Assembly (NCBI GenBank): GCA_014584465.1
Contig: JACTMU010000024.1
Span: 1-43,085 of the forward strand
Direction: 5' to 3'
Source: Pseudomonadota bacterium
GTDB lineage: Bacteria > Bdellovibrionota > Bdellovibrionia > Bdellovibrionales > JACTMU01
DNA length: 43,085 nucleotides
In this document: in pieces, positions 1-43,085 of the stretch
Layout: each line of letters starts with the position of its first letter
Numbering within the stretch: position 1 is the first letter of the stretch
Made by a program: the position numbers and the translations under genes
Notes under the pieces: model-generated
The model's database searches: none
What the model was told of the DNA's origin: nothing
Seen by the model: the letters and a program-made list of their open reading frames with translations, nothing else

Positions 1-1
1 A

Positions 2-67
2 GAGTGGATTGATCTCGCGCTTCTTATTGCTCAAACTGAACGGGAAGAAGCAAAAAAGAAAGCTTAA
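2..67 (+). CDS. C-terminal end of a protein entering from the left edge
   Basis: The frame starting at base 2 reads without a stop for 21 codons and ends at TAA (65-67). The residues are EWIDLALLIAQ followed by a charged tail TEREEAKKKA. A Lys/Glu-rich tail of this kind is common at the end of soluble proteins. Too little is visible to name the gene, and the short frame could be chance. Confidence 0.35.
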   Translation, partial: EWIDLALLIAQTEREEAKKKA

Positions 68-115
68 AAAATAGGCTGAGAACTCGGTACTCTCAAGTTA
101 CATACTGGAGAGGCT

Positions 116-184
116 ATGATCCAGAGGGTGAAAGCAATTCTGCTGACGAATATTATTGCAAGAGGGATTGAGGACGTAAATTAG
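116..184 (+). CDS. Possible 22-residue small ORF
   Basis: An ATG at 116 follows GGAG with 5-nt spacing, and the frame runs 22 codons to TAG. The peptide is MIQRVKAILLTNIIARGIED plus two residues, with a short hydrophobic middle. It may be a small peptide gene, the decayed start of a lost gene, or chance. The good ribosome-binding site is the only support. Confidence 0.2.
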   Translation: MIQRVKAILLTNIIARGIEDVN

Positions 185-370
185 ATGGACACACGTTGTT
201 CCTAACGGGAGAACGATGCCATGATGCCATTTGCATCGCAGAATTTTCCGAACGGACTATGAACGGACTATACTCTTGTTGTCCTGAGTCCAAACTTGAA
301 GATCAAAGGTTTTCACGCACTTCCGAACGCCAAGAACGCCAAAAGGTCAGCTTCTTCGAATTTCAGAGGG
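185..370. other. Non-coding stretch downstream of panD
   Basis: No convincing gene lies here. The plus-strand frame over 196-483 runs into panD antisense and has no family-like features. A short direct repeat with the core AACGCCAA occurs twice near 328-345. I see no clear terminator hairpin with a T-tract for the pan operon, which ends at 371 on the minus strand. Confidence 0.4.
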
Positions 371-733
371 TCACCTTGAGATCTTGGGGGCTGGAACGGG
401 ACGATTCTCCTTGTCCACATAAACAAGGTGGGGCTTATGTGAAGGTGCCTCAGTCTCATCGACCTCTGCATAGCAGGCGATGATGACCGTATCACCTCGA
501 TGAACATGCCGTGCTGCCGCCCCATTGAGGCAGATCTCACCACTCTTTCCAAATATCACATAGGTGGCAAATCGAGCTCCATTGTTGCAATTGTAAATCT
601 CCACACGCTCATACTGGTGGAAGTGGGCCAAATCGCAAAGCGCAGGATCGATCGAAATTGAGCCCTCATAGTCAAGGTCTGCGTCCGTCACTGTTGCCCG
701 ATGAATTTTGGATTTCAATACCGTTAACTTCAT
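371..733 (-). CDS. panD: Aspartate 1-decarboxylase PanD (pyruvoyl enzyme)
   Basis: PanD makes beta-alanine from L-aspartate, one of the two precursors of pantothenate, in the cytoplasm. The 120 residues match the usual family length of about 115-130. The self-cleavage site Gly24-Ser25 (YEGSI) is present; Ser25 becomes the pyruvoyl group. Lys9, His11, Tyr22, Arg54, Thr57 and Tyr58 (RFATY) sit at their canonical positions, as does the NGAAARH segment. The ATG follows AGGAG with 6-nt spacing. It is the last gene of the minus-strand pan/coa operon, 26 nt after coaX. Confidence 0.97.
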   Translation of the reverse strand: MKLTVLKSKIHRATVTDADLDYEGSISIDPALCDLAHFHQYERVEIYNCNNGARFATYVIFGKSGEICLNGAAARHVHRGDTVIIACYAEVDETEAPSHKPHLVYVDKENRPVPAPKISR

Positions 734-759
734 AACCTACTCCTATCTTCAAACATCAT

Positions 760-1530
760 CTAACAATTCATCTTCAATGCTTGGTAGAGCCCTCTTAAAA
801 CAAGGTCGGGAACCACCATATCAAAAATCTTCTCCTTGTCAAAAAGGTTGGCAAACCCCCCCGTTCCAATCACAAGTGGGCGCTCTCCCCCAAAAACCTC
901 TTCGGTCATACGTAGGACCATTTCACGCACCATCCCCATCTGCCCATAATAGAGTCCCGACTGGATGCTTTCAACTGTCGATCGACCGACCGCGCATTTC
1001 GGAGCCACAATGGCAACGGCTGGAAGCTTGGCAGTTCGAGTCTCCAGAGCCTCCATCGAGAGGCGAAGCCCCGGCATGATCGCTCCACCCTCATATTCAA
1101 GGTCTCGCGTGACTGCACAGAATGTGGTGGCCGTTCCAAAATCGACGATCACGGCATTCTTGCGAGGATAGATCTGCGTGACCGCAATGGCATTGGCGAT
1201 GCGATCGGCACCCACTTCAATGGGATTTCGATATCGAATCTTAAGTCCTGTGCGCACTCCAGCCTGAAGTACAAAGGGCTTTGTTTTAAGATACTTAATG
1301 CAAGCTGTTCCTAATGAGTGGTCAATCCCCGGTACGACCGAACAGATTGCAACCTTGTCAATCTGATCCGGATCCATCTGATTTTCACGAATCACTCCTC
1401 GAAGAAACATTCCCAGTTCATCGGAACTCATAGAATCTTTTGAACTCTTACGAAAACGAAGCTTAATCTCATCCCCCACAAAGAGCCCACCAAATATCTG
1501 ACTGTTTCCGACATCCAAACAGAGTATCAT
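760..1530 (-). CDS. coaX: Type III pantothenate kinase CoaX
   Basis: CoaX phosphorylates pantothenate with ATP, the first committed step of CoA synthesis. The type III family needs a monovalent cation and, unlike type I, is not feedback-inhibited by CoA. The 256 residues show the ASKHA-fold signatures: DVGNS with Asp6 for phosphate/Mg binding, GADRIAN near 107-113, the catalytic loop DFGTATT at 130-136, and GGAIMPGL. The ATG overlaps the coaBC stop codon by 4 nt (ATGA), implying translational coupling. It lies between coaBC and panD, so precursor supply and CoA synthesis share one transcript. Confidence 0.96.
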
Positions 1531-2774
1531 AGCACCTCCTCCAACATCTGAGCCAGCTCACTCTTGGTGCTGGCTTCCCTAACTCGATTCATATTCCTAT
1601 CGTAAAGAGTGGCCCGATGCTTCATCTCCCCTTTCTCGGAAAGATCATTTTGAACCACGTAATCAACTCCACCGCGCTCAAAAATCTTCTTCACTGCATC
1701 GATCCGCTCATCTTCACTGGCCCCCGAAGTGAGTTTGAAACCAACCACTCGAATCTCCGGATTCTTAGAATAATCCCGCAGACACGGAAGAATCTTGTTG
1801 TTTCGTACCAAGTTCAGAGAGACCCTCTCAAACTCAGAACTCATCTTCCCAGTTTCTGTGATCTCTCTAAAGCCACCATCACAGCTTACCGACGCGACGG
1901 AATAGTCGCTGACTGCGGCCATATGAATGACCGCATCAAACAAACTTCTCTCCAACTCCTCCTTGAGAATCCCTTGAAGACTCCTCGAATGGGAGAACGA
2001 AACCAGCTTCAATCTCCCTCTTTGAATGAGGGACTCCCTTTCACTCAAGGAGCAGGGCAACGCAGCTCCTTCCCCGTACAAAAGGGTTACTTGATTCCCG
2101 CGTTTCAAAAGAGCCTCTGTCACAAAGGCTCCAGTTTCACCCGTGCTCACATTACCAATATATCTAACACGATCAATGGATTCACGAGTGCCACCTGAAC
2201 TTATCAAAACATTTCGCTTCGACTGAGGTTCAAACGAACTTAACGATGCCTCAATCTCAAAAACTACATCTTCCGGCTCCATCAAACGCCCAGTTCCCTC
2301 TCGGCCACAGGCAAGAGCACCCCGAACAGGTGAATAGACTCTCAAACCCCAACTAGAAAGTCTCTCAACCGCGAGCTTGGTCGCCGGGTGGTTCCACATT
2401 CGATCATTCATTGCAGGAAATATCAGAAAGGGCTTTTGAAAATCAAAGGCCAAAAAGAGATCCCCCAAAAGATCCACTGCAGTTCCATGAGCAAGAGCTG
2501 TCAGCGTCCTTGCCGTCGCAGGACAAAGAACAGCGGCATCACACCAATCGACAAGATGAATGTGATCCATGAGATGGCCCGATTCAAAACTGCTCATCAA
2601 AACAGGTCGATGGCTGAGTGCCTCAAGCGTCACATCTCCGACAAATCGAAGCGCCGAGGCAGACGCCACGACTTGAACTTCAAACCCCTTTTGAACCAAA
2701 GCGGATAGGACTGCGCAGGATTTATACGCAGAAATCGAACCACTCATCAAAAAGAGAAGTTTAGGCTTGGACAT
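1527..2774 (-). CDS. coaBC: Bifunctional phosphopantothenoylcysteine synthetase/decarboxylase CoaBC (Dfp)
   Basis: This enzyme joins 4'-phosphopantothenate to cysteine using CTP and then decarboxylates the product, two steps of CoA synthesis. The N-terminal CoaC flavodoxin-like domain (about 1-175) carries the FMN-site motif SGSISAYK, the catalytic His71 (HIHL, the family's HISL), PAMNDRMW at 120-127 and the active-site Cys156 in [12 protein letters not shown]. The CoaB domain begins about residue 188 with the signature ISSGGTRE and contains AAVSDY and NDLS motifs. At 415 residues it is of normal length (about 400). It overlaps panC upstream by 14 nt and coaX downstream by 4 nt. Confidence 0.96.
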
Positions 2775-3519
2775 TATCTATGAGCCTCACACCTGAGAGT
2801 CGTACAGCCCCGAGTCGGCGTCCAAACCTCTCCTCAACGTAATCCACATCAAAACCAAGTCGAGAGAGTTTCTCCTTAACCTGATCGCAGCTCTCATCGA
2901 GCGAACTGAGATGGTGAAACAAATTTGATGCCAAAATTCGATTTTGCTCACTCAAATGGCGGTTTCGAGAACTCATTGCAAGACCACTCTCTTCTCGCAC
3001 CACAGGGCAAGGAACAATGTCGACATCCATAAAAAAGGCCTTCACCATATCTTGAATCAATACCATCTGCTGAAAATCCTTCTCCCCGAAGTAGGCTCGT
3101 CGAGGCTGAACGAGGTGAAGGAGCTTCATCACGATGGTCAAGACCCCATCAAAGTGCCCCGGACGATGTTCACCACACAGAAGACCACTGATCTCCTTTT
3201 CAACCACCTTAAATCGATATCCATCTTCATAAATTTGTTCATAAGTTGGGGCCAAAATATAATCGATACCCACTTCGTGAGCCATTTGGCAATCGGCTTC
3301 GAACGTTTTTGGGTAGGACTTCAAATCCTGTGGTTGATCAAACTGAGTCGGATTGACAAAAATGGTAAGAACCGAAATGGAATTCTCCCTTCGGCACCTC
3401 TCCAGAAGTGACCTGTGGCCCAAATGAAGAGCCCCCATCGTGGGAACACACCCCACATCTTCACCTTTCACTCCTTTTCGAAGTTCTCTCCAAACGTTAA
3501 GATCTCGTATCACTTCCAT
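2761..3519 (-). CDS. panC: Pantothenate synthetase PanC
   Basis: PanC condenses pantoate with beta-alanine through a pantoyl-adenylate intermediate. It shows the nucleotidyltransferase signature PTMGALHLGHRSL (HLGH at 32-35), the pantoate/ATP-binding segment YFGEKDFQQ, and SSRNRHLS, the KMSKS-like loop. I chose the ATG at 3519 rather than the upstream codon at 3558. It is preceded by a very strong Shine-Dalgarno GGAGGAGG, and MEVIRDL matches the usual start of the family. The start lies inside the end of panB (23-nt overlap). The product of 252 residues is slightly shorter than the typical 280. Confidence 0.95.
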   Translation of the reverse strand: MEVIRDLNVWRELRKGVKGEDVGCVPTMGALHLGHRSLLERCRRENSISVLTIFVNPTQFDQPQDLKSYPKTFEADCQMAHEVGIDYILAPTYEQIYEDGYRFKVVEKEISGLLCGEHRPGHFDGVLTIVMKLLHLVQPRRAYFGEKDFQQMVLIQDMVKAFFMDVDIVPCPVVREESGLAMSSRNRHLSEQNRILASNLFHHLSSLDESCDQVKEKLSRLGFDVDYVEERFGRRLGAVRLSGVRLIDNVQA

Positions 3520-4300
3520 ATGACTCCTCCTCCGAAGGAAATCTTCCCTTCTTGACATCTTGAATGTAATGGGTCACAGCCTCTGCCATAACTGTAGACC
3601 CATTGAGATATTGGCGCACGAAGCGCGGCCTAAAGGCTCGATTCATTCCCAACAGATCTTGCAAAACCAGAACCTGACCATCCACATCGATGCCTGCACC
3701 GATTCCGATGGTTGCTATACCCACACTCTCTGTGATGGTCTTTGCAAGATGAGCGGGAATGCACTCAAGCACCAGGCTAAAACATCCGCACTCCTCAAGG
3801 AGCTTAGCCTGTTCCACAATGGAATCTTGCTCAGCTCTCTTTTTTCCTTGCACCTTAAATCCTCCAAACTGATGGATCGATTGGGGCGTCAATCCCAAAT
3901 GACCCATCACCGGGACTCCTGATTGCACAATGTGGGTGATCACATCCTCATGACCGTAAACCCCTTCCAGTTTCACCGCATGAGCCCCAGCTCGCATCAA
4001 AGCTTCCACACACTCAAGGGCTGCCACTTCGCCCTTTCGAAAGGTCAAAAATGGCATATCTGCGACAATGAATTTGCCAGGCGCACCCTTTGCAACAGAC
4101 TCCACATGACGAACCATCATCTCGGTCGTTGCTGGAAGGGTCGATCCGTGGCCATAGATCACCATCGAAAGACTGTCACCCACCAGCAGAACATCGACAT
4201 CAGTTTCAGCCAGGATCGATGCAGACCAAAAATCATACGATGTCACCATCGTAATCTTGTTCCCCTCTTTCTTAAATCTTGGAAAATCTAAAACATTCAT
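3497..4300 (-). CDS. panB: 3-methyl-2-oxobutanoate hydroxymethyltransferase PanB
   Basis: PanB transfers a hydroxymethyl group from methylene-tetrahydrofolate to 2-oxoisovalerate to give ketopantoate. The 267 residues form a TIM barrel with the family motifs MVTSYDFWSA, LLVGDSLSMV (metal-binding Asp), the Mg-ligand region VADMPF, AVKLEG, GVPVMGHLGLTPQ and GIGAG. The ATG overlaps the stop of the upstream DUF2520 gene by 4 nt (ATGA), so the two are coupled. Its C-terminal codons overlap panC in another frame. Confidence 0.96.
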   Translation of the reverse strand: MNVLDFPRFKKEGNKITMVTSYDFWSASILAETDVDVLLVGDSLSMVIYGHGSTLPATTEMMVRHVESVAKGAPGKFIVADMPFLTFRKGEVAALECVEALMRAGAHAVKLEGVYGHEDVITHIVQSGVPVMGHLGLTPQSIHQFGGFKVQGKKRAEQDSIVEQAKLLEECGCFSLVLECIPAHLAKTITESVGIATIGIGAGIDVDGQVLVLQDLLGMNRAFRPRFVRQYLNGSTVMAEAVTHYIQDVKKGRFPSEEESYGSDTRS

Positions 4301-5061
4301 AGGTTACCTCGAATTTTAAGTGCAGACGCACGTTTTTGACTCGAATTCCTCTCTTCAAAAAAAGTCATCATGAGCGAGTAAAGATCTGCAAGTCGATCGC
4401 CCTTTAGAGCGTTCAAGTTGGATGCCACGGTTGAACGATCTCCCCTCACCAAAGGACCCGTGAGAGCTTTGCCTCCAAACTCCTGAACATTGGCCACGAC
4501 CTGCTTCATGTAAGGAAAAAAAATAGATCGTGGTAGATCAAGTTGCGATTCTGCCCTCTCAAAAATGGTTTCCCAGACAAGAGTTGTAAAGTTCCCACTC
4601 ACCACACAAAGAGCATGATACAAAGCTCTCCTCTCTGGAGAGATGGCAAAGACGGGATTGGAAAGCTCCGGAAAGATCTTATGAAACTGAGAAGCATCTT
4701 CTTCAACCACAAACGGTATCGTTTCATAGACCGATTCTGGATAGAGACCCTCTCCAAAACTCATAAGGGGATGAGCTCCCCAAGCACCCTCCAGGACCAT
4801 CGCTCCTGAAAAGTGGACCACCCATTTAGGCGTCTGAAGAAGGTCGGCATGCATTTGCAAAAATTCCGATAGAGAAGAGTCGCTGATCGCAAGCAAAATG
4901 GCATCACAACCATTTATTGATTTTTTCAGTTCGCTTTGACTTTGAGATCGATCCCAGAAGGTGTGCGAAATTCCTTTGGTCGTGAAGTAAAAACCAAGGT
5001 GGCGAGCCAGTCGCCCACGACCGACGATAAGATAGTTCAATTTCTTGGGTACCTGTCGCAT
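4297..5061 (-). CDS. Rossmann-fold DUF2520 protein, possible alternative ketopantoate reductase
   Basis: The N-terminus has an NAD(P)-binding Rossmann motif, LIVGRGRLARHLG. The rest fits the Rossmann-like plus DUF2520 family: HFSGA, AHPLMSFG, a conserved GNFTTLVWE segment, and the hallmark ALTGPLVRGD. It is first in the pan/coa operon and coupled to panB by an ATGA overlap. Ketopantoate reduction (the PanE step) is the only pantoate-pathway step with no recognised enzyme in this operon, so this protein is a natural candidate; that is inference. The ATG at 5061 is preferred, with AGAGG upstream. A TTG at 5070 would leave only 2 nt of spacing. Confidence 0.75.
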   Translation of the reverse strand: MRQVPKKLNYLIVGRGRLARHLGFYFTTKGISHTFWDRSQSQSELKKSINGCDAILLAISDSSLSEFLQMHADLLQTPKWVVHFSGAMVLEGAWGAHPLMSFGEGLYPESVYETIPFVVEEDASQFHKIFPELSNPVFAISPERRALYHALCVVSGNFTTLVWETIFERAESQLDLPRSIFFPYMKQVVANVQEFGGKALTGPLVRGDRSTVASNLNALKGDRLADLYSLMMTFFEERNSSQKRASALKIRGNL

Positions 5062-5341
5062 TTGGATCAAGTCCTCTCTTTAAATCTCAACCCTGGGCGG
5101 TCTACAAACTCTCTTTGGATTCGCCCTAGATTTCAATCATCGGCTTAGGACCATACCAGATTGTCAGCGGAAGCGCTAGTACCAGCGAACATGAGCCCTC
5201 TGCAGCCCTATATGGGACTTACCCACTCATTTCCTTGTTGTTGATCCGAAGTTGTTGTTGATTCGAAGGTCCAAATCCGAAATCAATTCGGGCTCTTAAA
5301 TCGTGTTTGACGGAAAATTAAGACACAGAGCGTCTATTTTG
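5062..5341. other. Intergenic region upstream of the pan operon
   Basis: This stretch holds the leader of the minus-strand pan/coa operon and the downstream flank of the Rrf2-family gene. A short imperfect direct repeat, GTTGTTGAT(C/T)CGAA with an extra GTT in the second copy, lies around 5236-5268. I see no convincing gene or clear promoter. Confidence 0.3.
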
Positions 5342-5806
5342 TCAATCGCTTTGCTTTGGAAAGACCTCAGGAACTCTCTCATGCATCACCTGCGGGAGTC
5401 GACTTCGATCCTTCCCCAAAAGATCCGCCAATGTGTATTGATCCAACACTCCCAAAAATCCACACATCGCCTCATCTACAATTTGGCGCAGTCGACAGTC
5501 GCCAGCCACAGGGCACTCATTGGTCTCCTTATTGAAGCACTCCAACACATCCATATGGGGTTCATTTTTTCGAACGACATCCCCCAGTTTGATGTCGTCA
5601 GGAGGACGAACCAGCAAAATGCCACCGCCACGCCCTTTGATCGTATGGATAAAACCCTCTTTCCCCAACTTATGTGCAACCTTGACCATGTGATTCAACG
5701 AAACATCAAAGGTCTTTGCAATCTCAGCAATCGTGGCCTTACTCTTCTTTTCACCCAAATACATGAGAATTCGAAAAGAGTAGTCCGTAAAGGTCGTTAA
5801 CTGCAT
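5342..5806 (-). CDS. Rrf2-family iron-sulfur regulator, NsrR-like
   Basis: The 154-residue protein begins MQLTTFTDYSFRILMYL, the standard Rrf2 winged-helix start. Its recognition region contains SLNHMVKVAHKLGKEG and GRGGG. Three Cys at 90, 98 and 104 (C-X7-C-X5-C) match the cluster-binding spacing region of NsrR. Asp8 is also present, the residue that completes the [4Fe-4S] ligands in Streptomyces NsrR. NsrR proteins repress nitric-oxide detoxification genes until NO attacks the cluster. No such target gene sits next to it, so its regulon must lie elsewhere. The start follows AGAGGA. Confidence 0.85.
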   Translation of the reverse strand: MQLTTFTDYSFRILMYLGEKKSKATIAEIAKTFDVSLNHMVKVAHKLGKEGFIHTIKGRGGGILLVRPPDDIKLGDVVRKNEPHMDVLECFNKETNECPVAGDCRLRQIVDEAMCGFLGVLDQYTLADLLGKDRSRLPQVMHERVPEVFPKQSD

Positions 5807-5922
5807 AGGTAAGATTCCTCTCTTTCAATAAAAATGAGATCGTCGTTCACTCCAAAAAAGCACGAACCTTAAGTGCTCGCTGTAACGTACTGATAGTCGA
5901 GAGCAGAACTTCGTGTTAGAAT

Positions 5923-5937
5923 CAATGCATTGCATCT
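5923..5937. promoter_or_regulatory. Candidate Rrf2/NsrR-type operator
   Basis: About 115 bp upstream of the Rrf2-family start lies the perfect palindrome CAATGCATTG, running into TGCATCT. ATGCAT-type half sites resemble known NsrR boxes (AANATGCATTT). An AT-rich promoter-like stretch follows at 5955-5972. Autoregulation is an inference from motif and position. Confidence 0.3.
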
Positions 5938-6017
5938 ATTGAATGTAATCAAATCTTTATAATTATAATATCAACGGAATAGGAAACTCCGTCCCAAATA
6001 TATGCTTACTGAGTGCC

Positions 6018-7658
6018 TCATTTACGCCAATCCAATTCGAGGGCAAGATGCTCTTTCACCTGGTCGATCTCCCTCACAAGTTCAGAGTCGGACCATTGAA
6101 GTTCCAAGGCAAAGAGAGCTCCGAGCTCCTTGAGCAACTCAAGACCATGTCCTTTGTAGGCAAGCATAAGATGAGTTCTTCGCTGATAGAAATCAACCAG
6201 ATGAAGACACATCGTAAAGTGTATTGCAAAGAGCGCTTCAAGAGCCCAGATGGAGGTGCCAATGTTTTTGCGCCTCTCCCAAATCTCTAGAAGTGGTTCG
6301 ACCTCCATCGCATGATTTTGAACCAACCAGTTGAGAGTCTCTCCAGAAAGTCCCGTCTCTTCGGACCACCTTCGAACCTTTTGAATACTTCGCGCTAAGT
6401 TGTCGGTGGTGCAAAGTGGGTTCAGTGAACTCTTGGTGGAGCTGGGTCGAAGAGCACCTAATCGAGACCGGGAGAGGGTTCCAAGAGCCGCGTCCACCGT
6501 CTCTTCGGACATCTTTCGATAGGTCGTGTACTTTCCACCCATCACCAGAGTCATATTCTGAGGATGTCGCAAAATCAAATGTTCCCGACTTGTCCCACTC
6601 TCCGTTTGAGAACCATCGTCCACCAAGGGTCGAACACCAGCGTAACTCATCACAATGTCATCACCAGTCAGCCCTGCCTTAGGAAAGTACTCCCCCACCA
6701 CCTTCAATAGATAATCAATATCGTCACAGCTTGAGTAAACCGAGTTGAGATCATTAGAAAAATCGGTATCCGTGGTCCCAATGATAATCATGTCGTTGCG
6801 CGGAATTGCAAATATAATTCTCTTCTCTCGATCCACGGCCATAACCATCGCTTGAGAGAGGGGAAGTCTCTCGCGAGACAAAGTGATGTGAATGCCCTTT
6901 GAGGGGCGAAGATGGCGTTTCCATCCGTCGAAAATCTTTGTTCCAAGCTGATCGGTCCAAGGCCCTACAGCTCCTAAAAAATGGGAGGCCCGAACCCAAA
7001 ACTCCTCTCCTGAAAGTTTGTCTCGACAAAGTAGTGCCCTCAACGATCCTTCACCATCAAACTCACCACGCACAGCCTCAACGTAGTTTGCACAACAGGC
7101 TCCCAACTCATGGGCGGACCGCAGAGTCTCAATCGTAAGTCGATCATCATCCATATAAGCATCGGAATAGACATAGGAGCCCAAAAGACCCTCTTCTTTG
7201 ACCATGGGGAGTCGTTCCACCGTCTCTTTAGGATTCAGTCGCTCGTGAAGTTCAGGGGCTTGAAAGAGTGAGAGCGCATCGTAGAGCCACATTCCAAGAC
7301 CCATCTTCAACATCCCAACACGGCTGTCACGATAGATCGGAAGGACAAACCGAAGCGGATGAACCAAATGAGGGGCAATCTCAAAAAGAATTCGACGCTC
7401 TGAGAGAGCTTCAAAGACCAAATGAAACTCAAGATTTTCTAGATAACGAATTCCACCATGAACCAATTTGCTCGAACGAGAACTTGTGCCAAATCCAAAA
7501 TCGTTCGCCTCAACCAAGGCCACACTCAAACCACGGCTGGCACTGTCTCGAGCGATCCCTGCTCCGTTGATGCCTCCACCAACGATGACAAAATCGAACT
7601 CCTCACTCTTCATCTGAGCGATCTGTGCCTGGCGGGTGCGAAAAGAGAACTCTTTCAC
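6018..7658 (-). CDS. glpD: FAD-dependent glycerol-3-phosphate dehydrogenase GlpD
   Basis: GlpD oxidises glycerol-3-phosphate to dihydroxyacetone phosphate at the membrane and passes electrons to quinone. The dinucleotide-binding motif VIVGGGINGAG lies at about residues 24-34. Further family motifs include SSRSSKLVHGGIRYL, GAVGPWTDQ, PSKGIHI, IIGTTDTD, SYAGVRPLV and GGKYTTYRKM. The frame is open to 7793, but the GTG at 7658 is the likely start. It follows AGAGGA with 7-nt spacing and overlaps the stop of the upstream gene (GTGA), giving 546 residues, normal for the family. It is therefore co-translated with the MetE/UroD-like gene. Confidence 0.93.
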   Translation of the reverse strand: MKEFSFRTRQAQIAQMKSEEFDFVIVGGGINGAGIARDSASRGLSVALVEANDFGFGTSSRSSKLVHGGIRYLENLEFHLVFEALSERRILFEIAPHLVHPLRFVLPIYRDSRVGMLKMGLGMWLYDALSLFQAPELHERLNPKETVERLPMVKEEGLLGSYVYSDAYMDDDRLTIETLRSAHELGACCANYVEAVRGEFDGEGSLRALLCRDKLSGEEFWVRASHFLGAVGPWTDQLGTKIFDGWKRHLRPSKGIHITLSRERLPLSQAMVMAVDREKRIIFAIPRNDMIIIGTTDTDFSNDLNSVYSSCDDIDYLLKVVGEYFPKAGLTGDDIVMSYAGVRPLVDDGSQTESGTSREHLILRHPQNMTLVMGGKYTTYRKMSEETVDAALGTLSRSRLGALRPSSTKSSLNPLCTTDNLARSIQKVRRWSEETGLSGETLNWLVQNHAMEVEPLLEIWERRKNIGTSIWALEALFAIHFTMCLHLVDFYQRRTHLMLAYKGHGLELLKELGALFALELQWSDSELVREIDQVKEHLALELDWRK

Positions 7659-8542
7659 AAGAAGTTCCTCTGCACCAACTCTTGAACCTCTTCCAAACGT
7701 TCCAGTGACTTGGCCAACTGGTCTGCACTTTTTGCACTGAGCCCACAGGATGAAGAGACCATCAGCTGCTGAAAGTCGATCACCTCCGACCACCTCGACA
7801 GCTCCTCCACAATGGTCGTACTGCGATCCTCAGATGAAACCATCTTGGAGAGCTCCGTATCACTAAAGAGACCTGCTGCAAACCAGCGACCTTCAGAAAA
7901 AAATTGCTTCCACTGATCTTTCCATAGGTGAGGATTTCGTTCCATCGTTCCAACCAACTCAAAAAAATCGAAGTGAACCACATCCCAATCGTAACTGAGC
8001 CACTGCGCCTCTGGAGTCCCACAACAATGGAGCGCAGTTGCCCCCTCGTGGTATTGGCGGTAACGAATGACGCTCAAAACCTCTTCCCACATAGTTCCCG
8101 CCTCTGAGACTAAAAATGCGCAGGGTTCATCCAACGAGACGACCACACGACTGGCGAGAGGACTTAGGTGCTCCACCTGAAACTGATAGGCCTGCGCCAC
8201 AAACTCAATGACCTTCGCAAGATCCTTCGGTGCAGAGTCTCTCTTTCTCAGAGCCCAAAGAAGAGTTGCAGGTCCTATCATCTGTCCCTTGATCGTAGGT
8301 AAACTTGCATCTTGAAAGAATTTAAGAAAAGCTTGAAACCCAGGTCGTTCAAGCAGCTCACGCCCAGCAATGCCTCGTTCTTCTTGAGAGGCGCTCTCCC
8401 ACTTCAAAAAAGCTGCAGTCCAAAAGGGAACAAGCTCCTCTTGAACTCCCAAACCCAAAAGCTCAGGCCAACAAGCTACATCAAAGTGCTTTGCCACAAA
8501 TGGCAGAACTTCAAGGGGGTCGCTGAGACCAAATCCACCCAC
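7655..8542 (-). CDS. MetE/UroD-fold (cobalamin-independent methionine synthase-like) protein
   Basis: The protein has the hallmarks of the UROD/MetE barrel superfamily: a start resembling the GIGSLPHTDP region (here GFGLSDP), SLDEP, LHCCG and a C-terminal SSSCGL. The His/Cys of LHCCG and the Cys of SSCGL fit the zinc-thiol site of MetE-like methyltransferases. It has about 295 residues and lacks the N-terminal half of full MetE, so it probably moves a methyl group on an unknown thiol substrate. The GTG at 8542 has no Shine-Dalgarno. The frame is open back to the pepP stop, and a CTG at 8593 stands 6 nt after GAGG, so the true start may be there. glpD follows with a 4-nt overlap. Confidence 0.65.
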   Translation of the reverse strand: MGGFGLSDPLEVLPFVAKHFDVACWPELLGLGVQEELVPFWTAAFLKWESASQEERGIAGRELLERPGFQAFLKFFQDASLPTIKGQMIGPATLLWALRKRDSAPKDLAKVIEFVAQAYQFQVEHLSPLASRVVVSLDEPCAFLVSEAGTMWEEVLSVIRYRQYHEGATALHCCGTPEAQWLSYDWDVVHFDFFELVGTMERNPHLWKDQWKQFFSEGRWFAAGLFSDTELSKMVSSEDRSTTIVEELSRWSEVIDFQQLMVSSSCGLSAKSADQLAKSLERLEEVQELVQRNFL

Positions 8543-8596
8543 GGGCCATGAATCACCCGGCTCAAAACCAAAATTTCTCCAAATATTTCCCAGAGG

Positions 8597-9913
8597 CTAC
8601 CTCTTCATCAACTCTTCAATTTCAGCGATCTCCTTCGGTGCACCTTCAGTTAGAACCTCACTCCCCTCGGAAGTGATCAGAAGATCATCCTCGATTCGAA
8701 TTCCCATGCCACGAAACTCCTTGGGAGCACTGTCGTCGTCTTTAGGAATGTAAATTCCAGGCTCAATCGTCAACACCATTCCAGGTTCCAATCGCCGCAC
8801 TCCCTGGGGCAATTTGTAGAGTCCTACATCATGAACATCCATGCCCAACCAGTGAGAGACGTTGTGGGGATAGTATTTTTTATACCCACCCTGTTCAATG
8901 ACTTTGTCGACAAACCCATTGAGGATCCCAAGTTCCAACATGACATTGGTAAGCCCCTTGACGGCCTCTTCTTGAATCTCTTCAAAAGCTCGTCCAGGTC
9001 GCACGAACTCGATGATTCTCTTTTGAACATCCAAAATCCCTTGATAGAGCTTGGCCTGGGCCTTGGTGAACTTTCCATTGATCGGGAAGGTTCGTGTGAT
9101 GTCTGAGGCATAGTAACCATACTCAGCCCCTGCATCAATCAAGAGAAGATCGCCATCATTGCAAGGCTGATCGTTGAACTCATAGTGAAGTGTTGTGGCA
9201 TGGTCTCCTGCAGCAACAATGGCAGGATAGGCTTGCCGATCCGATGTTCCCGTAAGAAAAGATTGAGTCAAAACCCCTAGAACATCTCTCTCATTGACTC
9301 CAGGACGAACAAATCTCATCGCGGCCTTATGTCCTTCAACCGTGATCGCCGCGGCCCTCTTCATCATCTCGACTTCAAATGGAGTCTTAAGGAGCCGCAT
9401 CTCGCCATACAGGTTCACTGGGTCGATCATGGACGGATAACCACGCCCTCCTCGTCCTGCACGCGCCTTAACCCTTTCCAAGACAGAGAAGAACTTGGGA
9501 TCAAACTCATGGTTGTTGATACGATAGTAGACGGTGTCAACATCTTTCAGAAGATCTGCCGAAATCTGATCGAACTCTCCGATTGGGTAGGATTTGTCAG
9601 CATGAAACTCTCGTTCAGCACCCTCAGGACCATAGCGAAAACCATTCCACATCTCCATATTCTTATCACGAGGTCGAACAAACAAAACATATTCAGGATC
9701 AAACCCAGGTCGAAAGAGAAAAATCGAATCTGGCTCTTCAAAGCCAGTGAAGTAGTAAAAATTGGACTCTTGGCGATAAGTGTGACGTACATCTCGATTT
9801 CGAATCGCATCAGGCGCTGCAGGAAGCACCATGGCACTCCCCTCTTTCATCTTCTTTGCAACTCGATCTCTTCGCTCCTTAAAGATCGCCATATCAAATT
9901 GAGGTCTTCGCAT
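8597..9913 (-). CDS. pepP: Xaa-Pro aminopeptidase (M24B)
   Basis: This cytoplasmic metallopeptidase removes N-terminal residues preceding proline. The N-terminal aminopeptidase-P domain (about 1-170) includes FYYFTGFEEPDS. The pita-bread catalytic domain carries the metal ligands Asp260 (LLIDAGAE), Asp271 (ASDITRTFP), His354 (NVSHWLGMDVHD), Glu384 (TIEPGIYI) and Glu408 (RIEDD). The start at 9913 follows AGGAG and gives 438 residues, matching E. coli PepP. The longer frame to 9979 lacks such a site. The TAG stop is immediately followed by the possible CTG start of the MetE-like gene. Confidence 0.93.
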   Translation of the reverse strand: MRRPQFDMAIFKERRDRVAKKMKEGSAMVLPAAPDAIRNRDVRHTYRQESNFYYFTGFEEPDSIFLFRPGFDPEYVLFVRPRDKNMEMWNGFRYGPEGAEREFHADKSYPIGEFDQISADLLKDVDTVYYRINNHEFDPKFFSVLERVKARAGRGGRGYPSMIDPVNLYGEMRLLKTPFEVEMMKRAAAITVEGHKAAMRFVRPGVNERDVLGVLTQSFLTGTSDRQAYPAIVAAGDHATTLHYEFNDQPCNDGDLLLIDAGAEYGYYASDITRTFPINGKFTKAQAKLYQGILDVQKRIIEFVRPGRAFEEIQEEAVKGLTNVMLELGILNGFVDKVIEQGGYKKYYPHNVSHWLGMDVHDVGLYKLPQGVRRLEPGMVLTIEPGIYIPKDDDSAPKEFRGMGIRIEDDLLITSEGSEVLTEGAPKEIAEIEELMKR

Positions 9914-9925
9914 CTCTTCTTCTCC

Positions 9926-9980
9926 TTTGCACTGCAAGTGGTCCTTATACTCAAAACGATCGCTTCGAGTACAGTGCAAA
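9926..9980. promoter_or_regulatory. Nested inverted repeats upstream of pepP
   Basis: A perfect 9-bp inverted repeat, TTTGCACTG (9926-9934) and CAGTGCAAA (9972-9980), encloses a second pair, TACTC and GAGTA, abutting its right arm. The left arm overlaps the pepP ribosome-binding region. It could be an operator or a leader hairpin affecting pepP translation. The function is inferred from position only. Confidence 0.35.
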
Positions 9981-10006
9981 TCGTTTTTAAGACCAACAGG
10001 TCAAAC

Positions 10007-11047
10007 CTACAAACCGTATCTCTTCACAAGACGTCGCGCCAAATCTCGGCCGGCACGCTCTCCCATCTGTACGAACTCTCTTCGCTTCTCAAACTCTACA
10101 ATTCCAAGATCCTTCGTGTGAACACCGGAGTACTCATGAACACCTTTTTTGAAAGTCCCTATGTGACTTCGCACCTCGGTCCACAGCACAGCTGATCCAT
10201 AATCATTCAACAATTCACCCTGTTCCAAAACATTTACAAAAACGATCACGTCCATCCCATGGCTTTTGAGCCTTTCGATGCTCTCCTTCACGGCGAAGGG
10301 CGAAGCCACCCAGCCACCACTTCCTGAATAGAAGGGAGGATAGGCAACACATCTACGAATGGCTCCTTGAAGATCCCCCTTGTCCTGCCACACCACCACG
10401 CCACTCAACAACGATCGACTGGGGCAGTGAAACTCCACTTGGGTCTCCGTCATCTTTCGCGTCTCAAACGCCTCTTTCAAAAATGGGTCCAGCGCCCGTA
10501 TCGCAATCGGTTCATTCTTTCGATTGAAAAAACCCTTTTCAAAGAGGTGCTCCTCTTTCAACTTAAAAAGCTTCCACTCCGCCTCATGCACTTGTCGTTG
10601 AACGGAGTAGAGTGCCCCAATGAGGGCACCCCATTCAAGGCCGATGATCATGTCGACCGAAATTTTGGCATGATCGAGCTCTTTCAGTATTCCCAGATGG
10701 GCAAAAGATTTTAGCCCTCCGGGCCCCAGTATCAACCCCACTCGAGGGGCGCGCGGGACAGGTGGTGGTGGTTTCTCAACCTCCGGCGCTTGAGAGGGCT
10801 CCTCAACAGCGCCTTTCCCATCTCTTTGGGAAGTCGAATCTGCACTCTTTTGTGGAGCTTGGCATCCAAATAACGAAAGCCCTAAAACCACAATGAAAAT
10901 CTGGGTGAATCGATAGAAACGAAAAAAACTCAGATCGACAAACTTGGTCAGATCACCCACCTTCAATAATGAACACCAACGTTGAAGCCACTCTTTATTT
11001 GTCATTGCAGTTATCATCACAATGCCACCCACCGCTCTAAATTCCAT
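10007..11047 (-). CDS. Patatin-like lipoprotein lacking the catalytic serine (pseudoenzyme)
   Basis: A hydrophobic segment FIVVLGLSLFGC ends in a lipobox Cys (residue 62 from 11047), followed by a Pro/Glu-rich linker (about 65-100). The patatin-like domain begins with the oxyanion-loop motif GLILGPGGLKSFAHLGIL. The nucleophile elbow GXSXG reads GLEWG, with Glu in place of Ser. The usual DGG/DGA motif reads GSGGW, so the Asp is missing as well. Hydrolase activity by the normal mechanism is therefore unlikely. The start is uncertain: ATG 11047 has no ribosome-binding site, ATG 11017 follows GGTGG, and a later start would give a normal signal peptide. It follows xseB on the same strand. Confidence 0.75.
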   Translation of the reverse strand: MEFRAVGGIVMITAMTNKEWLQRWCSLLKVGDLTKFVDLSFFRFYRFTQIFIVVLGLSLFGCQAPQKSADSTSQRDGKGAVEEPSQAPEVEKPPPPVPRAPRVGLILGPGGLKSFAHLGILKELDHAKISVDMIIGLEWGALIGALYSVQRQVHEAEWKLFKLKEEHLFEKGFFNRKNEPIAIRALDPFLKEAFETRKMTETQVEFHCPSRSLLSGVVVWQDKGDLQGAIRRCVAYPPFYSGSGGWVASPFAVKESIERLKSHGMDVIVFVNVLEQGELLNDYGSAVLWTEVRSHIGTFKKGVHEYSGVHTKDLGIVEFEKRREFVQMGERAGRDLARRLVKRYGL

Positions 11048-11062
11048 TGCGATCGAGCTTGA

Positions 11063-11281
11063 TTAGGATACCTCAAAGTCCTCGGTCACGGGCTCCCCCT
11101 TCTCGTTGATCTTCAACAAGAGTTGAACCTTCTGCTCTGCCTCTTCCAATTGTGCATGACATTCACGGGACAGTTTGATCCCCTCTTCAAAAAGCTTTAA
11201 AGAATCATCAAGAGAGAGATCTCCTGCTTCCATCTTGGTCACGATCTCACTCATACGGTTCAACTTCTTTTCAAATTCCAT
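11063..11281 (-). CDS. xseB: Exodeoxyribonuclease VII small subunit
   Basis: XseB is the small helical subunit of exonuclease VII, which degrades single-stranded DNA. The 72 residues show the family pattern FEKKLNRMSEIVTKMEAGDLSLDDSL followed by LFEEGIKLSRECHAQLEEAEQKV, a helical hairpin. Length is typical (about 70-80). AAGGAG and GAGAGG lie upstream of the ATG. It is 68 nt downstream of xseA, its partner. Confidence 0.95.
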   Translation of the reverse strand: MEFEKKLNRMSEIVTKMEAGDLSLDDSLKLFEEGIKLSRECHAQLEEAEQKVQLLLKINEKGEPVTEDFEVS

Positions 11282-11349
11282 AATCGCTTACCTCTCCTTC
11301 TTACGACGTCGCACTCCTTCAGCCTGGCCGAAACTCCATGAAGCAATCT

Positions 11350-12606
11350 CTATTCACCGATGGACTTGACGACAGCAACTCCACGACCCTCTCCCAATCG
11401 AAACTCGACCTCGGATCCAACCTTGATCTGACGGGTCGAACGCAAAACAGATCCTTCAACGCTCAGGATGGAATATCCTCGCTCCACAACCCTGAGTGGG
11501 CTGAGTGAGTCCATGAGACCGCTCAAACGCAAAAGCTCTGATCTCTTCTCTTTAAGTCCTCTCATGAGGCCACTTTCCATGCGGGCACAAAGATCATCGC
11601 ACCTGACGTGCAGATCTTGAAGCCGCCGCCCCGGATGAATCAGACGATGAGAAAGCCCAAGCAGACTCTTTTTTTGAAGATCGACCTTTCCCTGCACAAG
11701 CACTCGGAGAGTTCTCTGAAAACCCTTGAGTTGCTCAATCAAATCTTCTCGATTTTGAACCACAACTTCTGCGGCCGCTGATGGTGTGGGCGCCCTCAAA
11801 TCGGCGACAAAATCGGCAATTGTAAAATCCACCTCATGGCCCACAGCTGAAATGGTGGGCCTTGAACAAGCGGCAATCGCTCGCGCCACCCTCTCTTCGT
11901 TAAAGGCCCAAAGATCTTCAATCGAGCCCCCTCCGCGTCCCACAATCACAACATCGACGTCGGACATCTTCTCGACCATCGAAAGAGCTGAAACAATCTC
12001 ATCGGGCGCCTGATCGCCTTGAACCTTGGTCGGAATCACGGTGATCTTAAGCCCACGAAATCGACGCCCCAAAACATGAATCATGTCTCGAATGGCGGCC
12101 CCTGTGGGGGAGGTCACAATGGCCACATGGTGGGGCAGTCGTGGCAATCGACGTTTGCGTGATTTGTCAAAGAGCCCCTCACTCTCAAGCTTTCTCTTGA
12201 GCTGTTCAAAGGCCAATTGAAGCGCTCCTGCTCCAAGGGGCTCCATCACTTCACAAAAGACTTGATAATCGCCTCGTGGCTCATAGACTGAAAGTCGACC
12301 ACGAACGAGAACCTCCATGCCGTCGTTCGGACGAAACTTCAGCTGACCGTTAAATCCTCGAAACATCACAGCCCGAATCTGGGACTTATCATCCTTGAGG
12401 CTAAAGTAAAAATGGCCTGAACTGTGTGCCTTAAAATTGGAGATCTCACCCTGCACCCAAAAGTTCTGAAATCGCCCCTCAAGCAGCGACTTTACAGCGC
12501 GATTCAAATCGGAAATCGACCAGATCTCGGCCTTTTTCTCACTGTCTTGTTTTTGATAGTCATCCATAAGACTTAACTGTTCCAAGGAGTCACCAAGCTT
12601 TCCCAT
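11350..12606 (-). CDS. xseA: Exodeoxyribonuclease VII large subunit
   Basis: XseA is the catalytic subunit of exonuclease VII. An N-terminal OB-fold (about 28-125, with FWVQGEISNFK and GHFYFSLKD) binds single-stranded DNA. The catalytic core carries VAIVTSPTGAAIRDM, IPTKVQGDQAP, VVIVGRGGGSIEDLWAFNEE and AISAVGHEVDFTIADFVADLRAPTPSAAAE. A helical C-terminal region follows, ending with the VERGYSIL segment. At 418 residues it is of normal size. An in-frame ATG 13 codons downstream is an alternative start; neither has a strong ribosome-binding site. Confidence 0.96.
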   Translation of the reverse strand: MGKLGDSLEQLSLMDDYQKQDSEKKAEIWSISDLNRAVKSLLEGRFQNFWVQGEISNFKAHSSGHFYFSLKDDKSQIRAVMFRGFNGQLKFRPNDGMEVLVRGRLSVYEPRGDYQVFCEVMEPLGAGALQLAFEQLKRKLESEGLFDKSRKRRLPRLPHHVAIVTSPTGAAIRDMIHVLGRRFRGLKITVIPTKVQGDQAPDEIVSALSMVEKMSDVDVVIVGRGGGSIEDLWAFNEERVARAIAACSRPTISAVGHEVDFTIADFVADLRAPTPSAAAEVVVQNREDLIEQLKGFQRTLRVLVQGKVDLQKKSLLGLSHRLIHPGRRLQDLHVRCDDLCARMESGLMRGLKEKRSELLRLSGLMDSLSPLRVVERGYSILSVEGSVLRSTRQIKVGSEVEFRLGEGRGVAVVKSIGE

Positions 12607-12777
12607 TTCTAATTTCAGATCCGGGTATTAAAAAAATGAGGTTTCGGCAAAAGCCTAATGGTGGAGTCTACCGATGTCAAAGAAACGCCCACCCTTCTTA
12701 TTCAAATCAAAGCAAAACGACATGCTGCAAAACATAGATGCAAATGATCTGCTCCGAAAAAGTGCCTTCTCATGAAC
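12607..12777. other. Intergenic, xseA leader
   Basis: About 170 bp separate xseA from the small membrane-protein gene. I see no gene, no strong hairpin and no certain promoter. Confidence 0.3.
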
Positions 12778-13002
12778 TTAAGAAAAGAGGAGGTTCTGTA
12801 AAGTCCAAAGTCCGCCAACAACCAAACAGATCATCGACCATCGGTGAAGTCTTCGGTCATGATGGCGCAGATAGTTGGTCCAATAGTTGGTCCAATGCCA
12901 ACTCTCTTTAGGGCCAAAATAGAGAGTGAGATTGCGGACCAAATACCAAATTAGACCATACCCAAGGGCGAGCCTTGGAATCCAAATGTCAAGTAGATTC
13001 AT
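12778..13002 (-). CDS. Small membrane protein, unknown function
   Basis: The 74-residue product is rich in Trp, Tyr and Leu. It has two likely membrane segments, about 8-25 (LALGYGLIWYLV) and 55-72 (MICLVVGGLWTLQNLLF), separated by a polar, aromatic and basic loop with HHDRRLHRW. The ATG at 13002 with a weak AAGAAG is preferred over the codon at 13035. The loop contains WTNYWTNY, created by a 12-bp tandem duplication. I do not recognise the family. Confidence 0.5.
   Translation of the reverse strand: MNLLDIWIPRLALGYGLIWYLVRNLTLYFGPKESWHWTNYWTNYLRHHDRRLHRWSMICLVVGGLWTLQNLLFS
12871..12894. repeat. 12-bp in-frame tandem duplication
   Basis: ATAGTTGGTCCA occurs twice in a row inside the small membrane-protein gene, adding four residues (the WTNY repeat). 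It looks like a recent slippage event. Confidence 0.8.
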
Positions 13003-13434
13003 AGTTCTTCTTTCGGAATATCCTCTTAGAAACAAAAATATTTCACACTTTTGAATTAAGACGATTCAAAAAGGGCTCTCCAATTGACGAAGCCACGCAA
13101 TTCCGCTATTCTATTTATAGGCTTCAAGTGGTGACAGAAAAATAAACCCTACAAGCCAATTATTGGGGGCTATCCCTGACAATGGTGTGCATGCTCAGTG
13201 TTTCGAACAATCTGAGAAGCCTAAAGTTGTTATCATGGCGACCCACTTTGACAAAAACGGGTTTATGTTTCGTCCTACCACTTGAGCTTTTTTTTATTTT
13301 CCCGTCTCATTTTTCCCGTCTCATTTTGATCCACTTCACCTAAACCTAGTGGACTTGAACCAAGAGCTCTAGGAGCTCGATCAAGGGATTCACGTTGGCA
13401 CACCCCTTGCTCTTACATTTCATCGGGAGGCGCA
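13003..13434. other. Intergenic between divergent genes, with a 14-bp tandem repeat
   Basis: About 430 bp separate the small membrane-protein gene (minus) from the coiled-coil gene (plus), so promoters for both should lie here. The unit TTTTCCCGTCTCAT is present twice in tandem (13297-13324, continuing TTTTG). A self-complementary stretch with AGAGCTCTAGGAGCTC lies near 13363-13378. GGGAGG just before 13435 is the ribosome-binding site of the downstream gene. No gene was recognised. Confidence 0.4.
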
Positions 13435-15483
13435 ATGAAACATAGAAACCCTTTGAGGCTCGACCTACTTAGCAGAATCAAAAATTCTATTCGCGCGACG
13501 ATCTTATGGACACCTGTTCGCAAGATTCCGCTTCGTCAACAAAGTCTACATGCAATGCTCTCTCTATCGATCGCGTCTCATGCGTATCAAGCAATTGCGG
13601 CCGTCTACGCACCTCCCGCTGATACCCAGAGGATTATTGGATCTACAAGCACGGCCTCTACGAAAACCGATCCCGATCCTGTAAAGGCCAAAAAAACTTC
13701 TGCCAAGGGACCTCTATTTGCCGGACTTTTCGACTTGTTCCGCTCCGGCGGCAAGGATAAAGATGACAAGAAGGATTCGGATGAGACATCCGCAAGTTCA
13801 AACACTGATGTTACCATGGAAAAATTCGAAAAAATGGAAGAAATTGCCAAAAATAAAGATTTGTTTTCGATGGTGAAGTGCTCAGAGGCCTTAGGATCCT
13901 TCGGCACTGCTCAAAAGAGTTATAAAGATGCGTGCGGTGAACTTGGTATTTCTGGCAGTCTTACCGACTGCCACGTTCAGGTGCAGGTTTGTTCTGACGT
14001 CAAGAAACGTAAAGAGCCAAATTATAAGGCTATGAGAGATGCAAAACCAGGTGACGTCTACTACACCTTCCTAGAATCTCTCTATAGAGATGAGATTGAG
14101 GATGATGAGTTTGAGGATGATGAAATTCAGGAAGATTTGACGAATTCGATTGAGGATGCACAAGAAAGCTTAAGTAGGGCTTTGAGGGGGTTTGGAACCA
14201 AAACTCGAGGTTTTTTTGGCGGGTCGGTGTCTCAAAAAGTGCCAACCACTATGTCGCGTTTAATCGGAGTTAAGATGAGCCAATATAGATGTGATAAACT
14301 TATCCCGGCAAATATAAAACAGCTTGAAAAACTTCATGATCGTCAGGAGAAGAAGGCCGAAAAGATCCAAGATCAGATCAAAGATTTGGATGAGACCATT
14401 TCTGATATCGATGACGACATTCGTGAGAGCAAGAAGTCTTTGGGCGATCTCGATAACGAACTTCTCGAGGGACAGGAAAAGGCTCAAGGACAAATCAAAG
14501 CTGCGGAGAATGCAGCCTCTGAAATGCGAACACAGGTTTTTGGCTTCAACATGGACATGGCTAAGAATCAGATTGATGAAAGACGAGATTTGCGAGAACA
14601 ACTCTACAAGGTCCGACAACAAATTATCCAATTTTCGAGCGGTTGCCAGCTCCAAGCATATAATTACACTCAGAAATGGCTTATAAATATAAGAGATGGC
14701 ACAACCCCCGTGAGTTCAAAAATCATCGCAAATCTACGCAAAGTCCTCAAAAACATCTATGATCAGGAGTACAAAGCTTGCATGTTTAACCAAAAGTCCC
14801 AGATCGACGCAGCAAATGTAGAACTTAAAGCGCTTGATGAAGAGTACCAAGCAAGAAAATCCCTGGCCACCATGCAGTCGCAGGAGGCTGCCAATAGCCT
14901 AAGACAGGCTGAAAAGTCTGTGAAAGAGACCACGAACGAGGCATCCAAGCAATTTCAGAAGTTCCTCGATTTGAACATTGCCCAAAAAAAGAAGGCTATA
15001 AGTGCAACCATGGAGCTTGAGAAGCTGAAGGGATCGAAGGAGTCTGAGAGGATGGCACTTAAATTTCAATATCAATATGAACTTCAACGAGCCAGCATGA
15101 TGCAAGCTTCGGAAGAGGAGGAGGTCGATAGCGGTGGTAGCGAGGAGAAAGATGAACTACGTTCAAAAGCCATCGCAACCGTGCTCCACACACCCGATTT
15201 CACGAGTGAAATTATAGAAGTAGACTCATTTTGCCGTTGCGGGCTTAGTTTAAACTCAAAAAACACCGCAAATACGCCATCATACACCACGACTTCGCCT
15301 GCATCCACAACACAAGAGTCGTCGCCGTTGACCGATCCCTATGGAATGTGTAACTCCTTCGCTCAAAACGCAGATGTTCGGCGCATCTTTAACTTATCTC
15401 CTCTACCTAAGGCGAAAGCGAACGCAGACAAAGACGACACGAAGAAATCAGGCGCAACCTCTACCGTTGAAACAAAGCAATAG
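13435..15483 (+). CDS. Large exported coiled-coil protein, unknown function
   Basis: The protein has 682 residues. A long basic N-terminal region precedes a hydrophobic stretch (about 38-57, LHAMLSLSIASHAYQAIAAV) that could be a signal peptide cleaved near AVYA. A Lys/Asp/Ser-rich low-complexity segment (about 80-125) and a very acidic segment (about 215-240, DEIEDDEFEDDEIQED) follow. Then come long heptad-like helices (about 290-575) rich in Lys, Glu and Gln. Scattered Cys (for example CGELG, CHVQVQVC, FCRCG) suggest disulfides after export. The ATG follows GGGAGG. I do not recognise the family. The gene is alone on its transcript, with a 340-bp gap before the PBP gene. Confidence 0.7.
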   Translation: MKHRNPLRLDLLSRIKNSIRATILWTPVRKIPLRQQSLHAMLSLSIASHAYQAIAAVYAPPADTQRIIGSTSTASTKTDPDPVKAKKTSAKGPLFAGLFDLFRSGGKDKDDKKDSDETSASSNTDVTMEKFEKMEEIAKNKDLFSMVKCSEALGSFGTAQKSYKDACGELGISGSLTDCHVQVQVCSDVKKRKEPNYKAMRDAKPGDVYYTFLESLYRDEIEDDEFEDDEIQEDLTNSIEDAQESLSRALRGFGTKTRGFFGGSVSQKVPTTMSRLIGVKMSQYRCDKLIPANIKQLEKLHDRQEKKAEKIQDQIKDLDETISDIDDDIRESKKSLGDLDNELLEGQEKAQGQIKAAENAASEMRTQVFGFNMDMAKNQIDERRDLREQLYKVRQQIIQFSSGCQLQAYNYTQKWLINIRDGTTPVSSKIIANLRKVLKNIYDQEYKACMFNQKSQIDAANVELKALDEEYQARKSLATMQSQEAANSLRQAEKSVKETTNEASKQFQKFLDLNIAQKKKAISATMELEKLKGSKESERMALKFQYQYELQRASMMQASEEEEVDSGGSEEKDELRSKAIATVLHTPDFTSEIIEVDSFCRCGLSLNSKNTANTPSYTTTSPASTTQESSPLTDPYGMCNSFAQNADVRRIFNLSPLPKAKANADKDDTKKSGATSTVETKQ

Positions 15484-15824
15484 AGGCCTCTAGTGCACCA
15501 GCCTAATGGCACCTCTTTGAAGGCTCTGCGTAGTGACCAAAGATCTCTCGAAATCGTTCGACCGGGTGGACTTCCCGGATTGACGGGGTTCAACAAGCAA
15601 AATGGATGTCCGTGATTTCCTCATTGTTTCGTAGATCATAGAGTTGTCGCGTCAATTGCCATACGCTCATTTTACGTGGCGCTTTGAGATCACCTCGATT
15701 TCTAGGGCGAGAGAATCAATACCATCAAGCATTGTGCTTTGCGCTATATGATTGTTGGGTGAGTAAGGAGCGAGCCTTGAGTCTCAACCCAGCCAAGTGT
15801 AGACTTGTCCCCAAAGAGGTTCTA
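15484..15824. other. Intergenic upstream of the PBP1A gene
   Basis: About 340 bp. A perfect palindrome, TAGAGGCCTCTAG, overlaps the preceding stop codon (near 15481-15493), with no T-tract right after it. The frame of the PBP gene is open back to 15684, but those residues do not look like a penicillin-binding protein N-terminus. No other gene was seen. Confidence 0.35.
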
Positions 15825-18623
15825 TTGAGCAAGTTGGTGACTCGAATCATAGCCATTGGTGTGGCCCTTGTCTTTGGGGGCGTTGCGCTTGCCGCAGTGA
15901 TGTTCATGGTGGTCTCCTCCGACCTCCCCAAACTCATTACGGTCGAAGACTACAAACCCCTTCTGGTCAGTGAGATCTACTCCCGAGATGGGGTTAAGAT
16001 TGGCGAGTACTTTCGGGAGCGAAGAAAGCTTGTCCCCTACCAAGATATCCCAAAGCAAGTCGTACAGGCCTTTGTCGCCGCCGAAGATGACTCCTTTTTT
16101 GAACATGGTGGCATTAACTATACGGCCATCTTTCGCGCCGTCCTTGCCAACATTCGTGCAGGACGAAAGGTTCAGGGTGGCTCCACCATCACTCAACAGG
16201 TCGCAAAGTCTCTTCTATTGACGCCTGAAAAGACCTACACACGAAAGATCAAAGAGGCCCTGTTGGCTTACCGTATGGAGGAGAACCTTTCTAAAGAGGA
16301 GATTCTCTACCTCTACCTCAATCAGATCTACTTCGGGCAGGGCTGTTACGGCGTGGCCTTTGCAGCTGAAAGTTACTTCAACAAACCACTTAAGGATCTC
16401 GATCTCTCTGAAATTGCGATTTTGGCAGGCCTTCCCCAAGCACCGAGCCGTTTTTCTCCGATCTACAATCCTCAAAAGGCTAAGGAGCGACAGCTCTATG
16501 TTCTGGGTCGTATGGCAGCTGTGGGATCCATCACTGAAGAAGAAGCCAAGAAGGCCGGCCAGAAACCACTGAAGATTTACACACGACGAGACTATAAGAA
16601 GATTGCCCCCTTTTATCTTGAAACACTTCGCGGCCTCTTGGTGCAGAAGTTGGGCGAAGAGATGGTGCTCGACAAGGGGCTAAAGATCTACACGGGGATT
16701 GACTATAAGAAACAGGTCGTTGCACGTGAAGAGGTCTACAGAGGTCTTCGCGAGGTCGACAAGCGACAAGGCTATCGAGGCCCGTTGGAGCACATCCAAG
16801 ATCCGAAGAAAGCACTTGAGCTTCTGAGCGCCACCCGTAATGAACTTGTGGAATCGAAAATCGAATTTAAAATCGTTCTTCCTGATGGAACCGTCAAGCA
16901 GCATGGTCCTATGGACTTCTCACGAATTTCAAAAACTCCGCGGGCTTCTGAGGAGCCTCAACGAAAACCTCTTGGCACCTTGCCTGATTATGTCGATGTT
17001 GGGGAGATCACCCGTGGCATCGTGACCGAGGTCAATGATGCCTGGGGGTTTGTGGCTGTTCAATTTGCCGAGGCTCAGGGATTGATCGATTTTGAATCGA
17101 TGAAGTGGGCGCGAAAGCCCAACCCAAATGTCCGTTATGATCAGGATCAGATCTCCAATCCTTCCGAAGCTCTCAAAGTCGGCGATGTGGTTCTGGTCAA
17201 AGTTGTGGAAAAAGTATTCTCATCATCTCGAATCAACGAAGAGCTTTCGAAGTTGAAGCAGAGGGATCCCAAGAATTTTGAAACACCCAAAGATCTGCCC
17301 CCGTTGAACCAATATGTTGGCCTCGAATTGGAACAGGAACCCGTCGTTGAGGGTGCCCTGATCTCCTTTGACCAAAAGACCGAGGAGATCATCGCCATGG
17401 TGGGCGGATTTGATTTTGATCGCTCCGAGTTCAATCGCACGATTCAGGCCATTCGACAGACTGGCTCAGCCTTTAAACCCATTGTCTACGCCTCGGCTCT
17501 AGATCACAACTACACGGCTGCGACGCCCATCATGGATGCTCCGATCGTTTATGAAGAGGAGCAGACTCAGATTGATGAGTATGGTGAAACCGAAGACGTG
17601 GTTAAGAAATGGAAACCTCTCAACCACTCCAAGAAGTTTTCAGGTGACATCCTCTTTCGAAATGCGCTCATTCGATCCATGAACGTCCCTACCGTGAAGA
17701 TCATCGAGGACATCGGAATTGATTGGGTTGCACAGTACGCACGACGACTGGGCATCTTCAGCCCTCTCAATCTCGATTTCACCTTGGCATTGGGATCGAG
17801 TGGCATCACCGTCTACGAGGTGACCAAAGTCTTTGCCCAATTTGGTCGAATGGGAAGACGCATTCGACCCAAGCTCATCCACTCCGTCAAAGACCAGAGT
17901 GGAAATGAAGTTTTGGCAAAGATCTCCTTGGATCAACGATTTGAAAAGGAGATTGCTCAGATCGATGCCGATTTTGAGAAGAGGCGTCTGGCCTATTTGC
18001 AAACGGAGAGCGAAAGACATACACTGGAAAGAGAGCGCGAAGACGGCCCACAGTCTCCCAACGAGAAGGATGGAATGGGGGGTGAGGATGGCCAATCTTT
18101 GGTTCCAAAGATCTTTTTCAAAGATCCCGATCAGCTCATTTCACCCACCACAGCCTACCTGATCACCTCACTCTTGATGGGTGTTGTTCAAGATCGTGGT
18201 GGCACTGGTGGTGCTGCACGCGCCCTGGGCCGCCCTGTGGCTGCCAAAACAGGATCTACCAGCAACTACTACGACGGATGGTTTGTCGGTTACACTCCTC
18301 AAATCGTGACGGGAGTTTGGGTCGGATATGACGAAGAGAAGAGCTTAGGTAAGAGTGAAGTTGGTGGAAAGACGGCGCTTCCCATTTGGCTTAACTACAT
18401 GAAGGCCGCGCACGAAAATCTTCCGGTTGTATCTTTTCCGATTCCTCAGGGGATTGTCTTTGCCAACATTGACAATGAAACAGGGCGCCTGGCCTCCTCA
18501 AAGACCTCCGAAGAGGTGATCAGTCAGGCTTTTCTTGAAGGAACAGAACCACACCAAGGCATGGAAATGGATGAGAGGCGTAAGGAGGCGATCGACTTTT
18601 TCAAAGAGGACCTTGCCGAATGA
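15825..18623 (+). CDS. mrcA: Penicillin-binding protein 1A, bifunctional transglycosylase/transpeptidase
   Basis: This class A PBP polymerises and crosslinks peptidoglycan from the inner membrane. The TTG at 15825 follows GAGG with 6-nt spacing and places the membrane anchor (about 6-31) at the N-terminus, giving 932 residues. The GT51 domain holds catalytic Glu87 in VAAEDDSFFEHGG and GGSTITQQVAK. An OB-like domain (GDVVLVKVVEKV) precedes the transpeptidase, which has Ser548-X-X-Lys551 (SAFK), Ser618-Met-Asn (SXN) and Lys808-Thr-Gly (KTG). The stop overlaps the uvrA start by 4 nt. Confidence 0.95.
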   Translation: MSKLVTRIIAIGVALVFGGVALAAVMFMVVSSDLPKLITVEDYKPLLVSEIYSRDGVKIGEYFRERRKLVPYQDIPKQVVQAFVAAEDDSFFEHGGINYTAIFRAVLANIRAGRKVQGGSTITQQVAKSLLLTPEKTYTRKIKEALLAYRMEENLSKEEILYLYLNQIYFGQGCYGVAFAAESYFNKPLKDLDLSEIAILAGLPQAPSRFSPIYNPQKAKERQLYVLGRMAAVGSITEEEAKKAGQKPLKIYTRRDYKKIAPFYLETLRGLLVQKLGEEMVLDKGLKIYTGIDYKKQVVAREEVYRGLREVDKRQGYRGPLEHIQDPKKALELLSATRNELVESKIEFKIVLPDGTVKQHGPMDFSRISKTPRASEEPQRKPLGTLPDYVDVGEITRGIVTEVNDAWGFVAVQFAEAQGLIDFESMKWARKPNPNVRYDQDQISNPSEALKVGDVVLVKVVEKVFSSSRINEELSKLKQRDPKNFETPKDLPPLNQYVGLELEQEPVVEGALISFDQKTEEIIAMVGGFDFDRSEFNRTIQAIRQTGSAFKPIVYASALDHNYTAATPIMDAPIVYEEEQTQIDEYGETEDVVKKWKPLNHSKKFSGDILFRNALIRSMNVPTVKIIEDIGIDWVAQYARRLGIFSPLNLDFTLALGSSGITVYEVTKVFAQFGRMGRRIRPKLIHSVKDQSGNEVLAKISLDQRFEKEIAQIDADFEKRRLAYLQTESERHTLEREREDGPQSPNEKDGMGGEDGQSLVPKIFFKDPDQLISPTTAYLITSLLMGVVQDRGGTGGAARALGRPVAAKTGSTSNYYDGWFVGYTPQIVTGVWVGYDEEKSLGKSEVGGKTALPIWLNYMKAAHENLPVVSFPIPQGIVFANIDNETGRLASSKTSEEVISQAFLEGTEPHQGMEMDERRKEAIDFFKEDLAE

Positions 18624-21463
18624 AATCCATTCACCTTTGGGGGGTGAATCAAAACAACCTAAAGAACATCGAGGTTCACATTCCACTGGGAACATTGACG
18701 ATCATTTGTGGACCAAGTGGATCGGGGAAGAGCTCTCTTGCGTTTGAAACGCTCTATGCTGAAGGCCAACGACGTTACATTGAGAGTCTTTCGACCTACA
18801 CTCGCCAGTTTCTCAACAAGGCACCTAAACCTGACATTGAAGGCGTTGAAAACATTCCTCCTGCAATTGCCATTGAACAGAAGAACAGCGTGAAAACGAG
18901 TCGGTCGACGGTTGGAACCACAACCGAGATCATCGAGTATTTGCGCCTCCTGTATGAAAAGATCGCCATTGCCTACTGCCCCACGCACAAGACACCCATT
19001 CGAAAGGAGAGCGTCTCAGAGGGGACCCAGCAGATCCTTCGTGATCTTGATGGCGATCGAGGCTACATCTTAGCGCCCATCACAGAGGTTGGTCGGGTTG
19101 CCAAGGGAAAGCGACTTCACGCACTTCTTCTCAAAGAGGGTTATCTCAGAATCTGGTCCTCTCATGAAGAGGGGATGAAGGACCTTCAAGACCCTGAGCT
19201 TCTCAAGAAAGGGCTTCCTTCCAGCACCTTCCATTTGGTGATCGACCGACTCGCCTTTTCACAAAATGAAGAGGGGAGAATCGCAGACTCCTTGGCTCAA
19301 GCCTACCAAGCTTCGGTTCACTTCAACTCTCAATTTCAAGGTGGACATGCGCTGATCTCTACGACAGGCGGAAAGGAGCTTCATCTTGCCGATGAACTCT
19401 CATGTTCTCAGTGCGGGTACAGTTTTCCGTCGATCGATTCAAGACTTTTCAGTTTCAATAGTCCCATTGGAGCCTGTTCCAGCTGCAACGGTTTTGGAAA
19501 TCGCCTGGAACTGGATGAGAACAAGATCATCCCGGATGTTTCACGTACGATTGCCGATGGAGCCATTGAGCCTTTTTCTATGCCAAGCGCTTCAAAGGAG
19601 CGACGGCTTCTTCTTGAGTTCTGTAAGAAAAGTCGCATCAATCTTCGTGAGGCATGGTTCGACCTCACCCACAAGCAGCGTGAAATGATTTTTAACGGCA
19701 CAAAGGGTTACCACGGAGTTCGCGGATATTTCGAACACTTAGAGACAAAAAAGTACAAGATGCACGTTCGAGTCTTCTTGTCCCGCTACAAGAGCGGCGT
19801 GGAGTGCTCAGATTGCCATGGGACACGCCTGAAGCCTTTCACCGAACACATTTGTGTCGGTGGTGATTCGATTTCAAAACTCTCCGCAATGACCATTGGG
19901 CGCCTCCATGAAAAGTTAACTCAGTTGGTTCTAAACCCCATGGAGAGCCACATTGCAGGCGAAGTTCTGAGTCAAATTCTCTCTCGACTTCGATTCTTGA
20001 TGGCCGTGGGGGTGGACTACTTGACGCTGGATCGTCCAACAAAATCTCTCTCCGGTGGAGAGTACCAGAGACTCAATTTGGCCAATCAACTCGGTTCAGG
20101 TCTTTCACAGACACTCTACGTTCTTGATGAACCTACGGTGGGACTTCATCCTCGTGACAGTCATCGACTTATTGAAATCCTTAAACAACTTAAGGAGCTT
20201 GGCAACACCGTGGTCGTGGTGGAACACGATCACGATGTGATCCGCAACTCCGATCAGATCATTGAGATGGGACCTGGCTCAGGAACCTTTGGGGGCGAGG
20301 TGATCTACTCGGGGCCAACCTCGGGTTTCCTCGATCACCCCAAATCCAACACAGCCCCCTTTATCAATCGTAAGCTTCAGGCCAAGATCCTCCAACAGCC
20401 AAGACCGGTGGATCTCAACACCTATCGATACAAGTTGGAACTCCACCAATGCAACGGCCACAATCTTAGAAACGTCAATCTTACGATCCCTCTGAATCGC
20501 TTTGTGGTGATCACGGGCGTGAGCGGCTCAGGAAAGTCAACCCTCATCTCTCACACCCTTTATCCCGCTGTGGCTCAATTTCTCAAGATCGATTTCAAAA
20601 AGGGACAGCCCTATGGTTCCCTCTCTGGAATGGAACATATCAAAGATGTTCTTTTGATCGATCAGAGCCCCATCGGCAAAACAGCTCGAAGCAATTTGGT
20701 CACCTATCTTAAGGTCTACGACGCGATCCGAGAGATCATGGCCTCAGTTCCCGAATCTGCATTGCGCGGCTATGAACCCGGCACCTTCAGTCTCAATGTG
20801 GATGGGGGTCGATGCCCTGTTTGTAAAGGCGTGGGTTATGAAGTGATTGACATGGTCTTTATGGATGACATCAAGATTCCGTGCGATCACTGCGATGGGC
20901 GCCGTTTTCAAAAGGAACTTCTTGAAGTCACCTACAAGAACAAGAACATCGCAGAGATTCTCGACTTAACTGTGGAAGAGGCGATGAGTTTTTTTGTACC
21001 CTATCCCAACATTCGAAGACCCCTTGCTCTACTGAAAGAGATGGGTTTGGAATACCTGAGGCTTGGGCAACCGGCTTCAACTTTGAGTGGGGGTGAATCT
21101 CAAAGACTTAAAATCGCACGAGAGTTCTTGCAGAGCCATCAGAAGCAGACCCTCTACATTATGGACGAACCTACAACTGGCCTCCATTTTCGTGAAGTTC
21201 AACTGCTCCTTAAAATGTTGGATCGTCTGGTTGAAGCGGGAGGTAATGTGGTGGTGATCGAACACAATTTGGACGTGATCCAGCATGCCGATTTCATCGT
21301 TGATCTTGGACCCGAAGCGGGAGCAGAGGGCGGAGAGATTGTCGCACAAGGTTCACCCGAGGAGATTATGAGAACATCACAAAGTGTAACGGGCAGGTAC
21401 CTGAAGTCCTACCTCCAATCTTTCCCAGAAAACCCCTTCTTTCGTGACGAAATAACATGTTAG
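18620..21463 (+). CDS. uvrA: Excinuclease ABC subunit A (UvrA)
   Basis: UvrA is the damage-sensing ATPase of nucleotide excision repair. The 947 residues match canonical UvrA. They include Walker A GPSGSGKSS (31-39), IEQKNSVKTSRSTVGT, and a UvrB-binding insert (about 130-245). A zinc-finger CSQC...CSSC begins at about Cys262. Signature LSGGEYQRL, a second Walker A GVSGSGKST (about 633), a zinc module CPVC...CDHC from about Cys732, and LSGGESQRL complete it. Some segments differ from the commonest form (for example CPTHKTPI where many UvrA have CPECG). The start ATG overlaps the PBP stop (ATGA), and the end overlaps the exporter gene by 7 nt. Confidence 0.95.
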   Translation: MKSIHLWGVNQNNLKNIEVHIPLGTLTIICGPSGSGKSSLAFETLYAEGQRRYIESLSTYTRQFLNKAPKPDIEGVENIPPAIAIEQKNSVKTSRSTVGTTTEIIEYLRLLYEKIAIAYCPTHKTPIRKESVSEGTQQILRDLDGDRGYILAPITEVGRVAKGKRLHALLLKEGYLRIWSSHEEGMKDLQDPELLKKGLPSSTFHLVIDRLAFSQNEEGRIADSLAQAYQASVHFNSQFQGGHALISTTGGKELHLADELSCSQCGYSFPSIDSRLFSFNSPIGACSSCNGFGNRLELDENKIIPDVSRTIADGAIEPFSMPSASKERRLLLEFCKKSRINLREAWFDLTHKQREMIFNGTKGYHGVRGYFEHLETKKYKMHVRVFLSRYKSGVECSDCHGTRLKPFTEHICVGGDSISKLSAMTIGRLHEKLTQLVLNPMESHIAGEVLSQILSRLRFLMAVGVDYLTLDRPTKSLSGGEYQRLNLANQLGSGLSQTLYVLDEPTVGLHPRDSHRLIEILKQLKELGNTVVVVEHDHDVIRNSDQIIEMGPGSGTFGGEVIYSGPTSGFLDHPKSNTAPFINRKLQAKILQQPRPVDLNTYRYKLELHQCNGHNLRNVNLTIPLNRFVVITGVSGSGKSTLISHTLYPAVAQFLKIDFKKGQPYGSLSGMEHIKDVLLIDQSPIGKTARSNLVTYLKVYDAIREIMASVPESALRGYEPGTFSLNVDGGRCPVCKGVGYEVIDMVFMDDIKIPCDHCDGRRFQKELLEVTYKNKNIAEILDLTVEEAMSFFVPYPNIRRPLALLKEMGLEYLRLGQPASTLSGGESQRLKIAREFLQSHQKQTLYIMDEPTTGLHFREVQLLLKMLDRLVEAGGNVVVIEHNLDVIQHADFIVDLGPEAGAEGGEIVAQGSPEEIMRTSQSVTGRYLKSYLQSFPENPFFRDEITC

Positions 21464-23178
21464 CGACACTGACTCAATTCTGGCCCTTTTTAAAGAATCA
21501 CAAGCGATCCATGTTCTGGGTGCTTTTCACCGGCATCATCATGAGTCTCTGCCAGGTGGGGGCCGTTCAACTCATCCAGCATCTTTTTGATGATGTCTTT
21601 GGCAACAAAAACCCTCAGCTTGTCACCGTGATCCCCCTTGGATTTATGGTGCTCTATTTTTTCAATGGGATCGCACGCTACTTTCACCTCTATCTGATTC
21701 GATTCACTTCGGATCAAATTTCAACCGACGTCCGAAAGGATTTAAAAGAGAAACTGGTCTCTCTGAACCTCTCCTTTCACGGACGGTACGAAGGTGGATC
21801 AGGCGGGCTTCTCAGTCGGACTTTAAATGATGTGACCATTTTGCAATCGGGAATCGTGATGATTTCAGATCTCCTGCGAGAGCCATTTTTGGCAATCTTT
21901 CTGATTGCGAAGATGTTTTTCGAAGATTGGAGACTCTCGCTGGTGTGCTTCACGATTGCCCCTATACTTGGCATAATTTTACGACAGATCTCAAAGAGTC
22001 TACGTAAGTATGGCCACAAGAGCCAGGAGGCGCTGGAATCTTTGACCGCTTTGGTTAAGGAGAGCCTCGATGGGATGCGGATCATTCAATCTTACAATCT
22101 CGAGGGTGAAATGACCTCAAGATTTCATCGAGCGGCCACCCATTTTCTAGATACACGAAAAAAGATTGTGAGTCGTGAGGAGATTGCAGGCCCTATCTCT
22201 GAGATCTTGGGTGCTGCCCTCTTTGCAGGAATCTGCATCTATATGGGCCATCAGATCATCAATGGCAACTCCACCGTGGGGGTCTTTATGGCCTTTGTGG
22301 CCGCTCTTGGTTACATGCAAAAGCCCATCAAGAAACTTCAGGAGGCCTTCATTAAACTTCAGCAGTCGGGAGTCGCCGCCGAACGACTTCTTGCCATCCT
22401 CAACAATCTTGAAAAGGTGCCAGAGGTGGAAGATCCAAAACCCTTTCCTCATTCCTGGCGAGAGATCTCTTTTGACCACATCTCGTTTCGCTACGATCAG
22501 GCCTTGGTTTTGAATGATGTCAACTTTAAGATCCATCGCGGTGAGATGGTTGCCCTCGTCGGTGAAAGCGGGAGCGGAAAGTCGACCCTTGTGCAACTTT
22601 TTGAGCGCTTTTTTGACCCAACAACGGGTTCAATCTGCATTGATGGGACTTCAATCAGAGAGCTCAGTCTTAAGGATCTTCGTGCCCACATTGCACTTGT
22701 CACTCAAGATGTCTTTCTCTTTAATGATACGATCGAACAAAATATTCTGTCGGGGGACTTTAGCAAGAGCTTTGATGATGTGGTTCGTGCGGCCAAACTG
22801 GCCCATGCACACGACTTCGTTGAAAAGCTACCCCAAGGGTATAAGACTCGAATTGGAGATCGCGGAGGGCTGATCTCTGGGGGTGAGAAGCAAAGAGTCA
22901 GCATTGCTCGAGCCATTTTAAAGGATGCACCTATTTTGATTCTCGACGAAGCCACAAGTGCCCTTGACTCGGCCAGTGAGATTGAAGTTCAAAAGGGTCT
23001 CGAAGAGCTTCTCAAGGGACGTACGGCGTTGGTCATTGCCCATAGACTCTCCACAGTCCAGAAGGCGGACCGCATTCTGGTCATCCGCGCAGGGGTCATT
23101 CTCGAAGAGGGAACTCACAGTGAACTCCTGGCAAAGCAAGGTGAGTATCATCGATTTCATAAGCTCCAACATATCTAG
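21457..23178 (+). CDS. msbA: ABC exporter, lipid A/lipid flippase type (MsbA-like)
   Basis: This 573-residue half-transporter has an N-terminal six-helix membrane domain (about 1-310) and a C-terminal ATPase. The ATPase shows Walker A GESGSGKST (about 369-377), the Q-loop VTQDVFLFNDT, signature ISGGEKQR, Walker B ILILDEATSALD and the switch His in IAHRLSTV. It is closest in style to MsbA, which flips lipid A core across the inner membrane; a general lipid or multidrug exporter remains possible. The 7-nt overlap with uvrA and the upstream PBP gene put it in one operon. Confidence 0.88.
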   Translation: MLATLTQFWPFLKNHKRSMFWVLFTGIIMSLCQVGAVQLIQHLFDDVFGNKNPQLVTVIPLGFMVLYFFNGIARYFHLYLIRFTSDQISTDVRKDLKEKLVSLNLSFHGRYEGGSGGLLSRTLNDVTILQSGIVMISDLLREPFLAIFLIAKMFFEDWRLSLVCFTIAPILGIILRQISKSLRKYGHKSQEALESLTALVKESLDGMRIIQSYNLEGEMTSRFHRAATHFLDTRKKIVSREEIAGPISEILGAALFAGICIYMGHQIINGNSTVGVFMAFVAALGYMQKPIKKLQEAFIKLQQSGVAAERLLAILNNLEKVPEVEDPKPFPHSWREISFDHISFRYDQALVLNDVNFKIHRGEMVALVGESGSGKSTLVQLFERFFDPTTGSICIDGTSIRELSLKDLRAHIALVTQDVFLFNDTIEQNILSGDFSKSFDDVVRAAKLAHAHDFVEKLPQGYKTRIGDRGGLISGGEKQRVSIARAILKDAPILILDEATSALDSASEIEVQKGLEELLKGRTALVIAHRLSTVQKADRILVIRAGVILEEGTHSELLAKQGEYHRFHKLQHI

Positions 23179-23205
23179 GGGCTGTCCGGTAATTCGCTTT
23201 TTGAT

Positions 23206-23312
23206 CGATTTTGATAAGTTTTCCTTATACCTTCGTTGAGCCTCCTTGAGTTAGCGCCTCTGGCTAGCCCTTCGTCGGCCCGCCTCGGTATAAGAAAAAC
23301 TTATCAAAATCG
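23206..23312. repeat. 107-bp MITE/REP-like element with 26-bp terminal inverted repeats, copy A
   Basis: The ends 23206-23231 and 23287-23312 are near-perfect inverted repeats (CGATTTTGATAAG to CTTATCAAAATCG). The GC-rich core contains GCCTCTGGCTAGCCC. The unit can fold into a long hairpin. A second copy, inverted and truncated, lies at 28502-28600. There is no coding capacity. It follows the msbA stop by about 30 bp and could also end that transcript. Confidence 0.8.
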
Positions 23313-23352
23313 TAGTGGACCAAAGCCCAGTCTCATCGTCTCACTTTAGAAC

Positions 23353-23381
23353 GTCCAAACCTATTTTAAAGGAATTTGGAC
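23353..23381. promoter_or_regulatory. Inverted repeat upstream of the sigma-54 activator gene
   Basis: GTCCAAA (23353-23359) and TTTGGAC (23375-23381) form a perfect 7-bp inverted repeat, with an inner CCT/AGG pair. It lies about 100 bp before the activator start, a plausible operator or leader hairpin. No function is shown. Confidence 0.3.
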
Positions 23382-23479
23382 AAAAAGCTAAAGCCTGTAA
23401 AGAATTTTGACGATGAATCTTTGTACAGAGTGTAGCCCCACGGGGAGACATTTACAAGGATCAACCAGCGAGGTGAAAG

Positions 23480-25036
23480 ATGATCAATTGGGATGAATTC
23501 GAACATATTCATGTGATTCGAAAACTCAAAGAGATCTTGGGATCATGGTGGAACATCGAAACGTTCTTTACCGATGACAAAGGAAATCTGCGAAGCATGG
23601 ATGTCGATCGAAAGTTTCGAAATCTTGCGGTTTCAAGTTACGTTGCCCGCGACAGTGCCAAGGAGAGTCTCTCCGAAGAGGTTTCGCGTGCCCTGAACGA
23701 TCTCCGCACATCGGGAAATCGATACAGTCTTCGAACTTGGGGTTTGACCGGATATGACATGATTGTCTATCCCATCATCATTGAAAATGACCTCGTCGGA
23801 ACCGTGGTCGCCACAGGTTTTCTCAAGGAATTTGAACAGCCCGGATCTCAAAGGTTGAGCGAGATCCGAGAGCGAATGGCCGCATTTGGAGTGGATGCTC
23901 AAACCATAGATCAAGCCCTTGCCCACATCAAATACTTGGATGAGCAGTCTGGAAGCCATTTCAGAGAACTCATCGAACTTGTTGCTCAAGAAGTTGTGAC
24001 CCTTCACTTAGAAATCACAAGTCGAGAGGATCGCATTCGAGAACTCAACAAAGAACTCGGTAGCCGTTACAAATATGACAACATGATCGGTAAGTCCAAG
24101 CCCATGCAGGCGCTCTATTCGCTTCTCAATAAGATCAAAGGTGCGGACAGCACAATCCTCATTCAGGGGGAAAACGGAACTGGTAAAGAGCTCATTGCAA
24201 AATCGATTCACTACAACTCACTAAGAAAGGATAAGCCTTTCGTCATTCAAAACTGCTCTGCATTCAATGACAACCTTCTTGAATCTGAACTCTTTGGACA
24301 CGTTCGAGGCTCCTTTACCGGTGCAACACGTGACAAGAAGGGCCTCTTTGCCATAGCAGACCGAGGAACCTTCTTTTTAGATGAAATTGGAGACACCTCG
24401 CCAACGATGCAGGTGAAACTGCTTCGTGTGCTCCAAGAAGGAACCTTCCTTTCGGTGGGTGCGGTAGAACCTAAGAAAGTGGATGTACGGGTCATCGCTG
24501 CCACCAACCGCAATCTTCGTGAGATGGTTGAAAAGGGCACATTTCGTGAAGACCTCTACTATCGACTCAACGTGATCAGCATCCGAGTGCCGTTGCTGAG
24601 AGAACGAAAGGAAGACATTCCCCTTTTGGCTGAGTTTTTTCTCAACAAAGCTTTACCCCAAGGTGCCCCACGCAAAGTATTGACGAAAAGAGCCTTGGAG
24701 AAGCTTTACGACTACGCTTGGCCTGGAAACGTGCGAGAGTTGCAAAACGAAATAGAACGTCTCGTCGTTCTATCGGGCCAAGAAACCAAGATCACAGCAG
24801 AATTTTTGTCTGCAAAGATCATTGAATCCACCGAGAAGAGCAAGATTCAGGGCGCTCGAGTTCACGGACAGCTCAAAGATGCTCTTGAAGATCTTGAACT
24901 TACAATGATCAAAGAGGGACTCCGACGAACGGGCTGGAACAAGTCCAAACTGGCAAAAGAACTTGGTATCAGTCGGGCTGGACTGATCATGAAGGTTGAA
25001 AAATATGGCCTCGACAAACGAAAGCTCGCAAAGTAG
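23480..25036 (+). CDS. Sigma-54-dependent transcriptional activator with N-terminal PocR/GAF-like sensor
   Basis: The 518-residue protein has an N-terminal sensor-like domain (about 1-180), including YPIIIENDLVGTVVATGF, reminiscent of PocR/GAF ligand domains; no receiver domain is seen. The AAA+ domain (about 195-440) has Walker A GENGTGKE (230-237), the sigma-54 contact loop GSFTGA (277-282), Walker B FFLDEIGD and GNVRELQNEIERL. A Fis-type HTH sits at the C-terminus (about 475-510, KSKLAKELGISRAGL). The contact loop has Ser in place of the usual Ala of GAFTGA. GAGGTGAAAG precedes the ATG. Confidence 0.93.
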   Translation: MINWDEFEHIHVIRKLKEILGSWWNIETFFTDDKGNLRSMDVDRKFRNLAVSSYVARDSAKESLSEEVSRALNDLRTSGNRYSLRTWGLTGYDMIVYPIIIENDLVGTVVATGFLKEFEQPGSQRLSEIRERMAAFGVDAQTIDQALAHIKYLDEQSGSHFRELIELVAQEVVTLHLEITSREDRIRELNKELGSRYKYDNMIGKSKPMQALYSLLNKIKGADSTILIQGENGTGKELIAKSIHYNSLRKDKPFVIQNCSAFNDNLLESELFGHVRGSFTGATRDKKGLFAIADRGTFFLDEIGDTSPTMQVKLLRVLQEGTFLSVGAVEPKKVDVRVIAATNRNLREMVEKGTFREDLYYRLNVISIRVPLLRERKEDIPLLAEFFLNKALPQGAPRKVLTKRALEKLYDYAWPGNVRELQNEIERLVVLSGQETKITAEFLSAKIIESTEKSKIQGARVHGQLKDALEDLELTMIKEGLRRTGWNKSKLAKELGISRAGLIMKVEKYGLDKRKLAK

Positions 25037-25421
25037 TGGCTGTTTGACTGAACCCCTCAGCTCATCGTAATCGAGAATTTGAACACCTCTGCATTTGACT
25101 TTGATGCCCAAAGTTGTCCAAAGATGGTAGAAATTATCCTCTCAACTGCCTGGGAACCTTTGGAAAAAATCACCCGGTAGATTCTCCTCATGTCAAAAAT
25201 CCAACAGCGCACTCCTTCTCGCCCCAAATACCTTTACAATATCGTGTCATTAGGAAGTTGGGGCCAATGAAACCGGGTGCATCCCTACTGATCAAAAAGT
25301 CGACATATCCATAAGATCACATCCCTCCAATTTCGGTACGCATCTTGCCTTAGAGAAGGAGGTGCGCGTACGGGCAGCTCCGATCCCAAAAGAGACAATC
25401 CATAAAAAAACGGAGAAGAAC
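25037..25421. other. Intergenic between the activator and the next gene
   Basis: About 385 bp. I see no gene and no convincing -24/-12 (TGGCAC-N5-TTGC) site. GGAGAAGAAC at the right end is the ribosome-binding site of the next gene. Confidence 0.3.
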
Positions 25422-26186
25422 ATGGAAAAAACGGGTAGGATCAATGTGATTGAAACCTTCTTGGGGTGGATTGAAGGTCGGTTTTCTTGTGTAGCAAGCT
25501 TTGAGCCGCTGGGCTCACCGCTTTTTGACCGCATAGACTCCACGGTCCTTAAGAATGCCATCGACCATCGAGTTCCGCTCTATCTTGGAACTCGACTTGT
25601 CCTTCCTGTTGTGGGTGGCAATGATGCACTTTTTGGACTGATCGTCGTTGAAGAAAAGGTGCCCATGAATCTGAATCAATTAAAGACCCTCATGAACACC
25701 ATCTCCCACATTCTCGTCAGGCGGCTCATTGAAGCCGACCGCACGGACCAAGGTGATCCAGGCGGTAAGGAGACCCCTCCTCTCCTCATCTCTTCTGAAA
25801 ACCAATATGAGCGTCTTAAGAAAGCTCTTGAAATCCACGAATCGAGCCATCGTCTTCTCTTTTTCAACCTTGATCTCTTCAAACACAGCGATCTGGATCT
25901 TGATGGGAGCACAATCTACATCTCCGAATATACAACCTTGGATTCAGAGACACTTGGAAAACTTGAGCGACTCTACATCAATCTTCCGCTTATGGAAAAT
26001 CCACCCACCCTCATTCTAGGCACCTCACTCAGTGAAGATGAAACTCTATCTCATCCGACCTTTGAGGCCTACTCTGTGATTCAAAATGCCAACAAACACA
26101 GGATTGAATTAAGGATGGGGGCTCGCTCCAATGCTCAGGTCTACTACCTTTCCATTGGGCGGAACTCATCACACCCACTGCAATAG
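25422..26186 (+). CDS. Protein of unknown function next to a sigma-54 activator
   Basis: From the ATG at 25422 (after GGAGAAGAAC) the product has 254 residues. An N-terminal half with FSCVASFEPLGSPLFDRID and LVLPVVGGNDALFGLIVVEE resembles a small alpha/beta sensor (GAF-like) domain. A middle stretch of charged helix and a C-terminal half with LLFFNLDLFKHSDLDLDG and PPTLILGTSLSEDE follow. The latter faintly recalls the beta-strand regions of response or AAA-like domains without any Walker motif. No signal peptide. I cannot assign a function. It may work with the upstream activator, whose sensor domain has a similar look. Confidence 0.6.
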   Translation: MEKTGRINVIETFLGWIEGRFSCVASFEPLGSPLFDRIDSTVLKNAIDHRVPLYLGTRLVLPVVGGNDALFGLIVVEEKVPMNLNQLKTLMNTISHILVRRLIEADRTDQGDPGGKETPPLLISSENQYERLKKALEIHESSHRLLFFNLDLFKHSDLDLDGSTIYISEYTTLDSETLGKLERLYINLPLMENPPTLILGTSLSEDETLSHPTFEAYSVIQNANKHRIELRMGARSNAQVYYLSIGRNSSHPLQ

Positions 26187-26191
26187 TGCCT

Positions 26192-26215
26192 GGCCCTACG
26201 ATAGGGGCTCCTTTT
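26192..26215. terminator. Candidate terminator between convergent genes
   Basis: GGCCCTA and TAGGGGC form a short GC-rich hairpin with a one-base bulge, followed by TCCTTTT on the plus strand. It sits directly after the stop at 26186 and overlaps the end of the convergent minus-strand gene. Confidence 0.4.
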
Positions 26216-26723
26216 CATTTTCCTTGCTCTTCATCTTTCTGAGTGCACCATCGATTTGAAGCTCTCGTTTGATTCGATAAAGAATGACCTGTTCTTCAAG
26301 TCCGTCACTCGTCACAGGCTGTGGGGTCGAAAAGAAGTCGACCAAGACCTGCTCCTCTTTACGCACACTCACTTTGATGGAGGGTTTCCCCTGCAGTGCC
26401 CCTTTCGTCACGTAGACAAAGAGTTTGTAACGATGTCCCGCAGTGGATGCACCCTGAAGATGAGGGGGAATCCAAATGTCTTGACCCTGAACGAAGTCCG
26501 TCTCCACAATTCCCTCATCAGAACTATTGAGTAAGGAGGGATAATCAACCATCACAAGCTGAACGGCCCTCCAAACCCTGTCAAAGGGCGCTACGACGAC
26601 AATTTTCTGAAGTCCCCTGGAAGAGAGGGAGATTCCATCCTCCGCATCCGACGGACGATCCCCCTGAACACATGAGACACAGAAAATAAGCAGACTACAA
26701 ATCGATAGAATTTCTCGATACAT
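26196..26723 (-). CDS. Small lipoprotein, possibly BamC-like
   Basis: The 175-residue product starts with a signal sequence MYREILSICSLLIFCVSC whose lipobox Cys18 predicts a lipoprotein. The body VVVAPFDRVWRAVQLVM...EGIVETDF and the later alpha/beta pattern resemble the helix-grip repeats of BamC/NlpB-type outer-membrane assembly lipoproteins; this is a weak, fold-level resemblance. Its start overlaps the end of the larger lipoprotein gene by 29 nt, so the two are co-transcribed. The C-terminus is charged (RKMKSKENEKE). Confidence 0.6.
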   Translation of the reverse strand: MYREILSICSLLIFCVSCVQGDRPSDAEDGISLSSRGLQKIVVVAPFDRVWRAVQLVMVDYPSLLNSSDEGIVETDFVQGQDIWIPPHLQGASTAGHRYKLFVYVTKGALQGKPSIKVSVRKEEQVLVDFFSTPQPVTSDGLEEQVILYRIKRELQIDGALRKMKSKENEKEPLS

Positions 26724-28167
26724 GAGATACGCTCTCTAATAGTTGGGGACCAAGTTCAACGGACTGACCCTCTTTAGAATCTCCTAGATAGAGGATCTCC
26801 CAACGAAGCACATTCTTTTGCGATCTCTCACTCGGCCAGATTGGAATTTTAAGATCAGAGTGCCAATTCAATGAATAAAACTCCCATCGTCGGCTCTTAA
26901 TCTCAACGGTCACCCCTCCGTCTGCCTTCTTCTTTTCGACATCGGATAAGAGGGCATAGGTCGCCACTTCAGCCACTCCTTTAACGGATCTTGGCGGACT
27001 CATCGAAAGCTCGCCATTGGAGCTCAAAGTTGGAGGTTCAATGATGTCCAAAAATTCCGCTTCACTGGAAGGAGTCTCATAAAAGATGGTGCTCATCTCT
27101 GAAAGATTGATGTTCTTCATGTCATCACCTTCGGCTTTCTTTCGAAGAACCGCAAGCACTCGCTGAGCTGACCCAGCAGTCTCAAAGGCCCGAAGGTCGA
27201 TCTTCTTTCCTGGAACAGGATTCTTGATGTCCGTTGGATAGAGATAGCCCTCCTTTTCAACCAAACCAAAGGTCAACAGCGAATGGTTGGATGAAAATCT
27301 CGGCGCATTGAAACCAATCGTCTTATTGAAGGCAATCTCATCCACCGTCAGATCTTGCATTGCACTCTTAGTCACCTCCAAATCCTTAATAGATCCACCT
27401 ACAAATTGAAACTCATTGGCCAAACTGATGATGTCAGAACCATTTCGAACCCCATCAATCACAGTCTTAAATGGAAAACGAATGTGAACCGCCATCACGC
27501 GTTCGATCCCCCGAGAGCGAAAGAAGAGCCTATATCCCGACTTATCAAAAGTGATTGGAAATATGTAGGATTCCGTCTGCTTGGGAATGGCGATGTTACT
27601 GGGAAGAGCAATCTGTTGCCCCATAATGTCCAGAATGTCCACCTCCGGACTGATGAATGAAGACATGTCAAACTGGATTAAGGCTCCTCGGGTCGCTGCG
27701 GGAAGGACGATCCCAACATCGAGAACTCCATCTTTGACAAGCCTTCCATAGCCCCGTGTATCTCCCTTGACTTCAATCGACTCATTCTGATCTGCGCTGC
27801 GCAACGCAAAGCTCTGACCTTGTGGCAACTGGTCATAAAAGGTCGCTCTCAGGTACCCGGGCGCCTCAATGGTCACCGGCAAACCCGAAACCCAATCCTG
27901 AGGGACAATCACATCACCTTTATCATCAGAGGTGTAGAAATTACCGGAAAATGGCTCATCCAATGCAAAACCGACCAAAACCGAGGCGTTATGAATGGGA
28001 ACTCCCATCTCATCAACAACCCGTAATGCTGGACCCGCAGTGGGGTTGCCTAAAGATTCTAGCCTCCCCCCGTCTGTTTTTCTACTGAGAACTCCCTCCT
28101 CTCCTTGAGGTGAGCAACCCACCAATGCGGCCACCGTGGCAACAAATAGATATGACAAAAATTTCAT
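26695..28167 (-). CDS. Large lipoprotein with an N-terminal carboxypeptidase-regulatory-like domain
   Basis: The 490-residue product has a signal sequence ending LVGC (Cys18), so it is a predicted lipoprotein. Residues about 45-115 (LRVVDEMGVPIHNASVLVGF ... TSDDKGDVIVP ... APGYLRATF) have the Ig-like pattern of carboxypeptidase-regulatory domains found in surface proteins. The remaining beta-rich region is not recognised. It is the first gene of a two-lipoprotein operon with the 175-residue lipoprotein downstream. A surface or periplasmic structural role is likely. Confidence 0.65.
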   Translation of the reverse strand: MKFLSYLFVATVAALVGCSPQGEEGVLSRKTDGGRLESLGNPTAGPALRVVDEMGVPIHNASVLVGFALDEPFSGNFYTSDDKGDVIVPQDWVSGLPVTIEAPGYLRATFYDQLPQGQSFALRSADQNESIEVKGDTRGYGRLVKDGVLDVGIVLPAATRGALIQFDMSSFISPEVDILDIMGQQIALPSNIAIPKQTESYIFPITFDKSGYRLFFRSRGIERVMAVHIRFPFKTVIDGVRNGSDIISLANEFQFVGGSIKDLEVTKSAMQDLTVDEIAFNKTIGFNAPRFSSNHSLLTFGLVEKEGYLYPTDIKNPVPGKKIDLRAFETAGSAQRVLAVLRKKAEGDDMKNINLSEMSTIFYETPSSEAEFLDIIEPPTLSSNGELSMSPPRSVKGVAEVATYALLSDVEKKKADGGVTVEIKSRRWEFYSLNWHSDLKIPIWPSERSQKNVLRWEILYLGDSKEGQSVELGPQLLESVSHVSRNSIDL

Positions 28168-28287
28168 TAACTACCCCCTATCATCCATGTTTCTATCTAT
28201 TGCAATCACGGCCAAATTCTTTGTCAACCGCCAAATCCTTAGCTCACGAAGATCTCACTTCTGCCCCCCCTCCTACATCAAGAAGGA

Positions 28288-28317
28288 TTGACACGCCCAA
28301 CCGATCTATCATAGTAT
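28288..28317 (+). promoter_or_regulatory. Sigma-70-type promoter for tRNA-Met
   Basis: TTGACA (28288-28293) is a perfect -35 box. TAGTAT (28312-28317) follows with 18-bp spacing as the -10 box. It lies 45 bp upstream of the tRNA gene. Confidence 0.5.
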
Positions 28318-28361
28318 TGGCGCTCCAAATATGAGTGTGCCAAGATGCACCACTCCCTTAC

Positions 28362-28438
28362 GGCGGGGTAGCTCAGCTGGTTAGAGCAGCGGAATCATAA
28401 TCCGCGGGTCGGGGGTTCAAGTCCCTCCTCCGCTACCA
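28362..28438 (+). tRNA. tRNA-Met (CAT), elongator type
   Basis: The 77-nt gene includes an encoded CCA. The acceptor stem GGCGGGG pairs with CTCCGCT (two G-U pairs). The D-arm is GCTC/GAGC. The anticodon stem GCGGA/TCCGC encloses ATCATAA with anticodon CAT. The T-arm is GGGGG-TTCAAGT-CCCTC. Its identity as elongator Met rather than Ile2 (lysidine) follows the overall similarity to elongator tRNA-Met. Confidence 0.93.
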
Positions 28439-28501
28439 ATTTTTGTCACGATAGTCCCGTTCCAGGGGAAACAAGAAAAGAAAAAGAATAACAAACAGAT
28501 A

Positions 28502-28600
28502 CGAGGCGGGCCGACGAAGGGCTAGCCAGAGGCGCTAACTCGAGGAGGCTCAACGAAGGTATAAGGAAAACTTATAGAAATCGGCAAAAATGGAATTACC
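28502..28600. repeat. MITE/REP-like element, copy B (inverted, one end missing)
   Basis: This stretch matches the reverse complement of 23189-23287. The first 65 or so bases differ at only one position that I can see; the match then weakens toward GGAATTACC. The other terminal inverted repeat present in copy A is absent, so this copy is truncated. It lies between tRNA-Met and two decayed gene fragments. Confidence 0.75.
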
Positions 28601-28617
28601 AAAGATTTCTCATTCGA

Positions 28618-28838
28618 GTGGAACTTTGGAATCAAATGAGCCCTGCGAGCAAGGCCGGTCTTCTAACTCATGAAATTATCTATGAACATTTTTCAAAACT
28701 AGGCGAGGAAAACTCAGTCAAGGCACGCAAGTTCAACAGTCACTTGTTTGAAACCCAGATCTGGGTTTTGAAAAGGATCTCAAGGTCGATGAGTTTTGGA
28801 AGTTTCTACGAGATCTTGAAATCCCGATCTATCCGTAA
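28618..28838 (+). pseudogene. Frameshifted C-terminal remnant of an unknown protein
   Basis: One frame from 28618 reads ELWNQMSPASKAGLLTHEII...GEENSVKARKFNSHLF, which looks like real protein. Near 28760 the coherent reading jumps frame. From 28761 it continues LGFEKDLKVDEFWKFLRDLE-IPIYP and stops at TAA (28836-28838). The 5' part of the gene is missing, replaced by the repeat copy B. I interpret this as a decayed gene with one frameshift. The parent family is unknown to me. Confidence 0.6.
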
Positions 28839-28870
28839 CGGTCACCCGTTTTTTCATCTGACCTTCTGGA

Positions 28871-29119
28871 TTGAAATCGTGCTTGTGCGGGCTTGGATTT
28901 CATTGCTCACGAGAGGTCAAACTCCACCAATACTATAAGGTCTCATTAGGATCGGATCGTGAAATACCCCTGCTCATCCGTCCGGTTCGAGTCAAAAAAG
29001 ATGGACGCCGCTATCAAGCCGGAGCCCTTTTTGTAGACTTGAACCGGCAAAAGCTTGCCATTATCAAAAAGTTCATCAAGAGCCAAAAGAATCGCACCTA
29101 CAATGTGCCAATGGATTAA
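28871..29119 (+). pseudogene. PilZ-domain-like gene remnant
   Basis: The frame gives CGLGFHCSREVKLHQYYKVS, then IPLLIRPVRVKKDGRRYQAG-ALFVDL, then KLAIIKKFIK. This matches the second half of a PilZ domain (c-di-GMP binding), ending with the typical G-x-x-F-V-D-L-x-x-x-x-L-x-x-I-x-x-F-I pattern. The N-terminal RxxxR motif is absent and an in-frame stop lies just upstream, so it is probably a truncated remnant. An intact short protein cannot be excluded. Confidence 0.5.
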
Positions 29120-29135
29120 TCTAGCACAATGCAAA

Positions 29136-30092
29136 TCACTCTCTATACTGCAGGTGAACGACCTCATCCTGCTCGATCCTCCGGGGTGAGTAAAAGAGGA
29201 TCGGCGATTTGTATTGTGAGTTCTCAGCGAGATATTGATACTCACTGCCCAGAAAAATTCTCGACGCAATTGTAACCGCAATCCCTTCTCCGCCCTCCAA
29301 AATAGACCAGTTGCGTGGCAAAAAGAGTTGCCTCTTCCTCTTCAAATCGAAGATCTCCTGCGCTTTGGAGAGAAATCTCGCGGAAAATTCCGTCGGAGGA
29401 TTTCGATAGAGCTCTTCTGGGCGTCCTTGAGTCTCAATCTCCCCATAGTTCAACAAAACAAGACGATCGGACAAACTCAAAGCCTCCGACTGGTCGTGGG
29501 TGACAAGAATCGTCGTGAGTCCCAATTTTTTGGTCAATTTTCGAATTTGAATCCCGAGCTCCTCTCGCAAAATCGCGTCCAAATTACTGAGCGGCTCATC
29601 CAAGAGCAAAAGATCTGGCGACATCACCAAGGCTCTGGCTAAGGCCACTCTCTGCTGTTGTCCCCCACTGAGCTGATAACCATATCTCTGAGTTAGCTCC
29701 TGGAGCTGGACCAACTCCAGCACATCATTCACCCTTTGCTCAATCTTCCTCGAATCTCCCACCTTCTTTACACGAAGAGGAAACGCCACATTCTCAAACA
29801 GGTTCAGATGGGGCCAAATCGCATAGTTTTGAAAAACCAACCCAAGGTTTCGCTTTTCTGGCGGCATAAAAACTCTCTTATGAGAAAGTTCAACTCCATT
29901 AAGTACAATGGGACCACTCTCAAAGTCAGGCCTTTCAAGACCTGCCAAACATCTTAGAATCGTCGTCTTTCCAGAACCCGATGCGCCAAGCAAAGAGACA
30001 AATTCTCCCTTTGCGACCTCAAGATGAAGTCCCTTCAATACTGGCGTATCATCAAAGGTCTTAGACAATCTTTGGATTGACAAGTAAGACAT
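29136..30092 (-). CDS. ABC transporter ATPase, iron(III)/polyamine importer type (FbpC-like)
   Basis: This 318-residue ATPase energises the importer formed with the two upstream genes. It has Walker A GASGSGKTT, Q-loop VFQNYAIWPHLNLFENV, signature LSGGQQQR, Walker B LLLLDEPLSNLD and switch THDQSEAL. A C-terminal regulatory region (about 240-318) is shorter than the TOBE domains of many relatives. The start follows AAAGGAG with 7-nt spacing. It lies 93 nt after the permease gene on the same strand. The substrate is likely ferric iron, but thiamine, polyamine or phosphonate systems share this architecture. Confidence 0.88.
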   Translation of the reverse strand: MSYLSIQRLSKTFDDTPVLKGLHLEVAKGEFVSLLGASGSGKTTILRCLAGLERPDFESGPIVLNGVELSHKRVFMPPEKRNLGLVFQNYAIWPHLNLFENVAFPLRVKKVGDSRKIEQRVNDVLELVQLQELTQRYGYQLSGGQQQRVALARALVMSPDLLLLDEPLSNLDAILREELGIQIRKLTKKLGLTTILVTHDQSEALSLSDRLVLLNYGEIETQGRPEELYRNPPTEFSARFLSKAQEIFDLKRKRQLFLPRNWSILEGGEGIAVTIASRIFLGSEYQYLAENSQYKSPILFYSPRRIEQDEVVHLQYRE

Positions 30093-30185
30093 CTCTCGAC
30101 TCCTTTAAACAAACTTTCATCAACTTCCTCAAGACTGCAACAATCTTGCGCTCATCGCACAACTTGTCCAAAATTAAATTCCCAA

Positions 30186-31799
30186 TCAGTATCCTACACG
30201 ACCACGACTGATCCAACGTGCCAACTCATTCAAAAATAGAATCATCAACATAAGAAGTACCGATAGCGCACCCGCCGAGGCATGATCTGCATAATCCTGG
30301 AGGTCAAAGATGACGGTCCCAATCGTGCGAAAGCCCGGACTGGTCAAAAAAATACTCATCGTCAACTCACCTAGTATAGGAATCAACACCAAGAAAAAGC
30401 CTCCCACAATCTCTGAACGCAGTATTGGGAGTTTGATCTGAGTCCAGACTTGACTCTTTGTTGCTCCAAAGACCCTCCCCGCCTCAAATAATGTCGGAGA
30501 GATATTAAGATAGCCATTTTTAAGTGGCTGAAAACAGAGTGAGGTGTGCTTCAATATATAGGCGACCACCGCAATGGCTGCCGTATTGTAGAGATTGATC
30601 CCATATTTCCCAGAATAGGTCACGATCATGGCAAGAGCCAAGACAGCTCCAGGCGTTGCAAGAGGTATCGCAAAGATCCAATCAAGAAACCTCAGTCTCT
30701 GAACCTTTGTAGAACCTACATTCAGAGCGGTTAACGAAATCAAAACAATCGTCAATGCGGCAACTCCTCCATAGATAAGACTCGTGACAATGGCAACTTG
30801 TGTCTCACTCAATTCAAAGAGAACATATCGATAGGAGCGAAGAGTGACCTCTGAAAGACAGGCAAGCCCCTCCAACTGCAAACACCCTGGGGGCACCAGA
30901 GTTGATAAGATCTGAGCTGCAAAAGGAAGCATCCAAAAGACGAGCTGAGAGCTCCAAAAGCAGATCTGAAAGATCACAAAAGATCGACGACTCAGCAAAG
31001 AGGAACCTCCCTTTGCCGAAGGCTTTGCACCAACGGTCACAAATTTCTGCTCACGTCTCTGAATCCAACCATTGATCACAAAAGAGGGAAGAGAGATCAA
31101 AAAAAGCACGAGGGCAATCACAGGGGCCTTCGTCATACCCTCAACACCACCCATTTGGAGCGTCTGATAAATCTTATAGGTCAACGTAAAGACTCGCTCT
31201 GGTGCTCCAATCCAAGCAGGAATCGCAAAGGCTGAGATGTTCAGTGCAAAGCAGAGTGCAAATCCCGAGACCAGAGAGGGCATAAGCAGAGGAAGCTCAA
31301 TTTTTCTTAAAGTTTGAAATGAAGAGGCTCCTGAAAGTCGAGCAGCTTCAAAAAGTGCTGGGTCCATCTTTTTGATTCGATCTTCCACTAAGAGAAAAGC
31401 CACTGGGACATGGGCGACACCAAAGACAAAGGAGAGTCCGGACAAGCTGTACAGAGCAAATGGAAGGGGCAAGTGCGCTCCTAACACCCCCGTTGCAGGA
31501 TTCCATGAAAGCACATAGGCCGAGGCCAAAACAAAATTGGGGATGAGATAGGGAATCAGCAATAGGAGTCTTTGAAGACGTTGTCCTCGCCATTCAGCCT
31601 GAGCAAAGAAGTGGGCAAAATAGGTCGCAACAACAACTGAAAGAAGTGCCCCTAAACCACCAGACCAAAATGTCTGTAGAAGGGCCTTTGTGAAGCTCGA
31701 AGAGAGAATCACCTCTTCAACTTGAGCCCAAGAGACGTGACTTAAGAGCTCTCCAATCGGAAACCAAAAAAAGATAAGTAACGGAATAAGAAGAATCAC
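30186..31799 (-). CDS. ABC transporter permease, two fused membrane domains (FbpB-like)
   Basis: The 537-residue integral membrane protein contains two BPD-type permease domains, each with about six helices. Each has an EAA loop: EAARLSGASSFQTLRKIELP in the first half and EAGRVFGATKSQVWTQIKLP in the second. Such fused permeases are typical of FbpB/ThiP importers. The GTG start overlaps the binding-protein stop by one base (TAGTG), showing tight coupling. Confidence 0.9.
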   Translation of the reverse strand: MILLIPLLIFFWFPIGELLSHVSWAQVEEVILSSSFTKALLQTFWSGGLGALLSVVVATYFAHFFAQAEWRGQRLQRLLLLIPYLIPNFVLASAYVLSWNPATGVLGAHLPLPFALYSLSGLSFVFGVAHVPVAFLLVEDRIKKMDPALFEAARLSGASSFQTLRKIELPLLMPSLVSGFALCFALNISAFAIPAWIGAPERVFTLTYKIYQTLQMGGVEGMTKAPVIALVLFLISLPSFVINGWIQRREQKFVTVGAKPSAKGGSSLLSRRSFVIFQICFWSSQLVFWMLPFAAQILSTLVPPGCLQLEGLACLSEVTLRSYRYVLFELSETQVAIVTSLIYGGVAALTIVLISLTALNVGSTKVQRLRFLDWIFAIPLATPGAVLALAMIVTYSGKYGINLYNTAAIAVVAYILKHTSLCFQPLKNGYLNISPTLFEAGRVFGATKSQVWTQIKLPILRSEIVGGFFLVLIPILGELTMSIFLTSPGFRTIGTVIFDLQDYADHASAGALSVLLMLMILFLNELARWISRGRVGY

Positions 31800-32761
31800 T
31801 ACTCGAGAACAATCTCTGAGAAATTTTGCTTAATCTTCTGACCCTCTTTCCAAACCTCTTCGATGTTCTGATCGGTCCAAGGAGTCGTATTCTTGGTGAT
31901 CTCAGTAAGAGCCCTAGCCCCTTCTGGCGGTGGGACTTCTTTACGAACACTGTACATGTATCCTTTTCTAAGCATCTCTTGAACCTTCGGCGTCATCACA
32001 AATGAGGCAAATTTTTCTGCGACATCTCTTTGCCCAGATGTCTTCGTCACCACCTGCATACTGGGAATCGGTATCGATCCATCTTCAGGATAGATGACCT
32101 CAATGGGGCTCCCCCTTTTGATCGACGCCAGGGCATTTTCAAGAAGCACAATCCCGATCTTCTTCTCTCCCGATTCCACCTTTTGGATGACGGCCGAATT
32201 TCCACCGCTCGATCCAATGCGATTCTTGGATAGCGCTTTAAAGTAATCCCATCCATACTTGCGACTCAAATAGGCCACGGTCGAAAAAGTTGTTCCTGAT
32301 TCAAGAGGGCTCCCCATCTGGATCTGTCCGCTAAACTCTCCCTTGGTGAGATCTGAAAAGCCCTTGGGCCTCTTTGAGGTTTCCACACTCTTATGCACAA
32401 TCATCACCATCATTGAGTAGTAGTTGGTCTCATACTTCTTCCCACTCTTTAGCGGAATGATGAGATCTCTTTGACTTAAACCATAGGTCCAAAATGGGTC
32501 TGAGCTCATGATCACATCCGCCATAGGTCTCTTTGCCAAAAGCTCCGCTTCAAATTTTGCCTGCAACTTTTCTGATCCAGCCTGGTAAACCTGCACGTCC
32601 ACTGTGGGATTTTCTTCCTCAAACGCAATTTCGATGGGTCGAATGAACTCTTTGTAGATCGACGTATAAACCCACAATGAACTCTTCGCACTGGCCTCAG
32701 ATCGCCCGAGCGAAACGATCGTTAGAACAACTGCAACTGCCCCTATCTTCATCTTCATCAT
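31799..32761 (-). CDS. Extracellular solute-binding protein (FbpA-like)
   Basis: The 320-residue product begins MMKMKIGAVAVVLTIVSLG with a cleavable signal (AxA near SEASA). The mature protein starts LWVYTSIYKEFIRP, a typical opening of the iron/polyamine SBP family, with NPTVDVQVYQAGSEKLQAKF and MADVIMSSDPFW. It delivers substrate to the permease encoded downstream. A Tyr pair (TNYYS) is present, but I cannot confirm it as an iron ligand. I chose the ATG at 32761, with GGAGAG about 10 nt upstream; the frame extends to 32776. Confidence 0.87.
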   Translation of the reverse strand: MMKMKIGAVAVVLTIVSLGRSEASAKSSLWVYTSIYKEFIRPIEIAFEEENPTVDVQVYQAGSEKLQAKFEAELLAKRPMADVIMSSDPFWTYGLSQRDLIIPLKSGKKYETNYYSMMVMIVHKSVETSKRPKGFSDLTKGEFSGQIQMGSPLESGTTFSTVAYLSRKYGWDYFKALSKNRIGSSGGNSAVIQKVESGEKKIGIVLLENALASIKRGSPIEVIYPEDGSIPIPSMQVVTKTSGQRDVAEKFASFVMTPKVQEMLRKGYMYSVRKEVPPPEGARALTEITKNTTPWTDQNIEEVWKEGQKIKQNFSEIVLE

Positions 32762-32926
32762 GCACCTACTCTCCAAAAGCTACTGAACCCGGACCCATTC
32801 TTTACCGCGCAAGTCATTGCCGCAAAAACCGCCTACTGAGGGTTGGAAAACTGGGCCAAAGATAACGGCGGGAGCAAAACCCTGTCAATTGAAAATAATG
32901 CGCCATTTCATTTGTTGGATCACTCC

Positions 32927-32999
32927 CGTGAAACATGCTTTCGAGGTGATTTTCACCCGACACCTGTTATACAGAGACTGACGCGAAACCTGCTTTCGA
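32927..32999. promoter_or_regulatory. Repeated short hairpins in the hemB leader
   Basis: CGTGAAACATGCTTTCGA (32927-32944) and CGCGAAACCTGCTTTCGA (32982-32999) are direct repeats matching at 16 of 18 positions. In each the GAAA and TTTC arms can pair. A further small hairpin, GGTGATTTTCACC, sits between them at 32945-32957. They end 29 bp before the hemB start, so binding of a regulator or an RNA element controlling the hem operon is plausible. Confidence 0.4.
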
Positions 33000-33028
33000 A
33001 TTTAGGCCTTAGCATTAGGAGAGACCCA

Positions 33029-33991
33029 GTGAAACGCCTTCATCGCATGCGAGCGACACAGTGGCTTCGCAACATGAGCTCCCAAGTTGAATTTACGACT
33101 TCGCATCTGGTGCAACCACTCTTTGTGGTGGATCGCCTTTCAAAGAGTGAACCCATTGCCAATCTCAGAGGAGCTCAAAGAAACACTCTCTCAGATGCTT
33201 TGAGAGTCATCGAAGCTGATCTTGAACAGGGCGTTCGTCACTTCTTGCTTTTTGCCATTCCTCACGAAAAGTCTGACGGCGGGTTTCGTCGTGACGGAGA
33301 AACAGCGATCATCTCAAGGATCAAGGATCAATTTGGTTCTGCACTTCACCTCTGGGTCGACACCTGCCTTTGCTCATCCACCTCGCATGGGCATTGTGGC
33401 CTCTTCGATTCCAATGGGAGTTTGGATCTTGAAACCACACTGAGTGAACTCTCCTTGGCCGCTCTTAAATTTGCTCAAGCTGGAGCCGATGGGATCAGTC
33501 CCAGCGATATGATGGATGGTAGAGTCAAAGCCATTCGTCAGACGCTCGACGAAAATGGATTTTCGATGGTCCCCATTATGAGTTACAGCACAAAGTTTTC
33601 CAGCCAATTCTATGGTCCCTTTCGAGACGCAGCTCAATCTGCCCCCCAGTTTGGGGACCGCAAGACCTACCAGATTGATGTTCGAAACCGAAGCGATGCC
33701 ATAGCCTCCTCGATCCGCTGCAAGGATGAGGGGGCAGACCTTTTGATGGTGAAGCCGGGTTTGACCTCTCTGGATCTGATTGGACCCATTGCAAGTCAGA
33801 CTGGGCTTCCTGTGGGCGCCTACCAAGTAAGTGGAGAGTACGCAGGCCTGGAGCTTCTGGCTGAGAGAGGGGCTCTTGATTTTGAGTTGGCACTTCTAGA
33901 AACGTGGTATGTCTACCGTCGAGCGGGAGCAACTTTCATTATCACCTATGGCGCTCGACGAGCCCGAGAGATAGGAGTTCACCTACAATGA
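33029..33991 (+). CDS. hemB: Delta-aminolevulinic acid dehydratase (porphobilinogen synthase) HemB
   Basis: HemB joins two 5-aminolevulinate molecules to make porphobilinogen. It has catalytic Lys189 (MSYSTKFSS) and Lys242 ([10 protein letters not shown]). The metal-site pattern [14 protein letters not shown] has Cys113, Cys115 and Cys123, indicating the zinc-dependent type. The GTG at 33029 follows AGGAGAG with 5-nt spacing; the frame is open to 32843, but that extension is not HemB-like. The 320 residues are typical. The stop overlaps the hemL start (ATGA). It is the first gene of the hem operon. Confidence 0.95.
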
Positions 33992-35271
33992 CTCTTTCCA
34001 GTGACTATTTTAAGCGAAGCCTCAAGGTCGCCCCTGGTGGGGTCCACAGCCCCGTGAGAGGCTTTAAGGGGGTGGGCGGAACGCCGCTCTTTTTCTCTAG
34101 AGCCCAAGGAGCCCATCTCTTCTCCGTAGAGGGGAAGAGGTACATTGATTTTTGCCAAAGCTTTGGCCCCCTTCTTTTGGGACATCGGGATCCAGATGTC
34201 GTCGAGGCTGTACGTGAGGTGGAGAAGATGGCTTGGACGTTTGGAGCTTGCGATCCTTACTCTTTGGAACTTGCCGAATGGTTGGTGAATGAAGTCAATT
34301 GGCTGGAGAAGGTTCGCTTCGTCTGCTCAGGAACGGAAGCGGTCATGAGTGCCTTAAGGCTTGCTCGAGCGGCCACGGGACGAGATAAGATACTCAAGTT
34401 CGAGGGTTGCTACCATGGACACGTGGATTCGATGCTGGTCAAGGCTGGAAGTGGGTTGGCCGGCGCATCGGCCTTGGACAGTTTAGGGGTCTCCCCAGCC
34501 GTGGCCAGCCAAACTCTGGTGGCGCCCTTGGATGATGAAGAGACCTTTGATGAGATTCTCTCTCGATTTGGAGATGAAATTGCAGCGGTCATCATTGAAC
34601 CACTTCCGGCCAACTATGGTCTTTTGATTCAAAGAAAGGAGTTTCTGCACAGAATTGCTCAAGGTGCAAAGAAGATCGGTGCACTCCTCATTCTCGATGA
34701 GGTGATCTCGGGATTTCGTGTGGCACTTGGGGGAATGGCACAGCTTTTGAATATCGAACCCGATCTTGTAACTTATGGAAAAATCATTGGAGGAGGATTT
34801 CCAGTTGGATGTTTCGGGGGACGAGCCGATCTTATGGATCTTATGGCTCCCCAAGGTTCCGTCTACCAGGCAGGTACACTTGCGGCAAATCCCATTGGAA
34901 TGAGAGCCGGCCTTGCCACACTTCAGAAAGCTAAGGCACTGGACCTCTACGGTGTCCTGGAGACGAAGTGCGAATATTTTTCTCTTGAAATTGAAAGGAT
35001 GAGCAAAGCGGCCCATCTTCCGCTGAGGGTTGCACACTTTGGATCGATCTTTTGGATCCACTTTTCTCAAAATCAAGAGATTCGCTCAATTCGAAACATT
35101 GCACCTGACCATCGGGAGCGGTTTTCAAAACTCTTTCATTCTCTCTTAGAGCAGGGAATCTACCTCGCTCCAAGCGGATATGAGGTTGGCTTTCTTTCAT
35201 GGGCCCATGATGAATTGATTTTGAGCGACACTCTTCATAGAATGGGACGATGTTTTGAAAAGCTTGCGTGA
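33988..35271 (+). CDS. hemL: Glutamate-1-semialdehyde 2,1-aminomutase HemL
   Basis: HemL converts glutamate-1-semialdehyde to 5-aminolevulinate with pyridoxal phosphate, showing use of the C5 (tRNA-Glu) heme route. Motifs include [25 protein letters not shown], the [14 protein letters not shown]-binding Asp (about 237) and catalytic Lys265 in [12 protein letters not shown]. At 427 residues it is of normal length. The ATG at 33988 overlaps the hemB stop by 4 nt. No glutamyl-tRNA reductase (hemA) is in this window. Confidence 0.95.
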
Positions 35272-35327
35272 TTTTTATGATCCTCTTAGAATGAAGCTGA
35301 TCTTAAGCGTCAAAGAGGTAAATCAGT

Positions 35328-36359
35328 ATGGCAAATGAAAGATTTCAAAATGCACTGGCGAAGATCCCTCAACGGATTCCACCAATTTGGCTTCTGAGGC
35401 AAGCAGGACGCTATTACACCGCCTATCAGGATTTGAGAAAGAAGCACTCGTTTGTTGAGCTTTGTAAAACTCCTAGGTTGGCGGCACAGACGGCCATCTC
35501 TCCAGTCGTCGAATTTGACTTTGATGTTGCAGTACTGTTTAGCGATCTCCTTTTTCCCTTAGAAGCTCTTGGGATTGGGTTAAGTTACACAGACCAAGGC
35601 CCAAAAATGAGCTGGAATCTCAACGCTGGCAACCTTGGAAAGCTCCGTTCACCGGACAAGGCCATCAAACACCTTGAGTTCCAGAGGGAGGCCGTTGCTG
35701 AAACTAGAAAACTTCTCTCTGCCACGAAAAGTCTTATTGGTTTTGTCGGAGGAGTTTGGACACTCTATGCATTTGCGGTAGAAAATTCTCATCAGGGAAC
35801 TCTGTTCGCTTCAAAACGAGATCTGTCTCTGTTTCACTCTTTTTGTAAAATTATGATGCCTCTCCTCGAGATGAACATCGAACAACAGCTCAATGCTGGA
35901 GCGGAGATCATTCTCCTCTTTGACCCCGCAGCTGGCGCTCTATCGCCCTGGCTCTTTCGAAAGCACGTTGAACCGTACCTCAAGAATCTTGCTGATAGGT
36001 TCCCCAAAAAACTTCTCTACTATTCAAGAGAGACCCAGATCGATTATTTTAACTTCAACTCGCTCAACAAACTTGCGGGATTGGGAATTGATCACAGGTG
36101 GGATCTCATACCCATTCTCACGAGGGTCAGTCCGTTCAGCATTCAAGGAAATTTTGATGAATCACTTTTGCTTCAAGATCCCAATATTTTTCGTAACACG
36201 CTTTTGGAGTGGTTGACTCCAATCAAAGAACTTCGCGAACAACAGACCACGGGCTGGATCTGTGGGCTAGGCCACGGCGTTATGCCCTACACTCCGGTTG
36301 AAAACGTCCGGACTTTTGTCACTTTGATTCGAGAGGTTCTTGGTGCACCTAAACACTAA
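35328..36359 (+). CDS. hemE: Uroporphyrinogen decarboxylase HemE
   Basis: HemE removes the four acetate carboxyls of uroporphyrinogen III to give coproporphyrinogen III. The signature PPIWLLRQAGRYYTAYQDLR contains the substrate-binding Arg pair. FDFDVAVLFSDLLFPLEALG holds the catalytic Asp region, and the C-terminal GLGHGVMPYTPVENV is typical. The 343 residues match the family. AGAGG precedes the ATG. It follows hemL by 56 nt and overlaps hemN by 17 nt. Confidence 0.95.
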   Translation: MANERFQNALAKIPQRIPPIWLLRQAGRYYTAYQDLRKKHSFVELCKTPRLAAQTAISPVVEFDFDVAVLFSDLLFPLEALGIGLSYTDQGPKMSWNLNAGNLGKLRSPDKAIKHLEFQREAVAETRKLLSATKSLIGFVGGVWTLYAFAVENSHQGTLFASKRDLSLFHSFCKIMMPLLEMNIEQQLNAGAEIILLFDPAAGALSPWLFRKHVEPYLKNLADRFPKKLLYYSRETQIDYFNFNSLNKLAGLGIDHRWDLIPILTRVSPFSIQGNFDESLLLQDPNIFRNTLLEWLTPIKELREQQTTGWICGLGHGVMPYTPVENVRTFVTLIREVLGAPKH

Positions 36360-37689
36360 CCCTCTTGAATTTTGCGTTTCACCGGTCCCGAGATACCACT
36401 GTTATCCGATCCCCTCCCTTTGGACACTGCCACCCACCTCTTCTGAATGGTTTGAGGCAGTGGACCTCTCTCTGAGTGACGAGTGCAGCTCCTGGTCACT
36501 CTATCTTCACCTCCCGTTTTGTGAATCACTCTGCACCTATTGCGCGTGCAATGTGTCGATCACTCGAGACCATGACCGGGAAGAACCCTATCGAGATCTC
36601 TTACTCAAAGAGTGGAATCTTTACAAAAGGCGATCCCCGCTTTTGTTGAAGAGACCCCTTAAGAGCATTCATATCGGAGGCGGATCTCCCACCTTCTTTT
36701 CTGCCGAAAATCTGCGATTTCTGATCTCAGGGATTCTTGAAGATGTGCAATGCAGTGATCAATTTTTTGGTTCAATCGAAGTGGATCCTCGTCGTGCCAG
36801 TCAAAAACATCTCTTGGAGTTGCACCGTCTTGGGTTTAGACAACTTAATCTGGGCGTTCAAGATTTTGATCCCGAAGTTCAACGCTTGGTCAATCGCAAT
36901 CAACCGCCTGCCTTAGTAGGCAACCTCGTTTCTCAGGCTCGAGAAATTGGATATCCATCCATTCATTTTGATTTGATCTATGGCCTTCCAAAGCAAGACG
37001 TGGGAAAGATTCTTAATACCATTGAATCGACGCTGGAACTTCGACCACAAGGCGTAGCACTTTATGGCCTCGCAAAGGTGCCATGGATCAAACCCACACA
37101 GCGACTCTTTAGAGATGAAGATCTCCCGTCGGGACAAGTCAGAACACTTTTACGAAACAACGCGCGTCACCTGCTAGTCTCAAAGGGAAACTATTTCAAC
37201 CTAGGAATGGACTGCTTTGTTCTTTGTGATGACCCTCTATTTGAGGCCTTCCGCAACAAATCGCTACACAGAAATTTTACCGGGTACACCAGAACACGAA
37301 GTGATCTCCTTTTGGGCTTAGGGGTGAGCTCGATCTCTGAAACCCCCACTTGCTTTCACCAAAATGAAAAGGTCCTCCCCATTTATGAACGAAAGGTGGT
37401 CAAGGGTGAAACTCCAACCTTGCGAGGGCACCTCCTTACTGAGGAAGATCAACTCAGCCGGGCCATGATGAGACAAGTTCTAACTCAAAGTGAGCTCATT
37501 GTAAGTCGTGAGGATAAAACAAGAGTCGAATCTCTTCTTCGCCCAATGATTGAAACACATTTGGTCGAGCTTGAGGATGATCACCTTCGCATTGCCGATC
37601 GAGGAAGATCCTACCTTCCCGAAATATGTTCTTTGTGGGATCGCTCAAAGTATGAGGAGCCTTCAATGGCAAGGGGGCAGCCATTTTAA
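36343..37689 (+). CDS. hemN: Oxygen-independent coproporphyrinogen III oxidase HemN (radical SAM)
   Basis: HemN decarboxylates coproporphyrinogen III to protoporphyrinogen IX anaerobically. It opens with the HemN-type N-terminus PRYHCYPIPS, followed by the radical-SAM cluster motif CESLCTYCAC (CX3CX2CXC). GGGSPTFFS, GVQDFDPEVQ and FDLIYGLPKQ follow, then the C-terminal HemN domain. The GMDHFA motif of E. coli HemN reads GMDCFVL here, with Cys replacing His. GTG at 36343 (GAGG with 6-nt spacing) is preferred over TTG 36340. Coupling to hemE by overlap completes the operon. Confidence 0.92.
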   Translation: MHLNTNPLEFCVSPVPRYHCYPIPSLWTLPPTSSEWFEAVDLSLSDECSSWSLYLHLPFCESLCTYCACNVSITRDHDREEPYRDLLLKEWNLYKRRSPLLLKRPLKSIHIGGGSPTFFSAENLRFLISGILEDVQCSDQFFGSIEVDPRRASQKHLLELHRLGFRQLNLGVQDFDPEVQRLVNRNQPPALVGNLVSQAREIGYPSIHFDLIYGLPKQDVGKILNTIESTLELRPQGVALYGLAKVPWIKPTQRLFRDEDLPSGQVRTLLRNNARHLLVSKGNYFNLGMDCFVLCDDPLFEAFRNKSLHRNFTGYTRTRSDLLLGLGVSSISETPTCFHQNEKVLPIYERKVVKGETPTLRGHLLTEEDQLSRAMMRQVLTQSELIVSREDKTRVESLLRPMIETHLVELEDDHLRIADRGRSYLPEICSLWDRSKYEEPSMARGQPF

Positions 37690-37727
37690 GGATTTTAAGA
37701 GAAGATCCTATTCTTTTTATTGTCTTT

Positions 37728-39242
37728 TTGTTGGTCACGATTTTTCGAGCCGTGCTCTCTGGTTATTTGGATCTAGGTGTTGATGAAGCCTACTACTGGA
37801 GTTGGACCCAATTTCTCTCACTCTCCTACTTGGACCACCCAGGTATGACATCGTGGCTGATTTCGCTCAGCCAATCTCTCTTTGGCCATTCAGCCTTTGC
37901 TGTGAGACTTCCCTCCCTTCTTCTGAACTCGGCAACATGGTTGATGCTCTGGAGTCTTGCCGAAGAGATGCATGGAGCTAGGGCTGCACGGGTCACCTTT
38001 TACCTCTATCTTCTTGTACCCATCTTTAGCCTCGGCGGATTGATGATGGTACCTGACATTCCTATGGGCCTTTGCTGGACCTACCTTATGCTTTTGGCAT
38101 GGCGTGCGACTTCCAGCCAAGAGATCTCATGGCCCCTCATCGCTGTGATCGTCGGCCTTGGAATTCTATCAAAATACACGATGGTTCTCTCTGCCGCCTC
38201 TCTTCTCATCTTCTTCTTTTCCATCCCCTCCCTGCGCTCCCAAATCATGACCAGGAACTTCTTTAAAGGGATTGGAATCCTCCTATTGTTTTCAATCCCC
38301 ATTTTGATTTGGAATGTGCAAAATGGTTGGCCAAGTCTCTACTACCATCTCTATGAGCGACAGAGCTCAAACGGTGTCAACTTCTCCCAATGGGGAAGGT
38401 TTTGGATTTCGCAGATGGCTTTTCTGACTCCGATGATTTTTATTGGCATCTGCATCGCACTCTTCAATGGTGTGCAGAGGTGGAACGACCTGAAGTGGCG
38501 CTGGACCTTTTGCTTCTCTGCCCCAACTCTTCTTCTCTTTTCAGTTCAAGCTCTCTTTTCAGAGTTCAAACCCCACTGGCCTGCTCCAGCCTACCTCCCT
38601 CTATTGATTGCCTGTGGGGCACTTTGGGATCGACTTTTACGAGCTCAATCCATCTTCTTTCGAAATCGAACCAAACCCATATTGATCGCCACCTTCACGC
38701 TGATCTTTCTATTGCCATTCAATCTCTTCTTCTACATAGAAACGATCTACCCTCTCGCACCGAAGATTCATCGCTTCTTTTCTACAAAAAAATGGGATCC
38801 CAAGTGGGATCCCACCAACGATCTCTACGGGTGGAAAGAGATCTCCGAACTCTTATTAGAACGTAGAGCCTACTTTGAAGAGCGTGGCCTTAACCCCATC
38901 ATAGCAAGTTATCGCTATCAACTTGTGGCCCCCCTTCGCTTTCATCTCAAACAGCCCATCTGGTCTCTCTCTGACATCACCGACCAGTACGATTTTGTGG
39001 ACGCACCGGCCACCTCCTCCTCTCCCAATGGACGATACACCCTCTTTGTCACTGACAATCGCTTCTCAGCAAATCCGACGGATGCCCTCAAGCTTGAAAG
39101 TTGCGAGCTCGATCGCACCCTTCCCATCTATCGAAGAACTGAGCTTGCTCGCACCTTTCAGATCTGGATTTGTAAGATTCCCAACTCTTTTGTTGATGAA
39201 TCAGATCGGAAACCCCATCAGAACTCCCATGGAAATGGATGA
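37728..39242 (+). CDS. GT39/PMT-family membrane glycosyltransferase (ArnT-like)
   Basis: The protein of about 504 residues has many membrane helices. It begins with the GT-C signature GVDEAYYWSW...LSYLDHPGMTSW (catalytic-type Asp-Glu in the first periplasmic loop). Such enzymes move a sugar from a polyprenyl-phosphate donor to lipid A or another envelope acceptor. The C-terminal part has WDPKWDPTNDLYGWKE. The start is unclear: TTG codons at 37725 and 37728 lack a ribosome-binding site. The frame is open further upstream, where AAGGGGGC overlaps the hemN end. It follows hemN by about 40 nt. Confidence 0.82.
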   Translation: MLVTIFRAVLSGYLDLGVDEAYYWSWTQFLSLSYLDHPGMTSWLISLSQSLFGHSAFAVRLPSLLLNSATWLMLWSLAEEMHGARAARVTFYLYLLVPIFSLGGLMMVPDIPMGLCWTYLMLLAWRATSSQEISWPLIAVIVGLGILSKYTMVLSAASLLIFFFSIPSLRSQIMTRNFFKGIGILLLFSIPILIWNVQNGWPSLYYHLYERQSSNGVNFSQWGRFWISQMAFLTPMIFIGICIALFNGVQRWNDLKWRWTFCFSAPTLLLFSVQALFSEFKPHWPAPAYLPLLIACGALWDRLLRAQSIFFRNRTKPILIATFTLIFLLPFNLFFYIETIYPLAPKIHRFFSTKKWDPKWDPTNDLYGWKEISELLLERRAYFEERGLNPIIASYRYQLVAPLRFHLKQPIWSLSDITDQYDFVDAPATSSSPNGRYTLFVTDNRFSANPTDALKLESCELDRTLPIYRRTELARTFQIWICKIPNSFVDESDRKPHQNSHGNG

Positions 39243-39332
39243 CGCTCCCCGCGACACCCCACGCTCACAACACTTTTCGTTGGACACAGTTCAGACGCAG
39301 TGATAAGCATTTGAAATCATTGATATTCCTCA

Positions 39333-39374
39333 GGAAAGGTGGCCGAGTGGCTGAAGGCGCACGCCTGGAACGCG
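39333..39374 (+). pseudogene. 5' half of a tRNA-Ser (GGA), truncated
   Basis: GGAAAGG (acceptor 5' strand), TG, the D-arm GCC-GAGTGGCTGAA-GGC, the anticodon stem CACGC and the loop CTGGAAC with anticodon GGA are all canonical. The 3' anticodon strand should read GCGTG but reads GCGGT. No variable arm, T-arm or acceptor 3' strand follows. The gene is therefore broken just after the anticodon loop, at the left border of the integrated element. Confidence 0.75.
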
Positions 39375-39509
39375 GTTGGAAAGCGGTTGTTGATATTGAA
39401 ATGATTGCTCTTTTTAGGGCAAGGTGAACGCTAGGTGAACAGCATTCATCAAAATGGGTGAAAATAGATCGTAAGGAGTTTTGGAAGTTCTAAATTTTAG
39501 ATTTTAAAC
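39375..39509. other. Spacer between broken and intact tRNA-Ser genes
   Basis: This AT-rich stretch holds a short repeat (GCGGTTG twice near 39372-39389) and two GGTGAAC units (near 39423-39438). No tRNA 3' half (no TTCRA T-loop motif) is seen. It may contain an attachment site. Confidence 0.3.
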
Positions 39510-39600
39510 GGAGGGTTGGGAGAGTGGCTGAATCCGTTCGCTTGGAAAGCGAATTGACGTCAAAAGCGTCACGCGAGTTCGAATCTCGCATCCTCCGCCA
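39510..39600 (+). tRNA. tRNA-Ser (GGA), complete
   Basis: The 91-nt gene includes an encoded CCA. Acceptor GGAGGGT pairs with ATCCTCC. The D-stem is GGA/TCC. The anticodon stem TTCGC/GCGAA encloses TTGGAAA with anticodon GGA. A long class-II variable arm (GACG...CGTC) and the T-arm GCGAG-TTCGAAT-CTCGC follow. It reads the same codons as the broken tRNA gene upstream but differs strongly in sequence, so it probably came with the element. Confidence 0.92.
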
Positions 39601-39678
39601 ATTTATCCCACGGGTTTTCCCCGAATCGGCGTAAGCAGCCAGAATTCCACAGGTAATGAAATCAGACGGTTACACTCG

Positions 39679-39697
39679 CCGAATTCGGTGACGTCAC
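39679..39697. promoter_or_regulatory. Two adjoining perfect 10-bp palindromes
   Basis: CCGAATTCGG (39679-39688) and GTGACGTCAC (39688-39697) are each perfect palindromes and share one base. They lie about 120 bp before the AbiGi-like gene and are candidate operator sites for a dimeric regulator or sites for the recombinase. Confidence 0.45.
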
Positions 39698-39737
39698 TTG
39701 ACGCTTTATGAATATTCACTTCGTTGGCTGGGAAAAG

Positions 39738-39765
39738 TCTGGATTTGGTCTGGATAATTCTGGAT
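39738..39765. repeat. Three helically phased TCTGGAT repeats
   Basis: TCTGGAT occurs at 39738, 39749 and 39759, spaced 11 and 10 bp, about one DNA turn. Such phased direct repeats suit cooperative protein binding, as in operators or recombinase arm sites. They lie directly upstream of the AbiGi-like operon. Confidence 0.5.
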
Positions 39766-39815
39766 GGATAGCTAGGTACCAAGCTAAAAATGAGTAACAA
39801 AAATTAGAACTTTAG

Positions 39816-40631
39816 TTGGGCCGTCGGCAATTGGAGATGTTCCAACAAGGTGGACCTGTTAGTATATCAATTAATATGTCAGTTGAGTTGAATGAAACAG
39901 TTTCTCAAGCAAGAATAGTTGGAGCTCTCGGTTATACGAGTGAGATCCTCTGGCATTTTTTCGGACGGAATCGAAAAACCCCAGAAGAAAAACTACAGTT
40001 GCTTTCGGCCATTCTTGATAACCAAAAGCTATTGGTAGAGCCGCCGAAATGGAAAGAATATAAAGTCCAGGTGTCGGCAACCCAACAAGCTGCCCCCATG
40101 AATCAGGACGATTTGCCACCAAGCTCCGCTTCAGATATTTATTTTGCAGAACCCAAAATGGTATGTCTTGCAGACATTCCAATCCATTGCTTACCAATTC
40201 ATAGCCAGCGGTATAACAAATTTGCATTTGGTTTTTCAAAGGCAAAATTGAATCAGACTTATCGTGAGAAACTTCGAACGGTGATGCTTTTCACAACTGA
40301 TTGGGCAAAAGCAAGCATAGCAGAACTAAATGGAGCCCTTCTACGTAAGCGTGCGGAAACTATGGTTTACGAACCCTCTGTAGAGGTAGCTAAATTTTTG
40401 AAGTTTGAAAGTGGAATTCTTGGAGACGAGTGTTTTCAAAATATTTATTTAGAAAGAGAGTGGCGCTGTCTTGAAGATGTAACGTTGGCCCCACACCTTG
40501 AGCTATTGATTGTGCCTAGAGGGTCCCTTGAAAAGGCCAGAGATTTAATAGATGAAAAGCTATCTTCCAATAGCAAGCAGGTTTCAGTGCTAGCTTGGGA
40601 GTCACTTTATGGCGAAGAGGGGGCAACATGA
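39816..40631 (+). CDS. AbiGi-like abortive-infection family protein
   Basis: The product (271 residues from TTG 39816) fits the pattern I know for the AbiGi family. It has an N-terminal ILWHFFGRNRKTPEEKLQLL (44-63), a conserved centre MVCLADIP...LPIHSQRYNKFAFGFSK (115-142) and a C-terminal YLEREWR (211-217) followed by a strand ending LLIVPRG. AbiGi is one component of the lactococcal AbiG phage-resistance pair. The start is uncertain (TTG 39816, ATG 39837 or ATG 39876; none has a well-placed ribosome-binding site). The stop overlaps the next gene's ATG (ATGA). AT-rich codon use differs from the neighbouring core genes. Confidence 0.65.
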   Translation: MGRRQLEMFQQGGPVSISINMSVELNETVSQARIVGALGYTSEILWHFFGRNRKTPEEKLQLLSAILDNQKLLVEPPKWKEYKVQVSATQQAAPMNQDDLPPSSASDIYFAEPKMVCLADIPIHCLPIHSQRYNKFAFGFSKAKLNQTYREKLRTVMLFTTDWAKASIAELNGALLRKRAETMVYEPSVEVAKFLKFESGILGDECFQNIYLEREWRCLEDVTLAPHLELLIVPRGSLEKARDLIDEKLSSNSKQVSVLAWESLYGEEGAT

Positions 40632-41380
40632 TCAGAGATTATCTGAAGGCTAATACTCTTCCGGTCGGTACGAATAGGTGGCTTAATCAGTGGAGAACTC
40701 AAGAAAACTTGGCGCAAGCACAGATGTCGCTGTTCGCCTTAAAGGGTAATGAGTTCGAAGGCAGCAGATCAAGATTTGTAATTTTTGTCTCTCCAGATGA
40801 TACCGTTGCGGGTGAAATTGAAGAAACTTTTTTAGCATGGATGGATAGTCCGGAGAGAACTCCTTATTTTGAATGTCAGCTCGTAGATCGACAAAATCAA
40901 AACCTGCCCGAGAGTAATGACAATTCAATTATTGTAAGTCGCCGATCAAGAATAGTTAAATCCGTGGATATCTTGCCGCATTTTCAAGCTGCAAATGAAG
41001 ATACACTTACGCGAGACTTACTAAGGTCGCTCTGGCAGATTTTATCTTTACGTGCGTCCAAGGCAACCGGCCAACAAACGGTTGAGTGGGATTTTTTTAC
41101 AAAGCAAAGATTGGTGCCATCAATCTATCTACCTCCAGATTCTACGGTAGGTACTGATAATCTTAAGGACTCAATAGTTTCTGTCGTGAAAACAGTTCTC
41201 CATCATAGAGATATGATTTGGGATGACTATGCGGTATTTGCCGCCACCAATGAGCTTTTTCAAGCACCGTCCGATTATACGAGAGTAAAAAATAGGACCG
41301 AAATTTTACTCAATCAAAATCCGGATCAGCTCACCATTGATATTTTAGAGTCACTTAAAACTCATTGGCGTATTCAATAA
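40628..41380 (+). CDS. Unknown partner protein of the AbiGi-like gene
   Basis: The 250-residue soluble protein starts at ATG 40628 after GAGGGGG and is translationally coupled to the AbiGi-like gene by a 4-nt overlap. Visible pieces are SRFVIFVSPDDTVAGEIEET, a probable alpha/beta strand-loop start, and SRRSRIVKSVDILPHF. A long helical middle follows, with a C-terminal stretch SDYTRVKNRTEILLNQNPDQ. I see no nucleotidyltransferase, nuclease, HTH or membrane motif, so it does not look like AbiGii. I do not recognise it. Its tight linkage implies a toxin/effector or co-sensor role with the first gene. Confidence 0.6.
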   Translation: MIRDYLKANTLPVGTNRWLNQWRTQENLAQAQMSLFALKGNEFEGSRSRFVIFVSPDDTVAGEIEETFLAWMDSPERTPYFECQLVDRQNQNLPESNDNSIIVSRRSRIVKSVDILPHFQAANEDTLTRDLLRSLWQILSLRASKATGQQTVEWDFFTKQRLVPSIYLPPDSTVGTDNLKDSIVSVVKTVLHHRDMIWDDYAVFAATNELFQAPSDYTRVKNRTEILLNQNPDQLTIDILESLKTHWRIQ

Positions 41381-41401
41381 AATACCAGCGGCATATCTGA
41401 A

Positions 41402-41422
41402 CCGAGTTATTCAATAACTTGG
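41402..41422. terminator. Hairpin after the two-gene operon
   Basis: CCGAGTTA and TAACTTGG pair (one G-U) around the 5-nt loop TTCAA, 21 bp after the stop codon. There is no T-tract, so it is a weak terminator or stabilising hairpin. Confidence 0.3.
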
Positions 41423-41629
41423 CTCAAAGCGGTCCGTCACGGTGCCATCCCTCGAAATGGTTGGGAATATGGACCTATGGGGTGGCCAACAAGTCAGTAA
41501 CTTGGATGATATCTCAGTAGTTATTCTGCACAGTCAGATTCCAATGAACAAGTCGATGAATCCGCCCGAGAATGTGGGTTCATGGAGTTTGCAAAAACCT
41601 TAAAGGAGGTTCTCTGTCAGAAGTCAAAA
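41423..41629. other. Gap between convergent operon and integrase
   Basis: About 200 bp without a gene that I trust. AAAGGAGG near 41603 is followed by no good start codon. It may be decayed sequence or contain a recombination site. Confidence 0.3.
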
Positions 41630-42733
41630 TTACTGGCGAACTGGCTTCAAATGAGCCGCGATACCTAGCAAGCGCTCTTCAGTTCTATGAATATACCGCA
41701 TGGTTGTCGAAATACTTGAGTGATTCAGCAGGCGACGGATGTCTTCTGTGCTAGCTCCTGCGTTGACATATAACTCAGTCGCAGAATGACGTAGTTCGTG
41801 TGGAGTTATTTTAGGAACACCTGCCTCCTGACAAAGACGGGGAAGGACTTTGATAAACCAAGAGTGTTCGAGCATTGCTCCATTGGGCCCAGGACAAGCA
41901 AAATCAGTGGGTCCCTTGCCTGCAACTTTTTCTTTTAGGTACTCGGCAAGTTCGGGAGCGATCGGAGCTTTGCCCCAGTTCCCCTGTTTAGGGTTTGGTT
42001 TGATTTTCTTGGTTTTGCGGCAGTAAGAACTTTTAATCAAAATGTGGCCCTCATCAAAACGCAGCGATGATACAAGCAGTGGTTGGGTTTCGCCTATTCG
42101 CAGTGCCGCCAATGTTTGAACCCAAATTGCCGGTCCGGCCCAATGATCACGCGTATAGTTCAGCAGCTTCCAACTTTGCTCTGGCGTCAGAAATGCGCGT
42201 TCTTTTTTTATGACTTTCCGTCTGAATTTATTTTGAACTGGATTCACCGTCAGCAACTCAAAGTGATTGATAGCGTCGCCAAAAATCTTGTGAAGATAGT
42301 TGTAGATTTTGGACATTGATTCGGCAGCACGCCTTCGTCCATTGCCCATGTCTTCAGCCTTGTCCAGCAAACGCTTAATATCTTGTTGTTTTATATCCAC
42401 TAAGGGCATTTTGCCAATTTCAGGGACAATGAAGTCCCGGTTCATTTGATCTTGAGTAATTTTCCAGCCTTCGGAGACATGATTACGGCATTCCTTTGCC
42501 CAGCGCTCCCAATAATCCTCATATGTAAGGAGAGTCATATTTCGATATTCGAGAGGAACTTTTGATTGCAGCTCTAAATCTCTGAGTGTTTTTAGTTTCA
42601 AATCCGCTTCGACCTGAAGGCCTTCTGCTTTTGAGTAACAGGTAACTTGCGGATGCCAAGTGCCGTCCGCTTTGCGAACACGAACCTTAAATCGTAGTTC
42701 TCCTTTTGACGTTTTTTCTTTGATAACGGCCAT
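41630..42733 (-). CDS. Tyrosine-family site-specific recombinase (integrase)
   Basis: The 367-residue protein has an N-terminal arm-binding-like region, a SAM-like core-binding domain (about 65-165) and a catalytic domain. The catalytic set is complete: Arg212 (ALRIGE), Lys near 239 (SYCRKTKK), His312 and Arg315 (HELRH), His338 (LLNHSS) and Tyr347 (RYIHR). It would catalyse integration and excision of the element. The ATG follows GGAG with good spacing, 12 nt after the excisionase-like gene. It converges on the AbiGi-like operon. Confidence 0.93.
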   Translation of the reverse strand: MAVIKEKTSKGELRFKVRVRKADGTWHPQVTCYSKAEGLQVEADLKLKTLRDLELQSKVPLEYRNMTLLTYEDYWERWAKECRNHVSEGWKITQDQMNRDFIVPEIGKMPLVDIKQQDIKRLLDKAEDMGNGRRRAAESMSKIYNYLHKIFGDAINHFELLTVNPVQNKFRRKVIKKERAFLTPEQSWKLLNYTRDHWAGPAIWVQTLAALRIGETQPLLVSSLRFDEGHILIKSSYCRKTKKIKPNPKQGNWGKAPIAPELAEYLKEKVAGKGPTDFACPGPNGAMLEHSWFIKVLPRLCQEAGVPKITPHELRHSATELYVNAGASTEDIRRLLNHSSISTTMRYIHRTEERLLGIAAHLKPVRQ

Positions 42734-42745
42734 ACTTTCTCCGAC

Positions 42746-42988
42746 TCATCGAACTTTAAAGTATCGCCTACGCCTATCAACCAATTCCTTAGGGGCAACC
42801 TCCTGAGCGGCACTCCACTTCAAGAGACTGTCGCGACTAAAAACAAGTCGCGAGCCATGCTTTCGATATGGGACCTTCTGTTTGTGGACCCATGAATAGA
42901 CCGTGGCGACTTTCACCTGAAGGAAATCTGCCGCTTGGCTTACATTTAAAAGATCGTCATTTTTTACTTCGCAATTCATATCGAACAT
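42746..42988 (-). CDS. Excisionase/MerR-type helix-turn-helix protein
   Basis: The 80-residue product contains LLNVSQAADFLQVKVATVYSW followed by the wing KVPYRKHGSRLVFSRDSLLKW, the classic single-domain HTH_17/excisionase fold. Small proteins of this kind bind next to attachment sites and direct excision by the neighbouring integrase. ATG 42988 or ATG 42979 could be the start; neither has a clear ribosome-binding site. It is immediately upstream of the integrase gene. Confidence 0.85.
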   Translation of the reverse strand: MFDMNCEVKNDDLLNVSQAADFLQVKVATVYSWVHKQKVPYRKHGSRLVFSRDSLLKWSAAQEVAPKELVDRRRRYFKVR

Positions 42989-42995
42989 TCAACAA

Positions 42996-43079
42996 CCACC
43001 GGCTGGAAAGCCGGTGGAATGTTCTGCCGGCTAAAGCCGGTTTGATATTGGGCCTAAAGGCCCTTCCGGCTTAAGCCGG
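42996..43079. repeat. Array of four GC-rich palindromic hairpins
   Basis: Four palindromes follow in series: a 9-bp stem with a GGAA loop (42996-43017), CCGGCTAAAGCCGG (43027-43040), GGGCCTAAAGGCCC (43050-43063) and CCGGCTTAAGCCGG (43066-43079). Three share the CCGGCT/AGCCGG core. They lie just upstream of the excisionase-like gene and may continue past the window edge. They could be a REP-like array, recombinase arm sites or an att region. Confidence 0.7.
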
Positions 43080-43085
43080 CTATTC

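Follow-up and report, generated by a model that had tools for sequence, protein, structure and literature searches.

An element with a tyrosine integrase has very probably split the native tRNA-Ser(GGA) gene of a bacterium that apparently belongs to the Bdellovibrionales, and supplies a divergent substitute for decoding the serine codons UCC and UCU. The window, which is the whole stretch of DNA analysed here, is contig C33 in its entirety (43,085 bp); the draft genome to which it belongs comprises 120 contigs, totals 3.75 Mb and has an estimated completeness of 99.67%. The split itself, a core common to both junctions, paired repeats in both arms, an integrase with an excisionase-like gene and a complete second tRNA can all be read directly from the DNA. 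The two ends of the element lie on separate contigs, C33 and C95, so that its continuity between them is deduced.

Two halves of the native tRNA-Ser(GGA) gene

The 5' half of the native host gene, together with the attachment core, occupies 39333-39374 on the plus strand and forms the left junction. A 36-mer from this half (39339-39374) matches intact tRNA-Ser(GGA) genes in two related genomes, G057 and G019, with 0 mismatches. With at most three mismatches it recurs in 38 of 60 related genomes, once in each and never twice, and tRNA-Ser(GGA) therefore looks single-copy across the order. The 36-mer is unique in its own genome, where a 20-mer from the D-arm, again allowing up to three mismatches, otherwise finds only tRNA-Tyr and one non-tRNA site. 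Identity to tRNA breaks sharply at 39374/39375, just past the anticodon loop. ARAGORN calls no tRNA directly 3' of 39374, where the 3' half is absent, and the broken copy scores 15.7 bits against an Rfam threshold of 29. The initial annotation had described a gene that is canonical up to the anticodon loop and then lacks its 3' half; with 36 of 36 bases matching up to the break at 39374, that description is accurate.

It had been suggested at the outset to look for the lost 3' half at the other end of the element; such a search locates it on C95 (254-194, minus strand). The pattern for the lost 3' end, GTTCGAATCNNNNCCTTTCCGCCA, was deduced from the 5' acceptor strand GGAAAGG. When up to three mismatches are allowed, the genome contains two matches to it, one in tRNA-Ser(TGA) and an exact one at C95 217-194 (minus strand); the reversed pattern has 0 matches in the same genome. 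From the exact acceptor match, the variable arm leads back to a 13-bp att core, CGCCTGGAACGCG, which consists of the anticodon loop and 3 bp of stem on each side. The core is identical at the two junctions, at 39362-39374 (plus strand) in the window and at C95 254-242 (minus strand), and occurs once in each of these contigs.

Joined at CGCCTGGAACGCG, the halves form a 90-nt tRNA-Ser(GGA) in which all seven pairs of the acceptor stem and the remaining stems are formed (ARAGORN). An intact native gene would read GGAAAGG...CCTTTCCGCCA. Each contig contributes one strand of the acceptor stem, which makes chance or mixed binning a very improbable origin. Neither junction yields a functional tRNA: the left one carries the 5' half, and the right one carries the 3' half preceded by an apparently eroded 5' part. 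Taken together, these matches give very high confidence in the anatomy of the split and its core.

Anatomy of the element

What sits between the two halves supports the earlier suggestion of an integration into the anticodon region. The tyrosine recombinase (integrase) at 41630-42733 (minus strand) has a SAM-like core-binding domain (PF00589, E=6e-19; PF14659; phrog_1, E=7e-46), and its translation shows the R, HxxR, H and Y motifs. Beside it, at 42746-42988 (minus strand), an excisionase-like HTH_17 protein is encoded (PF12728, E=7e-13; TIGR01764 just above the cut-off). From the left end, 2.3-3.6 kb separate the two genes, with cargo between the core and the integrase, a spacing that counts against the proposed integration. 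Directly upstream of the excisionase-like gene, palindromic GCCGGCTAAAGCCGG-type repeats occupy the contig end (42990-43085 of the window). Similar GGCTTTAGCCGG is present near the inner end of C95, and C33 and C95 may adjoin there. No overlap was found between the inner ends of C33 and C95. If the contigs adjoin, the element is at least 15.4 kb long, and it may be longer.

Paired repeats of the form AGGTGAACGC[T/C]AGGTGAAC lie inside both ends of the element and resemble the arm-type sites of lambda-like integrases. The left arm runs from the core to the replacement tRNA (39375-39509, plus strand), and its putative arm-type integrase sites, AGGTGAACGCTAGGTGAAC, are at 39422-39440. The right-arm copy on C95, AGGTGAACGCCAGGTGAAC, has the same orientation as the left. 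Distances between the AGGTGAAC repeats and the core are about 49 and 60 bp in the left arm; in the right arm they are about 131 and 120 bp.

The cargo is defence-like. An AbiGi-like antitoxin family protein is encoded at 39816-40631 (plus strand; PF10899, E=4.8e-8; PADLOC AbiGi, 1e-4), and an ORF that overlaps its gene (40595-41380, plus strand) is its probable partner and has no family match. C95 contributes 11.7 kb of element sequence, with genes for a RelA/SpoT-domain protein, an AAA_21 (OLD/AbiEii-like) ATPase, a Crp-type HTH protein, a serine recombinase and several unknowns. The RelA/SpoT-domain protein adjoins the AAA_21 ATPase, which has PDC-S33 and AriA/PtuA-like matches, and the two are a candidate defence pair (C95 983-3236, minus strand). 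Phage structural families are absent among the ten proteins scanned with PHROGs, a set taken from an element that is incomplete across contigs.

A dispersed repeat (repeat F) of 100-150 bp, marked by CCGAATTCGGTGACGTC, is present in three copies in the genome. One follows the element tRNA (39609-39767, plus strand), another follows the native 3' half (C95 about 100-180, minus strand), and the third, in the form CCGAATTCGGTGATGTC, is on contig C49 (33787-33915). The repeat ends in GTCTGGAT repeats on C33 and C49 and is unmatched in phage and plasmid collections. The 120-bp similarity after both the replacement tRNA and the native 3' half was considered as captured host flank. This explanation was rejected, because the C49 copy lies away from any tRNA and marks the repeat as dispersed. 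The C49 copy precedes ORFs that were read as Qat-like from a QueC-like motif, with no Pfam match, and are candidates for that system. Elsewhere in the window, a 6S RNA is encoded at 13116-13293 (RF00013, 59.9 bits).

The presumed replacement tRNA and its proposed role

The presumed replacement is a complete tRNA-Ser(GGA) at 39510-39600 (plus strand; ARAGORN; Rfam RF00005, 53.1 bits) with a full cloverleaf and a long variable arm. As first annotated, it follows the broken half after 135 bp and is divergent, with 65.9% identity to the rebuilt native gene. Its nearest relatives are the tRNA-Ser(GGA) of G059 (87.9%) and that of G050 (85.9-87%), genomes from other families of the order, and by this comparison the replacement is foreign in type. 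The related proposal that an element had carried in a replacement tRNA is likewise supported by the position of this complete, same-isotype gene inside the element's left end. Confidence in an element-borne replacement of the native tRNA is high.

Integration would proceed by recombination, through the 13-bp core, between attP on the element and an attB site within the host tRNA-Ser(GGA) anticodon loop, presumably carried out by the integrase at 41630-42733. This would leave the 5' half at the left end of the element and place the 3' half at the right. A 13-bp core is too short to rebuild the tRNA at either junction, so the native gene would be lost. The element would bring its own divergent tRNA-Ser(GGA), complete, 135 bp inside the left end and in the same direction. 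Transcription of this gene might start at a promoter of its own or at the orphaned promoter of the host tRNA, with read-through into the second gene; a search for sigma-70-like promoter matches near the replacement tRNA found none. Presumably expressed and charged, the second tRNA would take over UCC/UCU decoding.

The initial annotation had further suggested that this decoding would depend on the element. The suggestion is supported insofar as no second tRNA-Ser(GGA) was found in the genome (150 of 237 and 150 of 1415 candidates scored); the dependence is itself a deduction from the second tRNA being the only GGA tRNA, and the same searches also failed to find Ser(GCT). Every bacterium needs Ser(GCT). 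Its absence from the results indicates that the searches or the assembly are incomplete, and a second GGA gene may accordingly have been missed or be unassembled. There is moderate to high confidence that 39510-39600 is the sole source of tRNA-Ser(GGA), and the cell probably relies on the element to read serine UCC and UCU codons.

The replacement tRNA would be redundant if a further tRNA-Ser(GGA) had been left unassembled, or if tRNA-Ser(UGA) read UCC and UCU. The incomplete tRNA inventory, with Ser(GCT) missing, leaves room for the former, and a modified UGA anticodon can read some additional UCN codons in other bacteria. Set against these points, the order apparently has one tRNA-Ser(GGA) per genome and the completeness estimate of the assembly is high, which makes redundancy improbable.

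If the cell does depend on the element, the island would be hard to lose, because any deletion other than a precise excision would take the only tRNA-Ser(GGA) with it, and the defence cargo would be stabilised. The arrangement would also provide a mechanism for swapping a bacterial core tRNA gene for a foreign one.

Integrase relatives and other readings of the split

A survey of 141 genomes of the order turned up close relatives of the integrase in G025 and G130 only. In G130, an excisionase-like gene and an integrase with 35% identity over 355 residues run straight into an intact tRNA-Ser(GGA), which lies 108 bp past the integrase stop codon (C83 1622-3248). Paired ATGTTCCC repeats are present in the 108-bp gap. 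The G130 element possibly rebuilds the tRNA from the 5' side; a displaced 5' half was not found in the 1.12 of 1.8 Mb searched. In G012 (C15, about 995-1591), a remnant of the same integrase clade is found immediately 5' of tRNA-Ser(GGA), separated from it by a gap that contains ATGTTCCACAAAATGTTCCACA repeats, and the degenerate copy in G025 faces tRNA-Arg(TCT). Because all three copies adjoin tRNA genes, the clade appears to use such genes as targets, tRNA-Ser(GGA) in particular.

Comparison of the integrase with genome contigs, IMG/VR, phages and plasmids yields no useful relative (best about 22-27% identity, or none). Matches in IMG/VR to patterns of the arm repeat and the core were set aside as chance or unrelated, since they come without a tRNA or a related integrase. 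In related genomes, homologues of the gene that precedes the broken tRNA lack any tRNA in the 1.5 kb around them, and no empty site was found through their synteny.

The intact tRNA-Ser(GGA) beside the G130 integrase and the tRNA-Arg beside that of G025 recall an ordinary tRNA-targeted island, in which the target is rebuilt at one junction and a broken copy is the usual displaced fragment; a tyrosine integrase beside a tRNA gene is the classic arrangement. Here, however, a functional tRNA is present at neither junction, as the left has a 5' half and the right a 3' half with an eroded 5' part. The intact tRNA lies 135 bp inside the element and is 34% different from the native gene, and so is not a crossover product. 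An ordinary island is thus a very unlikely account of this locus.

An assembly or binning artefact, with C33 and C95 chimeric or derived from different organisms, might be suspected in a 120-contig draft with repeat-like sequence at the ends of both contigs. It is hardly credible given the perfect stems obtained on joining, the seven-pair acceptor stem drawn from both contigs, the common core and the matching arms. The G+C content of the element is also alike on the two contigs (0.440 on C33 and 0.435 on C95, versus 0.479 in the host part). Multi-copy tRNA clusters exist and two same-isotype genes do stand in tandem 135 bp apart, but the chance that one of two neighbouring tRNA-Ser(GGA) genes simply degenerated without integration is negligible, as the broken copy is perfect up to a sharp anticodon-loop break, its exact complementary 3' half lies elsewhere with the 13-bp core and arm repeats in common, and relatives have one copy.

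A possible relic 5' half in the right arm

A covariance model of 21 tRNA-Ser genes was aligned over the full length of the element's right end. Before the right core it places a D-arm-like ATTGCCAAGTGGTTGAAATG, followed by extra bases modelled as an insertion. ATTGCCAAGTGGTTGAAATG agrees with a tRNA-Ser D-arm at 14 of 16 positions; among 5000 dinucleotide shuffles 1 scores as well, and none of 1300 segments of this contig does. The stretch at C95 304-256 (minus strand) resembles an eroded tRNA-Ser 5' half with an insertion of about 20 bases.

The simplest reading of this possible relic and the G130 arrangement, held with moderate confidence, is that an ancestral attP contained the 5' half, with which the tRNA was restored at the right junction, and that decay of this half followed once the element carried a complete tRNA gene. 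A broader scenario is more tentative and somewhat doubtful: a family of non-phage, defence-carrying Bdellovibrionales islands on tRNA-Ser(GGA) may once have rebuilt its target. Gain of a complete tRNA gene would then have allowed the 5' half to decay, leaving the island addictive to its host. If this is true, the eroded right-arm half would mark an intermediate stage on the way from canonical restoration of a tRNA to its replacement.

Comparison with known systems

In tRNA-dependent lysogeny, integration through a short core leaves the tRNA gene without rebuilding, and a cognate tRNA is supplied by the phage (Guerrero-Bustamante and Hatfull 2024; PMC10865867). Experiments with mycobacteriophages have demonstrated it, the cores there being 8-17 bp long, and the authors raise the relation of tRNA replacement to canonical restoration as a question (PMC10865867). 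The possible relic 5' half described here may offer a direct lead on how replacement evolves from restoration. The initial annotation had called the locus an unusual form of target compensation; compensation is supported, and the form has already been described as tRNA-dependent lysogeny (PMC10865867).

By its sequence, the present element seems to work in the same way. Its 13-bp core falls within the published range and likewise lies in a tRNA gene, neither junction is rebuilt, and the element encodes a complete tRNA of the disrupted isotype. A tyrosine integrase and arm-type sites flanking the core are shared with actinobacteriophages such as Fionnbharth, LeBron and Gaia (PMC10865867). Unlike those systems, the host here is apparently from the Bdellovibrionales, the isotype, tRNA-Ser(GGA), is outside the published table (PMC10865867), phage structural genes are so far unseen and the cargo is defence-like. 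An apparently eroded tRNA 5' half is kept in attP here, and dependence is presumed from sequence. As its phage nature is unproven, the element is not filed as lysogeny.

Phage-related sequences in Sinorhizobium meliloti carry a tRNA-Leu(UAG) that substitutes for the disrupted host copy (PMC11476347). There too, integration inactivates the host tRNA and the divergent element tRNA resembles those of other taxa (PMC11476347), whereas the phylum and isotype differ and the elements are of prophage type. In the Lj965 prophage of Lactobacillus johnsonii, as cited in PMC10865867, the tRNA is not rebuilt at the junction and a cognate tRNA is on the prophage; that element differs from the present one in being a Firmicutes prophage. 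Islander-type islands also combine a tyrosine integrase, a crossover within a tRNA gene and a displaced fragment that marks the end (PMC4383910), but in those islands the element's att sequence regenerates the target, which is not the case here.

Among the papers searched, none described a case of such tRNA replacement from the Bdellovibrionales. New relative to the described systems are the lineage (apparently Bdellovibrionales), the tRNA-Ser(GGA) isotype, the defence-like cargo without phage genes so far and the apparently eroded 5' half. The range of integrating elements that replace a probably essential tRNA would thereby reach beyond actinobacteriophages, possibly to a non-phage island.
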